A DNA stretch of 64,000 nt, taken from assembly GCA_947626145.1 (NCBI GenBank), contig CANQRB010000003.1:62001-126000 (forward strand). The letters run 5' to 3'. This document shows, one piece after another, positions 1-64,000 of this stretch (position 1 is the first letter of the stretch; every line of letters begins with the position of its first letter). Source of the stretch: an uncultured Clostridia bacterium. GTDB taxonomy: Bacteria; Bacillota; Clostridia; UMGS1883. Under the pieces are notes generated by a model. That model was not told the DNA's origin. It ran no database searches and saw only the letters and a list, made by a program, of their open reading frames with translations. Made by a program: the position numbers and the translations under genes.

Positions 1-35
1 CCGATGCCGTGCATTTTTGTTATGCGCATGGAAAT

Positions 36-473
36 TCACTCACCCTTCAATTTATGTCCAATATATTCATTCACAAGTCCGTAAATATATTCAGCATTTT
101 TAATTTGTTCCTCAGCATCTCCCTTATCGGCAACAAACATATCGTCATAGTCGGAAGCGCTGCGTATGGTGAAAGCGGAGCCTATCATCTTCGACATACC
201 GGCAGGGAAAACTCCTCCCTTAATATATCTTCTTCTAAACTCTGCTATAACTCCGCTGTGCTTGCTGGAATCAAAACCATCCAGCACCAGCACCGCCCTC
301 AAAGCGTGAAAAATCGCATAGTAGGCGCGGTTATTTGCCACTCTGTAGCTTTCTGCCCCAAAGAGAATTCGGGCAGCATCAAGATCCTCCTCCGACCGTT
401 TCAGGCGGTACAAGGCATAATCCCGACGTTCAGCGCTGTAATCAGGCAAGCCGCACACCCTCTCTCTGGACAT
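36..473 (-). CDS. HEPN domain protein (PF05168-like), partner of adjacent MNT nucleotidyltransferase
   Basis: Start chosen at internal Met (cat 471-473), MSRERVCGLPDYS...; NRAYYAIFHALRAVL and SDYDDMFVA...EEQIKNAE are typical of this HEPN family; 32-bp overlap with the NTase ORF. Confidence 0.8.
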   Translation of the reverse strand: MSRERVCGLPDYSAERRDYALYRLKRSEEDLDAARILFGAESYRVANNRAYYAIFHALRAVLVLDGFDSSKHSGVIAEFRRRYIKGGVFPAGMSKMIGSAFTIRSASDYDDMFVADKGDAEEQIKNAEYIYGLVNEYIGHKLKGE

Positions 474-777
474 TCTGGTAAAAAGCGGAAACCGGCATAT
501 ATTGCTGATAAAGTCTGAAGCTCTGAAATACCGGCGCAAGCACAACATCATAGGTCATATCAAGTTCGTCGGAAATATCGTCCATACGCCGACGTTCCGC
601 TTTAATATCCTCATCCGGCACATCCAGCAAAACCATTAAATCAATATCGCTGTCCTGCGCAAAGTTTCCCCTGGCACAGGAGCCATAGAGTATCACCTGA
701 TTGAGCTTGGGGCCGTAAATTCGCTTAGCTTCGGACGCAAACTCGGACGCCGCCGTTCTGAAATCCCTTTCCGTCAT
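442..777 (-). CDS. MNT-type minimal nucleotidyltransferase
   Basis: ILYGSCARGNFAQDSDIDLMVLLD motif plus later Asp (DMTYDVVL); pol-beta NTase superfamily. Confidence 0.85.
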   Translation of the reverse strand: MTERDFRTAASEFASEAKRIYGPKLNQVILYGSCARGNFAQDSDIDLMVLLDVPDEDIKAERRRMDDISDELDMTYDVVLAPVFQSFRLYQQYMPVSAFYQNVQREGVRLA

Positions 778-795
778 GCTTTCGCCCCCTTTTGT

Positions 796-1356
796 TCAAT
801 ACACTATCTCTCCCGCCAGAATGGCCCTGGCGGTGTCTATCATCTTGCTGCCGTTGTTCATGCTCACCCGCTGGATAAAGCGGTGGGCCTGATCCTCGGT
901 CATGTTGTTCTGCTCCATGAGCAGCTCCTTGGCCCGGGTAATGGTTTGTTTGTCCAAATCGCTCCGGCCGGGGCGCTTATCCTCGCCGCTCTTTTTTGTG
1001 CCGGGCTTGTCGTTTATCATTATAACAGTTTTCAGTGTGTCCAGAAGAGCCGTCCGGCTCACGGGCAGATTTATGCTTTGGATGCCGTAGGGCAGCTCAA
1101 CCGCTCCCACCTGATTTTGGGCCAGAAGCACCAGCATACCCACGCCCTGGGGCAGGTCGGCATATACCTCCGCCGCGGTGGTGTCCTTAAGTCTGTAGCC
1201 GCAGACCACCGCCGAAGCCGGCGCCCACTCCAGCATACGCAGAACCTCGGCGCCGCCGGAGCAGATCCCGCTGACGCCGTAGCCCCCGAGCTGAATGACA
1301 CGCCTTATGGTCTCGGCCGCTTCGGGATTCTGAAAAGCTATTACCACACTTTTCAT
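796..1356 (-). CDS. ANTAR domain RNA-binding regulator with receiver-like N-terminus
   Basis: C-terminal ITRAKELLMEQNNMTEDQAHRFIQRVSMNNGSKMIDTARAIL matches ANTAR; lies immediately downstream of glnA. Confidence 0.85.
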   Translation of the reverse strand: MKSVVIAFQNPEAAETIRRVIQLGGYGVSGICSGGAEVLRMLEWAPASAVVCGYRLKDTTAAEVYADLPQGVGMLVLLAQNQVGAVELPYGIQSINLPVSRTALLDTLKTVIMINDKPGTKKSGEDKRPGRSDLDKQTITRAKELLMEQNNMTEDQAHRFIQRVSMNNGSKMIDTARAILAGEIVY

Positions 1357-1391
1357 CAGGAGACCCCCTCTTTACAAGCCTGAAGAGGGCC

Positions 1392-2723
1392 TCAGTATTT
1401 GCCGAGATATTTATCCATTTCCCAGCGGGTGACCTGGGTGCGGTACTCGTCCCACTCGGATTTTTTCGCCTTCACATATCTGTCAAAAACCTCGTTGCCA
1501 AGGGTCTCGCGGACGAGGCTGTCCCTCTCCATGGCCGCCACGGCCGCCTCGAGAGTGCCGGGCAGGCTTTCGATACCCATGCTGAGCCGCTGATTTTCCG
1601 TCAGGCTGAAAATCGAAATATTCACGCTTTCCGGAGGGGCGATCTGCTCCCTGATGCCCTCGAGACCGGCCTTGAGGATAACGGCCAGAGCCAGATAGGG
1701 GTTACAGGTGGGATCGGGGCAGCGGAGCTCAACTCTCGTTCCGGCCCCTCTTGCCGCCGGAATACGGATAAGAGTGCTGCGGTTGGAGGCACTCCATGAA
1801 ATATAGCAGGGAGCCTCGTAGCCGGGCACCAGCCGCTTATATGAGTTGACCGTGGGGTTCGTCACGGCGGTGAGGCCCTTGATGTGCTCCAGCACGCCGC
1901 CGATGAAGCTGTAGGCTAGCTCGCTCAGGCCGTTGTCGGCGCCCTCGTCATAGAAGGCGTTGCCCTTATCGTTCATCAGGCTCATGTTGGTGTGCATACC
2001 GCTGCCGTTGATGCCGAAAATGGGCTTTGGCATAAAGGTGGCGTGGAGGCCGTGGCGCTGGGCGATGGTCTTGACTACCAGCTTAAAGGTGATTATATTG
2101 TCGGCCGTGCGCAGAGCATCGTCGTAACGGAAGTCAATCTCGTGCTGGCCGGGGGCCACCTCGTGATGGGATGCCTCGATCTCGAAGCCCATCTCCTCAA
2201 GAGTCTGGATTATGTCGCGGCGGCAGTTTTCGCCGCCGTCAATAGGCGCCAAATCAAAGTAGCCGCCCTCGTCGTTGGTCTTGACGGTGGGCCGACCCTC
2301 GTCGTCGGTGTGGAACAGGAAGAACTCGCACTCGGGGCCCACGTTGAAGGTGTAGCCCATTTCGGCCGCCTCCCGCAGGGTGCGCTTCAGTATATAGCGG
2401 GGGTCGCACTCAAAGGGTGTGCCGTCGGAGTTATAAACATCGCAGATAAGGCGCGCCACCTTGCCCTGCTGGGGCCGCCAGGGAAATATTACGAAGGTGT
2501 CAAGATCGGGGTAGAGATACATATCCGACTGCTCGATCTTCGCAAAGCCGTCGATGGACGAGCCGTCGAACATACACTGGTTGTCCAGAGCCTTTTTGAG
2601 CTGGCTCTTGGTTATGGCCATATTCTTAAGCTGGCCGAAAACATCGGTAAACTGGAGGCGTATAAATCTTACGTCGTTTTCCTCCACAAGCCGTATGATG
2701 TCACTTTTGGTGTATTTTCCCAT
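1392..2723 (-). CDS. glnA: Type I glutamine synthetase
   Basis: [37 protein letters not shown]..., [34 protein letters not shown]; start at Met21 of the listed ORF, preceded by GGAGGAGG. Confidence 0.95.
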
Positions 2724-2739
2724 TAAAAAATCCTCCTCC

Positions 2740-2827
2740 CGGCCACAAACCGTCGCGGCCGCGGAATAGACGAAAGACCCCATTGCCTTTCATCTTACAT
2801 TATAGCAGTAAAGGCGGAATTTTGCAA
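2740..2827 (-). promoter_or_regulatory. glnA promoter plus tandem hexaloop ANTAR-target leader (P1 2769-2794, P2 2740-2761)
   Basis: -35 TTGCAA (2827-2822), 17-nt spacer, -10 TATAAT (2804-2799); P1 GATGAAAGGC-AATGGG-GTCTTTCGTC; P2 CGGCCGCG-ACGGTT-TGTGGCCG; both hexaloops have A1 and G4; SD follows P2 directly. Confidence 0.75.
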
Positions 2828-3107
2828 CCCACTTTTTTACTATTATTTCACCAAAACCCTTTTATTTTTTATCTATTTTATCCTCATGTAATTAAAAAGG
2901 CTTCCCCTCGGAGGGGAAAGCTTTTGCATCGTCTGTCGTTGTTAACATAAACCGTACAGCGGCGCGCCGAGGTCGTCGCGCCCTACCGTGGTATTTGTCA
3001 TTGTTACTAAAGTATGTAAATGCCACATATTAAAGGCTTCCCCTCGAGGGGAAGCCTTTATCCTTGTCATTGTTACCTTATACTAATTCTTGATTAAAAG
3101 CAATTTT

Positions 3108-3698
3108 TTATTTTATCAGCAGTCCCAGAAGCGGGTTGTTGTCATACAGCAAAGACGCCAGAAAACTGCCGCGGAAAATATCGTCCGCGATGTCGGCGCC
3201 GGAAAAAATCTCCACCGCGGCGATTATGCCGAAAATCAGGAACGCCGCCACGGCCCCGATGACGAAGCCCGCAATCCCGCCAAGCATCCTGTTGGACTGC
3301 TTTATGACCGGAAGAGAGCCGGCCGTGCCAAGCACCGCGTTCACCACCAGCAGCACCGCCCTCACGAGCAGCACCACGGCCAGGAAGCTCACCAGACTTA
3401 ACGCCGCCCCGGCCACGCTGCGGGCGAACTCGTTTTCGGCGCCGGTGACGTTCATAACGTCGCGCATGACCCCCGGCAGATTTATCATTTTGTCAATATT
3501 TTCCACCAGCTTGGCCGTCAGGCCGTCAGCTATACCCATATTCTCCAGTACGGAGGCTATGGGGCGGTAGAGGACGAAGCCCAATATTACCGAGGCGGCA
3601 AGGCCGAGGGCGCTGGTCAGCATCCTGACCGCGCCCCTTTTAGCGCCCCAAAGCACAAAGGCCAGCAAAAAAAGCAGAGTCACCAGATCGGCTGTCAC
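3108..3698 (-). CDS. CvpA family membrane protein
   Basis: Four-TM CvpA-like sequence (MTADLVTLLFLLAFVLWGAKRGAVRM...). Confidence 0.75.
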   Translation of the reverse strand: MTADLVTLLFLLAFVLWGAKRGAVRMLTSALGLAASVILGFVLYRPIASVLENMGIADGLTAKLVENIDKMINLPGVMRDVMNVTGAENEFARSVAGAALSLVSFLAVVLLVRAVLLVVNAVLGTAGSLPVIKQSNRMLGGIAGFVIGAVAAFLIFGIIAAVEIFSGADIADDIFRGSFLASLLYDNNPLLGLLIK

Positions 3699-3709
3699 TT
3701 ATATTCCCC

Positions 3710-4828
3710 CTAAGATATGATGCTCCCGCCGTTGCCGCTGAGGACGAAGACGGTCTTTCCGTCGCTGAAGAGGCTCATGCTCTTTACCGACGCGGAAGAA
3801 CTCAGCTCCTTTTTGAGCTCACATTTTTTGTTGAAAATAAATATCTTCTTTCCCGCCGAGGCGGCGAAGCGCTCGCCGTTGACGCTGAGGCTCTCGCACA
3901 GGCCGTCGAATACGGTGGACGAGACCACCTCGCCCAGACGGTTGACCACCTCTACCTCGGTGGAATTGCCAACAAGGCCGCTGTCCGCCGAGGTGTAGCA
4001 GAGCACGGCCATGTCCGGGTCGCTTATATCCGCGCCGCGCACAGTCTTGCCGTCAAAGGGCAGGCTCCAGCGAAGACTGCCGTCGGCGTTATAGGCGTCC
4101 AGACGGCTTGTGCCAAGGGCCAGCACCGAATGGTCACGGTTTATGCGGACCTTTAAATAAACCTCGTCCTCAACGGAGGCGGAGGCCTTTTTCTCCTCGC
4201 TGTCCAGACGCACCACCGAAAGCTCGCCCAGAAGCCTGTCCTCGGCGTCGTTTATGGAAGAAATAACCAGATGAGTGCTGTCGGCGCTCAAGTCCATACC
4301 CACAAACTGGCCGCTGCCCAGCGTCCAGGTATAAAAGGCGTCGCCCCGGTCGTTGTAGACGGAGATGCGGGTCTCGCCGCCGTCCCCGTCACAGGCCACG
4401 GCGGAATAGCCCTTTTCGTTCACCACGGCGGAAATAACCGGCGTATCGAAGCGCTTTTCAAAAATTTCGTCCATGTCCCTGTACAGCACAACAAGGTTCC
4501 CGTCCTGATTATAAGTCAGGATATACTTGCCGTTGGAGGAAATTTCCGGATCGGAAAGGCTTATGTCCAGGGCCTCGCTCCGCCCCTTTTCGTCCAGCAG
4601 GAGCATGGTATTGGTAGTGACGAGCAGGGCCCTGCCGCCAAAGGGCATAGTGCGGCCGAGGGAATAGCCTTCGATGCCGCGGGAGTCCTCCCCGTCGCCC
4701 TTAAATATTTCTATTCGGCTGCCGAGTCCGGTATTCCGGTTCTGGTAGACTATGACAAAGGCCAGAACCGCTATGAGGAGGACGGCGGCGCCGATTTTGA
4801 ATACCGAAGCCAAAGTTTCTCTTTTCAT
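3710..4828 (-). CDS. DUF5711-like membrane-anchored beta-propeller-type protein
   Basis: N-terminal TM then repeated blades (YILTYNQDGNLVVLYRD..., FAASAGKKIFIFNKKCELKKE). Confidence 0.6.
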   Translation of the reverse strand: MKRETLASVFKIGAAVLLIAVLAFVIVYQNRNTGLGSRIEIFKGDGEDSRGIEGYSLGRTMPFGGRALLVTTNTMLLLDEKGRSEALDISLSDPEISSNGKYILTYNQDGNLVVLYRDMDEIFEKRFDTPVISAVVNEKGYSAVACDGDGGETRISVYNDRGDAFYTWTLGSGQFVGMDLSADSTHLVISSINDAEDRLLGELSVVRLDSEEKKASASVEDEVYLKVRINRDHSVLALGTSRLDAYNADGSLRWSLPFDGKTVRGADISDPDMAVLCYTSADSGLVGNSTEVEVVNRLGEVVSSTVFDGLCESLSVNGERFAASAGKKIFIFNKKCELKKELSSSASVKSMSLFSDGKTVFVLSGNGGSIIS

Positions 4829-4843
4829 TGTCCTAACTCCAAA

Positions 4844-5581
4844 TCAGTAAAACACGTCGTAAAGCCTGAGCCCCTGCGGCGGGGCGGTTATCCCCAGCAA
4901 GCGGCGGTCGCCCCTTTCAACGAGGTCCGCCAGCCCGTCAAGGCCGAGCTTGCCGTTGCCCACATATACCAGGGTGCCGACGATTATCCGCACCATATTG
5001 TACAAAAATCCGTTCGACGAGGCGGTGACCGTAATCAGGCTCCCGTCCCTTTCAATCCGCAGCTCCGAGAGGTTGCGGACGGTGTTCTTAACCTTGCTGC
5101 CCGCCGCCATAAAGCAGCGGAAATCCTTCTCCCCCCTGATGATATCACAGGCGGCCTCCATCTTCCCGAAGTCCAGCCGCACCGGATAGTGCCAGGCGTA
5201 GTTCCGAAGGAAGGGGTCGGCAAAGGGGGCGTTGAATATCTGATATTTATAGGTCTTGCGCACCGCGTCAAATCGGGCGTTAAAGTCCTCCGGCGCGGTC
5301 TCGCAGCCCTGAGCCCTGATGTCCGGCGGGAGCATGGTGTTCAGGACGAAGGGCAGCTTTTCGGCGGGAACGGTGGTGTCGGCGAAAAAGCTGCACACGA
5401 ATTTACGGGCGTGGACGCCGGCATCGGTCCGGGAACAGCCCGTCACCGCCGTGTCCTCGCCGACAATTCGGGATATCGTGTCCTCCATTATCTCCTGAAC
5501 GGTTATCCCGTTCAGCTGACGCTGCCAGCCGTGATAAGCCGTGCCGTCATAGGCTATGACGAGCCTGAATTTCTGCCTCAT
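4844..5581 (-). CDS. truA: tRNA pseudouridine(38-40) synthase
   Basis: YDGTAYHGWQRQ, SRTDAGVHARKFVCSF motifs. Confidence 0.95.
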   Translation of the reverse strand: MRQKFRLVIAYDGTAYHGWQRQLNGITVQEIMEDTISRIVGEDTAVTGCSRTDAGVHARKFVCSFFADTTVPAEKLPFVLNTMLPPDIRAQGCETAPEDFNARFDAVRKTYKYQIFNAPFADPFLRNYAWHYPVRLDFGKMEAACDIIRGEKDFRCFMAAGSKVKNTVRNLSELRIERDGSLITVTASSNGFLYNMVRIIVGTLVYVGNGKLGLDGLADLVERGDRRLLGITAPPQGLRLYDVFY

Positions 5582-6396
5582 ATCACGCCTCCGTTCCTCA
5601 GCACCTTGAGAGCAATCATAGCCGAAACCAGCAGTATGCCGGCGGCAAGGGCCATGGCGTCAACCCGTCGGAATTTCAGCTCACGCAGGGAGGTTCGGCC
5701 GTCGCCGCCGTTGTAGCAGCGGCATTCCATGGCCATGGCCAGCTCCTCGGCCCGTCGGAAGGCTCCAACGAACAGGGGCACGAGTATCGGCGTCATTGAC
5801 TTGACCCGCTGAATGAGATTGCCGGACTCGAAGTCCGCCCCGCGGGAGGTCTGGGCCTTGATTATCTTGTCGGTCTCCTCCATGAGGGTGGGAATGAAGC
5901 GGAGGGCTATGCTCATCATCATGGCTATCTCGTGGCTCGGCACCCCGAACCTGCGCAGGGGGGACAGCAGCCTCTCGATGCCGCCGGTGAGGGCTATGGG
6001 CGAGGTGGTCAGGGTCAGCAGGGAGGTTCCCATAACAAGGAACACCAGCCGCACAGCCATTTTCACCGCAAGCACAACGCCGTCGTCAGTGATACGGAAT
6101 ATCCACCAGCGGAACAGCTCGTTTCCGGTGCCGGTCATGAAAAGGTTAAGCGCCAGAGTGAAGCACATGATTATTACCAGGGGCTTGAGGCCCCGGGTGA
6201 TAAAGCTCATTGGCACGTTGGAAATTTTTATCACAAGGGCGGTGAACAGCGCCGCCAGCATATACTCCCACAGGGACGAGGCCATAAAAAGCACCGCCAT
6301 ATAGACTATGACGCCGATGATCTTTGTCCGGGGATCCATCTCGTGGAGGGGAGAGCTTGTGTTGTAATACTGTCCGAGAGTTATATCGCGAAGCAT
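5578..6396 (-). CDS. ecfT: Energy-coupling factor transporter transmembrane protein EcfT
   Basis: LHEMDPRTKIIGVIVYMAVLF, TSRGADFESGN; adjacent to two ECF ATPases. Confidence 0.9.
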   Translation of the reverse strand: MLRDITLGQYYNTSSPLHEMDPRTKIIGVIVYMAVLFMASSLWEYMLAALFTALVIKISNVPMSFITRGLKPLVIIMCFTLALNLFMTGTGNELFRWWIFRITDDGVVLAVKMAVRLVFLVMGTSLLTLTTSPIALTGGIERLLSPLRRFGVPSHEIAMMMSIALRFIPTLMEETDKIIKAQTSRGADFESGNLIQRVKSMTPILVPLFVGAFRRAEELAMAMECRCYNGGDGRTSLRELKFRRVDAMALAAGILLVSAMIALKVLRNGGVI

Positions 6397-7248
6397 TTAC
6401 CGTCCTCCCCTGACTATTTTTTCTATCTCGTCGGCGGCGGCCCCTACCGTAAATATGCGGCGGCTTAAAGGCAGTCCGGCGGCGATGAGGCCGTCCACTA
6501 TCCTCGATATCTGGGGGGTGTTGAGCCCCATGGAGCGCAGCTCGTCCCCACGGGAGAAAATATCCTCCACCGGGCCGTTCATCACCAGACGCCCGTTGTT
6601 CATTACGGCGGCGGTCTTTACCGTCCGGGCGATGTCCTCCATGGAGTGGGACACCAAGATCACCGTTTTGCACCAGTCGCCGTGGAGCTCCTCCAGCATG
6701 GAAAGCAGCTCGTCCCGTCCCTCGGGGTCAAGTCCCGCCGTGGGCTCGTCGAGGATGAGCACCTCGGGCTTCATGGCTACGACGCCCGCTATTGCAACCC
6801 GGCGCTTCTGTCCGCCGGAAAGGTCAAAGGGGGATTTGTCCAGCAGATCGCCGCCGATATTCACCCGCCGTGCCGCCTCCCGAACGCGCCCGTCTATCTC
6901 ATCTTCAGTGAGCTTTTGATTTTTGGGGCCAAAGGCGATGTCCCGATACACCGTCTCCTCAAAAAGCTGGTGCTCCGGGTACTGGAACACAAGGCCAACC
7001 TTTTTACGCAGCTCACGGGCGGCGGTTTTGTAGTCGGCATAGTCCCTGCCGTCCACGCTGACGCTGCCCTCCGGAGGGGGCAGGAGCCCGGCCACTATCT
7101 GCGTAAGGGTGGACTTGCCGCTGCCGGTGTGGCCGATAAGGCCCAGAAAATCCCCGTCGTCAAGGGTAAGGCTCACGCCGTTGAGAGCCACCCGCGCCGA
7201 GGGTTCGTTCTTATTATAGGTATATGTAACGTTTTTCAGTTCAATCAT
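6397..7248 (-). CDS. ecfA: Energy-coupling factor transporter ATPase
   Basis: Walker [23 protein letters not shown], Walker B; start at Met6 of listed ORF. Confidence 0.9.
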
Positions 7249-8084
7249 TTTATTTTTCCACACATTTTCACTATCGCCTCTATGGCTCCGGCGCTGCGCA
7301 GAGCTCCGGTTTCCACGTCAAGGCCGCGCCGCTTCAGCTCCCAAACCAGCTCGGTGGCCTGGGGCACGTCAAGGCCGAGGGCCCGCATTTCCTCCACCTT
7401 GGGGAAGATATTGGCGGGGCTGTCGTCCATGACGATACGGCCCTTATCCATAACCACGCAGCGTCCGGCCTTTACCGCCTCGTCCATATAGTGGGTTATG
7501 AGGACTATGGTGATGCCCTTTTCCCTGTTCAGCCGGCGGATCGTTTCCATAACCTCGTCACGCCCTATGGGATCCAGCATGGCGGTGGGTTCGTCCAGAA
7601 CTATGCAGCGGGGCTCCATGGCCAGTATGCCGGCTATGGCCACACGCTGCTTCTGTCCTCCGCTCAGGAGGTGGGGGGCGTGCTTGCGGTAGTCGTACAT
7701 CCGCACGGTTTTGAGGGCCTCATCCACCCGCCGGCGCATCTCGTCACGGGGCACGCCAAGGTTTTCAAGGCCAAAGGCCACGTCCTCCTCCACAACGGTG
7801 GCGACTATCTGATTGTCCGGGTTCTGGAACACCATGCCAACGTTTTTCCGCAGCTCCAGCAGCCGGCTCTCGTCGGCGGTGTCGATGCCGCAGACGGTCA
7901 CACGGCCGCTTTTAGGCAGCAAAATGGCGTTGAGGTGTTTGGCGAAGGTGGACTTTCCGCTGCCGTTGTGGCCCAGCACGGCCACAAACTCCCCGTCCTC
8001 TATCTCGATATTCAGATTTTCAAACACCTTCACCTCGGCCCCATCGGCCTCATAGGAAAAGGACAGGTTTTCAGCTTTGATCAT
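7245..8084 (-). CDS. ecfA: Energy-coupling factor transporter ATPase
   Basis: [39 protein letters not shown]. Confidence 0.9.
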
Positions 8085-8118
8085 TGGGTATCTCCTGCGG
8101 TCTGATATTATGCGTTTA

Positions 8119-8967
8119 TTATGCGTTCAGCCATCTTCCCGTGGCGCCGCAGGGCAGCACCAGTCCGGAGGACGTTATCGGCAGACCGATCTCGTCCGCG
8201 GTTATCTGTCCCTTGGGAAGAGTGAGGCTCATTATGTTTTTCAGTACCCCGGGCTGCAGGCCCGTGGTGTAGGAATTGAGTACAAAAAACAGCGGGGCGT
8301 CGCTGAGGAGCAGAGCCGCCCGCTCCACAAAGGCAAAGAGGCTGTCCTCCAGCTTCCACACCTCGCCGCCGGGCCCGCGGCCGTAGGAGGGCGGATCCAT
8401 GATGATCCCCTCGTACTTGCTGCCCCGCCGTATTTCCCGCTCCACCAGCTTGATACAGTCGTCCACAAAGAAGCGGATGCCATCCACGCCGCTGGCGGCG
8501 GCGTTTTCCTTGGCCCAGGCGGTCATGCCCTTCGAGGCGTCCACATGGGTGACGGAGGCTCCCTCGGCGGCGCAGGCCACGCTGGCCCCGCCGGTATAGG
8601 CAAAGAGGTTGAGGACCTTTGCGCCCCGGCGGCCTCTAAGCCGCTCACGCATCCAGTCCCAGTTCACGGCCTGCTCGGGGAAAAGGCCCGTGTGCTTGAA
8701 GCCCATAGGCTTGATATTAAAGGTCAGGCCGCCGTAGCGCACCCGCCAGCTTTCGGGGAGCCTGGAACGGTAGCTCCACTCCCCGCCGCCGCTGGAGCTC
8801 CGCTTGTAACGAGCATCGGCGGCGATCCATCTTTCCGGAGCGCAGCGCCGATCCCATATTACCTGGGGGTCGGGCCGGCAGAGAATTATATCGCCCCAGC
8901 GCTCCAGCTTTTCCCCACGGGAGGCGTCTATACATTCGTAGTCAGTCCATTTGTCGGCGATGAGCAA
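8119..8967 (-). CDS. Class I SAM-dependent methyltransferase (RlmI/YccW-like)
   Basis: [47 protein letters not shown]. Confidence 0.85.
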
Positions 8968-9052
8968 GGCGCGGCCCCCTTTCTTATTTGTTCATTAATT
9001 ATAGCATAAACTGATTTCCACGTCAATACTTTTATACCATTAAGCTATACCA

Positions 9053-9445
9053 TTAAGCCCAGAAAGCGTCTTTGATCAGCTCCACCCGCCCGTCGCCGTA
9101 GACCTCGGCTATGTCGAAGCGCATTATAACGTTGCCAGGCCTGCGGGCCTCGATATAGACCTGAGCGGTACGCACCAGCCGGCGGCGTTTTTCGGCGTTG
9201 ACGGTCTGGGCCGGTGTACCGAATTCCGTATTGCTGCGGAGGCGCACCTCAACAAAGCAGAGACAGTCCCCGTCTTGGGCGATGATGTCCAGCTCACCCA
9301 CGCCGCGGACGGAAAAGTTCCGCTCGATAATCCTGTAGCCCCGCTTTTTCAGGGCTTTTGCGGCCAGCTCCTCGCCTTTGTCCCCTATTTCCTTTTTAGA
9401 TAAATTTTTTGACGAAAAGAGATCGGTGAATTTCACAGGCGCCAT
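9053..9445 (-). CDS. YraN family (UPF0102) endonuclease-like protein
   Basis: GELAAKALKKRGYRIIERNFSVRGVGELDIIAQDGDCLCFVEVR. Confidence 0.9.
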   Translation of the reverse strand: MAPVKFTDLFSSKNLSKKEIGDKGEELAAKALKKRGYRIIERNFSVRGVGELDIIAQDGDCLCFVEVRLRSNTEFGTPAQTVNAEKRRRLVRTAQVYIEARRPGNVIMRFDIAEVYGDGRVELIKDAFWA

Positions 9446-10010
9446 ACTCCTTCAGCGCGTCGATATGTAATTTCGTGCCGTAGCCCTTGTGCTTGGCGAA
9501 GCCGTACATGGGATATTTTTTGTCCATTTCCAGCATATAGCGGTCACGGCTGACCTTGGCCAGAATTGAGGCCGCCGCCACGTTGGCGCTTTTGCCGTCG
9601 CCCCCCACAAGGGTCATAAAGGGCACCGGACAGTCGTTGAATCCGTTGCCGTCGATTATGGCAAAATCCGTTTTTATCTGCCTTATGGCGCGCTCCATGG
9701 CCAGAAATGCGGCGTTGCGGATGTTGATTTTTTCTATTTCCTCCACGGTGGCGGTGGCCACGGCGTAGGACAGGGCCTTTTCACGTATGACGTCAAAGAG
9801 CTCTTCTCTCCGCTTTTCGGTGAGCTTTTTGCTGTCGTTGAGGCCGGGGATTTCCAGCCCGAAGGGCAGCACCGCCGCCGCCGCGTACACGTCCCCCGCC
9901 AGAGGGCCGCGGCCGGCCTCGTCCGCCCCGCAGATCAGCTCATATCCGGCGTCACGGAGCTTTCTCTCCTCCGCCCACAGATCAGGGGCGGGCACGGTTC
10001 TTTTTGGCAC
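9396..10010 (-). CDS. rnhB: Ribonuclease HII
   Basis: ICGADEAGRGPLAGDVYAAAAVL, NDSKKLTEKRRE. Confidence 0.95.
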   Translation of the reverse strand: MPKRTVPAPDLWAEERKLRDAGYELICGADEAGRGPLAGDVYAAAAVLPFGLEIPGLNDSKKLTEKRREELFDVIREKALSYAVATATVEEIEKINIRNAAFLAMERAIRQIKTDFAIIDGNGFNDCPVPFMTLVGGDGKSANVAAASILAKVSRDRYMLEMDKKYPMYGFAKHKGYGTKLHIDALKEYGACEIHRSLFVKKFI

Positions 10011-10853
10011 TTATATCATCTCCACCGTAATTCTGCCCAGCTTGCCGCTCCTGAACTCGTCCAGCACCACGTTGGCGCCCCGAAGCAGGTCGGTTTCCCC
10101 GCCCCTGACAATGAAGCCCCTGCGGCGGCATATCTCCTCAAGGATCTCAAGACCGCTCATCCCGTCGGTCAGCGCGGCCCTGTACCGCTGCTCCAGAGCG
10201 GAGGGGTAGCTTTCCTTAAGGAAGGCGCAAAGCTCACAGGCCAGCTCCTCCACATCCAGTATATCGTCCTTTATCGCTCCGGTAAAGGCCAGCCTCAAAG
10301 CGGCGGCCCCGTCCTCCAGCTTGGGCCAGAGTATGCCGGGAGTGTCCAGCAGCTCCATTCCGTCCTTGAGGGTTATCCACTGGCGCCCACGGGTGACGCC
10401 GGGCTTATCCCCCACCCTGGCTGAGGCCCGGCCGCTGAGCTTATTTATAAGGGAGCTTTTACCCACGTTGGGTATGCCGCAGACCATGATGCGGGGCGGC
10501 TTGACAAGACCTCTGGCCCGATTTTTTTCCAGCCGTTCGGCCATGGCGGTCATGGCAGCGTCGGTTATCCTGGCCACGCCTCTGCCGTCGTTGGAGCTGG
10601 TACACACGGACACAAGGCCCTGAGAGGCGAAGTGCCTCTGCCAACGCTCGGTCTGGACGGGGTCGGCCAGATCGCACTTATTTATGATGATAAGAGTGTT
10701 TTTCCCGCCCGAGAGGGCCGGCAGCTCCGGATTGCGGCTGCTCTGGGGGCAGCGGGCGTCCACTATTTCCGCCACGCAGTCGCAGAGGCGTATATTTTCC
10801 GCTATCATCCGACGGGTCTTGGCCATGTGGCCGGGGAACCACTGTATATTCAT
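10011..10853 (-). CDS. rbgA: Ribosome biogenesis GTPase YlqF/RbgA
   Basis: MNIQWFPGHMAKTRRMI, circularly permuted G motifs (NKCDL, GIPNVGKSSLINKL); start at Met29 with GGAGG upstream. Confidence 0.93.
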   Translation of the reverse strand: MNIQWFPGHMAKTRRMIAENIRLCDCVAEIVDARCPQSSRNPELPALSGGKNTLIIINKCDLADPVQTERWQRHFASQGLVSVCTSSNDGRGVARITDAAMTAMAERLEKNRARGLVKPPRIMVCGIPNVGKSSLINKLSGRASARVGDKPGVTRGRQWITLKDGMELLDTPGILWPKLEDGAAALRLAFTGAIKDDILDVEELACELCAFLKESYPSALEQRYRAALTDGMSGLEILEEICRRRGFIVRGGETDLLRGANVVLDEFRSGKLGRITVEMI

Positions 10854-10939
10854 GGGAACCTCCAAACTGACAAAAAACGGGGAGCCGGGAACGGGCAAAA
10901 TCCAAAATTTCCCTGTTCCTGATTCCCCATTCCTCATTT

Positions 10940-11611
10940 CTAATTATTGTGCGTTACCGGACCGAAGGTATTTAAGGGCCAGAACCTGAGCACAGCCTTA
11001 CCCACCACTCTGTCCACGTCAACGGGGCCGATGGCGCGGCTGTCGCTGCTGTTGTTGCGGTTGTCGCCCATGAGGAAGAGCTGACCCTCGGGCACATCCA
11101 CGGAATAATAGGTAACGTTTCCCGGAGGGATCATGGCCTCGTGCAGATAGGGCTCATCCAGCTTTTCGCCGTCCACATAGACGGAATTGGTGGAGTAGTC
11201 TATCTCCACGTGCTGGCCGCCGGTGGCGATCACCCTCTTGACCCAGTATATACGGTTGAACATATTTGTGTTGGCGTTGCTCTGAATGTCGGGGGCAAAA
11301 ATTATAACGTCGCCCTGCTGAGGCTCGTAGCCCAGCCGCCACACGATGAGGCGATCGTTGTGGGCCAGGGTGTAGTTCATGGACGGGCCGTCCACCCGCA
11401 CCACCGTAAAGATAAAGCTGCGTATGAACATGGCCACCACAACAGCCAGCACAATGGCCTCTGCCCACTCAAAAATCTCTCTGCCCAAGCTCTTTTTCTT
11501 CTTTCCGTCAGTGCTTTCTTCCGTATTTTCACCTTCGGCTGAGGCGCCGTCGGCCTTATCTTCGGCTTCGGCGGCCTGAGCCTCCAGCTCCTGATTGTTG
11601 CTATCGTCCAT
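10940..11611 (-). CDS. lepB: Signal peptidase I
   Basis: VDGPSMNYTL, YWVKRVIATGGQHVEI, LFLMGDNRNNSSDSRAIG. Confidence 0.95.
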   Translation of the reverse strand: MDDSNNQELEAQAAEAEDKADGASAEGENTEESTDGKKKKSLGREIFEWAEAIVLAVVVAMFIRSFIFTVVRVDGPSMNYTLAHNDRLIVWRLGYEPQQGDVIIFAPDIQSNANTNMFNRIYWVKRVIATGGQHVEIDYSTNSVYVDGEKLDEPYLHEAMIPPGNVTYYSVDVPEGQLFLMGDNRNNSSDSRAIGPVDVDRVVGKAVLRFWPLNTFGPVTHNN

Positions 11612-11737
11612 GACACATTCTCCTTTCAGCGCCGCGGCGCTGTGCCCGATTTGACTTTTATATTGTATATTATCACTGCCCGATTAACTGCCGGTGAAAT
11701 ATTTTCAAATATTTTGTAAATTACCATTTTATAGTAT

Positions 11738-11765
11738 AAATCCCGTGTACAGGCCACGGGATTTA
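11738..11765 (-). terminator. rplS intrinsic terminator
   Basis: AAATCCCGTG...CACGGGATTTA inverted repeat just past the rplS stop. Confidence 0.75.
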
Positions 11766-11781
11766 TTACTATTAAGCAATT

Positions 11782-12123
11782 TTACAGCTTCTCTGTAACC
11801 TTGGCCGCCTTGCCGACTCTGCCGCGGAGGTAGTACAGCTTTGCGCGCCGAACCTTACCGTGACGAACGACCTCAATGCGGTCGATACTGGGAGAATTAA
11901 CGGGGAAGGTACGCTCCACGCCCACGCCGTAGGATATGCGGCGAACGGTGAAGGACTCCTGAATACCGCCATGCTTCTTGCTGATGACGGTGCCCTCGAA
12001 CATCTGAATTCTCTCTTTGCTGCCTTCCTTGATTTTTACGTACAGCTTAACGGTGTCGCCGATGGCAAGCTTGGGGAGATCCTCCCTGATCTGATCCTGA
12101 GTGATGGCCTTTAAAACGTCCAC
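11782..12123 (-). CDS. rplS: 50S ribosomal protein L19 (GTG start)
   Basis: [54 protein letters not shown]. Confidence 0.97.
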
Positions 12124-12205
12124 TCAAAACACTCCTTTCTTCACCCACAAAAAGTGGTAATATAGGGGCGTTCTTACGAAAGTTGCAGCGGACCGCCCAC
12201 CGTTT
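12124..12205 (-). ncRNA. Candidate structured leader of rplS (possible L19 leader)
   Basis: Leader holds GGGCG...CGCCC and CCAC-TTTTT-GTGG inverted repeats just upstream of the SD; family match not verified. Confidence 0.35.
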
Positions 12206-12302
12206 TTCAATAATATCACAAATTCCTGAAAATTGCAAGAGGTTTTTGAAAAAATTATAAAATTTTTTATTTGAGGAAAAACCGGCCGGCGGCGCCTTAT
12301 CC

Positions 12303-13583
12303 TCAGTCTGCGATTACGGGCTTGCGCCCGACAGTGACCTTTACCTCCTGCACACGGTTCATCTCGGTCTTTGTCACGGTGACCCTGATGTGCTCGAAGT
12401 CGAAGCTCTCTCCCGGCTCGGGTATCTTGCCAAGCTGATGGGCCGCAAAGCCGCCCACGGTGGTTATGTCGTCCACGGGCTCGCCCTCCAGCTCGAAGAG
12501 CTCAAAGAAGTCGTCAACTCCCGCCGCTCCGTCAACGATATAAATGTTGTCGTTTATCTTGCGGAACTCGACCTTTGCGTCGTCGTGCTCGTCGTATATT
12601 TCGCCCACCAGCTCCTCAAGGACGTCCTCGAGGGTCACGATGCCCTCGGTGCCGCCGTACTCGTCCTGAACTATCACCATGTGGCTCTTGGTTTCCTGAA
12701 ACAGCTTCAGCAGTCGGGATATTTTCATACCGGCGAAAACGAAGGTGGCGGGGCGGATGAGGTGCTTCCAGCCGGTCTCGTCGGAAACTCCGTAAAAATC
12801 CTTCTGGAATATGACGCCCACAATGTCGTCGAGTGTGTTTTCAAAGACGGGCAGCCGGGAATAGCCGCTCTCGGAGAACATTTCCAGCACCTGAGCGGCG
12901 GTGAGCTCCACATCGGCGGCGGCCATGTCAACCCTCGGGGTGAGTATGTCGGTAACGTCAAGGTCATAGAACTTGACGGCGTTTTTGATGAGCTCGCCCT
13001 CCTGCTCGTCTATCTCGCCGCCCTCGGTGGCCTCGTCAACCATGGTCAGCAGCTCCTGCTCGGTCACGGTGTCCTCGCCGCTGTCGCCGAACAGTCCCGA
13101 AATGAAGGCCTGCCACTTGTTGAATATATAGACCAGGGGGGTGAGCAGCACCGTCAGCATTGACAGTATGGGCGCAGAAAAACGGGCGAAGCCGTCCGGC
13201 GACCGCTTGGCGAGGGTCTTGGGCGTTATCTCGCCGAAGATGAGCACGGCGGCTGTCATTACCGCTGTCGAAACCGTCACCGCCAGATCCTCGTTGGCTA
13301 TCAGCACGGTGAACAGCACCGTGGAGAGAGAGGTGGCGATTATGTTGACTATATTGTTGCCGATAAGGATGGTGGAAAGCATCTCGTCGTAATTTTCCAC
13401 AATGTGCAGGATGCGGGCCGCCTTGGCGTCCCCATCGTCGGCCTCGCTCTTGAGCTTTATCCTGTTTATTGACAGGAAGGCTGTCTCCGATGAGGAAAAG
13501 TAGGCCGAACACAGTATGAGAAAGGCTATCGCTCCGATTTGCAGCAGTATACTGCCATCAATGCCGTCCATTGACGAAACCAA
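12303..13583 (-). CDS. CNNM/HlyC-CorC family membrane protein with CBS domains
   Basis: DUF21 TM region, paired CBS (LTPRVDMAAADVELTAAQVLEMF..., VQDEYGGTEGIVTLEDVLEELVGEI), CorC_HlyC C-terminus. Confidence 0.9.
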   Translation of the reverse strand: MVSSMDGIDGSILLQIGAIAFLILCSAYFSSSETAFLSINRIKLKSEADDGDAKAARILHIVENYDEMLSTILIGNNIVNIIATSLSTVLFTVLIANEDLAVTVSTAVMTAAVLIFGEITPKTLAKRSPDGFARFSAPILSMLTVLLTPLVYIFNKWQAFISGLFGDSGEDTVTEQELLTMVDEATEGGEIDEQEGELIKNAVKFYDLDVTDILTPRVDMAAADVELTAAQVLEMFSESGYSRLPVFENTLDDIVGVIFQKDFYGVSDETGWKHLIRPATFVFAGMKISRLLKLFQETKSHMVIVQDEYGGTEGIVTLEDVLEELVGEIYDEHDDAKVEFRKINDNIYIVDGAAGVDDFFELFELEGEPVDDITTVGGFAAHQLGKIPEPGESFDFEHIRVTVTKTEMNRVQEVKVTVGRKPVIAD

Positions 13584-13661
13584 CTCCTTTTGTAATTAAA
13601 TTAATAAATTTATTTTAGCATATACCGTACAGATTGTCAAGAAAAGTTATGTAATTGTAAT

Positions 13662-13910
13662 AATACTAACCCCGATTAAAAGCGTCTGATAAAGCCTTCC
13701 CCTTTGAGGGGAAGGTGGCACGAAGTGCCGGATGAGGTGTAGGATGCGAAGCATCCGTTATACGTTTACGGCTATGCTAACGCCGCACAGCGGCTACACC
13801 TCATCAGTCGGCTGACGCCGACAGCTTCCCCTCGAGGGGAAGCCTTTTTAATCTGTCATTGTTAACGTAATAAACTCACATATTTATGATTTCAATTTGG
13901 GATTAGTATA
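13662..13910. repeat. MITE-like dispersed element, copy A
   Basis: Ends AATACTAACCCC...GGGATTAGTATA; internal CTTCCCCTTTGAGGGGAAG and CTTCCCCTCGAGGGGAAG palindromes; GGATGAGGTGTAGGATGC...GCTACACCTCATC core. Confidence 0.8.
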
Positions 13911-13924
13911 AGACACAATTAAAT

Positions 13925-13980
13925 GAAGGAAGTCCGCTCTTGGAGTGAATATCGCTTTCGAGCGGACTTCCTTCGTTTTT
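13925..13980. terminator. Long perfect hairpin, possible terminator
   Basis: GAAGGAAGTCCGCTC (13925-13939) and GAGCGGACTTCCTTC (13960-13974), followed on + by GTTTTT. Confidence 0.55.
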
Positions 13981-14009
13981 ATTTCCGAGCGTTACGGGCC
14001 GTCACGGTC

Positions 14010-16751
14010 TCAGTTTCTGGCCCAGAGATATACGTAACCGCTGGTGACAACGCTGTCGCCGTATTTCAGATAAACCTCGGCATACTCATAGTTGCCGTCC
14101 ATGGTGCGGTAATAGAATTTGTTCTCGTATTTGCCGACGGGTATACTGTCAACCTCTTCCTTCTGGAACTGACCGTCACGGTAATAGCGGACGACAAGCT
14201 GAAGGTCGGCGGCATCGGTATAGCTGTCGATGTTGAGCTTTATGCCGCCGTAGTACCACATATCCGCGTCAAAGGGCACGTTATAGTATTCCAGCTCGGC
14301 CACGTTGCACAGGCCCCATTCGGGAGTGCGGTAAATTATGCTGTCATAAATCACGTCATTCTGAATATAGGCCTCGTTCCATTCCCGCTTAAGCTTGTCG
14401 GGCACAGTGTAGAGCAGGGTCTCCTGACCGTCCTTGACGCCGTAGAACTTGCCGCCGTACATTCTCCAGTCGAAGCCCTCCCGGGGATAGAAGCGGATGA
14501 GTGTTACGGGCTTATCCTGAGGCATATTGGCCACAAGGTAGGAATTGCTGCCGTCCCATGCGTCATGGTGAGTGGTCACGTCGCCGTCAAAGGCCTTGGT
14601 GTAGTCAACTTCCTCACTGCCGCCGTAGGCCGCCGTGCCGTCGATGCTGACGGGAACAAGACGGGTGTTGGAATTGCCGTCGGAAAGAGTGTCGACGCTC
14701 TGGCGGAGCCTGCCCAGTATCATGTTCCAGCACTGATTTTGGTCGCCGCTCAGGTCATAGGTGCCGACGGTGGTGCCCTCGTCGCGGGAGTTGCCGTACA
14801 CGTCAAGGGCCTTGCCGGTAGCGATGTTCACAAGGGCGTATCCCCCGTTCTCCTCGGGTACCACTTTCCAATGAACGCAGTCCCCGTCGGCGAGCTGTCT
14901 GCCGCTGCGAAGGTTGGTAAATGTAAAGCTTTTGCTCAGACCGCTGTCAAATTTGATTTGCCAATACTGATACGCGCTGTCGTCGTCTCCGGCCTGAACA
15001 TAGCCGTCGCCCTGCTCCTTGACTGCAAGGCCGCTGTAGGCGCTTACTATGCGAACGACATCCCCGTTCTGTATTACGTCTATAGTCCTTGAGGCGGACA
15101 TATCTGTTCCCTCAATAGCCGCCGTGACGGTGGCCCGTCCCGGTTCTGTCGCCGTGAAAACGCCGTTTTGACCGACGCTGCCGCCCCGGGCGCTGAAAAC
15201 GACCTGTTCGCCGCCGGGAACATTTGCCGTGAGAAGGACTTTATCGCCTTCAAGGCAGCTGGTAAACTGGGTGTCAAGGGTAAGGCCAAGACTGCCGACG
15301 CCGGTTGGAGTTTCATTTTCGATAACATAGGTGTTTATGGTGTCCTTGGGTACGTCGGCCCTGAGCACCTTTCCGTCCAGAACGGCGCCCTCGGTCATAA
15401 GCTCAAGGTTCTTCTCGTTGTCGGTGCGGTAAACGCTGAGCTTCGTGCCCAAATTCTGGAGGGAGGACAGGTCGATCTCGTACTCCTCGTCCCGCTTGCC
15501 GGAGTTGGTGACTACCAGAACGGTCTTGCCGTTTACATAATTCCGGACGGCGGTGACGTTGGAGCGGTCGGCCATGATGAACTGGTCGCCGGGGCGGATA
15601 AATTTGGTGTACTGCGCAAAGGCGTAGTACTTCTTAAAGAGATTGAGCCGGTGGTTCTCCCGGTCATAGGAGCAGGCGTTCCAATAGCCGCTGTCATTGT
15701 CGGCGCCGGTGCCGGTTATCTGCCAGTATATCCAGGCGTTGGGACGCATGGCCCGCATATCGTCGGTTATCTTCTGGCTCAGCCAGAGAGCGGGGCCCAT
15801 GGCGCCGGCGTCGTAGCCGATGGATGCGGCCCAGTCGTCCTCGGTCTGATAGAGCTTTTTACCCAGCTCCTGAGCCTTGCTGCGGATACCGTAGCCGCTG
15901 CCGCCGTAGGAGTGGACGTTGAGCCGTGGCATTACCGCCAAAGCCTCATCGGTGTACTGTGAAAGGTAGCCGGCCATATTGTCGGAGTTGTTCTCGTCCG
16001 CCGCGGCAACGTAGGTGTCATTGAGGCCCTTGGCCCGCAGAGCGTTGTGAACTGCCAGAATGAGAGCGCTGTGATCCTTGGCGTCGATGTGGCAGCCCTC
16101 CTGGCTGCCCTCGTAGGTCCAGAAATTGGTGACAGGCTCGTTAAAGGGCTCCACGGTGTTCACCTTTATTCCCAGATCGTTGTTGATATAGGCGGCCACG
16201 GTGGCAAGGTATTCGGCAAATTTGCCAAAGTTTTCGGGCTGGATGTTGTTTTCGTTGCCGTCTTTGCCGCCGCTGGAGCAGCCGCTGACGGTCAGGTAAT
16301 ACGGGGGAGAGTTGGCAAAGAGCTCCACATTATCCGCGCCCATGCTGACGGCGTCCTTGAGAAAGGCTATCTGCTTGGGGTCGGCGTCGGGATTGAAGCT
16401 GCCGTCCTCGTCCACCCACACGGGCAGACCACGCAGGTCATTGGGGTTGCCGGTCTGATGCGTGTGACCGGGAGCGTCCCCCGCGCCCACATTATAGCGG
16501 ACTATGTTCAGGCCAAGGCCCTCGACAGGGTCAAAAATTGCCTTTGAAAGGGTCAGCCGCTCGGCCTCCGGCAGGTCGCCCAGAGTTTCGGCCCACCAGC
16601 ACAGAGATGTGCCCCAGCCCTCAAAGGCGCCAAAGGGGCTCAGGTCGGAGCCGTCCACCGTCACCCTTATGGGAGAGGCGGCCAGCGCGGCCATTGGCAG
16701 CAGCCCCAAAATCATTACGGCTGCAAGTATGATGCAAGTAACTTTTTTCAT
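14010..16751 (-). CDS. Secreted GH30 glycoside hydrolase (endo-beta-1,6-galactanase-like) with accessory/ricin-like C-terminal domains
   Basis: Signal peptide; FEGWGTSLCWWAETLG, LGLNIVRYNVGAGD, ELFANSPPYYLTVSGCSSGG, EPFNEPVTNFW...QEGCH; RICIN-like region WQIKFDSGLSKSFTFTNLRSGRQLAD. Confidence 0.75.
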   Translation of the reverse strand: MKKVTCIILAAVMILGLLPMAALAASPIRVTVDGSDLSPFGAFEGWGTSLCWWAETLGDLPEAERLTLSKAIFDPVEGLGLNIVRYNVGAGDAPGHTHQTGNPNDLRGLPVWVDEDGSFNPDADPKQIAFLKDAVSMGADNVELFANSPPYYLTVSGCSSGGKDGNENNIQPENFGKFAEYLATVAAYINNDLGIKVNTVEPFNEPVTNFWTYEGSQEGCHIDAKDHSALILAVHNALRAKGLNDTYVAAADENNSDNMAGYLSQYTDEALAVMPRLNVHSYGGSGYGIRSKAQELGKKLYQTEDDWAASIGYDAGAMGPALWLSQKITDDMRAMRPNAWIYWQITGTGADNDSGYWNACSYDRENHRLNLFKKYYAFAQYTKFIRPGDQFIMADRSNVTAVRNYVNGKTVLVVTNSGKRDEEYEIDLSSLQNLGTKLSVYRTDNEKNLELMTEGAVLDGKVLRADVPKDTINTYVIENETPTGVGSLGLTLDTQFTSCLEGDKVLLTANVPGGEQVVFSARGGSVGQNGVFTATEPGRATVTAAIEGTDMSASRTIDVIQNGDVVRIVSAYSGLAVKEQGDGYVQAGDDDSAYQYWQIKFDSGLSKSFTFTNLRSGRQLADGDCVHWKVVPEENGGYALVNIATGKALDVYGNSRDEGTTVGTYDLSGDQNQCWNMILGRLRQSVDTLSDGNSNTRLVPVSIDGTAAYGGSEEVDYTKAFDGDVTTHHDAWDGSNSYLVANMPQDKPVTLIRFYPREGFDWRMYGGKFYGVKDGQETLLYTVPDKLKREWNEAYIQNDVIYDSIIYRTPEWGLCNVAELEYYNVPFDADMWYYGGIKLNIDSYTDAADLQLVVRYYRDGQFQKEEVDSIPVGKYENKFYYRTMDGNYEYAEVYLKYGDSVVTSGYVYLWARN

Positions 16752-16862
16752 TTTTTCGTCTCCTTTTTCCTGAGGATATACTATAAGTTAATTATACAAC
16801 TTTTTATTGTGATTTGCAAGGAAAATATGTGAGAAATCTATAATTTTTTTCAAAAATTGCCC

Positions 16863-16891
16863 TTGCAAAACACGGCGATATATGATATAAT
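16863..16891 (+). promoter_or_regulatory. Promoter of MNT/HEPN pair
   Basis: TTGCAA, 17-nt spacer, TATAAT, about 40 bp upstream of the NTase ATG. Confidence 0.6.
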
Positions 16892-16923
16892 CTTATGACA
16901 GCAAATTAACAGGGGGTGTCGGA

Positions 16924-17214
16924 ATGGCGGATATAGCTGAAATTCAAAGACTTGTTGCTCCTATTGCCCGTGAATATGGGGTCAAAAAGGTGTATCTTTT
17001 CGGCTCGCAGGCCAAAGGACAGGCCCGTCCTGACAGCGACATAGATCTTTTGATAGAAAAGGGCGGTTCGATGTCCCTTCTTAAATTGTCCGGTATGCGC
17101 CAGCGCTGTCAGGAAGCGCTGAAGCTGCCGGTAGACCTGATAACCACCGCCGGTATTGCCCCGGATTTTCGCAACGAAATTTCAGGAACGGAAGTTTTGC
17201 TGTATGAAGAATAA
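16924..17214 (+). CDS. MNT-type nucleotidyltransferase (MntA-like)
   Basis: YLFGSQAKGQARPDSDIDLLIEKGG motif; followed by overlapping HEPN gene. Confidence 0.9.
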   Translation: MADIAEIQRLVAPIAREYGVKKVYLFGSQAKGQARPDSDIDLLIEKGGSMSLLKLSGMRQRCQEALKLPVDLITTAGIAPDFRNEISGTEVLLYEE

Positions 17215-17551
17215 AGATGCCGTTATTTTGAAAAAAATATATGCATATTGCTGTCAAACTGAAGAAGCCGTAAATTTATTCGGCAAAGACTATGATATAT
17301 TTTTAAATTCCTCCGTATTCCAGAATGCCTGCTGTATGTGCATATTACAAATAGGCGAACTGTGCAAAGCTCTTTCTCCGGAAATACGGGCTGCTCATTC
17401 TGAAGTACCGTGGAAAGAATGGTGCGGAATAAGAGATATTTTCGCACATCAATATTTTAATTTGGATATAGGCTCCGCTTGGGACACTATTACAGGCGAT
17501 CTGCCGGAGCTGAAATCAAACATTGAAAAAATTTTAACCGGCCTTGAATAA
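17204..17551 (+). CDS. HEPN/DUF86 protein (HepT-like) with RX4HXY motif
   Basis: MKNKDAVILKKIYAYCCQTEEAV...QIGELCKALS...WCGIRDIFAHQYFNLD; start at internal ATG 17204. Confidence 0.88.
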   Translation: MKNKDAVILKKIYAYCCQTEEAVNLFGKDYDIFLNSSVFQNACCMCILQIGELCKALSPEIRAAHSEVPWKEWCGIRDIFAHQYFNLDIGSAWDTITGDLPELKSNIEKILTGLE

Positions 17552-17571
17552 CCCGCGTCACACGAAAGGGG

Positions 17572-17796
17572 ATGATCGCCATATTAAGCCGTATATTCAC
17601 CGGCCCAAACATAAATCTTTTTTCCGTACTGGGTATGTGCGTTATGGTCTTAGGCGGTATCGTCTGCTTCGGCGCAAGGAAAATTAAGACAAAAATATCG
17701 GGCCGTCCGGCGGACGACAGCGAAATTCTGCCGCTTAAGCTGGCGGGGCTCGCCGTCGCCATTATCGGACTTCTCATAACCGTGTACATTTCATAA
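17572..17796 (+). CDS. Small two-TM membrane protein
   Basis: 74 aa, two hydrophobic segments (FSVLGMCVMVLGGIVCF, LAGLAVAIIGLLITVYI). Confidence 0.5.
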   Translation: MIAILSRIFTGPNINLFSVLGMCVMVLGGIVCFGARKIKTKISGRPADDSEILPLKLAGLAVAIIGLLITVYIS

Positions 17797-17814
17797 CAGA
17801 GAGGATGAACTCCA

Positions 17815-20436
17815 TTGAAAAATCTTGAAAAAACCTACAATCCCGCCGAGATAGAGGATCGCCTCTACTCAAAGTGGGTTGAAAGCGGCTGCTTCCACGC
17901 CGAGCCTGATCCCGAAAAGGAGCCCTATACCATCGTTATCCCGCCCCCCAACGTTACCGGCCAGCTCCACATGGGCCACGCCCTTGACGAAACCTTGCAA
18001 GACATACTCATCCGTTTCAAGCGGATGCAGGGCTATAACGCCCTGTGGATACCCGGCACCGACCACGCCGGCATCGCCACCCAGATAAAGGTGGAGGAGA
18101 CCCTGCGCAAGGAAGAGGGCCTGACCCGCTATGATCTGGGAAGGGACAAGTTTCTGGAACGGGTGTGGGACTGGAAAAACAAGTTCGGCAGCCGCATCAT
18201 AAATCAGCTGAAAAAGATAGGCAGCTCATGCGACTGGGAACGGGAACGGTTCACCATGGACGAGGGCTGTTCCAGGGCAGTCCGTGAGGTATTTGTTAAC
18301 CTCTACAACAAGGGCCTTATCTACCGGGGCAACCGGATAATCAACTGGTGCCCGAGCTGCACCACCGCCCTCTCCGACGCCGAGGTGGAGTACAGCGACC
18401 AGCCCGGCCACTTCTGGCACGTGCGCTATCAGATAACCGGCACCGACCGCTATATCACCGTGGCCACCACCCGGCCCGAGACCATGCTGGGCGACACGGC
18501 CATCGCCGTACACCCCGACGACGAGAGGTACAGGGACGTTGTGGGCAAGACCTGCATTCTGCCCCTTGTGGGCCGTGAGATACCCATAGTGGCCGACGAG
18601 TACGTGGAAATGGACTTCGGCACCGGCGCGGTAAAGATAACTCCCGCCCACGACCCCAACGACTTCGAGGTTGGCAAGCGCCATGATCTGCCCGTTATCA
18701 ACGTGATGAACGACGACGCCACCATCAACAAAAACGGCGGAAAATACGAGGGACTGGACCGCTACGAGGCCCGCAAACAGATAGTGGCCGACCTTGAAGC
18801 GTGCGGCGCGCTGGTTAAAATCGAGGAGCACAGCCACAACGTGGGACACTGCTACCGCTGCGGTACCACCGTGGAGCCCCTGACCAGCGACCAGTGGTTT
18901 GTGAAAATGGCCCCTCTCGCCAAGGAGGCCATCCGCGTCGTAAAGGACGGCGAGGTAAAGTTCGTGCCCGAGCGCTTCACCAAGACTTATTTGAACTGGA
19001 TGGAGAACGTCCACGACTGGTGCATCAGCCGCCAGCTCTGGTGGGGCCACCGCATACCCGCTTTCTACTGTGACGGCTGCGGCGAAATGACCGTTTCAAA
19101 GGAGGACATCACCGTTTGTCCCAAGTGCGGCGGCCATGTACGTCAGGAGGAGGACGTGCTGGACACCTGGTTCTCCTCGGCCCTGTGGCCCTTCTCCACG
19201 CTGGGCTTCCCGGAGCAGACCGAGGAGCTGAAATATTTCTTCCCCACCAGCACCCTCGTCACCGGCTACGACATAATATTCTTCTGGGTTGCCAGAATGA
19301 TATTCAGCAGCTGCGAGCATATGCACGACGTGCCCTTTAAGACCGTGTTCATACACGGCCTTGTGCGGGACAGCCAGGGCCGCAAAATGAGCAAATCCCT
19401 TGGCAACGGCATCGACCCGCTGGAGATAATCGACAAGTACGGCGCCGACGCCCTCCGCTTCACCCTCGCCACCGGCAACGCTCCCGGCAACGATATGCGC
19501 TTCTACATGGAGCGTGTGGAGGCCAGCCGCAACTTCGCCAACAAGATATGGAACGCCGCCCGCTTCGTGCTGATGAACCTTGAAATTGACAAACGGGAGC
19601 TGCCCCATGCCCCCAGGACCGAGGACAAGTGGATACTTTCCCGCCTGAACACGGTAATAAAAAATGTCACCGACAACCTCGACAGCTTCGAGCTGGGCGT
19701 TGCCCTGAGCAATATATATGATTTCGTATGGGACGAGGTTTGCGACTGGTACATCGAGCTGGTGAAGCCAAGGCTTTACGGCACGGACGCGGAAAGCAAG
19801 CTGGACGCCCAGCGCACCCTCGTGTGGGTTCTGGCCGACGTGATGAAGCTGCTCCACCCCTTCATGCCCTTCATAACCGAGGAAATTTACTGCTCGCTGC
19901 CGGTGGAGGAGGCGACAGTCGTCACGGCTTCATGGCCCAAATACGACGAGGCTCTTTCATTCCCCGAGGACGAGCGTACCATGGAGATAATCTGCGAGGC
20001 CATACGCAGCGTCCGCAACGTCCGCAGCGGCATGAACGTTCCTCCGTCCCGCAGAGCGGGTATGTTCATCGTCACCGACAGGCCCGAAATTTTCAGCGCT
20101 GGGGTCAGCTTCTTTGAAAAGCTTGCCGGCGCCAGAGACGTGGCCATTCAGGCCGACGAGACCGGCGTTCCCGCCGGAGCCGTCAGCGTGGTGGTAGAAG
20201 GAGCCCGCATCTTCATTCCCCTTGAGGACTTAATTGACGTGGAAAAGGAACGCCGGCGCCTTGAGGACGAAAAGACCCGTCTCGAGGGCGAGATAGCCAG
20301 AGTTGAAAAAATGCTCGGCAATCCCGGCTTCGTGTCCAAGGCTCCTCAGAAGAAAATAGACGAGGAGAAAGCCAAGGGCGAAAAGTACAGAGAGATGTAC
20401 GCCAAGGTTCTTGAAAGCCTCGAAAAGCTTAAATAA
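17815..20436 (+). CDS. valS: Valyl-tRNA synthetase (TTG start)
   Basis: [28 protein letters not shown]-terminal coiled coil; no T-box seen upstream. Confidence 0.97.
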
Positions 20437-20484
20437 ACTTGAATAATTTACCGCAGCCGGCATATAATTGTTCCGGTGATGTAA

Positions 20485-21168
20485 ATGCTGACTGTTGTTG
20501 CCGCCCGTAAATCGGGCGGCGTTTTTTCCCCGGCCCTGATACGTGAGGAAAGGGGCCCGGCGGAGGTCTTTTACCTGAAAAACGCTCAGGCCCTGAAAAA
20601 GCTGAAAAAACTTGGGCCAAAGCGCGCCGTGGCGGCGCCCTCGGCGGCGGAGCTGGTCGGCCCGGCGGCCAAAGTGTGGGAGGGCGGCAGCGAATCCGAA
20701 ATCCGGCTGCCGCAAATTCTGGCAGGGCTGGCCAAACTCCCCGTGGGCGAGCTCTATCTTTTCACCGGAGTGGAGCGGGCGGCGGAGCTGATAGAACGCT
20801 GCTCCGGCTGCGCCCGGCTGTTCACGGTAGTAACCGGCGAAACGGGAGGGCAGGAGCTGTTCGACAAGCTGTATTTCGACAGGGGCGTAATTCTGCGGCG
20901 GGTGCAGTCGCCCGCCAGCCGCGTGGGAGCCACGGCCCTGAGCCTGACGGAAACGGGGCGGACGGCGCCGGGAGTGTTGAGCGTAGATCTGACAAGGCTG
21001 GGACGGCTGAAATTTTACGGCGGCCCTCTCGACCCTCTGGAGGAGGAGGGGCTCTCCCCCACCGCCGAGCTATACGCCCTCGCCGGTCTGCCTTTGCCGG
21101 AAAATGGCGTTATTTCAAAGGAGCACGGGGACAAAATTTTATATCTTGACACCGGAACGATTTTGTAG
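20485..21168 (+). CDS. Hypothetical protein
   Basis: 227-aa ORF between valS and greA in the same direction; no family recognised. Confidence 0.55.
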   Translation: MLTVVAARKSGGVFSPALIREERGPAEVFYLKNAQALKKLKKLGPKRAVAAPSAAELVGPAAKVWEGGSESEIRLPQILAGLAKLPVGELYLFTGVERAAELIERCSGCARLFTVVTGETGGQELFDKLYFDRGVILRRVQSPASRVGATALSLTETGRTAPGVLSVDLTRLGRLKFYGGPLDPLEEEGLSPTAELYALAGLPLPENGVISKEHGDKILYLDTGTIL

Positions 21169-21220
21169 TATAATACTATAGATTTAATGGAAAGCATAAG
21201 AATTGAGAGGAGTTTTTTAC

Positions 21221-21697
21221 ATGGCTGCAAAACAGGTATTACTTACAAAAGACGGTCTGAAAAGGCTTCAGGATGAGCTGGAAAATCTTAAGACCGTCCG
21301 CCGTCAGGAGAACAAGGAGGCCATCAAGCGGGCCCGTTCCTTCGGCGACCTTTCCGAGAACAGCGAGTATGACGAGGCCAAGGAGGAGCAGGCGGCCATC
21401 GAGCAGCGCATCACCGAAATCGAGGCCATGCTGGTCAACGTAAAGATAATCGACGACGATACCGTTGACAACAGCACGGTTTCAGTGGGCTCAACGGTGA
21501 GCATCAAGGACGTCGAGACCGGCGATGTGGACGTTTACGCCATAGTCGGCTCCACCGAGTCCAACCCCGAGGAGGGGAAAATATCCGACGAGTGCCCCGT
21601 GGGCAAGGCCCTGCTGTCCAAAAGGGTCGGCGACATAGTCCCCGTGGAGATACCCGACGGAGTTATCAACTACGAAATACTGTCCATCGAAAGATAG
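21221..21697 (+). CDS. greA: Transcription elongation factor GreA
   Basis: LTKDGLKRLQDELENLKTVRRQENKEAIKRARSFGDLSENSEYDEAKEEQ; start at MAAKQ. Confidence 0.97.
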   Translation: MAAKQVLLTKDGLKRLQDELENLKTVRRQENKEAIKRARSFGDLSENSEYDEAKEEQAAIEQRITEIEAMLVNVKIIDDDTVDNSTVSVGSTVSIKDVETGDVDVYAIVGSTESNPEEGKISDECPVGKALLSKRVGDIVPVEIPDGVINYEILSIER

Positions 21698-21729
21698 GCC
21701 CCGCAGAACATCCAACGGCCGATAATCTC

Positions 21730-21764
21730 AAGGCAATACCGCGGCATCTGTGCGGTATTGCCTT
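21730..21764 (+). terminator. greA intrinsic terminator
   Basis: AAGGCAATACCGC...GCGGTATTGCCTT inverted repeat. Confidence 0.75.
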
Positions 21765-21900
21765 AAGTTAATATTTTACAATATTGTCCGTGTATTTTTT
21801 TACAAATTAAGCATAATATCTCTTGACTAAAAGAATATTTTATAGTATAATACCACAGTATGTAAAAAATGGACAAAATTTCCACTTCCTATAAGAAAGG

Positions 21901-24372
21901 ATGACAAGAATGGCAAAGACACCAGCCCTCACGCCCGCTCAGCAGGCGCTGAAGGAGGAAATTCTCGGCAAGCTCAGCCGTCACTACGGACGGACCCTTG
22001 ACGACGCCACAAAATCCCACATCTATAAGGCCACGGCCCTCACCGTCCGTGACACCATCATGAAGCGGTGGACCGAGTACCGCCGGAGCCAGCGCACCGC
22101 CCACAGGAAGGAGCTCTTCTATCTGTCCTTTGAGTTCCTCATGGGCCGCAGCCTCGGCAACAACCTTCTCAACACCGGTCTCACCGAGGACTACGAGGCC
22201 GTGCTCCAGAGCATGGGCTGTTCCCTGTCCGAGATAGCCGCTCAGGAGAGCGACGCCGGTCTTGGCAACGGCGGCCTTGGCAGACTCGCCGCCTGCTTCC
22301 TCGACTCACTGGCGGCCCTTAACCTTCCCGCCTTCGGCTGCTCCATCCGTTACGAGTACGGACTTTTCAAGCAGAAAATAATCGACGGCCAGCAGGTGGA
22401 GACCCCCGACAACTGGCTCAGCGACGGCACCGTATGGGAAATTCCCCGTCCCGAGGAGCAGCAGGTAGTTCGCTTCGGCGGCAATGTAAAGACCGAGTAT
22501 GTTGACGGCAAAATGAAGTTCACTTACGAGAACACCACCGACGTGCTGGGTATTCCCTATGATATGCCCATCGCAGGCTACAACGCCAATCTGGTCAACA
22601 CCCTGCGTCTCTGGTCCTCCCGCGCCAAGAACGACCTCAACATGGCTTACTTCAGCGGCGGCGACTATGTAAAGGCCGTGGAGGAAAAGGCTCTGGCCGA
22701 GGCCCTGTCCAAGGTGCTCTATCCCGAGGACAACCATCAGGAGGGCAAGGCCCTTCGCCTGCGCCAGCAGTATTTCTTCGTTTCCTGCACCATTCAGTGG
22801 ATAATTTCCCGCTTCAAGCGGCACCACGCCGGAGAGGGTCTGTCCCATCTGGCGGACTATATCACCATACACATCAACGACACCCATCCCGCCATCGGTA
22901 TTCCCGAGCTTATGCGCATACTCATGGACGAAGAGGGCATGGGCTGGGACGAGGCCTGGGCCATCACCACTCAGGTATTCGCCTACACCAACCACACCGT
23001 AATGGCCGAGGCTCTGGAAAAGTGGCCCGTTGACCTGTTCAAGCGCCTTCTGCCCAGAATCTGGATGATAGTTGAGGAAATGAACCGCCGTCTCCAGAAT
23101 CAGCTGCTCAGCGTTTACGGCGAGGACTGGGGCAAGATAAACTATATGTCCATCGTGGCCGACAACTATATCTCCATGGCCAATATGTGCCTGGCCTCCT
23201 GCTACAAGGTAAACGGCGTGAGCGAGCTGCACACCGACATCCTCAAGAACGACGTGTTCAAGGATTATTACAACCTTTATCCCGACAAGTTCGAGGCCAT
23301 AACCAACGGCATCACATACCGCCGCTGGCTGCGGCTGGCCAACCCCGAGCTGAGCAAAATAATCAGCGACCGGATCGGCGAGGAGTGGATAACCAAGGCC
23401 GACGAGCTTCAGGCCATAGCCAACTATGCCGACGACGAGGAGTTCCAGAAGCAGTTCCGCAAGATGAAGCTGGCCAAGAAAAAAGAGCTGGCCGCCTATA
23501 TCAAGGAGCACAACGGAGTGGACATCGACCCCAACTCCATCTTTGACGTGCAGGTAAAGCGCCTCCACGAGTACAAGCGTCAGCTGCTGAACATACTCCA
23601 TGTTCTCTATCTCTATGACAAGCTGAAGCACGACAGCGAGTACGATATGCTGCCCCACACCTTTATCTTCGGTGCCAAGGCTTCTCCCGGATACAAGCGG
23701 GCCAAGCTCATCATCCGCCTTATCAACGACGTGGCGAAGCTGGTCAACGACGATCCCGACCTCAAGGGCAAGATCAAGGTTGTATTCATCGAAAACTACG
23801 GCGTATCTCTGGCCCAGAAGATAATCCCCGCCGCCGACATCTCCGAGCAGATCTCCACCGCCGGACTTGAGGCCAGCGGCACCGGCAACATGAAGTTCAT
23901 GGCCAACGGCGCCCTGACCATAGGCACCCTTGACGGCGCGAACGTGGAAATGCTCCGCTGTGTGGGCGACGACAACATCTTTATCTTCGGTATGACCACT
24001 CCCGAGGTCAACCGCGCCCTTCGCTTCGAAAGCGCAACCAGCCAGGACATCTACGCTTCCAACCCCGACATCCGCCGTATTCTTGATATGCTCATCGACG
24101 GCACGGTCAACGCATCCGACCATCATCTCTACTATGACCTGTACCAGTCGCTGGTATTCGGCGACCACGGCGTGGCCGACAAGTTCATGGTGGTACGTGA
24201 TTTCCGGGCCTACTGCGCCATCCACGAGAAGGCCGACCGCCAGTACCGCGACGAGAAGCTGTGGACGAGGAAAGCTATACTCAACGTGGCTTACAGCGGC
24301 TTCTTCTCCAGCGACCGGACCATCGAGGAGTACAACGACAAGATCTGGCACCTCGAAAAGGTAGAGCACTAA
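21901..24372 (+). CDS. glgP: Glycogen/starch/alpha-glucan phosphorylase
   Basis: SFEFLMGRSLGNNLLN, FDVQVKRLHEYKRQLLN, EASGTGNMKFMANGALTIGTLDGANVE. Confidence 0.97.
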   Translation: MTRMAKTPALTPAQQALKEEILGKLSRHYGRTLDDATKSHIYKATALTVRDTIMKRWTEYRRSQRTAHRKELFYLSFEFLMGRSLGNNLLNTGLTEDYEAVLQSMGCSLSEIAAQESDAGLGNGGLGRLAACFLDSLAALNLPAFGCSIRYEYGLFKQKIIDGQQVETPDNWLSDGTVWEIPRPEEQQVVRFGGNVKTEYVDGKMKFTYENTTDVLGIPYDMPIAGYNANLVNTLRLWSSRAKNDLNMAYFSGGDYVKAVEEKALAEALSKVLYPEDNHQEGKALRLRQQYFFVSCTIQWIISRFKRHHAGEGLSHLADYITIHINDTHPAIGIPELMRILMDEEGMGWDEAWAITTQVFAYTNHTVMAEALEKWPVDLFKRLLPRIWMIVEEMNRRLQNQLLSVYGEDWGKINYMSIVADNYISMANMCLASCYKVNGVSELHTDILKNDVFKDYYNLYPDKFEAITNGITYRRWLRLANPELSKIISDRIGEEWITKADELQAIANYADDEEFQKQFRKMKLAKKKELAAYIKEHNGVDIDPNSIFDVQVKRLHEYKRQLLNILHVLYLYDKLKHDSEYDMLPHTFIFGAKASPGYKRAKLIIRLINDVAKLVNDDPDLKGKIKVVFIENYGVSLAQKIIPAADISEQISTAGLEASGTGNMKFMANGALTIGTLDGANVEMLRCVGDDNIFIFGMTTPEVNRALRFESATSQDIYASNPDIRRILDMLIDGTVNASDHHLYYDLYQSLVFGDHGVADKFMVVRDFRAYCAIHEKADRQYRDEKLWTRKAILNVAYSGFFSSDRTIEEYNDKIWHLEKVEH

Positions 24373-24399
24373 AGCAGTAAAACCCGATAAGGAATAAAC

Positions 24400-24433
24400 A
24401 AAACAGGTTTCGGCTCAGGCCGGGACCTGTTTT
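24400..24433 (+). terminator. glgP intrinsic terminator
   Basis: AAAACAGGT...ACCTGTTTT inverted repeat. Confidence 0.75.
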
Positions 24434-24724
24434 GCATACGTGTCAATAAGATGGCAAATGCTATTTTTGCCATATGGCAAAATAGCAAAAATAGCTGATA
24501 CAGATAAAGATAAAGAAAAAGAAAAAGAAAAAGATACTCTTACTGATACAGAAAAGGATAAAGATAATGATACTTAGTATTAGAGAGGCGACTTTTCCAC
24601 AGATACGGCGTTTTTTCCCATAACATCGGGCAAAACCTATGTGGAAAACCCTGTGGAAAACTCTGTCATTGTTACCGTAATAATCCCGCATATTGATAAT
24701 TTTAAGGGCATTACCAATAAAAAA

Positions 24725-24755
24725 GGGACATCTGCCCCAAAAGAGCAGGTGTCCC
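24725..24755 (-). terminator. Terminator of PHP phosphatase operon
   Basis: GGGACACCTGC...GCAGATGTCCC followed by a T tract on the minus strand. Confidence 0.75.
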
Positions 24756-24768
24756 TCCATATTATGCT

Positions 24769-25485
24769 CTATACTTCCACGAATTCTGACTTTTCCAGCA
24801 CTCTGCGACCACGGTAAAGTATGCGCTCAACGCCGGGATCGCCCAGCTTTTCCTTAATAGTGTCATAAGCGAATTTTATCTTCGGGGGACGGCTCTCAAG
24901 ATTGTGAGTGTCGCTGCCAAGCAGGGAGGCCAGATGCTCGTCAAAGAATTTCAGCGATTTCCTCTTGGTAAAGAAGCCCTGGAAGCTCTCCGCGTTCATC
25001 TGGAGTATGCAGCCCATCTTCTTCAGCTCACGTATCTCGCTGAGGCCGCCGTTGAAGCCGATATACCGCTCAAAGTGAGCGATAAGGGGGGTAAAGCCGT
25101 TGCACTGTATCTTGTAGACGGTGTCCAGATTGCGGCTGCTCCACTTGGTAAAGGGCATTTCCAAAAGCAGATACTTCGTTCCGCGTATGGCCATCTCACC
25201 CAGGCCGTCCACCTTGTCGAGGGAGTCCATGAACAGCACCTCGGCGCCCAAATGGAGCCGCAGGCCCACGGGATGATTTTCCAGAGCGGCCATCAGGTGC
25301 TCAAAGCTAACCTGCCGCCGGTCGAGGAATTTTTCCACACTGTTCTGTGAAGCGTAAAAGTGGGGTGTGAGCACAACGTCGGTCACTCCCTCCTCCCTGA
25401 GCTTTTCCAGCATTTGCACGGACATTTCGGAATTTTTGCTGCCGTCGTCAATACCGGGCAGTATGTGGGTGTGAATATCAATCAT
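24769..25485 (-). CDS. PHP-family protein-tyrosine phosphatase (CpsB/YwqE-like)
   Basis: MIDIHTHILPGIDDGSKNSEMSVQML, LTPHFYA, GSDTHN. Confidence 0.9.
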   Translation of the reverse strand: MIDIHTHILPGIDDGSKNSEMSVQMLEKLREEGVTDVVLTPHFYASQNSVEKFLDRRQVSFEHLMAALENHPVGLRLHLGAEVLFMDSLDKVDGLGEMAIRGTKYLLLEMPFTKWSSRNLDTVYKIQCNGFTPLIAHFERYIGFNGGLSEIRELKKMGCILQMNAESFQGFFTKRKSLKFFDEHLASLLGSDTHNLESRPPKIKFAYDTIKEKLGDPGVERILYRGRRVLEKSEFVEV

Positions 25486-26777
25486 TTTTTATCCCTCTCT
25501 TTCCTGCCGGTCTTGTCCGCGCCGCATATAAATCCGACTATTCTGGCGCCGCCGCCGCGGAGGGCGCCGACAAGATCCGCAATTTTATCCATAGTGGTAC
25601 GGCGCATACGCACCGTGACGGCCACACCGTCGGCCAGCTCCGCAAGAAGGGCGCCGGCGTTTTCATCCTCCGCCGTCGGGGCGACAAATATGATATAGTC
25701 GTATTTGCCGGCAAAGCCGTCAATGATCTTCTTTGTGTCGCCGCCGGCCAGCAGCTCTATCGGGTCGGGGGGCACATCGCCGGAGGCGAGCACGTCCAGA
25801 TTTTTCCGGACGTTCGCCTTAACGGCGGCGTCGGGCTCCGAGTCGCCGACCAGCACATTACTGAGTCCCAGGGCCGCGTCCGGGGCAAGTATCCGTCCGG
25901 CCGCCGGATCGCCAAGGTCGCCGTCAATGAGCAGAACCCTTTGTCCGGTCTGGGCTATTGACTCCGCAATGCCGGCCGCCATCGCTCCCCTGCCCTCGCC
26001 GCCGGGGCCCGTAATGGCAATTCTGCGGCAGCCGCTGTGAGCAAAAGAAAACTTGACGTTGTTCCTGAGGGCGTCATAACCCGCGCCGCCGGCCACGGTT
26101 CCCAGCACCGGAAGCCCGAACCTCTCGGTGAGGCGGGAGGGCTTTTTTATCCTCAAATCAAACCTTTCGGCCAGAAGCACACCGGCCGCGCCCAAAACAA
26201 GTCCGAGCGCGAGGCCGATCAAAGTGACCCTCGGTATGTTGGGGGACACGGGCCTGCGTGGGAGCTTTGCCCGGTCAACTATGGTGGCGCTGCTGCCCTT
26301 GGCCACGTCCTGTATAAGAGCCGGAGCGATGTCCGCCACCACATTGGCTATGGTTTGGGCGTGTTCGGGATAGTTGCTGCGCACCGTCACCACCAGAAGG
26401 GGGGTGCCGTCCACGCCGGAGGCGCTTATCATGGAGGAAAGCTGGGCCGTGGTATAGCCCAGTTCCGTGTTGTCGGCCACTTCCTCAAGAATTCGGTCGG
26501 TCTTTATCATGGCGCCGTAAACATCGGCAAGGGTGCTGGAGGTGGTTACGTCCGTGCCCTGTACCTTTATGGACTCGGACACGCCCTGCTGGTTATTGAC
26601 ATAGAGCTTAACGTTGGTTGAATACACGGGCCGCATGAACCAGCTGCTGTAAACGAAGGCCGCCAGCCCGAACGCCAGCGTCGCCGCCAATATCACCGGC
26701 AGCTTAACAACAAGTATTTTAAAAACCTTGACCAGATCTATCTGATCCTCGGTCATCTCCTCAAATTTATCATCCAT
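25482..26777 (-). CDS. Wzz/chain-length determinant domain fused to a degenerate BY-kinase-like P-loop domain
   Basis: N-terminal Wzz with TM helices; C-terminal CapB/CpsD-like RRIAITGPGGEGRGAMAAGIAESIAQTGQRVLLIDGDLGDP... Confidence 0.85.
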   Translation of the reverse strand: MDDKFEEMTEDQIDLVKVFKILVVKLPVILAATLAFGLAAFVYSSWFMRPVYSTNVKLYVNNQQGVSESIKVQGTDVTTSSTLADVYGAMIKTDRILEEVADNTELGYTTAQLSSMISASGVDGTPLLVVTVRSNYPEHAQTIANVVADIAPALIQDVAKGSSATIVDRAKLPRRPVSPNIPRVTLIGLALGLVLGAAGVLLAERFDLRIKKPSRLTERFGLPVLGTVAGGAGYDALRNNVKFSFAHSGCRRIAITGPGGEGRGAMAAGIAESIAQTGQRVLLIDGDLGDPAAGRILAPDAALGLSNVLVGDSEPDAAVKANVRKNLDVLASGDVPPDPIELLAGGDTKKIIDGFAGKYDYIIFVAPTAEDENAGALLAELADGVAVTVRMRRTTMDKIADLVGALRGGGARIVGFICGADKTGRKERDKK

Positions 26778-26964
26778 TGGGTCTCCTCCTCAGAATGGTA
26801 ATATACTTCCATATAACATTATACACCAAAATTGCAAAATGTCAAGAGGTTCCGTGCCGCCCGATGAAAAACGGGCAATAATTTTTTAATTAATAATTTA
26901 ATTCTTGCCAAAACGTGAAATTTGTTGTATAATGTTAACATAAAGTATGAAAGGAGTTTAAAGT

Positions 26965-28110
26965 ATGAAAAAATTTACGGCGTCAATTATGTGCGTCATC
27001 ATGCTCATTTCCCAGTCCACGGCCCTCGCCATGGATCTGACCTGCAAGGGAGCGATAGTGACGGACTTCGCCACAGGGCGGATAATTTACGAGCAAAACG
27101 CCGACACCCCTTATGTGCCGGCCAGCATGACGAAGCTCATGGCACTTTACGTGTTCTTCAGCGAGATGGAGAGCCACGGGCTGGACTTCAATTCCGAGGT
27201 GCTTATCAGCAAGAACGTGGCCGACCTGTCGGTGGCCTATGATCTCAGCAACGTGCCCCTTAACGAGGGCTGGACCTACACGGTGGACCGGCTGCTGTCG
27301 GCGGTCTGCGCCGCTTCGGCCTGTGCGGCCACGGTGGCTCTGGCCGAGGCGATCTCGGGAACCGAGGCGGACTATGTGGTGCTGATGAACGAATACGCCG
27401 CCAATATGGGTCTTGAGGCCCACTTCGTGGACTGCTTCGGCATCAGCGGGGAAAACCGGATAACGCCCCGATCCCTGGCCGCTTTGGCAAAGAAGATGAT
27501 AGAGGATTACCCCTTCTACCTCAACTACAGCTCCATGACAGGCGTCGTCTGGGGCGGCGAGACATACAAGGCCACAAACAAGCTGCTGCCGGGCATGGAC
27601 TACGCTTATCCCGGCGTGGACGGCATGAAAACCGGCACCACCGACGAGGGCGGCTGCTGTCTGACGGCCACGGCCATGAGGGACGGGAGAAGGATAATCT
27701 CTGTCGAGTTCGGCGCCCCCACCGACAAGACCCGTTTCACCGACTCCATAGCTCTGCTGGACTATGGCTTTGCCAACTATTCAAAAATACTGCGCCCGTT
27801 TTATGACACTGCCTGCGCCCTCACCGGACCGGACGAGGTTTATTTCAACGAGGACTTTGAAATCGCCGCCTCCCTGAGCAACGTGTCCCTTCCCTCTTCG
27901 CAGAAAGGCGAATGGCTGGTGAACGGCATACCCATCGCCGGCTATCAGTATGATCAGGTCTGGGTGGACAACGGCAGCACGGTTTACTTCCGATACAATC
28001 CCAACTTTTACGCCGGGGACAGCCTCGAGATCGCCTTCCGGCTCTATGACGGCGGCGACATGATAGAGTTCAGCAAGACTGTAAAAGTGGTTCAGGAATA
28101 CGCGGCGTAA
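26965..28110 (+). CDS. D-alanyl-D-alanine carboxypeptidase (DacF-like)
   Basis: Signal peptide; PASMTKLMALYV (SxxK), KTGTTDEGG; C-terminal beta domain. Confidence 0.92.
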   Translation: MKKFTASIMCVIMLISQSTALAMDLTCKGAIVTDFATGRIIYEQNADTPYVPASMTKLMALYVFFSEMESHGLDFNSEVLISKNVADLSVAYDLSNVPLNEGWTYTVDRLLSAVCAASACAATVALAEAISGTEADYVVLMNEYAANMGLEAHFVDCFGISGENRITPRSLAALAKKMIEDYPFYLNYSSMTGVVWGGETYKATNKLLPGMDYAYPGVDGMKTGTTDEGGCCLTATAMRDGRRIISVEFGAPTDKTRFTDSIALLDYGFANYSKILRPFYDTACALTGPDEVYFNEDFEIAASLSNVSLPSSQKGEWLVNGIPIAGYQYDQVWVDNGSTVYFRYNPNFYAGDSLEIAFRLYDGGDMIEFSKTVKVVQEYAA

Positions 28111-28296
28111 GGGCCGTAAAAATAGGCGGCGTCAGTTTTTTAAATTAGGTAAATTAGGAATGAGGAATTAGGAATGAGGAATACTGACGGGGCGCTTACG
28201 GCGAAAGTATTTGTTTAAGGCAAATTCATAATGTGGAAAAACAAAAATGTAACCTTGATACCGTAGGGGCGGCCATTTTGGCTGAAAGCGTTTGTT

Positions 28297-28560
28297 TATA
28301 CTAATCCCAAATTATAATCCCAAATTAAAATCATAAATTGCGAGTTTATTACGGTAACAATGACAGAGTAAAAAGGCTTCCCCTCGAGGGGAAGCTGTCG
28401 GCGTGAGCCGACTGATGAGGTGTAGCCGCTGTGCGGCGTTAGTTATTGCCGTATGTGTATTATAACGGATGCTGCGCATCCTACACCTCATCCGGCCCTT
28501 CGGGCCACCTTCCCCTCGAGGGGAAGGCTTTATTAGACGCTTTTATTAGGGATTAGTATT
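28297..28560. repeat. MITE-like dispersed element, copy B (inverted relative to copy A)
   Basis: TATACTAATCCC...GGGATTAGTATT ends; same palindromic core as copies A and D. Confidence 0.8.
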
Positions 28561-28579
28561 AAATACCGATAGAACGTTT

Positions 28580-28708
28580 TTACTGTTCCGGCGGGTACTC
28601 GGCCGTAATTATTTCGCCGTTGAACAGCGCCGGTATTTGCCGCCTTCCCGCCGAGGGCACATTCAGCTCGCCGTTTTCCGCCGGAAGAGCCTTTATGATT
28701 TTCTCCAT
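28580..28708 (-). CDS. Possible small protein (42 aa)
   Basis: MEKIIKALPAENGELNVPSAGRRQIPALFNGEIITAEYPPEQ; AGGAG upstream of the ATG at suitable spacing. Confidence 0.35.
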   Translation of the reverse strand: MEKIIKALPAENGELNVPSAGRRQIPALFNGEIITAEYPPEQ

Positions 28709-28737
28709 CTTTTTCATCTCCTGTTTTTTGGCATGAA

Positions 28738-28766
28738 AAAGGCACGTCCGCAAACGTGCCTTTTTG
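28738..28766. terminator. Bidirectional terminator hairpin
   Basis: AAAAAGGCACGTCCGCAAACGTGCCTTTTT. Confidence 0.7.
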
Positions 28767-28778
28767 TATTCGGTTGTG

Positions 28779-28994
28779 CTATTCAATATATCCGCAGCGA
28801 CGTTGCGCTTCAATGTCCGGTTCAAAGTGGAAGCCGGGAGCACATTCAGCCAGTTGGGAAACATCGACACGCTCGAATATGTAATCTTTAGGCAGACCAT
28901 CAGGATACGCTTCACAGCAAGATTTCCATCCATCTTTATTAGGCAAACTATGTATACAAAAATCACAACTGTTTTTAGATGAAATTGTTATCAT
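28779..28994 (-). CDS. Small Cys-rich protein
   Basis: MITISSKNSCDFCIHSLPNKDGWKSCCEAYPDGLPKDYIF...; CxxC plus YPDGLP motif resembling small 'FPDGIP' bacterial proteins; internal Met start. Confidence 0.55.
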   Translation of the reverse strand: MITISSKNSCDFCIHSLPNKDGWKSCCEAYPDGLPKDYIFERVDVSQLAECAPGFHFEPDIEAQRRCGYIE

Positions 28995-29082
28995 GTCAAT
29001 TTCTCCTTTCGCAATTTCCCGCTCATCACCCTGTTTTGCGCGGCCAACCTCATGTATTGCCGCTTCTTCAAAGCTTTGAGTA

Positions 29083-30153
29083 TTATTTCTCAGCCGTCCG
29101 GACAAAATCGCCCACGGACAGCAGGCGGAAGGGATATTCCGCCCCCTCGCCGTTGGGAATAACGGAGCAGTCGCAGTAGCCTATATACTGATCCAGCTCG
29201 TTTATCCACATCCGAACATTTGTCGAGCCGTCGCCGTTCTGTCCGGTGACCTCGCACTTCCAAACATCGCAGTACGGGCCGCCGATGTCCCCGTTGACGG
29301 TATAATACTTGCCGTCCTGGAAGTAGAAATCGCCGTCATCAGCGTGGAGCTCCTCAATATCGCCCTCATCCGCGCCGAACACTTCCCTCAGCACGGTGTC
29401 CACCGCTCCGGCGTCGATAACGGTGTAATAATAGTGGTCACCGTAGTTGCGGAATTTGTCCCTCGGATCCGGACGGTCCTCGGCGTAGACTACCTCCTGT
29501 CCCTTGCCCTCGAAGAAATAGTCGCGAAGGCCGGGATAAAACAGGCAGCCGCTGACAAGGTCGGCCATCGGCGTGCCGCCGTCAAAGGCATAGCCGATGT
29601 CGCAGTTATATATTATTATATCGCACAGCTTGTTCCATCCCGCCCGGTCAAGGGGAGCCTCCACCGGCGGGCAGCTTATATCGGCCGTTTTTGACGCCTC
29701 GTCCCAGGAGAAATCTAAACCCATGCCCTGACAGACGAACCCCGCCGGAACATAGACCTGACCGTTCTCGATTCTGGCCGGAACAGGCGCGTCAACGTAA
29801 TCGACTATAAGCCGGCCGTCATCGCCGTAACTGTTCAGTAAGGCCGTGTTGCTGTCCGTATTGACCTCAACCAGACGGCCAACGTCCGATATTCTCACGC
29901 AGTTAAAATCGTTTTCAATTTCCTCCACCGTTTCGGGCCATATTCTATAGCCCAGGCCGCCAAAGGCTTCGGCGGGAACCATCAAAACTCCCTCCTCGCT
30001 TAAAATCGGCTCCACGGTCAGCGTCTCACCGTTCACCTTAACGGAGAGGGAGCTTTCCCCCTCGGGCAGAACGGCGGCGTTGGGCTTACAGCCCGAAATC
30101 AGAGAAGCGCAAATCAGCGTCAGCGAAAAAATCATACAAAGCTTTCTTTTCAT
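29083..30153 (-). CDS. Lipoprotein with copper-amine-oxidase-N (stalk)-like domain
   Basis: Lipobox LISGC; VKVNGETLTVEPILSEEGVLMVPAEAFGGLGYRI... Confidence 0.65.
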   Translation of the reverse strand: MKRKLCMIFSLTLICASLISGCKPNAAVLPEGESSLSVKVNGETLTVEPILSEEGVLMVPAEAFGGLGYRIWPETVEEIENDFNCVRISDVGRLVEVNTDSNTALLNSYGDDGRLIVDYVDAPVPARIENGQVYVPAGFVCQGMGLDFSWDEASKTADISCPPVEAPLDRAGWNKLCDIIIYNCDIGYAFDGGTPMADLVSGCLFYPGLRDYFFEGKGQEVVYAEDRPDPRDKFRNYGDHYYYTVIDAGAVDTVLREVFGADEGDIEELHADDGDFYFQDGKYYTVNGDIGGPYCDVWKCEVTGQNGDGSTNVRMWINELDQYIGYCDCSVIPNGEGAEYPFRLLSVGDFVRTAEK

Positions 30154-30165
30154 TTTTTATACTCC

Positions 30166-30894
30166 TTATTGTATTCCGACTAAATCCTTGACTACCTGTC
30201 CGGCGATAATGAGTCCGGCGACGGAGGGCACAAAGGCCGTGGAGCCGGGCACGGAGCGGCGGCCGGTCTCCTCCCCCGAAGGGGCGGGGGTCAGGGGCTT
30301 CTCCTCGGAATAGACCACCTTAAGCCGCTCCACGCCCCGCTTTTTCAGCTCCCGACGCATGACCTTTGCCAGAGGGCAGACGGAGGTTGCATATATGTCG
30401 GCCACCTTAAAGGCCGTGGGATCCAGCTTATTTCCCGCGCCCATGCTGCTTATGATGGGAGTTCCGGCGGCCTGAGCGCGGACGGCCAGCTCGATTTTGG
30501 CCGTCACCGTGTCCACGGCGTCCACAATATACGAATAAGAGGAAAAGTCGAATTCCTCCGCCGTTTCCGGCAGGAAAAAGCAGTTGTGTATATTCACCTT
30601 CGCGGCGGGATTTATCTCCAGTATCCGCTCCCTCATGACCTCGGTCTTGTACCTGCCCACGGTCTTTGTGGTTGCGATTATCTGTCGGTTAAGGTTGGTA
30701 AGACTGACCCGATCGCTGTCGGTGAGGTCGATGGCACCCACGCCGCTGCGGGCCAGAGCCTCCACCGCGTAGCCGCCCACACCGCCCACGCCGAACACCG
30801 CCACTCTGGAATTTTTGAGGATTTCCATGGCCTCGCCGCCCAGAAGCAGCTCGGTTCTGGAGAACCGCTCGCTCACCCATTCTCCGCCGCTCAC
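30166..30894 (-). CDS. tcdA: ThiF/E1-like tRNA threonylcarbamoyladenosine dehydratase
   Basis: FSRTELLLGGEAMEILKNSRVAVFGVGGVGGYAVEALARSGVGAIDLTDSDRVSLTNLNRQ. Confidence 0.88.
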   Translation of the reverse strand: MSGGEWVSERFSRTELLLGGEAMEILKNSRVAVFGVGGVGGYAVEALARSGVGAIDLTDSDRVSLTNLNRQIIATTKTVGRYKTEVMRERILEINPAAKVNIHNCFFLPETAEEFDFSSYSYIVDAVDTVTAKIELAVRAQAAGTPIISSMGAGNKLDPTAFKVADIYATSVCPLAKVMRRELKKRGVERLKVVYSEEKPLTPAPSGEETGRRSVPGSTAFVPSVAGLIIAGQVVKDLVGIQ

Positions 30895-33218
30895 AGCTCG
30901 ATCTCCGCGCTTTCCAGTCCGTTGGCCCGGGCGGTAAAGGTGATTTTTCCCCCGTCCGTGCCGTCGCTTTGAACCACCGCCGCGCAGCAGCCGTTGAAGG
31001 CCCTGCGGCGTGCGGCCTTGTCGGGCTCGTGACTGCTGGGGTCACCGTTGCCGACGCCGATTATCTTTGCCCCGGAAGTGACGGAGAAGTTTATCTCGCT
31101 GTCGGCGTAGGGCACAAAATTGTCCCCGGCGTCATAGACATAGGCCTTGACGACTATGGCGTCCTCGCCATCACGGAGCAGGCGGCGGTTGGCCTCGAGC
31201 CTGATCTTCGCCGGAGGGCCGGCGGTGACGGACTCCTGTGCGCAGACCCGCTGTCCGCCGTTTTTGCCGTAGGCAGTCAGCTTCCCCGGCTCGAAGGTCA
31301 GGGGCCAGTCGATGTGGCCGCTCCTGTCCAGCTCACGCTCGCCCAGCGATCTGCCGTTGAGGACAAGCTCCACCGTGTCGCAGTTGCCCACGATGCGCAG
31401 GTTCACCGCCTCACCGGGCTCCTTAAGGCTCCAGTGGGGGAAGAAGTGAACCAGCGGCTCGGTGCCCCATACGGCCTTATAAAAGTACCACGCGTCCTTT
31501 GGGAAGCCGCAGGTGTCCATTATACCGAAGTGGGAATTTATGCAGGGCCAGGCGTAGGGCGTGGGCTCGCCCCGATAGTCAAAGCCCGTCCAGACGAATA
31601 TGCCCGTGAGCCGGGGATTGGCGATAAGATCCTTCCAGCTCTTTTCGTGGGTGCAGCACCAGGAGGCCAGATTGGTTTCGTAGCTGGTGCAGTAGCCCCG
31701 CTCCCTGTCGTCGGCGTAGACGCCCCGGGTGGTGGTGGAGCTGGTGCTCTCGGTACAGATCATAAGCCGGTCGTGGTAGTCGGCCTGATCCTTTATATAC
31801 TGGTCGCCCCGCTGTCCGTAGTTGTAGCCCATGATGTCCATGGCCTCTTCATAGCCGTTCTCGTCCCAGCCGTGATTCATGGCCACGGTGGTGGGACGGG
31901 TGGGATCCAGCTTATTCACGATGCGGCGCAGAGTCTGCTCGATGCGCTTGCCCGTTTTGGTGCCGAGAATGACCTCCTCGTTGTCAAGGCACCAGAGTAC
32001 GACGCTGGGATGGTTGCGGTCACGGAGGATAAGGGACTTCAAATCCTCAATGCCCCGGGGGCTGCTGTCCAGCTTGCGGTTTTCGTCCATAACAAGCATA
32101 CCCAGCCGGTCGCAGGCGTCCAGCAGCGAGGGCGTGGCGGGGTGGTGGGAGCTGCGGTAGGCGTTGGAGCCCATATCCTTAAGGCTCCGTATCTTATACT
32201 CGTTTATGCTGTCAGGCAGGGCCGAGCCGACGCCCGCAAAGTCCTGATGGTTGCAGGTGCCCTTGATGAGCACCTTTTTTCCGTTGAGGAAAAAGCCGTT
32301 TTTGTCAAAGTAGATGGTGCGGATGCCGAAGGTGGTCTCGTAATCGTCCACCGCTTCCCCGTCCCAGAGGATAGTTGTGACGGCCTTATACAGGTTTGGG
32401 CTGTCAATGTCCCAAAAGGCGGGATTTTGCACATTGACGTACTGGGTCACAAGGGCGCTGCCGCTGGCTTCGGCGTCGAAATCCGAGCGGGCCTCCCCCG
32501 CCTTTTCCCCGTCGGGGCCGTAAATCTCGGTGAGGAGAGTTCCGGCGTCGGGCAGAGGGCCCCGGTTGTCTATTGCGGTCTCGATTTTGACCTTTGCGGA
32601 GCTGTCCTCCACCTGAGAGGTGATATATGTGCCCCACTTGGCCACGTGGAGCTGATCGGTGACGGTGAGCCACGCATGGCGGTAGATACCGGCCCCCTCG
32701 TACCACCAGCCCTCATAGTCCCGGGCGTCCACCTTCATGAAAAGCACGTTTTTGCCCTCATCCCCATAGCGCAGATAGTCGCTGATATCGTATGAGAAGG
32801 AGGTGTAGCCGCTGAAATGATTGCCTATCAGGTGGCCGTTGAGCCAGAGTGTGGAGTTGCGGGACACGCCGTCGAACTCTATCTCGATATGCTTGCCCTC
32901 CCACTGAGCGGGCACGTCAAAGACCTTGCGGTAACAGCCCACGCCGGTGGGCAGATAGCCCTGAGCGTCCCACTCCCTTTTGGAGAAATTGCCCTCAACT
33001 ATCCAGTCATGGGGAAGGGTCACATCCCGCCAGTCCTTTTCGCTGACGTTGATTCTCTCCTCCCTGTCGTTATAGGCTATCTGGGTCCATTCTCCCTCGT
33101 GGCTTTTGCCGATGTCGGTAAGGCCTCCCGTGCGGCCGGCCTTGATGGCGTACTGTACGTGGATATCGCCGCAGTAGAACTTCCAGTTGTCATTGAATTT
33201 TTGATGTATTCTGTGCAT
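30891..33218 (-). CDS. GH2 family beta-galactosidase-like glycoside hydrolase
   Basis: DVTLPHDWIVEG, GCYRKVFDVPAQWEGKHIEIEFDGVSRNSTLWLNG, NAYRSSHHPATPSLLDACDRLGMLVMDE, DRNHPSVVLWCLDNEE. Confidence 0.92.
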   Translation of the reverse strand: MHRIHQKFNDNWKFYCGDIHVQYAIKAGRTGGLTDIGKSHEGEWTQIAYNDREERINVSEKDWRDVTLPHDWIVEGNFSKREWDAQGYLPTGVGCYRKVFDVPAQWEGKHIEIEFDGVSRNSTLWLNGHLIGNHFSGYTSFSYDISDYLRYGDEGKNVLFMKVDARDYEGWWYEGAGIYRHAWLTVTDQLHVAKWGTYITSQVEDSSAKVKIETAIDNRGPLPDAGTLLTEIYGPDGEKAGEARSDFDAEASGSALVTQYVNVQNPAFWDIDSPNLYKAVTTILWDGEAVDDYETTFGIRTIYFDKNGFFLNGKKVLIKGTCNHQDFAGVGSALPDSINEYKIRSLKDMGSNAYRSSHHPATPSLLDACDRLGMLVMDENRKLDSSPRGIEDLKSLILRDRNHPSVVLWCLDNEEVILGTKTGKRIEQTLRRIVNKLDPTRPTTVAMNHGWDENGYEEAMDIMGYNYGQRGDQYIKDQADYHDRLMICTESTSSTTTRGVYADDRERGYCTSYETNLASWCCTHEKSWKDLIANPRLTGIFVWTGFDYRGEPTPYAWPCINSHFGIMDTCGFPKDAWYFYKAVWGTEPLVHFFPHWSLKEPGEAVNLRIVGNCDTVELVLNGRSLGERELDRSGHIDWPLTFEPGKLTAYGKNGGQRVCAQESVTAGPPAKIRLEANRRLLRDGEDAIVVKAYVYDAGDNFVPYADSEINFSVTSGAKIIGVGNGDPSSHEPDKAARRRAFNGCCAAVVQSDGTDGGKITFTARANGLESAEIEL

Positions 33219-33228
33219 TGTTTACTCC

Positions 33229-35157
33229 TTAATAATATATAGATTCAATTATTTGCTGTTTTTCGTCGGTAACTTCCGTCCCGCCCATGCGTATTTTGTA
33301 AATTTCCCGATGGGTGCGCTTCATTTCCCACTCCATTTCCTCATAGGGGCGGCCGCAGACGTCCACAAGGCCGATCTGGTAGTTTTCCCCGTCAAAGCGG
33401 CCCAGATAGGGCTGATCCGTCAGCTGGAACCAGTTTGCCCCGAGGCACATGGGGTGGGCGGCACAGCGGTGCATATAACGGCGGTAGGCCTTCGCCCGAT
33501 CCGCCTGAGAGGCCACGGCCTGAATACCCGTGGCGTCCAGCCCCCGATCCAGCGCGCCGAAGTGGAACTCGCCTATCATCACGGGCATCTCCACCATTTT
33601 CACCATATTTTCTATGCTGTCCCAGGGGTCGTGGCGGTAACAGTTGAAGCTGAAAACGTCCATGAACTCCCTGCCCGCCGCCAGCGCCGGACTGCTGAGC
33701 CAGGCGTAGCGCATACCGAGGTTGAGGTGGTTGGGATCGACTTTTTTCAGGGCAAGGGCGGGGACGCGGATAAATTCCCGCACCATCTCCTCCGAGAGGG
33801 CCATTGTGTCGGCCTCAGCGGCGGCATTGAATTTGTCCACCCCGGCGCACATATCTCTGAAGCGGGTATAATTCGTCTCCCACGCGGCGTTGAGGGCCGA
33901 TATATCCCCGTACCGCTCCTTGAGCTTGCGGAGAATGACGCTCTTGCTGAAAAATTCCTCCCCGCTCTCAAGGGTCATGCGGGCGATGTTCAGCCGATCC
34001 ACAAAGGCCCAGTTGGGCTCGTTGCTCATGAAATAGCCTATCATGAGCTTATCCTCCCGACGGCTCTCAAGCTGGGTGGCCCAGCGGGCGCTGTCGGCGG
34101 CGTACTCCGGGTCGAACACGTCGGGGAAGTCACGGAAGATGTACTTTTTCGCCTTGGGGAAGCCCCGCAGTATCTGCACATAGGGCAGGCCGGAATATTC
34201 GATAAAGCCCGGGTCGCTCCAGCAGGCCACGGTGTTGGCGCCCCACTCCCGGAAGCGCCGTAGGGTGATCTTGCACCAGGCCTCGTACCAGTTGTCCCCA
34301 AAGGCCCGGACAAAATTGGCCTTGGCCCAGCTGTAAGCGCCGGGGTGCAGCCCGCCGCCCTCGGGCAGGGGGCCGCAGAGGGGCGCTATCCCGTTGATGT
34401 TGCAGTCGCCGCCCACGCCCACACAGTCGGGCCCGGCGCTGAAAAAGGCATAGCCCTCCGGATCGGCCAGCCAATACTTCTCCCCCTCCTTTTGTAGGGC
34501 GAAATATCCCGTGGGCTCGAAGCGTTTGCTCAGGCTGCCGCCGTATTTTCCGCAGCCCTCGGCGGTCTCGGGCAGGGGCTTTTCGTACTCGGCCCGCAGA
34601 TAAGCTGTCATTTCGTCCGCGTTTGCGGTCTTGCCCGGCCAATCGGCCCCGGCCTTCTGGCCCAGTTCGTCCACCAGAGGGCTGCCCTCCAGAGGATAGT
34701 CCGGCTCGGTCTCGGATATGTACAGCGCGTGAAGTTGTATTTTCGTTTCGGCCGGAGCACGGTCAAGGCCCACGGCAAAGCGGCTGATTTTTTCCGGCTT
34801 CACGGGGCGGCCCTGGGTAACGGTCTTGAGCTTGCCCGGCGTCCTCCGCAGGAAGAGCTCCCGCCCCAGCACAGCCGACACGGGCAGGGCCAGACGGGTC
34901 TTAAGCCCCGGCAGCAGGCCCATTTTTATACTTTCGGCACAGGGGCCGGCGTTCCCGTCCCAGAACTTCCACAGCACGCTGACGCAGAAATCCGACAGGT
35001 TAGTCACGTCCATGACGATGTAGTTGGTGTCCCTGGCCTCCGCGCCAAGGACGGTGCCATTTTCGTCAAAGATCAGGTCGCCGCCCTCCGGCGGGAAAAC
35101 GTAGATGTCCGCACCCTGACGGACGGCGTTTTTAAGTTTGGCTTCCACAACGATCAC
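33229..35157 (-). CDS. GH50/agarase-like clan A glycoside hydrolase
   Basis: GYFALQKEGEKYWLADPEGYAFFSAGPDCVGVGG, YFMSNEPNW, NLGMRYAW, VMIGEFHFGALDRGLDATG, GANWFQLTDQPYLGRFDGENYQIGLVDV; family assigned from motif memory only. Confidence 0.6.
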   Translation of the reverse strand: MIVVEAKLKNAVRQGADIYVFPPEGGDLIFDENGTVLGAEARDTNYIVMDVTNLSDFCVSVLWKFWDGNAGPCAESIKMGLLPGLKTRLALPVSAVLGRELFLRRTPGKLKTVTQGRPVKPEKISRFAVGLDRAPAETKIQLHALYISETEPDYPLEGSPLVDELGQKAGADWPGKTANADEMTAYLRAEYEKPLPETAEGCGKYGGSLSKRFEPTGYFALQKEGEKYWLADPEGYAFFSAGPDCVGVGGDCNINGIAPLCGPLPEGGGLHPGAYSWAKANFVRAFGDNWYEAWCKITLRRFREWGANTVACWSDPGFIEYSGLPYVQILRGFPKAKKYIFRDFPDVFDPEYAADSARWATQLESRREDKLMIGYFMSNEPNWAFVDRLNIARMTLESGEEFFSKSVILRKLKERYGDISALNAAWETNYTRFRDMCAGVDKFNAAAEADTMALSEEMVREFIRVPALALKKVDPNHLNLGMRYAWLSSPALAAGREFMDVFSFNCYRHDPWDSIENMVKMVEMPVMIGEFHFGALDRGLDATGIQAVASQADRAKAYRRYMHRCAAHPMCLGANWFQLTDQPYLGRFDGENYQIGLVDVCGRPYEEMEWEMKRTHREIYKIRMGGTEVTDEKQQIIESIYY

Positions 35158-35427
35158 CTCGCGCTTATTCTCAGTTGAATTATATCATTATAAGGGAAGA
35201 AATACAAGTCCTATTTAAAAAAAATCGGCTATATTTTGCCGGCAACACTGATTAAAAATTAGGAATTAGGAAGATTATGAAATGAGGAATTAGGAATGAG
35301 GAATGAGGAATATTGACAGGGCAGTTACCTTGTTAGGTGTGACTGTACCGTAAATTTGAAAATGGAAAATGACCGGTAGGGCGCGACGACCCCGGCGCGC
35401 CGATGTACAAATTTACGGCAAACAAAC

Positions 35428-35458
35428 AAAAAACCGTCCCTCGTCTGGGGACGGTTCT
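35428..35458 (-). terminator. Terminator of zinc-ribbon protein gene
   Basis: AACCGTCCC...GGGGACGGTT with a T tract on the minus strand. Confidence 0.75.
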
Positions 35459-35471
35459 CCATATCCGACCG

Positions 35472-35960
35472 TTATAACAGGGCGCTGTACAGGCCTGCGC
35501 CAAGAATGGCCGTGAATATAAGTATCAGCAGAATGATGCCGACGGCGATGGCCATCCAGATGAGCTGAGCCTTAGCCCAGTTGCGGAAGGTGTCGTCATA
35601 AGTCTTGTCGCCGCTCCACACAAAAAGCATGATCAGATAGATCAGCCAGCCAACGAAGGGAATAAGGACGATGAGCGAACGCAGCATCCAGTCGCCCACG
35701 CTGAGGTGCCGTTTTTCCTGACCGGTGTACAGGTTGAAATTATTGTTTACCGCGTTGGGTACGGCGTTCCCATAGGCGTTATTGCCGCCGTTGTAACCGT
35801 TCTGGCTGCCGGTGTTGTAACCGTTCTGGCTGCCGTTGGCCGCCGGAACATCGGCCTGCCGGGCCTGCACCTGCTGAGGCTCCGGGCTCACCCTGACGCC
35901 GCATTTGTGACAGAAGGCCGTCCCCTCCGGCAATGTGGCTCCGCACTTACTGCAAATCAT
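35472..35960 (-). CDS. Zinc-ribbon membrane protein
   Basis: MICSKCGATLPEGTAFCHKCGVRV zinc ribbon; NGSQNGYN repeats; two C-terminal TM segments. Confidence 0.75.
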   Translation of the reverse strand: MICSKCGATLPEGTAFCHKCGVRVSPEPQQVQARQADVPAANGSQNGYNTGSQNGYNGGNNAYGNAVPNAVNNNFNLYTGQEKRHLSVGDWMLRSLIVLIPFVGWLIYLIMLFVWSGDKTYDDTFRNWAKAQLIWMAIAVGIILLILIFTAILGAGLYSALL

Positions 35961-36262
35961 GATATCCGCCCCCTTTTTTTCTAATTATATCCTAAAATTC
36001 CACACTTGTCAACACTTTTTTGTGAACCGGCGAGGGATTTCGACTTCAACGGCAGAACAACCGTATGGCGCGCCGCACCCGCAAACGCAACCTTGATACC
36101 GTAGGGGCGCCCATCGGGCGTCCGTAACCAAATGTTTACGGCGGCAATAATGCACGAAATTTTAAATCAAATTTCCTGTTTTAATTTACGGCAACAACGA
36201 CCGAACAACCGTAGGGCGCGACGACCCCGGCGCGCCGATGTACAGGTTTACGGTAAATATGA

Positions 36263-36430
36263 CAGACAAAAAGCCTTCCCCTTTGAGGGGAAGGTGGCGC
36301 ATCAGCGACGGATGAGGTGTAGGATGCAAAGCATCCGTTATAAAAACAAACAAAAAAATAACGCCGCCCAGCGGCTACACCTCATCAGTCGGCCTTCGCC
36401 GACAGCTTCCCCTCGGGGGGGGAAGCCTTT
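36263..36430. repeat. Core of the MITE-like repeat lacking recognisable TACTAATCCC ends (copy C)
   Basis: AAAAAGCCTTCCCCTTTGAGGGGAAGGTGGCGC...GGATGAGGTGTAGGATGC...GCTACACCTCATC...CTTCCCCTCGGGGGGGGAAGCC. Confidence 0.75.
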
Positions 36431-36462
36431 ACATTATCTGTCATTGTCACCATAAAGCGTCA

Positions 36463-36890
36463 CAGCGGCGCGCCGAGTCGTCGCACCCTACCGGATATTT
36501 TGTCATTTTTACCATAAGACGGTACAGGAAGTTTTGATTTGTAATTTCGTTTATCGTTGTCACCGTAAACGTTTTATGGCGGACGCCCAATGGGCGCCCC
36601 TACAATATCAAGGTTGCGGCGCATCGTCTGTCATTTTTACAATAAATCCGCCCAGCGGCGCGCCGAGTCGTCGCGCCCTACCGGATATTTTGTCATTTTT
36701 ATCATAAGACGATACAGGAAGTTTTGATTTGTAATTTCATTTATCATTGTCACCGTAAACGTTTTATGGCGGACGCCCAATGGGCGCCCCTACAATATCA
36801 AGGTTTCGGAGCATCGTCTGTCATTTTTACAATAAATCCGCCCAGCGGCGCGCCGAGTCGTCGCGCCCTACCGGTTATTTTTTCATTTTT
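36463..36890. repeat. 190-bp tandem duplication (two full units plus partial third)
   Basis: CAGCGGCGCGCCGAGTCGTCGC begins at 36463, 36653 and 36843; GTTTTATGGCGGACGCCCAATGGGCGCCCCTAC at 36571 and 36761; period exactly 190. Confidence 0.9.
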
Positions 36891-36986
36891 CTTTTTTACA
36901 TTTACGGTACAGTCACGCCAAACAAGGTAACTGCCCCGCCAATATTCCTAATTCCTCATTCCTCATTCCTAATTTTTTAACGTTCC

Positions 36987-37325
36987 TCATTCCCCCATAA
37001 TTCTTCCCAAAACGGTGTCCAGCAGCTCAAGATCATCCGGGGACATTTTTTTCAGCTTTTCGTTTACGCTCCTCAGCAGGCCCGGCTCCTTAAGGCCCGG
37101 GTCGAAAAACTCCAGCGGCGTTATGTCAAAGTAGTCGCATATATTGAGGAAGCCCGCCATGGAGGGCATGGCCTTTCCGGAGGAAATCGCCTGAACGTAA
37201 TTGCGGTTTTGGCCAAGGTCATAGCTCATCTGATATTCGGAAACATCCGCCTTGAGCCGAAGCTCGGTTATTCGGCTGCGAATAAATTCTTTTCCGGATT
37301 CAATTCTTTTTTCAATTTCATCCAT
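36987..37325 (-). CDS. XRE/Cro-type HTH transcriptional regulator
   Basis: VSEYQMSYDLGQNRNYVQAISSGKAMPSMAGFLNICDYFDITPLEFF; start at MDEIEKR. Confidence 0.88.
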   Translation of the reverse strand: MDEIEKRIESGKEFIRSRITELRLKADVSEYQMSYDLGQNRNYVQAISSGKAMPSMAGFLNICDYFDITPLEFFDPGLKEPGLLRSVNEKLKKMSPDDLELLDTVLGRIMGE

Positions 37326-37412
37326 GCTCTTACCTCCCTCTTTAATATACATTATACGCAACAATCAATATGCAAAAACATATATTTTGTTGCGTATTTT
37401 TGAAAATTTCTC

Positions 37413-37441
37413 TTGACATTCCACATTTAATAATGTATAAT
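37413..37441 (+). promoter_or_regulatory. Promoter of downstream stalk-domain gene
   Basis: TTGACA, 17-nt spacer, TATAAT. Confidence 0.7.
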
Positions 37442-37502
37442 ATATTCAAGCAATAAAAAATCACGCATTAAATATGTAATGCGCAAAGGAAGGAGTTTGT
37501 TT

Positions 37503-38177
37503 ATGAAATTTCATGCAAAAAGCTTTACGGCGGGAGCGCTGGCGGCCACGGTGCTGACGGGCGGCCTTGCCATGGCGAAGAGCGGCACCGAGAGCATCGA
37601 GGTGCTGTACGACAACATCAAAATCTACATCGACAACGTCCTCACCGAAACAAAGGACGCCGACGGCGACACGGTGGAGCCCTTTGTCTACAACGGCACA
37701 ACCTACCTGCCTGTCCGGGGCGTGGCCGAGGCCATGGACTCCGAGGTGGAGTGGGACGGCGAAACCAAAAGCGTCTATATCTGGCATGATGTTGCCCCCG
37801 GCGGCAGTTATCTTACGGACATTCTGAAGCCTTATGAAATAGATAGATATATACGTTTAAGTAATTTCAATATGTTGGGAGAAGAATATACACACGGATT
37901 TTGGTATGATGCTCAATATGACAATTGGGCTGCTCCCATACTCTATAACCTCAACAGCAAATATTCCACTTTGTCCTTTACCCTCGGTCATATTGACGGT
38001 CATAACACCGCAAAGGGTGCCGGAGTTGAAATAATTGTCGATGGAGAAACGGTAAAGAAAATAGAGATTGACCCCGAGGCTCCGCCAAGGAGATACAGCG
38101 TGGCGCTGAAAAAGGGCCTGCAATTAAAAATAGTTCCGCGTGGTTGTGTTGGCCTCGCTGACATCACACTTGACTAA
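37503..38177 (+). CDS. Stalk (copper-amine-oxidase-N) domain protein with NPCBM-like C-terminal region
   Basis: IKIYIDNVLTETKDADGDTVEPFVYNGTTYLPVRGVAEAMDSEVEWDGETKSVYIW. Confidence 0.7.
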   Translation: MKFHAKSFTAGALAATVLTGGLAMAKSGTESIEVLYDNIKIYIDNVLTETKDADGDTVEPFVYNGTTYLPVRGVAEAMDSEVEWDGETKSVYIWHDVAPGGSYLTDILKPYEIDRYIRLSNFNMLGEEYTHGFWYDAQYDNWAAPILYNLNSKYSTLSFTLGHIDGHNTAKGAGVEIIVDGETVKKIEIDPEAPPRRYSVALKKGLQLKIVPRGCVGLADITLD

Positions 38178-38315
38178 TTTCCCATATACCGGCCGCCGGG
38201 TTTGTTCACCTCACCCGCGCGGCCATGCCCGTCGCGGCGCGGTTGAGAAACAACGACGAAAAGCCCCTTGATGCTTTTTCATCATTCGGGTAAGCAAAAG
38301 AAAGGACAGTTCAAA

Positions 38316-39545
38316 ATGAAAAAAATGTTACGGGGTTTTGCGCTATTAATTTGCGTAACCATTATCGCGGCCATGCTGCCGGCTACGGCCCTTGCGGCGG
38401 AAAATTACGCCGCCGCCTATGCCAACGAGCTCAACTATCTTGTGAATACCTACGGCGTAATGACCAAACCGGAGCAGGAAAAGGGAGTGGCCCGGGCCGA
38501 GCTGATTGATTTTGACGCCAACGGAGTTCCCGAAATGTATGTGCTTTACCGCAACGGCGACGTGTTCGACAGCCTTTTTAACGAAAGGATATACGCTTTC
38601 ACAGACGGCAAGGCTTCCATAGTCTATGATCAGGGCTGCGGCGATAAATACGGCTGGAGTAAAATGAGGATTATAGACCGGGGCGATATAAAATATGTCC
38701 AGCAGTTTACAGAGAACTGGGAAGCTTACGAAACCTTCGTCCCAATGACTCATCATACCGTCGGAACCGTAAAGCAATTTGACGGAAGGCAGTTTGTTGA
38801 CATATACGTAGAGGACAATATTTTAGCAACGGCGGGTTCAAAAGAGGAATTGCTCAAAATGGGGTATGCTCCCGAGGCGGGATATGAAATAAATTATTCC
38901 CCGGCCAATTATAAATGGTATTATCCGTCCACAGGAAAAAGCGAACGGTTTTACTATGTAAACCGTTATACTGTCTCGGAAAGCGGCAACAGCCTTACAT
39001 ACAATATTCCGGTTGACGTTGACAGCGACAGCGTTATTTCAAGAATTAATCTGATCAAGAGCGCATCTGATTTTTATTATGTGACCTATGCCGATTCAAA
39101 CGGCATATACCTTGAAAATAAGCAGTTTAACACCAAGGAAACTCAACGTCACCTCAGTGAGCTGTCCGACATACTGGCCGGCTCGACGGCCGCTCCCGGC
39201 GACATTATCGTTACCCTGAACGGCGCGGCGGTAAACAGCGACACGGCTCCGGTCGTAAGGAACGGGCACACACTTGTGCCGCTCCGTTCCGTCCTTGAGC
39301 AAATGGGCGCGGACGTATCATGGGACGCCGATTCAAACACGGCCATATGCGAGCTTAACGGGAACACGGTCAAAATAACCATAGGTGAAAACCAATTCAG
39401 CTTTAACGGCAAACAAAGGGCCCTTGACGCTCCGGCGGAGGCCGTTGACGGTCGGACAATGGTTCCGCTGCGGGCTATTGTTGAGGCCCTCGGCGGCAAG
39501 GTCGGCTGGGACGGGGTTTCACGCATAGTGTCGGTTGAGATATGA
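38316..39545 (+). CDS. Secreted protein with C-terminal copper-amine-oxidase-N/stalk domain
   Basis: Signal peptide MKKMLRGFALLICVTIIAAMLPATALA; VTLNGAAVNSDTAPVVRNGHTLVPLRSVLEQMGADVSWDADSNTA...DGRTMVPLRAIVEALGGKVGWDGVSRIVSVEI. Confidence 0.85.
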   Translation: MKKMLRGFALLICVTIIAAMLPATALAAENYAAAYANELNYLVNTYGVMTKPEQEKGVARAELIDFDANGVPEMYVLYRNGDVFDSLFNERIYAFTDGKASIVYDQGCGDKYGWSKMRIIDRGDIKYVQQFTENWEAYETFVPMTHHTVGTVKQFDGRQFVDIYVEDNILATAGSKEELLKMGYAPEAGYEINYSPANYKWYYPSTGKSERFYYVNRYTVSESGNSLTYNIPVDVDSDSVISRINLIKSASDFYYVTYADSNGIYLENKQFNTKETQRHLSELSDILAGSTAAPGDIIVTLNGAAVNSDTAPVVRNGHTLVPLRSVLEQMGADVSWDADSNTAICELNGNTVKITIGENQFSFNGKQRALDAPAEAVDGRTMVPLRAIVEALGGKVGWDGVSRIVSVEI

Positions 39546-39567
39546 GAGCCTGAATACACGCACACAC

Positions 39568-39595
39568 AAAAAACGCCCTGCATGGGGCGTTTTTT
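39568..39595 (+). terminator. Intrinsic terminator
   Basis: AAAAAACGCCCTGCATGGGGCGTTTTTT. Confidence 0.8.
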
Positions 39596-40003
39596 GTGTA
39601 TAATTAGGAATTAGGAATTAGGAATGAGGAATATTAATTTGGCAGTTACACTATTTGTCGTTTTTACCGTACGACGGTACAGAAAATTTTGATTTGTAAT
39701 TTCGTTTATCATTGTCACCATAAACGTTTGATTGCGGACGCCCGATGGGCGCCCCTACGGTATCAAGGTTACGTTTGCGGTTGCGGCGCGCCGAGGTCGT
39801 CGCGCCCTACCGATAATTCTGTCATATTTATCATAAAATTGTACAGCGGCGTGTTCCACCGTGTATTTTGTCATTTTTACATTTTTTTACAATTACGGTA
39901 CAGTCACGCCTATCAAATTTACGGCACAAGTACAGTCACATCAAACAATGTAACTGTCACGTCAATATTCCTCATTCCTCATTCCTCATTCCTAATTCCT
40001 CAT

Positions 40004-41332
40004 TCAATATCCGTACCTCTTCCGCTGTCCCGCAAAGAACGCCACGGACACGGCAAAGGCCATAACCTCGGCGGCGGCAACGCCCGTCCACACTCCGTCC
40101 AGCCCCATCAGCACGGGGAAAATCAGCACCACGACCACCTGAAGCACCAGCGTCCGCATAAAGGAAAGTATGGCCGAAACAAGGCCATTGTTAAGGGCGG
40201 TGAAAAATGCGGATGAAAAAACGTTGAAGCCCATAAACACAAAGGCGGCGGCAAAAATGCGCATACCTCTCACGGTCATGGCGCAGAGCTCCGGATCATA
40301 GCCCACGAATATCCCCGCCAACACACCGGCCAGCGCCGCCGAGGCCGCCGCCATTACCGTTCCGCTGAGGCCCAGAATGACAAGGCTCTTGCGGTACAGG
40401 TTTTTAAGCTCGGGCCGGTTGCCGGCGCCGTAATGGAAGCTGACTATGGGCGCCGCACCGATGGAGTAGCCGATGAACACGGCGGCGTAGAGAAAATTCA
40501 CGTACATTATCACCCCGTAGGCCGCAACGCCGTTCTCTCCCGCCAGATCAATGAGCCGGAAATTATAGAGCATACTCACCAGCGACGAAGAAATATTGGT
40601 CAAAAGCTCCGAGGAGCCGTTTGTGCAGGTCTTGAGGAATACGCGGGGATAAAAACCCGTCCTAACAAAGCGGAGGGGGCAGCTCCGGCAAAAAATGAAA
40701 TACGCCAGCGGCACTATCCCGCCAACCACCTGGCTGAGAACGGTGGCCAGCGCCGCTCCCGCCACGCCCCAGCGGAACACCGCCACGAACAGGAAGTCCA
40801 TAACCATATTGGTGAGCCCGGCGGCCACGGTTATGCCCAGCCCCACCTTGGGGCGCTCTGCCGTGACGAGGAAGCTTTGGAACACGTTTTGGAGCATGAA
40901 GGCCGGCCCGGCGGCGACTATTATGCGGCCGTAGAGGACGCAGTCGTCCAGCATCTCTCCCTCGGCCCCAAGAATAACGGCGGCCCGGCGGAGCCCAAGC
41001 TCGCCCAGCACGGCAAAAAAAGAGCCTATTACCAAGGTTGCTGCGACGAGCATGGTAAAATAGCGGTCGGCCAGATCACGCCGGCCCTCGCCCATGGTTT
41101 TGGCCACGATGGCGCTGCCGCCGGAGCCGATCATGAAGCCCGGGGTTCCCAGCATCATCAGCAGGGGCATTATGAGATTTATGGCCGCAAAGGGCACCTT
41201 GCCCACAAAATTGGACACAAAAAGTCCGTCCACTATGCCGTAAACGGAAGTGAATACCATCATCCCCACCGAGGGCAGGACAAAGCGGACAAGCTTGCCG
41301 TATGTAAAATGCTCCGAAAGACTTATCTTCAT
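40004..41332 (-). CDS. MATE family efflux transporter
   Basis: 12-TM protein; FVLPSVGMMVFTSVYGIVDGLFVSNFVG, PAFMLQNVFQSFLVTAERPKVGL; start at MKISLSEHF. Confidence 0.92.
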   Translation of the reverse strand: MKISLSEHFTYGKLVRFVLPSVGMMVFTSVYGIVDGLFVSNFVGKVPFAAINLIMPLLMMLGTPGFMIGSGGSAIVAKTMGEGRRDLADRYFTMLVAATLVIGSFFAVLGELGLRRAAVILGAEGEMLDDCVLYGRIIVAAGPAFMLQNVFQSFLVTAERPKVGLGITVAAGLTNMVMDFLFVAVFRWGVAGAALATVLSQVVGGIVPLAYFIFCRSCPLRFVRTGFYPRVFLKTCTNGSSELLTNISSSLVSMLYNFRLIDLAGENGVAAYGVIMYVNFLYAAVFIGYSIGAAPIVSFHYGAGNRPELKNLYRKSLVILGLSGTVMAAASAALAGVLAGIFVGYDPELCAMTVRGMRIFAAAFVFMGFNVFSSAFFTALNNGLVSAILSFMRTLVLQVVVVLIFPVLMGLDGVWTGVAAAEVMAFAVSVAFFAGQRKRYGY

Positions 41333-41344
41333 GGACACATCTCC

Positions 41345-41470
41345 CTGAAAAAAATAAAAAGCCCGGCCAAACGCAACCGAGCTCACTCGACATCTTTTCG
41401 ACCGGGCAGCTACGGCCGCGGGTCCTCCGATGAACAATGCCAGTATAACACAGGCGGAAATCTTTGTCAA
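41345..41470 (-). promoter_or_regulatory. MATE gene promoter and attenuator-like leader
   Basis: -35 TTGACA (41470-41465), 17-nt spacer, -10 TATACT (41447-41442); GCCCGGTC...GGCCGGGC hairpin (41407-41361) followed by TTTTTATTTTTTT, then SD and ATG 41332. Confidence 0.6.
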
Positions 41471-41660
41471 CAATTTTTTTAAAAAATTTCCATAAAGCAC
41501 TTGACAAGCCGGGGAAAATGTGATAAACTGTCTTTACCTCGATGAGAAGGCTTTTTTATTGTGCGCCGGGGGACCCGTCGGGTCCGGTGGCCTTCCAAGA
41601 GGGAATTTAGGTAGGACGGCGTTCCGTGCCGCCCTGTCATAAATGAAAGGAATGAAAGAC

Positions 41661-41810
41661 ATGAGAGTTAAGGTAACACTGGCGTGTACCGAGTGCAAGC
41701 AGCGCAACTATGACACCATGAAGGATAAGAAGAATACCCCCGACAGACTTGAAATGTCCAAGTACTGCCGTTTTTGCCGCAAGCACACTGTGCACAGAGA
41801 AACAAGGTAA
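41661..41810 (+). CDS. rpmG: 50S ribosomal protein L33
   Basis: Read directly (below ORF-track cutoff): [49 protein letters not shown]. Confidence 0.97.
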
Positions 41811-41823
41811 GGGGTGAGCGAAA

Positions 41824-42042
41824 ATGGCAGAAGCCGAAAAAAAGGAAGGCCTCATAGTCAGGGCCAAAAAGGGTCTCAAGGCCACCAAATCCGAAATGAA
41901 AAAGGTAGTATGGCCCACAAAGACACAGCTTATCAATAACACCGGCATCGTTATCGCGGCTATCGTGATCTTCGGCATAATCCTCGCCGTACTTGATATT
42001 GCCTTCACACAGCTTGCCGGACTGATTTTGTCCATAGGTTAA
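41824..42042 (+). CDS. secE: Preprotein translocase subunit SecE
   Basis: KATKSEMKKVVWPTKTQLINNTGIVIAAIVIFGIILAVLD. Confidence 0.95.
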   Translation: MAEAEKKEGLIVRAKKGLKATKSEMKKVVWPTKTQLINNTGIVIAAIVIFGIILAVLDIAFTQLAGLILSIG

Positions 42043-42083
42043 AATCAAAGCCGGAAAGGGGGCAAGGGCAATAGCCCGCCGTT

Positions 42084-42620
42084 ATGATAAAGACCAGCGA
42101 CGAGCTGAGATGGTATGTTGCCCACACCTACGCCGAGTACGAGATGAAGGTTAAGGACAGCATCGAAAAAACCGTTGACAACCGCAACATCCGCAACCTC
42201 ATCGCCGAGGTCCGCGTCCCCACCGAGGACGTGGTCGAGGAGAAGGAGGACGGCACAAAAAAGGTTGTTCAGCGCAAAATTTACCCCGGTTATATCTTCG
42301 TAAAGATGATAATGACCAACGAGACCTGGTACATCGTCCGCAACACAAGGGGCTGTACCGGCTTTGTGGGGCCGGGAAGCGAGCCCGTTCCGCTCAGCGA
42401 AAAGGAAGTCGAGCGGATGGGCGTCGAGGTGCCCACCCTGAACGTGGACTTCGCCGTGGGCGACACGGTCCGCATCAGCGAGGGCTCTATGGAAGGCTTT
42501 ATGGGCGAGGTGCTCGAGATAAACACCGAGCGCCGGACCGTCAGTGTCATGGTCACCATGTTCGGCGGCCGTGAAATGCAGGTGGATTTTGATTTCCGCC
42601 AGGTAGAGCCTCTGGATTAA
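42084..42620 (+). CDS. nusG: Transcription termination/antitermination protein NusG
   Basis: [52 protein letters not shown]. Confidence 0.97.
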
Positions 42621-42711
42621 GGAGGCTGTAAGGTTTTTGAGTGGGAGGACGGCGCTCCGCGCCGCTTTGGTCCGCTATATACCACATTTTTTCATAGGAG
42701 GTGCACAGACA

Positions 42712-43137
42712 ATGGCACAGAAAGTTACAGGCTACATTAAGCTGCAAATCCCCGCGGGCAAGGCCACCCCGGCTCCACCGGTAGGTCCCGCCCTCGGTCA
42801 GCACGGTGTTAATATCGTGCAGTTCACCAAGGAGTTCAACGAGAGAACGGCCAAGGATGCGGGTCTCATCATTCCCGTCATCATCACCGTTTACGCCGAC
42901 AGATCCTTCACCTTTGTGACAAAGACGCCCCCCGCGGCCGTCCTTATCAAGAAGGCCTGCAAGATCGAAAGCGGCAGCGGCGTGCCCAACAAGACCAAGG
43001 TGGCCGCCATCAAGAAGGCTGACCTTCAGGCTATCGCCGAGCAGAAGATGCCCGACCTCAACGCCGCCAGCCTCGAGGCCGCAATGAGCATGATCGCCGG
43101 TACCGCCAGAAGCATGGGCGTTACTGTCGAGGACTGA
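42712..43137 (+). CDS. rplK: 50S ribosomal protein L11
   Basis: [43 protein letters not shown]. Confidence 0.98.
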
Positions 43138-43181
43138 TCAGGACTAAACGAAAGTTACCGCGCAAAACCGCGCGCAATTAA

Positions 43182-43210
43182 GTGGGAGGGAGAAATCCCG
43201 TTGACCACCA
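43182..43210 (+). promoter_or_regulatory. Candidate L1-binding translational operator between rplK and rplA
   Basis: GTGGGAGGGAGAAATCCCGTTGACCACC hairpin-like motif just upstream of the rplA SD. Confidence 0.5.
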
Positions 43211-43227
43211 AGGAGGTTAATTAAGCT

Positions 43228-43920
43228 ATGAAACACGGTAAGAAATATAATGCCGGCGCAAAGCTCATCGAGGCCGGCAAGCAGTATGATCCTGCCGAGG
43301 CTCTGGAGCTGGTCATCAAGACCGCCAGCGCCAAGTTTGACGAGACGATAGAGGCTCACATCAAGCTGGGCGTTGACTCCCGTCACGCCGACCAGCAGGT
43401 TCGCGGCGCCGTAGTTCTGCCCAACGGAACAGGCAAAAAGGTGCGGGTGCTGGTGTTCGCCAAGGGCGACAACGTTGACAAGGCTCTGGCCGCAGGCGCC
43501 GACTATGTAGGCGCCGAGGATTACGTAGCCAAGATCCAGCACGAGAACTGGTTCGACTTCGACGTAGTTATCGCCACTCCCGACATGATGGGCGTCGTTG
43601 GCCGTATCGCCCGTATCCTGGGCCCCAAGGGCCTCATGCCCAACCCCAAGGCCGGCACCGTAAATCCCGACGTTGCCCGCGCCGTAACCGAGGTTAAGGC
43701 CGGTAAGATCGAGTACCGTCTCGACAAGACCAACATCATCCACTGCCCCATCGGCAAGGCTTCCTTCGGCCCCCAAAAGCTTGGCGAGAATTTGGATACC
43801 CTCATGGGCGCCATCATCAAGGCCAGACCTGTTGCCGCCAAGGGCACATACCTCAAGAGCGTGGCTATCGCCAGCACCATGGGCCCCGGAATTAAGATCA
43901 ACGGCGCCCGGTTCATGTAA
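43228..43920 (+). CDS. rplA: 50S ribosomal protein L1
   Basis: [69 protein letters not shown]. Confidence 0.98.
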
Positions 43921-43947
43921 TTTTTTCCGGTTTTTACGGAAAAGCTC

Positions 43948-44130
43948 TTGACAAATCCGGAATTTTGCGGTATAATAATTGCCGTAAAACATCTTTTCCA
44001 CAGACAGCGGGCCGGGATTCGGTTCTCAGTAAGCCCCGCCGAGGAAGATTTTCAAAAGAATGACATTCTTATGGAGTCTTTGCGTCTGTGGCGGAGACTC
44101 CATTTATTCATTATTGTGAGGTGAAACACA
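43948..44130 (+). ncRNA. Ribosomal protein L10 leader with its promoter and hairpin
   Basis: TTGACA-17-TATAAT (43948-43976); ACAGACAGCGGG...CCCGCCGAGG...AAAGAATGACATTCTT and GGAGTCTTTGCGTCTGTGGCGGAGACTCC resemble the L10 leader consensus; directly upstream of rplJ. Confidence 0.8.
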
Positions 44131-44131
44131 T

Positions 44132-44719
44132 ATGCCAAGTCAGAAAGTTCTCGATGAGAAGAAGCAGATCGTTGCCGGTCTTACCGATCAGTTCCGGAAC
44201 GCGGTTTCCGGCGTACTGGTGGATTACTGCGGCCTCACCGTTGAGCAGGATACACAGCTCCGCAACAAGCTTCGCGAGGCGGGCGTAGATTACAAGGTAG
44301 TGAAGAACACCCTTACCCGTCTGGCCGCCGACGCCGTCGGCTTCAACGAGCTGGATCCCATCCTTAACGGCCCCACCGCTCTGGCCATCAGCATGACCGA
44401 CGAGGTGGCCCCCGCCAAGGTTATTGCCGAGTTCGCCAAGGACAACGATAAGCTTGAGATCAAGAGCGGATTTTTGGACGGCCGGGTAATAAGCCTTGAC
44501 GAGGTAAAGACTCTTGCCGCCACACCCAACCGCGACACTCTCATCGCAAAGATCATGGGCAGCCTCAACGCCCCTGTCAGCAAGCTGGTACGCACATTGC
44601 AGGCCCTTGTGGACAACGGCGTGGAGCCCGCCGATATTCAGAAACCGGCGCCCGCCGAGTCCGCTCCCGCGGAGGAAGCCCCCGCCGAAGCCCCCGCCGA
44701 AGCACCCGCCGCAGAGTAA
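44132..44719 (+). CDS. rplJ: 50S ribosomal protein L10
   Basis: MPSQKVLDEKKQIVAGLTDQFRNAVSGVLVDYCGLTVEQDTQLRNKLREAGVDYKVVKNTL. Confidence 0.97.
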   Translation: MPSQKVLDEKKQIVAGLTDQFRNAVSGVLVDYCGLTVEQDTQLRNKLREAGVDYKVVKNTLTRLAADAVGFNELDPILNGPTALAISMTDEVAPAKVIAEFAKDNDKLEIKSGFLDGRVISLDEVKTLAATPNRDTLIAKIMGSLNAPVSKLVRTLQALVDNGVEPADIQKPAPAESAPAEEAPAEAPAEAPAAE

Positions 44720-44772
44720 GCGGCACCAAATCTAACGAAATAATATTTTAAAAATATTGGAGGTTGTTTGTA

Positions 44773-45141
44773 ATGACAATTCAGGAAATTATTGATGCCA
44801 TAAAGGAGCTCAAGCTGCTTGAGGTTGCCGAGCTCGTTAAGGCCATGGAAGAGGAGTTCGGTGTAAGCGCCGCCGCTCCCGTTGCCGTTATGGGCGCTGC
44901 CGGCGCCGCCGCTCCCGCCGCCGAGGAAAAGACCGAGTTCAATCTGGTTCTCGCCGAGGCCGGCGCCGAGAAGATCAAGGTTATAAAGGTTGTTCGTGAG
45001 ATCACCGGTCTTGGTCTTAAGGAAGCCAAAGCCGCCGTTGACGGCGCTCCCACCACTCTTAAGGAAGCCATCGGCAAGGAAGACGCCGAGAAGTATAAGG
45101 CCCAGCTCGAAGAGGTTGGCGCCAAGGTTGAGCTTAAGTAA
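44773..45141 (+). CDS. rplL: 50S ribosomal protein L7/L12
   Basis: [33 protein letters not shown]...[27 protein letters not shown]. Confidence 0.98.
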
Positions 45142-45164
45142 ACCACCTTATATTGATGAGATGA

Positions 45165-45196
45165 TAAAATCCCGGGGCTTGTACCCGGGATTTTAT
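45165..45196 (+). terminator. rplJL operon terminator
   Basis: AAAATCCCGGGGCTTGTACCCGGGATTTTA. Confidence 0.85.
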
Positions 45197-45266
45197 ACCT
45201 TAATGAACGTCCGACGCTGAAAGGAGGAATCGGCGGGGAAAACGTGTACCGTCCCCGCGCAACGTT

Positions 45267-46301
45267 ATGACCTACACCGAATTTACCGCCGAGATAAAGG
45301 CCGGGCTGCCGGCCAGTCTGTACCTGCTCACCGGTCCGGAGGATTTTCTCAAGGAGAAGTGCATAGAGCAGGCGAAAAAAAGGCTGGTGGCTCCGGGCTT
45401 CGAGGACTTCAACTATCAGAGCTACAGCGACGTTCCCGACTTTGGCACTTGCGCCGACTTTGTGAACGGCCTGCCGATGATGAGCGACCGCAAGCTGCTG
45501 GTTCTGCGCCGGTGCGGCTTTTTTGACGCGCGGCTGAAGGGCAAGGCCGACTGGATGGAGCTGTTCTCCTCCCTGCCGCCCAGCGTCTGCATACTGCTTT
45601 GGGAGCCCGATCCGGAAAAAAAGAGCGCCAAAAAGAAGGCGGGCGAAGCTAAAAAGAGAAAGCCCTCCGGCCTCCGTGAGCTGTGCGGGAGCGTGGGCGT
45701 GACGGTGGATTTTCAGCTCCAGCCCGAAAACAAGCTTCTGCCGTGGCTGGCAAAGGTCGCGGCAAACGGCGGCAAGCTCATCGACCGTAACTGCGCCTCA
45801 TACCTCATCGCCAGCCTGGGCCGGGGCATGAGCGTCCTCAAATCCGAAATGGAAAAAATCACCGCCTACGCCGCCGGAGAACAGATAACGCGGGCCGACA
45901 TCGACGCCGTGATAATCCGTCCGGAGGAGGATCGGGCCTTTAAGTTCATCGACTCAATTCTTGACGGCCGCCGTGACCTGAGCTTCGGCTATCTGGCGGA
46001 GCTCAGACAAAATCAGACCGAGCCGCGGCAATTCCTTTCCACCTTATACGGGCAGCTCATCACCGTGTACAGGGCCAAGCTGCTCCTGGGCGAGGGCTAT
46101 CAGCGCGGCGCGGTGACGAAAAAATTGGGCGTGGCCCCCTTTGTGGCCGAAAAGAGCGTCGCAAAAGCGGCCCGCGTCTCCGAGGAGGGACTGGAGGGAC
46201 TGATCTCCCTCTGCCGTGATGCCGACCGGGACATCAAGAGCGGCAAAGTCGAGGTCTGGACCGCGCTGAACCTGATAATCGCCCAGGCAAGAGTTTTATA
46301 A
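45267..46301 (+). CDS. holA: DNA polymerase III subunit delta
   Basis: LYLLTGPEDFLKEKCIEQAKKRL, FKFIDSILDGRRDLSFGYLAELRQNQTEPRQFLSTLYGQLITVYRAKLLL. Confidence 0.9.
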   Translation: MTYTEFTAEIKAGLPASLYLLTGPEDFLKEKCIEQAKKRLVAPGFEDFNYQSYSDVPDFGTCADFVNGLPMMSDRKLLVLRRCGFFDARLKGKADWMELFSSLPPSVCILLWEPDPEKKSAKKKAGEAKKRKPSGLRELCGSVGVTVDFQLQPENKLLPWLAKVAANGGKLIDRNCASYLIASLGRGMSVLKSEMEKITAYAAGEQITRADIDAVIIRPEEDRAFKFIDSILDGRRDLSFGYLAELRQNQTEPRQFLSTLYGQLITVYRAKLLLGEGYQRGAVTKKLGVAPFVAEKSVAKAARVSEEGLEGLISLCRDADRDIKSGKVEVWTALNLIIAQARVL

Positions 46302-46417
46302 AAGTGTTGACATTTTCTGAAAACTCTGATATACTGGATGTTGTGGGGCATCTCCCCCACCGCCCGACGGGTAAGCGGCTCGGCCCGACGGCAAAATCCG
46401 AAGAAAGGAGTGAAACA

Positions 46418-47101
46418 ATGTCCGTATTTCTTATTGACTACGAAAATCTCCACGCCTCGGCCTTCAGCGGCCTTGAGGAGCTGTCGGAAGAGGACAGAGT
46501 GCTGATTTTCTACACCAATAATTCCGACAACCTGACCTTTTCCCTTATGGAAAGGCTTGTCAGAGCCAAGGCCAAAATCCAGTACATGAAGGTTATTTGC
46601 GGAGGAAAAAATTCGCTGGATTTTCAGCTTTGCAGCTATCTGGGTTATCTCATAGGCACAAGCTCCGATACCCGCTTCTGCATAGTCAGCAGGGACAAGG
46701 GCTACAATACCATGCTCTCGCTTTGGGGCGATAAAACCGAAAACGGCAACACCGTGGTCTGCGGCGTCACGATCCGCAACGGCATGAACAAGAGCGTCAT
46801 TGCCGACGAAGCCGCCGATGTTGAGACGGCTGCCGAGGCCTCGGCCGAGGAGCAGGAGCAGACGCAGCTCAGGGCCGAACAGCCCGAGCTCATACAGCCC
46901 GAACAGGCGGAACCCACGCCGGAGCAGACAGAGCAGGCGGCGGCTGAGGCCCAGCCCCAGCGTCAGCCCGAGGAACAGGCCGCCGAAGCACAGAACGGCG
47001 ACGCCCAGCCCGAGCAGCAGCCCGAAAAGCCCAAGCGCAAGTACAACCGCCGCGCTCCCTACAAGAGGAAGCCCAAGGCTCCGGCGGAACAGAGCGCATG
47101 A
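46418..47101 (+). CDS. PIN-like/NYN domain protein with Q/E/P-rich tail and basic C-terminus
   Basis: MSVFLIDYENLHASAFSGLEEL...CIVSRDKGYNTMLSLW; tail ...EQTEQAAAEAQPQRQPEEQ...KPKRKYNRRAPYKRKPK. Confidence 0.75.
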   Translation: MSVFLIDYENLHASAFSGLEELSEEDRVLIFYTNNSDNLTFSLMERLVRAKAKIQYMKVICGGKNSLDFQLCSYLGYLIGTSSDTRFCIVSRDKGYNTMLSLWGDKTENGNTVVCGVTIRNGMNKSVIADEAADVETAAEASAEEQEQTQLRAEQPELIQPEQAEPTPEQTEQAAAEAQPQRQPEEQAAEAQNGDAQPEQQPEKPKRKYNRRAPYKRKPKAPAEQSA

Positions 47102-47781
47102 CGGCAGGGCCCCGGCTGTCCCCACGGCTGGAAATGGTGTTGAGCCTTGCTCCGCAGGCGTCGGTTTACTGCGACGTAGGCACCGACCACGGCTACATAG
47201 CCGCCGCTCTTGCCATGAAGGGCGGGCGGGTGCTGGCCCTTGATATAAACGCCGCCCCACTTGAGCAGGCCGCGGGAAATATTGCCCGCTTCGGCCTTGA
47301 CGGTCGGGTGGAGACAAGACTGTCGGACGGTTTTTCGGCCCTCGGGCCGGGAGAAGCCGACTGCGCCGTAATCGCCGGAATGGGCGGCGAGCTCATCGCC
47401 GACATTTTAGACAGAGGAACTAAAGAAATTCGTTATTTTGTGCTTCAGCCGCAATCCAAATTTTACGAGCTGCGGGATTATCTGAACAAAAACGGCTTTC
47501 TTATCCTGAAAGAGGACCTCTGCCGAGAGGACGAGCGCTACTATGTTGCCATGCTGGCCCGGCGCGCTGCCGGCGTCAGGCCCCTGTCCGAGGCGGAAAA
47601 GCACATCGGCCCCCTGCTGCTGAGGGAAAGGCCCCCTCTCCTGAGGGAATATCTGGCTTCGCGAAGGCTGGAGACGGAAAGAATTTTGGAAAAAATCGGC
47701 GGCGCCGAAACCCCGCGGCGGGCGGAATGCGCCGGACTTATTGAAATGTACCGAAAATATGAGCGCGAATTGGAGGGCTGA
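47098..47781 (+). CDS. trmK: tRNA (adenine(22)-N(1))-methyltransferase TrmK-like
   Basis: SPRLEMVLSLAPQASVYCDVGTDHGYIAAALAMKG, GMGGELIADIL. Confidence 0.9.
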   Translation: MTAGPRLSPRLEMVLSLAPQASVYCDVGTDHGYIAAALAMKGGRVLALDINAAPLEQAAGNIARFGLDGRVETRLSDGFSALGPGEADCAVIAGMGGELIADILDRGTKEIRYFVLQPQSKFYELRDYLNKNGFLILKEDLCREDERYYVAMLARRAAGVRPLSEAEKHIGPLLLRERPPLLREYLASRRLETERILEKIGGAETPRRAECAGLIEMYRKYERELEG

Positions 47782-47783
47782 AC

Positions 47784-48563
47784 ATGGCCGTTGAGCTGAA
47801 AGAAATAATTGCCTTTATGGAGGAAAGCTTCCCCCTTGAATATAAGGCGGACTACGACAACGTGGGTCTGCTGGCGGGACGGCGGGACAGGGACGTGACA
47901 AAGGCCCTGCTCTGTCTGGACTGCGACAAATTCGTGGTGCGGGAGGCCGTGCGTGAAGGCGCCCAGCTCATAATCAGCCACCATCCGGTGATCTTCGGCG
48001 GCCTTAAGTCCGTCACCGACGGCGACCCCAACGGCGAAATGCTGTTGGAGGCCATTGAAAACGGCCTTTCCATTTACTGCGCCCACACCAATCTTGACAG
48101 CTGTCCCGGAGGACTGACCGACTGCCTTTGCCGGCGGCTGGGTCTTGTGCCAATCGAGCCAATAGACGGCAGCGACGGCCGCATATGCCGGCCCGAAGGG
48201 GAGTTGATGCTGCTGGAGCTCTGCGCGCGGATTAAGCGTGAGCTGGAGATCGACAGCGTCGCCACCACCGCCCAGATGAACCGGCCAGTAAGGCTGGCGG
48301 CCGTGTGCAACGGCAGCGGGGGCTCGCTTGCGGCCGCCGCCCGGGCCAAGGGCGCGGACGTGTACATAACCGGCGATGTGAAGTATCACCAGATGCGGGA
48401 ATTTTACCTTGCGGACGGCTTCGAGTACATTCAGGTCAGCCACTACGACAGTGAAAAAATCGTCACCGAGCTGCTTTTTGACCGATTAAAGGAGCGCTTT
48501 GGCTCCCGCCTTGAGGCGGTAATTTCAAAAGAAAACTGTCCGCCCATGACTGAAGTGGGTTAA
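47784..48563 (+). CDS. Nif3-like dinuclear metal center protein (YqfO family)
   Basis: YKADYDNVGLLAGR, ISHHPVIFGGLKSVT, YCAHTNLDS, DVKYHQMREF. Confidence 0.92.
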   Translation: MAVELKEIIAFMEESFPLEYKADYDNVGLLAGRRDRDVTKALLCLDCDKFVVREAVREGAQLIISHHPVIFGGLKSVTDGDPNGEMLLEAIENGLSIYCAHTNLDSCPGGLTDCLCRRLGLVPIEPIDGSDGRICRPEGELMLLELCARIKRELEIDSVATTAQMNRPVRLAAVCNGSGGSLAAAARAKGADVYITGDVKYHQMREFYLADGFEYIQVSHYDSEKIVTELLFDRLKERFGSRLEAVISKENCPPMTEVG

Positions 48564-48568
48564 TAACT

Positions 48569-48616
48569 AAAAAAATCACGGCCGATGTTTTGCAAAGCAT
48601 CAGCCGTGATTTTTTT
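48569..48616 (+). terminator. Intrinsic terminator
   Basis: AAAAAATCACGGCCGATG...CATCAGCCGTGATTTTTTT. Confidence 0.8.
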
Positions 48617-48725
48617 GGTCACGGGAGCTTTTCCGCACCGATCCGTAATGTTTTAGAAAAAAATGTTGCATATTTATTTAATATATGATAAAATATAGAA
48701 AAAGACATATAAGGAGGAAACACTT

Positions 48726-49277
48726 ATGGCAATCGCAATCATCATTATCGCGGTCATAGCCGTACTGGTTCTGGCTCTGGCCGGGGGCTATAACTCCCTG
48801 ACCAAGCTTAAGCTCAAGGTGGAAGAGGCTTTTTCCACCATGGACGTGTACTTCAAAAAGCGCTATGATCTCATTCCAAACCTTGTGGAAACTGTTAAGG
48901 GCTATGCTAAGCACGAGAGGGAAACCCTCGAGAGCGTTGTCGCCGCCAGAAACAAGGCCGTCTCCGCTCAGGGGAGCGCCAAGCTGGACAGCGAGAACGA
49001 GCTTTCCGGCGCGCTTGGCAGGCTTTTCGCCCTCAGCGAGGCCTATCCGGAGCTGAAGGCCGACACCCAGTTCCTCAACCTTCAGAACCAGCTCCAGAAA
49101 ATTGAGGAGGATATTGCCAACGCCCGCAAATTCTACAACGGCACCGTCCGCCAGTATAACGAAAAGTGCCTGACCGTGCCTAACAACATTATCGCCGGTC
49201 TGTTCCACTTTGAGCAGAAGCCGTATTTTTCCGTGGCCAACGATGCCGAAAGAGAAAATGTTCAAGTCAAGTTTTAA
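48726..49277 (+). CDS. LemA family protein
   Basis: YNSLTKLKLKVEEAFSTMDVYFKKRYDLIPNLVETVKGYAKHERETLESV. Confidence 0.93.
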   Translation: MAIAIIIIAVIAVLVLALAGGYNSLTKLKLKVEEAFSTMDVYFKKRYDLIPNLVETVKGYAKHERETLESVVAARNKAVSAQGSAKLDSENELSGALGRLFALSEAYPELKADTQFLNLQNQLQKIEEDIANARKFYNGTVRQYNEKCLTVPNNIIAGLFHFEQKPYFSVANDAERENVQVKF

Positions 49278-51090
49278 GGCAATACTCTGCCTGGCGGCCG
49301 TAATGCTGGCGGCCTCCCCCGCGTATGCGTACGAAAGCTTCGCTGTCAACAGCTACGATGTGGAGGTAACCGTGGACGGAGGCCGCGTCCACCACGTGAC
49401 GGAGGATATAAATCTCAGCTTTACCTCCCAAAGCCACGGCCTTTTGCGGGAGATACCCCTCAGCAGCAGTCAGGAGCCATATATCATTGACAACGTGGCA
49501 GTGGAGGGCGACCCCTTCACCCTCGAGCGCGGAGACAACGTTCTCGGCGTCAGGATAGGCAGCGCCTATAACTACGTGTACGGCCCGAAGCGATACCGGC
49601 TCAGCTACGACATTCGCTACGCCAAAGACGGGGACAAGGAAAACGACATCGTTTATGTCACCCCTATCGGCACCGACTGGGACACGCCCATAAATTCGGC
49701 CTCGGTGAGGCTTAACCTGCCTACGGACGAGATAAAATCCCTCACGGTGTACAGGGGCGGCTACGGCTCCGGCCGGGAAATTACCGGCGCCGTTGTCAGC
49801 GGCGGAACCGTGACCCTTGAAAACGTGTACCTCAACAGCCGGGAGGGCCTGACCTTCTACATCGAGCTGCCGGAGGGCACCTTTGCCGACGCTCCGAGGA
49901 GCCTGACGCCGGCCCGGGATCTGGCGGTTCTGGGGCTCATTATCCTGTCGGCGGCCATGGCCGCGTTGGCCTTTATCAGATGGCTCAGGATAGGCAGGGA
50001 CGACCGCATTGTGCAGACGGTGGAGTTTTATCCGCCAGACGGCATGAACCCGGCCGAGCTGTCCTATGTGGTCAAGCACGGGGTGGATCTGTCCGCCGTT
50101 TCGGCCATGATATTTTACTGGGCCTCAATGGGCTACATGAGCTATACCGAAAAGGAGAACGGCTCCTTTGAGCTGGAAAAGCTGAAGGATATGGGCTCAG
50201 AGCGGCCCGAATACGAACAAAGGGCCTTCAAGGCGCTGTTCGGGGACGGGGACACTGTCACCAGCCGACAAATAGAGACCGGCTTTTACGACGAGGCACA
50301 GAGCATCCTTGTAAACGCCGTGGAATGCTTCCGCGGCGAACGGGCGCTGGAGCGCGGCTCGAACGCTAAGGCCTCGACCGTTCAGCTCATGCTCGGCCTG
50401 CTGCCTCCCCTGCTCTACGGAATTTTGGCCATTACCGAAATAGGCCTGTTTGGATTTGCGGGGCTTGTTCCGGCGATTGCCGTCTACGCCCTGACAGGGG
50501 CGCTGATACAGCGAAAAAACGGGAATAAGATAATGCCAGCGATCCTGATCCTTCTGTTGGGGGTCGGCGTCAGTCTGCTGACATCGCAGCTCATGGAGGC
50601 CAGGTTTTTCGGCAGCCGGCCGCGCTGCCTTGCCATAGCCGGATTTTCGGCGGTGGGGGCGTTTTTCGCCGCCCTTATCCACAGGCGCACGGACTACGCC
50701 ACGAAAATTATAGGCCGCTGTCTGGGCTTCAGAGACTTTTTGACGACGGCGGAGAAGAACCGTCTGGAGGCTCTGGTGGACGAAAATCCGTCCTACTTCT
50801 TCGACACCCTGCCTTTTGCCTTTGTGCTGGGCGTCACGGACGTATGGGCCAAAAAGTTTGAGGGCCTTATAAAGGAACCGCCCGCCTGGTACACGGGTTA
50901 TTACGGCGGCTATCCCTTCACCCCGCTGTATATGACCCATTCGGTGATGCGAACCTCCACCGGACTCAGTAAGGTTTACGCCGAAAGGGCCGCCAAAAAC
51001 GCCGGCGGCGGCTTCCGCGGAGGCGGCGGCTTCTCGGGCGGCGGATTTTCCGGCGGTGGCGGCGGTGGCGGCGGTGGCCACGCATGGTAA
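49258..51090 (+). CDS. DUF2207 domain membrane protein with Gly-rich C-terminus
   Basis: YDVEVTVDGGRVHHVTEDINLSFTSQSHGLLREIPL; C-terminal GGGGFSGGGFSGGGGGGGGGHAW; next to LemA. Confidence 0.88.
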   Translation: MFKSSFKAILCLAAVMLAASPAYAYESFAVNSYDVEVTVDGGRVHHVTEDINLSFTSQSHGLLREIPLSSSQEPYIIDNVAVEGDPFTLERGDNVLGVRIGSAYNYVYGPKRYRLSYDIRYAKDGDKENDIVYVTPIGTDWDTPINSASVRLNLPTDEIKSLTVYRGGYGSGREITGAVVSGGTVTLENVYLNSREGLTFYIELPEGTFADAPRSLTPARDLAVLGLIILSAAMAALAFIRWLRIGRDDRIVQTVEFYPPDGMNPAELSYVVKHGVDLSAVSAMIFYWASMGYMSYTEKENGSFELEKLKDMGSERPEYEQRAFKALFGDGDTVTSRQIETGFYDEAQSILVNAVECFRGERALERGSNAKASTVQLMLGLLPPLLYGILAITEIGLFGFAGLVPAIAVYALTGALIQRKNGNKIMPAILILLLGVGVSLLTSQLMEARFFGSRPRCLAIAGFSAVGAFFAALIHRRTDYATKIIGRCLGFRDFLTTAEKNRLEALVDENPSYFFDTLPFAFVLGVTDVWAKKFEGLIKEPPAWYTGYYGGYPFTPLYMTHSVMRTSTGLSKVYAERAAKNAGGGFRGGGGFSGGGFSGGGGGGGGGHAW

Positions 51091-51100
51091 ACGGCAAATT

Positions 51101-51363
51101 TATATCAATCCCAATTAAAAGCGTCCAATAAAGCCTTCCCCTTCGAGAGGACAGACATTGTCTGACGGTGGCATGAAGTGCCGGATGAGGTGTAGGATGC
51201 GCAGCATCCGTTGTACGTTCACGGTTACACTAACGCCGCCCGGCGGCTACACCTCATCAGTCAGCTATCGCTGACAGCTTCCCCTCAAGGGGAAGCCTTT
51301 TTAATCTGTCATTGTTACCGTAATAAACTCGCATATTTATGATTTTGATTTTGGATTAGTATA
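51101..51363. repeat. MITE-like dispersed element, copy D
   Basis: TATATCAATCCC...TGGATTAGTATA ends; same palindromic core as copies A and B. Confidence 0.8.
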
Positions 51364-51608
51364 AGAGGCCCGGCGCACTGCCGGGCCTCCCCTTTTCATC
51401 CGTGGCCGCTTCCCTAATGCGGACACAGGAGCCTGTCAGACCGTCCATAATGGGCGGGTCTGTGATCTTTATTCGGATCAATTTTATTTTATCACAACCA
51501 TATCAAAAAAACAATAGCTTTGCGCAAAAGGCGTTTTTCATAACATAAACGGTCACCGAAACGGGGACTAAAAAACTTTAGACTCAGATTTTGCCATTGC
51601 AGGTTCAT

Positions 51609-51649
51609 AAAAAAGCTGCCCAGGGTGCTGTGCCGCGGGCAGCTTTTTT
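51609..51649 (-). terminator. Terminator of CotH-domain gene
   Basis: AAAAAAGCTGCCC...GGGCAGCTTTTTT. Confidence 0.8.
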
Positions 51650-51664
51650 TAGATTTCAACAGCT

Positions 51665-54600
51665 TTAATGAATTTCCAACGTCACGGACTTGGCCAGAGG
51701 CTCAATGCTTTCATAGTTCCGAACAAGCATAAGCGTGCAGCTGTCCGCGCCCTCGGGAATAGTCAGGGGAATGTTCGCGCTGCGAGCCGCGGGCTCAAGG
51801 GCCACATCCATGGATTTGACGGAGGTGAGGCCGCCGTCCTTATATCCGGCCAGGACGAGCTTGGCGTTCATAGTCTCGGCGCCGCCGTTATACACGGAAG
51901 CTACAATTCCGCCGTTATAGATATAGGCCGTAAGCGGCGTGGTGTCGGCGGCGGAAAACTCCAGAATGGTGTCCGCGTTTTCCTCCACCCACTGGGCGCG
52001 CCTCTGAAGGATCTCGTCAAAGCGGCTGATGTCAAAGCCGTTATAGCCCCATCTGACGGCGTTCATGGCCGCGGAGGACCTGAGATATTCGGTATATTCC
52101 GCTATCTTATTGTGGGTCTCGGCAAAAATCGCTCCAAGATTGTTGTCCCTGTAGTACCGGAGAATGTATTCCGCAAAGTCACGGTGCTGCAAAAGCCTCT
52201 TATAAATGGTGGGATCGCCGGTGCCGGCTATGTCTATGTTGGGAACCAGCCAGCCCTCTATATTGCTGTTGACGTTGTACGGTTCATATATTCTGTCGTT
52301 GTCCCAAAGGGGGCCTGCGTAGAGCAGGGGATCAATGGCGTCCTTATCCTTATAGAAGTAGGTGCTGCCACGGCCGCAGTCGCGGTTGCGCAAAAATTCC
52401 TGGTGCCAGAAGTATTTGGCGAAGCTCTCCATGTCAACCGTGCTCATAAAGCTCCGTCCGTCTGCCATGAGGCCGTCGCCGAACACGGCGTCGAGGAAGC
52501 CCTCAAGGTAGTGCTTTATATAGGCGTACTCGTTGTCGTCGGTGACGGTCTTTGCCAGATCCTCGGGCTCCTTTATGGAGAAAGTGGTGCCGTACCTGTT
52601 GACCTGAAGGTCGTCGCCGCCCCAGTTATCAACTTCAACAAGATAACCGCCGGTCATGTCGAGGCCCTCGATACTGTTGCCGTTCGCCTCATACTCGTCG
52701 TCGAGGTCGGAAACATTTACCCGGGCGCCGCCCACTTCCACCTTTTCGGTGAGAAGGTAGTTGCCAAGATACTCGCCGTTCATGAACACATCCACAAACT
52801 CGCCGTAGCCGGTGTAGGTCATATTCATGTCGTGGCCCAGATCAAGAGCCAGCTTGTTGCGGATTATGTCCTCGTCGTTCCTGATGATGAGCCAGGTCTT
52901 GGATTCGCCCATGCCAAGAACGTCCGCCTTTTTCTCGAACTTGAACTGATAGGGCTTTTTGGTGGTGAGGTCGGGCACCCATGTGCTGTTGCCCCGGCCC
53001 TTTATCTCCATGGTGCCGGGAGCCTTTTCGGGATTTTTGTCCTGATAGTCAAGACTGCTCACGTCGGCCCAGCCCTTTTCCGCCTTGAGTCTTTCGGGCA
53101 CGATGAGCTGTACGTCGCCGTAGCACTTCACATTATGATCGGGGGAGGTGTTCATGGCGTTTATGGTTCCGTAGCTTTCGTCAATATCGAAGTAAAGGGC
53201 GGGTATGTCCGACTTCATGGCGGTCACCGTCTTGGGAAGGCCGCCTATATTCACGGTCACGGGATTGGCCGCGTCGGTGAAGTCCACGTTTTCATGTACC
53301 GTTCCCCTTGTCCCGCCGCCGGTGACCTCCGCAAACGTAAGGGAGGACAGATCAGCCGCATCGGGAAGGAAGAGGTAAACCTCGCCGTCAACGGTCGAGG
53401 AATTTATATCGTAGGGAAGGCCGTTCTCGGCGGCCGGCACTACCAGCGACTGGGTCATATCAATGGCGGAGGAAATATAGTAATAATAGCCATCGTCAAT
53501 AACCGAGCACTCCTCGGCGCCATTAGCCGCGGCGCCTTCGGCAAGTACGAAGGAGGGAACGAGGCCGGCCTCGGCGGAGTTAAGGATGCAGCCGTTGGTC
53601 AGATCCAGAGTTCCGCTCATCATTTCAATGGGAGCGTTGACATCAATATATCCGTTCACGGTGAGAGTACCGGCTCCGGTAAAGACCACGGAGCTGCCCT
53701 CCGCCCTTATGCTGACGCCGCTGAGAGTGACATTATCATCGACCAGCAGGCTGCCTTCGGTGAATATTATCTGTCCGCCGGTAAGGGTCTTATCCCCCGC
53801 CACGGTGACGCTTTCGCCAAGGGTCACTGTGGACGCCAGCTTTATTTCGGTCACACTGGGATCCGTCAGAGCGGCCACGAGTTCTTCGGGAGTGTCGATA
53901 TCCGCCTCGTTATAGTCGGCAAAGACCGGATAGCCGTCAGGGCCCTGCGTCCATACGCCCCTGTCCTCCACGGTACCGTCAAGGGTGTTGAGGGCGGCCG
54001 CAAGGGTCTTAAAGAGCTCGGTATCGTCGCCCCAGTTATTTTTACGGCTGTAGTCGGCGGCGATGAGGGTGGATTCCTTGCTTCCGCCGCCATAGTTGCT
54101 GTGTTCGGCCTTGTCCAGAGAGAAAGCTCCCTTTACCGTTCCGCGCACTCTGCCGGCAATTTCGCCCCTGGCGCCTTCAACAGCCTGAACCGTTACTGTG
54201 TTGTAAACGTCATTCATAAACACCGTCTCCGGTTCTATATATCCCACTATGCCGCCGGTATAGTTAGTCCCGCCGGTAATCTGGCCGGCATTACAGCAAC
54301 GTTCAACGCCGCCGTAAAGGCTGCCGGCAATACCGCCGGTGCGTCTGGAGCTGCCGCTTACCCCGCCGTGGTTTGAGGAGTCGGAAATTACGCCCGAGCC
54401 GCTGTAACCTATGACGCCTCCCACGTCGGAGCGACCGCTTATATTACCGTAGTTCACCGCGCCGCCTACATTGCCGTAAGCTATACCGGCAACGCCGCCC
54501 GCATAGTCCAGGGCCGCAATATAACCGTAGTTTGTAAGGGAGCTTCCGTCGGCGGAGAGGAAACCGGCAATGCCGCCGGTGCCGAAAAGCTCGTCGGTAG

Positions 54601-55513
54601 GCTCCTCCTGAACTGAGGCCTCATCGGACTCCTCCTGAAGAGAGGCCGCCACCGCGGCGCCGTTCTCCACGGAGCCATAGTTCACACAATTCTCAAGCCT
54701 GACCGCGCTGTAACCCGCAATTCCGCCGGTGCATTTTTTTCCGTTGCCGACAACGCTGCCGCTGTTGACACAGTCAGAAATTGCGCCGCTGCCCAAAGCA
54801 TAGCCCACGATGCCGCCAAGAAGGCCGGAGCCGTAAACCGTGCCGGAATTCTTCAGGCCGGAAAGCGTCCCGCCGTCGGAATATGCGCAGACTCCTCCCG
54901 CGTAGTCGGAAGCGCCGCCAACAGTTGAAATTTGGGCAAAATTGACACAGTCCCGAATTTCGCCTTTATTGACGGCGGCAATACCGGCGATATATCCGCC
55001 GGAGGACCGGACGGTAATATCATCCGTATTTTCACACTTCGCAACGGTTCCGGTATTTTCATACGTTATTCCGGCCGCCGAATTTGTGCCGGACACCATA
55101 ACGTTGCTCCTGACGGAGGTCACGGAGCCGCCGTTGGTCACGGCTATTGCCGCGGCACGCCGGCCAGAAATCACACCGCTGACGGTGAGGTTATTGACCT
55201 GACCGGTAAGCTCGAGGAACAGAGCCCCGTCGCCGCTTTCGTTTATGTAAAGACCGGAAATCGAATGGCCGCCGCCGTCAAAGATGCCGCCATAAGACGG
55301 TATGGGGGCAAAAGCGTTTTCCGCCGAGCCCGCCAGATCTATATTCTCCGTCATCACGGCGTTCAATGTCTCCCCGGCGCGGACCCTTTCCGCAAAGGCG
55401 CTGAAGTCCTCGGCGCCGGCTATGACAAACTGTTCCTCGGCGCAGGCGACCAATGCCGGAAAGACCGGCACGGCGAGGCATAACGCCATCAGAAGCGCCA
55501 GAAATTTCTTCAT
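51665..55513 (-). CDS. Large secreted protein: GLUG-like repeats plus CotH kinase-like domain
   Basis: Signal peptide; repeats GGIVGYALGSGAISDCVNSGSVVGN; CotH-like MEIKGRGNSTWVPDLTTKKPYQFKFEKKADVLGMGESKTWLIIRNDEDIIRNKLALDL. Confidence 0.85.
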   Translation of the reverse strand: MKKFLALLMALCLAVPVFPALVACAEEQFVIAGAEDFSAFAERVRAGETLNAVMTENIDLAGSAENAFAPIPSYGGIFDGGGHSISGLYINESGDGALFLELTGQVNNLTVSGVISGRRAAAIAVTNGGSVTSVRSNVMVSGTNSAAGITYENTGTVAKCENTDDITVRSSGGYIAGIAAVNKGEIRDCVNFAQISTVGGASDYAGGVCAYSDGGTLSGLKNSGTVYGSGLLGGIVGYALGSGAISDCVNSGSVVGNGKKCTGGIAGYSAVRLENCVNYGSVENGAAVAASLQEESDEASVQEEPTDELFGTGGIAGFLSADGSSLTNYGYIAALDYAGGVAGIAYGNVGGAVNYGNISGRSDVGGVIGYSGSGVISDSSNHGGVSGSSRRTGGIAGSLYGGVERCCNAGQITGGTNYTGGIVGYIEPETVFMNDVYNTVTVQAVEGARGEIAGRVRGTVKGAFSLDKAEHSNYGGGSKESTLIAADYSRKNNWGDDTELFKTLAAALNTLDGTVEDRGVWTQGPDGYPVFADYNEADIDTPEELVAALTDPSVTEIKLASTVTLGESVTVAGDKTLTGGQIIFTEGSLLVDDNVTLSGVSIRAEGSSVVFTGAGTLTVNGYIDVNAPIEMMSGTLDLTNGCILNSAEAGLVPSFVLAEGAAANGAEECSVIDDGYYYYISSAIDMTQSLVVPAAENGLPYDINSSTVDGEVYLFLPDAADLSSLTFAEVTGGGTRGTVHENVDFTDAANPVTVNIGGLPKTVTAMKSDIPALYFDIDESYGTINAMNTSPDHNVKCYGDVQLIVPERLKAEKGWADVSSLDYQDKNPEKAPGTMEIKGRGNSTWVPDLTTKKPYQFKFEKKADVLGMGESKTWLIIRNDEDIIRNKLALDLGHDMNMTYTGYGEFVDVFMNGEYLGNYLLTEKVEVGGARVNVSDLDDEYEANGNSIEGLDMTGGYLVEVDNWGGDDLQVNRYGTTFSIKEPEDLAKTVTDDNEYAYIKHYLEGFLDAVFGDGLMADGRSFMSTVDMESFAKYFWHQEFLRNRDCGRGSTYFYKDKDAIDPLLYAGPLWDNDRIYEPYNVNSNIEGWLVPNIDIAGTGDPTIYKRLLQHRDFAEYILRYYRDNNLGAIFAETHNKIAEYTEYLRSSAAMNAVRWGYNGFDISRFDEILQRRAQWVEENADTILEFSAADTTPLTAYIYNGGIVASVYNGGAETMNAKLVLAGYKDGGLTSVKSMDVALEPAARSANIPLTIPEGADSCTLMLVRNYESIEPLAKSVTLEIH

Positions 55514-55703
55514 AAAATCAACCTCCCATAAAAATCCCTATACTTATATAATTATAGCATTTTTAATTTGCATTGTCAACTCATACCTTGAAAATTTTAC
55601 TCATTTTTTACATAATTTATTCGGGCCACGATATTTCCGCCTTAACCAAACCGGCTCAAAGGGCGTAATATATAATATAGAAATTAGCGGAGGAGGTGCC
55701 GGA

Positions 55704-55871
55704 ATGGGCAGACGGCCGCCTGTGGGCGGAAAAGGGTGCAGCCAGCTGGGGCTGGCAATGCTGTCCTTTGTGCTGGGCATTTTTACCGCCATGATACTGC
55801 CGGTCACGCTGCTGGCGGTGATCGAGGGCGGCCTTATAATCGTGCTGGGAATAATCACGCTTCGGAGGTGA
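55704..55871 (+). CDS. Small hydrophobic membrane protein (55 aa)
   Basis: MGRRPPVGGKGCSQLGLAMLSFVLGIFTAMILPVTLLAVIEGGLIIVLGIITLRR with GGAGGAGGT SD. Confidence 0.65.
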   Translation: MGRRPPVGGKGCSQLGLAMLSFVLGIFTAMILPVTLLAVIEGGLIIVLGIITLRR

Positions 55872-55875
55872 AAAA

Positions 55876-55944
55876 ATGAAGGTATTTGTGTTTAAATTAC
55901 CCAAGGTACTTAACTCATTGGCGAAGATTTTTTTCAAGGTGTAA
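55876..55944 (+). CDS. spoVM: SpoVM-like amphipathic sporulation peptide (22 aa)
   Basis: MKVFVFKLPKVLNSLAKIFFKV read directly; GGAGGTG SD; KLPK motif and size as in SpoVM. Confidence 0.65.
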   Translation: MKVFVFKLPKVLNSLAKIFFKV

Positions 55945-56008
55945 GCAAAGCTGATGACCCCCCACAATGTAATCTGGTGGCACGGGGGCTGTTCAAAAAA
56001 ATCGTGCA

Positions 56009-56109
56009 GAACGGACGAAAATCAGCCCGCGCAGGCGGCCCCTGCCGCCGAGCAGGCCCTCCCGACGGTGTACACAGGTACACCGAGCGGTGATTTTCGT
56101 TCGTAGTTC
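56009..56109. repeat. Foldback element H
   Basis: GAACGGACGAAAATCA ... TGATTTTCGTTCGTAGTTC arms with central GTGTACACAGGTACAC. Confidence 0.5.
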
Positions 56110-56240
56110 AAGGGCATAAAACAAAAGAAAAACCGTCTTTTTCTTGTAAAAAGGCGGTTTTTCAACATTAATTTATAGTCTTGACTTTATTGACGGGTTT
56201 ATCAAAACTTGAATTTGGCTCAAGTAAACGCTTTCAGCCC

Positions 56241-56419
56241 TTGAGTAAACACTGATTAAATAACGCCTGGGGCTCAGCACGACGCTTGACGGCCAAATTT
56301 CCCCAATACTGCGTCAAAAATGCTCGAAATACATCAAGTATTTCTGCGCTTTTTTCCTTGTCTCGTGAAAATTATGTCTCGCCAATCGCCGCACTGTTTT
56401 TAATCAGTGTTTACTTGAA
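56241..56419. repeat. MITE-like foldback element G
   Basis: TIRs share perfect AGTAAACACTGATTAAA (left) / TTTAATCAGTGTTTACT (right); interior AATACATCAAGTATT. Confidence 0.7.
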
Positions 56420-56450
56420 CGGTCTGCGCCATTTTTTTACAGCCCCAAAT

Positions 56451-57938
56451 TTATTTGATCTTGCCCATCATCCTGAGAGCGTTGTATACCATTACAACAC
56501 ACTGACCGCGGGTGGCGTTGCTGAGAGGATCAATATTGGTGTACTGAACACCCTGATACTCAAAGGTGTTGCCGCTGACAATATTGTTCTGGGCCAGCAT
56601 ATAAACGGACTGGCGCGCCCATTCGGCTATGTTTGCGTCATCGCCGAAGGTGCCGATCTTTATGGTTTTGTCCTTGAACACATTTCTGTTGTCAAGAGCG
56701 CGGTAAACCACGGCCATAACCTCGTCACGGCGGATATTGCGGTCGGGAGCAAAGGCTCCGTCGCCAACACCGTTGATAAGATTGGCCTTTTGAGCAGACG
56801 CTATGTAAGCATAGGCCCACTGGTCACCGGGAACGTCGGTAAAGTCAGCGACCGCGTTGATGTCATAGAGGTCAAGGGCGGCAACGATTATCTTGGCGAA
56901 CTCATCGCGGCGGATGGGGTTGTCGGCCTTGAAGGTGCCGTCAGCATAGCCGTTGATGACGCCAATATCGGAAAGGGCGTATACGGCACGGCCAACCTCG
57001 GTGTTCTCGTTCACATCGGAGAAGCTGTAAATGTGCTTCACGGGCTCCTCATCCAAATTCTCGTTTGTCACACCGTAATTGTCGTCATTGTTGTTCGGAC
57101 GCCTGTCGCCGGTATTGCCGGTGTTGCCAGTGTTGCCAGTGTTGCCGGTGTTGCCGGTGTTGCCGGTATTGCCGGTGTTGCCGGTGTTGTTGTTGTCGCC
57201 TGTATTATTCTCGGGTTCCATAACGGTAACCTGAGAGGTGACACCGGTGCTTACGCCGCTGCCCAAAGCATAGCCGTCGGGAACAACGGCCGTACCGGAA
57301 GCGGTAAACGTTCCGGCCGCGCCTGTGGAAGGCACATCATACCAGTTGACATCCAGATCCATGATAACGCCGGTCTCGGTCTCGGCTGTGACGGTGGCGG
57401 GCAGCTCAAGAGTATCGCCGACCTCAAGCTCAACGGCATTGGCGGTATTGTTGATATCCACGATAACGATAATATGATTATCATCGCTGCCGTCATCCAA
57501 AGAGCTGAGCATATCGTGTTCAAACACCATGGATTTGACGCTCTCATACAGAGGCATGAAATCCTCATGAATCACACCGTTAAATATAGCAGCCTCAGCA
57601 GCCTTGGGATAAGCCTTGTACAGCGCCACCTGAAGGCGTGAAAATTCGCTGGCGTTGCTGACGGTCTTCACGGCGTCGATAAGAGCGCCGTCAAAATTCG
57701 ACTCGGTTATGGTATTGACACGGTTCTGCCAGTAGAGGTTGTTCTGAATAGCCCGAAGGAAGTTGAGAATGGTGCTCTCGCTGACGCCCTGAGCAACAAG
57801 GTCGTCAATAAATCCCGGGTTGCTCGCCGCAAAGTCCGAATACGCGTCACGGACAGAGTAGGCGAAGGTGGGCACCGCGCAGACCAGCATGGCAAGGGCC
57901 AGCACAAGTGCCAGAATTTTCTTTTTCATGGTAATCAT
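56451..57938 (-). CDS. S-layer homology (SLH) domain protein with NTG repeat linker
   Basis: SLH motifs FSDVNENTEVGRAVYALSDIGVINGYADGTFKADNPIRRDEFAKII, FTDVPGDQWAYAYIASAQKANLINGVGDGAFAPDRNIRRDEVMAVV; signal peptide. Confidence 0.93.
   Translation of the reverse strand: MITMKKKILALVLALAMLVCAVPTFAYSVRDAYSDFAASNPGFIDDLVAQGVSESTILNFLRAIQNNLYWQNRVNTITESNFDGALIDAVKTVSNASEFSRLQVALYKAYPKAAEAAIFNGVIHEDFMPLYESVKSMVFEHDMLSSLDDGSDDNHIIVIVDINNTANAVELEVGDTLELPATVTAETETGVIMDLDVNWYDVPSTGAAGTFTASGTAVVPDGYALGSGVSTGVTSQVTVMEPENNTGDNNNTGNTGNTGNTGNTGNTGNTGNTGNTGDRRPNNNDDNYGVTNENLDEEPVKHIYSFSDVNENTEVGRAVYALSDIGVINGYADGTFKADNPIRRDEFAKIIVAALDLYDINAVADFTDVPGDQWAYAYIASAQKANLINGVGDGAFAPDRNIRRDEVMAVVYRALDNRNVFKDKTIKIGTFGDDANIAEWARQSVYMLAQNNIVSGNTFEYQGVQYTNIDPLSNATRGQCVVMVYNALRMMGKIK
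57111..57191. repeat. 9-bp coding microsatellite encoding (NTG)n
   Basis: Eight GGTRTTGCC-type units plus partial unit inside the SLH gene. Confidence 0.9.
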
Positions 57939-57954
57939 CCTTCCTGATATTTTT

Positions 57955-58083
57955 TATACTAATACCTAATCAAAAATCATCAATTAGCGGCGGCCTTTTT
58001 TGCACGGTACCGGCTGTTTTTTCCTCGTCCGGCGCAGAAAAGCCTCACCTTTTGACTGATGCCTTAAAAAAGGGATTAGCATT
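57955..58083. repeat. Foldback/MITE-like element E
   Basis: TATACTAATACC...GGGATTAGCATT ends; central GGTACC. Confidence 0.5.
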
Positions 58084-58254
58084 GGTCTCATAGTTTAGAC
58101 GACAGAAAACAAAAAAAGTTCCCACTTTTTTAAAATTTTTTGCCGTACCAAACATTACTTAAATATCATATCACATTTTCTCGTGATTGTCAATCACTTT
58201 TGACTTTATTCACAAAACTTTAATATGAAGGGAGGCCCTGTCCAAAAGCCGCCT

Positions 58255-58417
58255 TATACTAATCCCCAACTAAAATCAGACATTTGCGCCGGCCTTTTTC
58301 GCGCCATGCGGCGTCATCGGCCTTGACAATACATAAAGTATTGCCTGCGGCCTCTTCCTTGCCTGACACGAAAAATTCTCGTCGCTCGGTGTCTGATTTT
58401 AATTAGGGATTAGTATT
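58255..58417. repeat. MITE-like element F
   Basis: TATACTAATCCCCAACTAAAATCAGACA...TGTCTGATTTTAATTAGGGATTAGTATT long TIRs. Confidence 0.75.
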
Positions 58418-58437
58418 ATTCGCGGCTCGTCCGGCGC

Positions 58438-58468
58438 AAAAGGGGCCTCCGCAGAGCGGAGACCCCCT
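58438..58468 (-). terminator. Terminator of GH105 gene
   Basis: GGGGTCTCCGC-TCT-GCGGAGGCCCC followed by TTTT on the minus strand. Confidence 0.8.
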
Positions 58469-58498
58469 GATAAATTGTCAGTCAAGCTTGAACCGAAA

Positions 58499-61400
58499 TT
58501 ACTCGGCGCCGTAAACCTCGACCTCGGCAACCTTACCCTCGCCGGCAAGAGTAACCATTACATACTTGCCCTTGGCTTCGCAGGGATGGTAAGCGGTAAC
58601 GCCGCCTACGCCGGCTCCGCTGTATACGGGGGTCCAGTTGGAACCGTCAGCGGAAACGGAGATGCTGTAGTTAAGAGGATCGGCATCAATGCCGCATACG
58701 CCAACGCTGGTGACGGTCTTCTCGTTAGCAAGCTCAACAACCACGCTCTGGTTGGCAAGACCCTTCCAGTAGGTGTTCTTGTCCTTGTCAACAGTGGCGG
58801 AAGCGGGGAACTTCTCGTCGGCAAGGATCATGGTGTTGGCAGACTTGAGAGTCACACGGTTGCCAACGGGCTTGCTGGATATGGAGGACAGGCCGCCGCC
58901 GGTAAATGCGCCGGCTGTGCCGCCGGATACCGTGCCGCCGTAAACCTCAACCTCGGCAAGGGAAGCCCAGCTGCCCTCGTTGGAGCCGTTTACGTCGATC
59001 TTGATATATCTGGCAGTCTGGCCTACGGTAACTGTTTCCATAACGCCGCCGCCGGCCGCGCTGGTCTGGCTGGCAACAGAGGTGTAGCTGCTGCCGTCAG
59101 TGGAAACGGATACGGTGTAGGGAAGCGCTCTGCCGGGATTGTCGGTGTACCTTCTCATCTGTACGCCTACGGTAGCTATGGTCTGAGCGGAGCCCAGGTC
59201 AATAACCAGGTTCTGGCTGCCTTCAGCGGCCCAGAAGGTGTCGGGATTGCCGTCGACGGCGTTGCGGCCGGGATTGGCAGCCTCGGGCTCGGCGCTGGCC
59301 TTGGCCATGCCGCCGTTAAGGGCGATCTTTCCGCCGGGTGTAACAACGGGACCTACGCCCTGCTGAACCTGACCTGTGGCGGGCTTAGCGGTGCCGCCGG
59401 TATAAACCTCAACCTCGGCTACGCTGGCCCAGTTGCTGATGCTGTTGCCGTTTACGTTAATTCTTACATATCTGGCGTTTGCGGCCACGGGGATGTATTC
59501 CATAACACCGCCGCCGGGTGCGCAGGCGCCGCTGAAGTAAGAGGTGTAGCTGCTGCCGTTCTCGGATACCTCCACGCCGTAGTTAACGGTTCTGGTATCC
59601 TCGTAAAGCTTCATCTGAACGCCGACGCTGCTTACGACAGCGCTGCTGCCCAGGTCGATAACGAGATTGGCGTTGCCCTCGGCGGCCCAAACCGTGCCGG
59701 CGTTGCCGTCAACGGCGTTGCGGCCGGGGTTCTGAGCCTCGGGCTCGGCGCTGGCCTTTACCATGTTGGCATTAAGGCTTACCTTTGTGCCTGTGGCGCT
59801 GGTGGTTACCTGCTGAGTTACGGCTCCGCCGGCTCCGCTGCCGGTAACGCCGCTGGCCTTGGGAGAGTTGGCATCGCCCTGGAATACGGCCACATCGGCT
59901 ACGGAAGCCCAGTCGCCGGTGGAGGAACCGTTTACATTGATGCGGATATAGCGGGCTACCTTGCCGTCAACCTTGGGGAATTCCCAGGTGGCGCCGTTGG
60001 GCACGCTGGTACCGTTGAACACGCTGGTCCAGTTGGTATTATCGGAAGAAACCTGTACGCCGTAGTTGATGACACGGCCGTCGGTGTAACGCATCATGCG
60101 TACGCCTACACAGGCGATCTGCATGGGAACGCCAAGGTCGATGTCCATGTGCTGGCTGCCCTGAGCGGCCCAGCGGGTCTCAACGTTGTTGTCGATAGTC
60201 TGATTAACGTTGTTCTGAGCCTCGGGAGTAGCGCTGGCGGTAAGCATGGAGGTAGTCAGGGGAACCTGAATGCCGTAAGCCTCGGTAGCGGCCTGCATGG
60301 GCTTCTCTACCGTATAATTCTTGGGGCTCTGAGTGGGACGCTCGGGATAGTGGTGATTTACTTCCAGCATCCAGCGGAGCATCTCAACGGCGTTGGCGTC
60401 GCAGTCGAAGAAGGGATCGACCTTCTCGGAAATTACTACAAGAGCGTCCATGGGATTGTTGGCCACATACTCGCTGGTGCCGCTGTAAGCGCTGAACCAG
60501 ATCTTATAGCCAAGGCCTTCCATAACCTGACGAACGGGTACGCAGGCGTAGCCGTCCTTGCGCTCGGCGGCGGTAGGAAGAACGCCGGCGGCGCCGTCAA
60601 CGGTGTAATCGGCGCTTCCCATAGTGAAGACAACGGTCTTTCTGGTGGTGTTGCTGCCGTTCTTGATGTCGCGGGTTACATAAACGGTGTCGCTGTCTTC
60701 GGTAACGTCGCAGTTAGGCATATAGTTCTTGATGGCGATGACGGGAAGCATCACGGTGTTGTCCTTATAATAGGTCTGCATATTGTGGTTGTTCTCGTCA
60801 TGGTGGTTGATGATACCGTCATGATAGAAGTGAGCGGTGTTGACCTCAAGAACATACTTGCCTACGAGCTTTCTCATAATGTAGGGATAGATGTCGTTGT
60901 TGTCGGTCTGGTCGCCGCGAACGCCGCCGGCCAGCTTGGAAATTTCGGAAGCGGCAAGCAGGAAGGCGCCTACACCGAAGTTGGCGGTATTGCCGCCGCC
61001 GATGTTAAGGCTCTGCTTGGAGTTCTCGCCGATGGGCTGAACATAACCCACGGTACCGTCGGCCTGAAGGGCGGTGTTGTACAGGAAGTACCAGCCCTTA
61101 AGAGCGGTGTCGAGGTAGGTGTCGCGGTCAAGATAGCCGCTGTTGATACCCCAGGCAAGGCCGTAGGTGAAGAAAGAGGTACCGCTGGACTCAAAGCCGT
61201 CGGCGTGAGCGCGGTCAAGGATGGAACGGGACCAGAAGCCCTCTACCTGCTGGTTGCGGGCAACGCCCTGAGCCATCTGGGTGTATTTGTCAAGGAAATA
61301 ATCTCTGTGCTCATAATCGGTGGGCATATCAGAGAGAACGCGGGCAAGACCGGCAAATACCCAGCCGGAACCGCGGGCCCAGAAGTCCTTCTTGCCGTTG

Positions 61401-62161
61401 TCGGTCTTGTGGTCGGGATATATGTACTTGCCGTCGCGGTGGAACAGCTGCTCCTCGGTATCCCACATACCGTCCTTGGTGCCGCCCTCAACATCCTCGG
61501 CGGCCCACTTGAACCACTCGTACTGCTTGTCGAGGTACTGATAGTCGCCGGTAAGGACATAGAGCTTGCTCATGATGGGCATGGCCATGAACAGGGAGTC
61601 GGCCCACCACCACCAGTCAATCTCGGAGCGGGACATCTGATAGCTCATAACCTCAAGGGCACGGGCAACCTTGCCGTCATCCTTGATGGCGCCCTTGGAG
61701 GCCATATACTCGTCATTATAGAGGTCGATATAGGTCTGGAAGCAGATCTGCCAGTCGCCGAAGAGAACCCAATCCTGGCCCTCGCCGTAGCCGCCGTTGG
61801 AAGCGTTGCCCTTCCAGGCGGACTTATTTGTGCTGGTAGCGCCCTTCCAGTTGTTCTGCATGGCCCAAGCCTCGGAATAGTTCCGGTAAAGCTCAATACC
61901 TGTGGTAAAGTAGGCCTCCATGTTGCCTACGTGATAAGCGGCATTGTCCCAGAACGAGCGGCCGTGGTTGCGGTTGCTGGTTATCCACTTATCGTTGGCT
62001 CTCTCAAGAGCCTCGATAGCCTGTACGCGGGTAGGCATTTCGGCCTTGGCGGCCTCGCCCACTTTCTGCGCCGCCGCAAAAGCGGGAACGCCGCTAAGAC
62101 AGGTCATGGCCACGGAAGCAGCCAACCCGGCGGCCAGCGCACGAAGGTTTAACTTTTTCAT
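58499..62161 (-). CDS. Secreted GH88/GH105-type hydrolase with stalk domain and four tandem F5/8C (discoidin-like) domains
   Basis: FWARGSGWVFAGLARVLSDMP, SILDRAHADGFESSGTSFFTYGLAWGINSGYL; repeats AKASAEPEAANPGRNAVDGNPDTFWAAEGSQNLVIDLGSAQTIATVGVQM; start at MKKLNLR. Confidence 0.82.
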   Translation of the reverse strand: MKKLNLRALAAGLAASVAMTCLSGVPAFAAAQKVGEAAKAEMPTRVQAIEALERANDKWITSNRNHGRSFWDNAAYHVGNMEAYFTTGIELYRNYSEAWAMQNNWKGATSTNKSAWKGNASNGGYGEGQDWVLFGDWQICFQTYIDLYNDEYMASKGAIKDDGKVARALEVMSYQMSRSEIDWWWWADSLFMAMPIMSKLYVLTGDYQYLDKQYEWFKWAAEDVEGGTKDGMWDTEEQLFHRDGKYIYPDHKTDNGKKDFWARGSGWVFAGLARVLSDMPTDYEHRDYFLDKYTQMAQGVARNQQVEGFWSRSILDRAHADGFESSGTSFFTYGLAWGINSGYLDRDTYLDTALKGWYFLYNTALQADGTVGYVQPIGENSKQSLNIGGGNTANFGVGAFLLAASEISKLAGGVRGDQTDNNDIYPYIMRKLVGKYVLEVNTAHFYHDGIINHHDENNHNMQTYYKDNTVMLPVIAIKNYMPNCDVTEDSDTVYVTRDIKNGSNTTRKTVVFTMGSADYTVDGAAGVLPTAAERKDGYACVPVRQVMEGLGYKIWFSAYSGTSEYVANNPMDALVVISEKVDPFFDCDANAVEMLRWMLEVNHHYPERPTQSPKNYTVEKPMQAATEAYGIQVPLTTSMLTASATPEAQNNVNQTIDNNVETRWAAQGSQHMDIDLGVPMQIACVGVRMMRYTDGRVINYGVQVSSDNTNWTSVFNGTSVPNGATWEFPKVDGKVARYIRINVNGSSTGDWASVADVAVFQGDANSPKASGVTGSGAGGAVTQQVTTSATGTKVSLNANMVKASAEPEAQNPGRNAVDGNAGTVWAAEGNANLVIDLGSSAVVSSVGVQMKLYEDTRTVNYGVEVSENGSSYTSYFSGACAPGGGVMEYIPVAANARYVRINVNGNSISNWASVAEVEVYTGGTAKPATGQVQQGVGPVVTPGGKIALNGGMAKASAEPEAANPGRNAVDGNPDTFWAAEGSQNLVIDLGSAQTIATVGVQMRRYTDNPGRALPYTVSVSTDGSSYTSVASQTSAAGGGVMETVTVGQTARYIKIDVNGSNEGSWASLAEVEVYGGTVSGGTAGAFTGGGLSSISSKPVGNRVTLKSANTMILADEKFPASATVDKDKNTYWKGLANQSVVVELANEKTVTSVGVCGIDADPLNYSISVSADGSNWTPVYSGAGVGGVTAYHPCEAKGKYVMVTLAGEGKVAEVEVYGAE

Positions 62162-62300
62162 GTTCGTTGTCCTCCTTGAAAATTCGTTTTTGGGCAGAGC
62201 GAACAAACTCTCCCCATAATCGTTAAATATATTTTAACATTTTATTTAAAAATAATCAATAAGAAAATCAAAATTTCTTTTCGCCGAATTGCTTAATTTT

Positions 62301-63605
62301 TTAAAGATTTTTTGTGCAATTTGCCAAAACTTCCAAAGCCTGTGCGGAAATATGCTCATAACGTTCTTTTTTATTCTTAATTTTGATACGTTCCCACTGT
62401 ATTATTCCGAAATTGGCGTTCATGGGCTGGAAGTTTTTAACCTCCGGATCGGTTATGTAGGCGGTCAGGGCGCCGGTGCAGGTGGAGGGCGGCAGGATCA
62501 GAGGCTCCCGGCCGGCGGCACGGGCGGCGGCGTTTATACCGGCCATGAGTCCCGAGGCGGCGGACTCCACATAGCCCTCCACTCCGGTTATCTGACCGGC
62601 GAAAAACACCTCCGGCCTGCCGCGCAGACTATAGTCCGGAGCCAAAAGCCGGGGCGAGTCGATATAGGTGTTCCGGTGCATGACACCATAACGGACAAAA
62701 TCGGCATTTTCAAGGCCGGGTATCATGGAAAACACCCGCTTCTGCTCACCGAACTTCAGGTTCGTCTGGAAGCCTACCATATTATATAAAGTTCCCTCGG
62801 CGTTGTCACGGCGGAGCTGAAGCACCGCCCAGGGAGTAAGGCCCGTCCTCGGGTCACGGAGGCCCTTGGGCTTAAGAGGGCCGAAGCGCAGGGTGTCCCT
62901 TCCCCGGGCGGCCATTATCTCCACGGGCATACAGCCCTCAAAGACATTGGGCGTTTCCACGTTCCCGTGAAGGGGCGCCCGCTCGGCGGCGACCAAAGCC
63001 TCCCAGAAGGCGTCGTACTCCTCCCTGTTCATGGGGCAGTTTATGTAATCCGGCGTGCCCTTGCCGTATCGGGCGGCCAGATAGGTCTTTTCGCCGTCAA
63101 TGCTTTCGGCGGTTATGACCGGCGCCGCCGCGTCATAGAAGTGCAGGCCCTCGCCGCCGGTGAGTCCGGCGATAACGCCGTTCAGCCCGCCGTGGGTCAG
63201 GGGGCCGGTAGCAATCACCGTTATGCCCTCCGGCAGCTCCTCGACCGTTTTGGCGACAATCTCCACATTCGGCAGCGCCCGCAGCCTTTCGGTGACAAGG
63301 GCCGCAAATTTGTCCCTGTCCACTGCCAAAGCTCCTCCGGCGGGGACCCTCGTGGCGTCGGCGCAGGAGATGACAAGGCTGTCCATGCGGCGCATTTCCT
63401 CCTTAAGCAGGCCGCAGGCGTTGTCAAGGCCGTTGCCCTTGAGGGAATTGGAGCAGACCAGCTCGCATAAGTCGGGATTGGAGTGGGCGGGGGAAAAGGT
63501 AAGGGGCTTCATCTCGTAAAGCCGCACCTCCGCTCCCCGCCGGGCCAGCTGCCACGCCGCTTCACAGCCAGCGAGGCCGCCGCCGATAACGCTGACTCTA
63601 CTCAT
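62301..63605 (-). CDS. trmFO: Methylenetetrahydrofolate--tRNA-(uracil-5-)-methyltransferase
   Basis: [55 protein letters not shown]. Confidence 0.97.
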
Positions 63606-63999
63606 CGGCGTCCGTCTCCGTTCCGGCCGCGCCCTCCTGAGCGTTGGCCTTATTATACATTTCTATCACCTCGTCGCGGGTCAGGGCCTCGTCCTCAACC
63701 CTTACGCGTCCAAGCTCATAAATCACGGGAGTGCCGTCATCGGCGGCATACCAGGACAGGAGCACTGCGTCGCCGGGCTTGAGGCGGCCGGCTGTCTCGG
63801 CGGCGGAGCCCTCCAGCGCATAGGTGGTGAGCTCGTTATAGGTGTTTATCGTAATATCGCTGAGGCTGACGGCCACAACCCAGCCTCCCTTTGTGTGGTC
63901 GTCCACAATGTCGCCCTCCATAAATACCTCCTCGTACTCGCCAAGCTCCTCGGGCGTTGGCAGGGCCTTGTCCTCGGGGCCGGCCAACGCCTCGGTGCC
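63598..63999 (-). CDS. Hypothetical protein, truncated at window edge
   Basis: Frame stays open to the window end (...[34 protein letters not shown]...); listed TTG start is probably not the real start. Confidence 0.5.
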
Positions 64000-64000
64000 G

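Follow-up and report, generated by a model that had tools for sequence, protein, structure and literature searches.

A terminator-less, Shine-Dalgarno-abutting glnA leader in a clostridial genus is a putative target of the adjacent NitR-type ANTAR protein

The window, a 64,000-nucleotide stretch of the genome of an uncultured Clostridia bacterium, contains a glutamine synthetase gene, glnA, with two tandem hexaloop hairpins in its 5' leader, raising the question of whether this leader is the target of an ANTAR protein and, if so, at which step of expression it would act. The gene (1392..2723, minus strand; 443 aa; Pfam PF00120, E 1e-141, and PF03951) is the genome's only glutamine synthetase match at E <= 1e-30. 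The next gene, which starts 35 nt after glnA, encodes a NitR-type protein of 186 aa with a C-terminal ANTAR domain (796..1356, minus strand; PF03861, 57.5-59 bits). The initial annotation, whose scope was the glnA site alone, had placed the likely binder directly downstream of glnA, and the candidate encoded there is the sole ANTAR-domain protein over the cut-off in the genome.

Direct reading of the minus strand bore out nearly every detail of the hairpins annotated at 2740-2794. P1 (2794..2769) reads GATGAAAGGC[AATGGG]GTCTTTCGTC and has 10 pairs, including two GU, around the hexaloop AATGGG (2784..2779); P2 (2761..2740) reads CGGCCGCG[ACGGTT]TGTGGCCG and has 8 pairs, again including two GU, around the hexaloop ACGGTT (2753..2748). 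Both loops are 6 nt with A at position 1 and G at position 4 (A1/G4), and the 7-nt linker, TATTCCG (2762..2768, minus strand), falls inside the 2-25 nt that separates the two stem-loops of a dual-hexaloop ANTAR-target RNA, all as annotated. The linker is also partly able to pair with the Shine-Dalgarno (SD) region (GGAGGAGGA, 2731..2739, minus strand), giving an extended P2; the SD core, GGAGG (2736..2732), lies 8 nt 5' of the ATG. RNAfold formed both hairpins in the leader (z = -4.4; 0 of 200 shuffles folded as well), with the terminal A and U of the P2 hexaloop pairing with each other in the minimum-energy fold, which leaves a tetraloop. Under a descriptor for dual A1/G4 hexaloops the leader scored 44, a value reached by 0 of 5000 dinucleotide shuffles.

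Upstream of the hairpins, the annotated σ70-type promoter, TTGCAA-17-TATAAT, was found at 2827..2799 of the minus strand, with its -35 hexamer at 2822..2827 and its -10 hexamer at 2799..2804 on either side of a 17-nt spacer, and it is conserved in all six glnA leaders of the genus. From the usual promoter spacing the +1 would be expected at about 2793-2791, so that transcription may begin inside P1, past its outer one to three pairs; these outer pairs are also the ones broken in relatives. Just 5' of the -35 hexamer, an A-rich stretch (AGATAAAAAATAAAAGGGTTTTGGTGAAATAATAGTAAAAAAGTGGGTTG, 2830-2885) is strongly conserved in five of the genus glnA leaders and is possibly an UP element or a regulator site.

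The N-terminal half of the ANTAR protein aligns to the receiver domains of EutV and Rv1626 from the PDB. In this alignment the column of the phospho-acceptor Asp holds Gly53 in the window's protein and Ser in that of the relative L012, while the conserved Lys of KP has given way to another residue; a Pfam search of the protein gave no receiver match. The loss of both residues from the receiver-like domain makes phosphorylation an unlikely input, and classification as a EutV-type phosphorylated two-component regulator, which calls for a receiver with a phospho-acceptor Asp, was rejected. An AlphaFold model made with six close sequences had acceptable ANTAR helices (pLDDT 73-84) and a poor N-terminal half. 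We infer that the protein is of the same type as NitR, a likeness drawn from the description of NitR.

Comparison within the genus covered six glnA leaders from eight genomes, among which the relatives with names are MAGs carrying the label 'uncultured Clostridia bacterium' and 'Lapin' isolate names, presumably from rabbit gut. An orthologue of P1 is present in all six leaders and a second hexaloop hairpin in five, and A1 and G4 are kept while the remaining loop bases vary (AATGTT, AAGGTC, AAAGGG); the P2 loop of L016 is possibly 5 nt, and that of L018 is degenerate, without A1/G4. In L018 (G011:C4), the most diverged member, P1 is kept with the loop AAAGGC and three GC-rich hairpins replace P2, the last of them a few nt 5' of the SD. 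Covariation within the genus is weak, including that of P2 (68-137 of 500 shuffles were as good); these pair counts leave out L018, whose MAFFT alignment with the others is unreliable. The annotated position of P2 against the SD was confirmed and recurs, since in the leaders of four species, those of the window, L015, L016 and L017, 1-3 nt separate the SD from the base of P2 or of extended P2. The pairing between linker and SD side varies among the four leaders (UUCC:GGAG, UUCAC:GUGGG, CAC:GUG). The glnA leader thus has the arrangement of the RBS subtype of ANTAR-target RNAs, whose motif lies over or directly beside the RBS or start codon.

Across the class, a profile search found relatives of the ANTAR protein in 67 of 393 genomes, and of 60 further Clostridia loci, 55 have glnA immediately 5' of the ANTAR gene in the same orientation, the median distance between the two genes being 57 nt. 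This pairing resembles the NitR arrangement of C. saccharobutylicum and suggests that NitR-type control is a common clostridial route to regulating ammonium assimilation. For an unbiased, non-circular test of pairing, every ANNGGN hexamer in the Clostridia glnA leaders was taken regardless of pairing and its 5-nt flanks were assessed; flanks with all five pairs were observed 28 times versus 3.0 expected on reshuffling the flanks, with control loop motifs near expectation and many pair types in use in the stems. The class-wide loop is mostly AA(A/T/G)GG(C/T/G/A), closed by a C-G pair. In an alignment of 13 modules the P1 helix covaries (12 double-changed cells; 0 of 500 shuffles), and so does a terminator helix formed with the loop and 3' arm of P1 (likewise 12 double-changed cells and 0 of 500 shuffles); since both a hexaloop hairpin and a terminator were required of these rows, the alignment serves to illustrate their mutual exclusivity. 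Covariation in orthologous glnA leaders, the lack of which would have told against the annotated RNA, was therefore present for P1 across Clostridia. Taken together, the sequence comparisons make the glnA leader a well-supported putative ANTAR-target RNA.

For most hexaloop hairpins in the Clostridia glnA leaders, the loop and 3' arm are also part of a covarying intrinsic terminator, an overlap that is the published antitermination design (PMC3369931); automatic classification of 57 leaders gave a terminator-like hairpin in 37 and a hexaloop hairpin in 23. Many clostridial modules have one strong hexaloop hairpin each, unlike the textbook layout with two. They were seen in L028, L036, L045, L054, L058-L060, L064, L071, L074 and the amtB modules described below, the hairpin lying near the 5' end of the transcript with its loop and 3' arm common to the terminator. 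In some cases, for example L031 and L049, the top of the terminator holds a second, nested hexaloop. L077, L078 and L079 have classical dual A1/G4 hexaloops in which P2 overlaps a terminator, 5' of glnA genes that are outside the usual same-strand position before the ANTAR gene.

A second putative target was found upstream of the gene for an amtB-P-II fusion (a 588-aa frame) in the window's genome, where two tandem hexaloop modules lie at G000:C5:30385-30540 (L107:1240-1400). Downstream of module 1, CATAGC[AAGGGC]GCTGTG, come a GCGCCC-type hairpin and a T7 run; module 2, GTAC[AATGGC]GTAC, is succeeded by another hairpin and a T-rich tail. Two hexaloop modules precede amtB-P-II in all eight genus genomes, two of which are assemblies without detectable glnA and ANTAR genes, and a terminator-like hairpin follows each module in the genus genomes inspected. 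The ANTAR protein very probably controls amtB-P-II by classical antitermination. Two models of our own, R1 for the dual hexaloop and R2 for the hexaloop-terminator, were searched against the genome; R1 gave one site, the glnA leader, and R2 gave the amtB modules plus weak matches, of which those inspected were ordinary-looking hairpins without an A1/G4 hexaloop hairpin. Beyond glnA and amtB, no other credible target was found in the genome with R1 and R2. Rfam 15 had no family at gathering score within the window, and a permissive Rfam search over the glnA leader returned no ANTAR-named family at E <= 5, only chance-level or unrelated matches.

The absence of a classical terminator from the glnA leader, as first annotated, was upheld by a standard terminator scan, which found none, and by R2, which did not match; in particular, the leader has no intrinsic terminator overlapping P2 of the kind that marks the antitermination subtype. 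Because relatives and the genome's own amtB have hexaloop-terminator modules, this absence is a trait of the glnA leader and not of the system. Occlusion of the SD by the RNA alone is modest (0.7-4.8 kcal/mol), and shuffling the upstream part of the leader makes it no weaker. Sequestration of the SD by the RNA as a stand-alone device was rejected, since shuffled upstream sequence closes the SD about equally. The adjacency of P2 to the SD, being conserved, is the stronger fact.

With P2 directly against the SD and no terminator conserved in the leader, control would most likely be exerted at translation initiation. We propose, with slightly better than even confidence, that the leader is a dual-hexaloop target of the adjacent NitR-type protein and that glnA is controlled at translation initiation by anti-sequestration. 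When nitrogen is scarce, an ANTAR dimer would clamp P1 and P2 as two separate short hairpins, so that the linker and the 3' flank of P1 could no longer pair with the SD and extended P2 would be undone; the freed SD would then allow translation of glnA, anti-sequestration taking the place of antitermination. The sequence itself shows the hairpins and how they are conserved, the partner gene and sister targets, and that no terminator is conserved; binding, the translational level and the positive direction of this scheme are inferred. Activation is favored because amtB is presumably activated by the same protein and because NitR activates glutamine synthetase genes under nitrogen limitation; NitR is described in PMC6316151, citing Stutz 2007, as an antiterminator that induces glutamine synthetase in this condition.

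The main rival turns the direction around, with an ANTAR dimer on P1 and P2 stabilizing the SD-adjacent P2, blocking the 30S subunit and so repressing translation. The base of P2 lying 1-3 nt from the SD in four species favors such a repressor, as do the ANTAR RNAs of actinobacteria, many of which extend over the RBS and act as repressors (PMC8164766); nevertheless, repression of glnA by the protein that presumably activates amtB would be physiologically odd, and clostridial NitR is described as an activator in PMC6316151, so that we regard translational repression as unlikely, although a serious contender. The extended P2 (linker, P2 and SD; -22.8 kcal/mol) ends at UUUUUU in the window, where L014 has UUUUUC and L015 a partial U-run, and in other Clostridia P1 and the terminator compete for the P1 loop and 3' arm, which together would suit an unusual attenuator whose base is kept from forming by ANTAR-bound P1. 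However, the run is absent in L016 and L017, and we rejected it as a conserved terminator; the base of the extended stem is mismatched and GU-rich, and both the terminator scan and the hexaloop-terminator model were negative, making attenuation a rather improbable account of the leader.

Two further explanations dispense with an ANTAR-dependent switch. That the hairpins serve mainly as a 5' mRNA stabilizer, P1 blocking decay, fits the position of P1 at the expected 5' end of the transcript, but leaves unexplained both the retention of A1/G4 hexaloops despite changing stems and other loop bases and the neighboring ANTAR gene in 55 of 60 loci; we consider it very improbable. Chance hairpins beside a coincidental ANTAR gene are the least credible explanation and are already contradicted by the comparative data: some dual hexaloop, if a weak one, does appear under the same descriptor in ~1.3% of shuffled glnA leaders of like composition, but the window's score appeared in none of the 5000 shuffles, the dual hexaloop recurs in five of six genus species, and fully paired ANNGGN flanks are enriched 28 versus 3 class-wide.

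Like the RNAs of EutV/eut, NasR/nasF and AmiR/ami (Ramesh et al. 2012, PMC3369931), the glnA leader has two tandem hairpins with 6-nt A1/G4 loops and a short linker in the 5' leader of a nitrogen gene, and the matches reported in 2012 include glutamine synthesis, ammonium transporter and P-II genes (PMC3369931). In contrast to those systems, in which P2 overlaps an intrinsic terminator, the glnA leader has no conserved terminator and its P2 abuts the SD; because the class-wide list of 2012 was screened for P2-overlapping terminators (PMC3369931), terminator-less sites would have been dropped from it. As in NitR-glnA of Clostridium saccharobutylicum (Stutz 2007, cited in PMC6316151), an ANTAR regulator is tied to a glutamine synthetase gene, although control there is described as transcription antitermination together with antisense RNA, whereas the leader here lacks the terminator. 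Mycobacterial and actinobacterial ANTAR RNAs (PMC8164766) share the dual hexaloop beside or over the RBS and an expected translational action, but they belong to another phylum and other target genes, and the RBS-type mycobacterial RNAs are reported to repress translation, not to activate it (PMC8164766).

ANTAR RNAs 5' of glutamine synthetase and ammonium transporter genes, and RBS-overlapping ones in actinobacteria, are thus already published; what is new is a terminator-less, SD-abutting glnA form in a clostridial genus whose amtB retains the terminator form. A more tentative proposal, to which we give somewhat less than an even chance, is that one ANTAR protein has two outputs, antitermination at amtB-P-II and terminator-less translational activation at glnA, the latter having arisen in the genus when a second, SD-abutting hexaloop hairpin replaced the glnA terminator. 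With six glnA and eight amtB leaders and one ANTAR protein, the genus offers a compact comparative set in which the same regulator probably faces terminator-type and RBS-type targets, which would make the translational output of an ANTAR dimer directly testable. The set also bears on the signal read by a receiver-like domain without a phospho-acceptor.

Two other elements flank this locus. Just 5' of the glnA promoter region, 2895-3065 is part of a dispersed repeat family whose ends are palindromic (AAAGGCTTCCCCTCGAGGGGAAGCCTTT), which has 79 matches in the window's genome and 66 in the relative G014, was not detected in four of the eight genus genomes and may be a MITE-like element; Rfam BTnc231 matched this repeat weakly, below gathering. 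After the ANTAR gene, two minus-strand genes at 36-777, judged by sequence, resemble those for a nucleotidyltransferase (GSCARG...DSDIDLMV motif) and its HEPN-type partner and may form an MNT-HEPN toxin-antitoxin pair.
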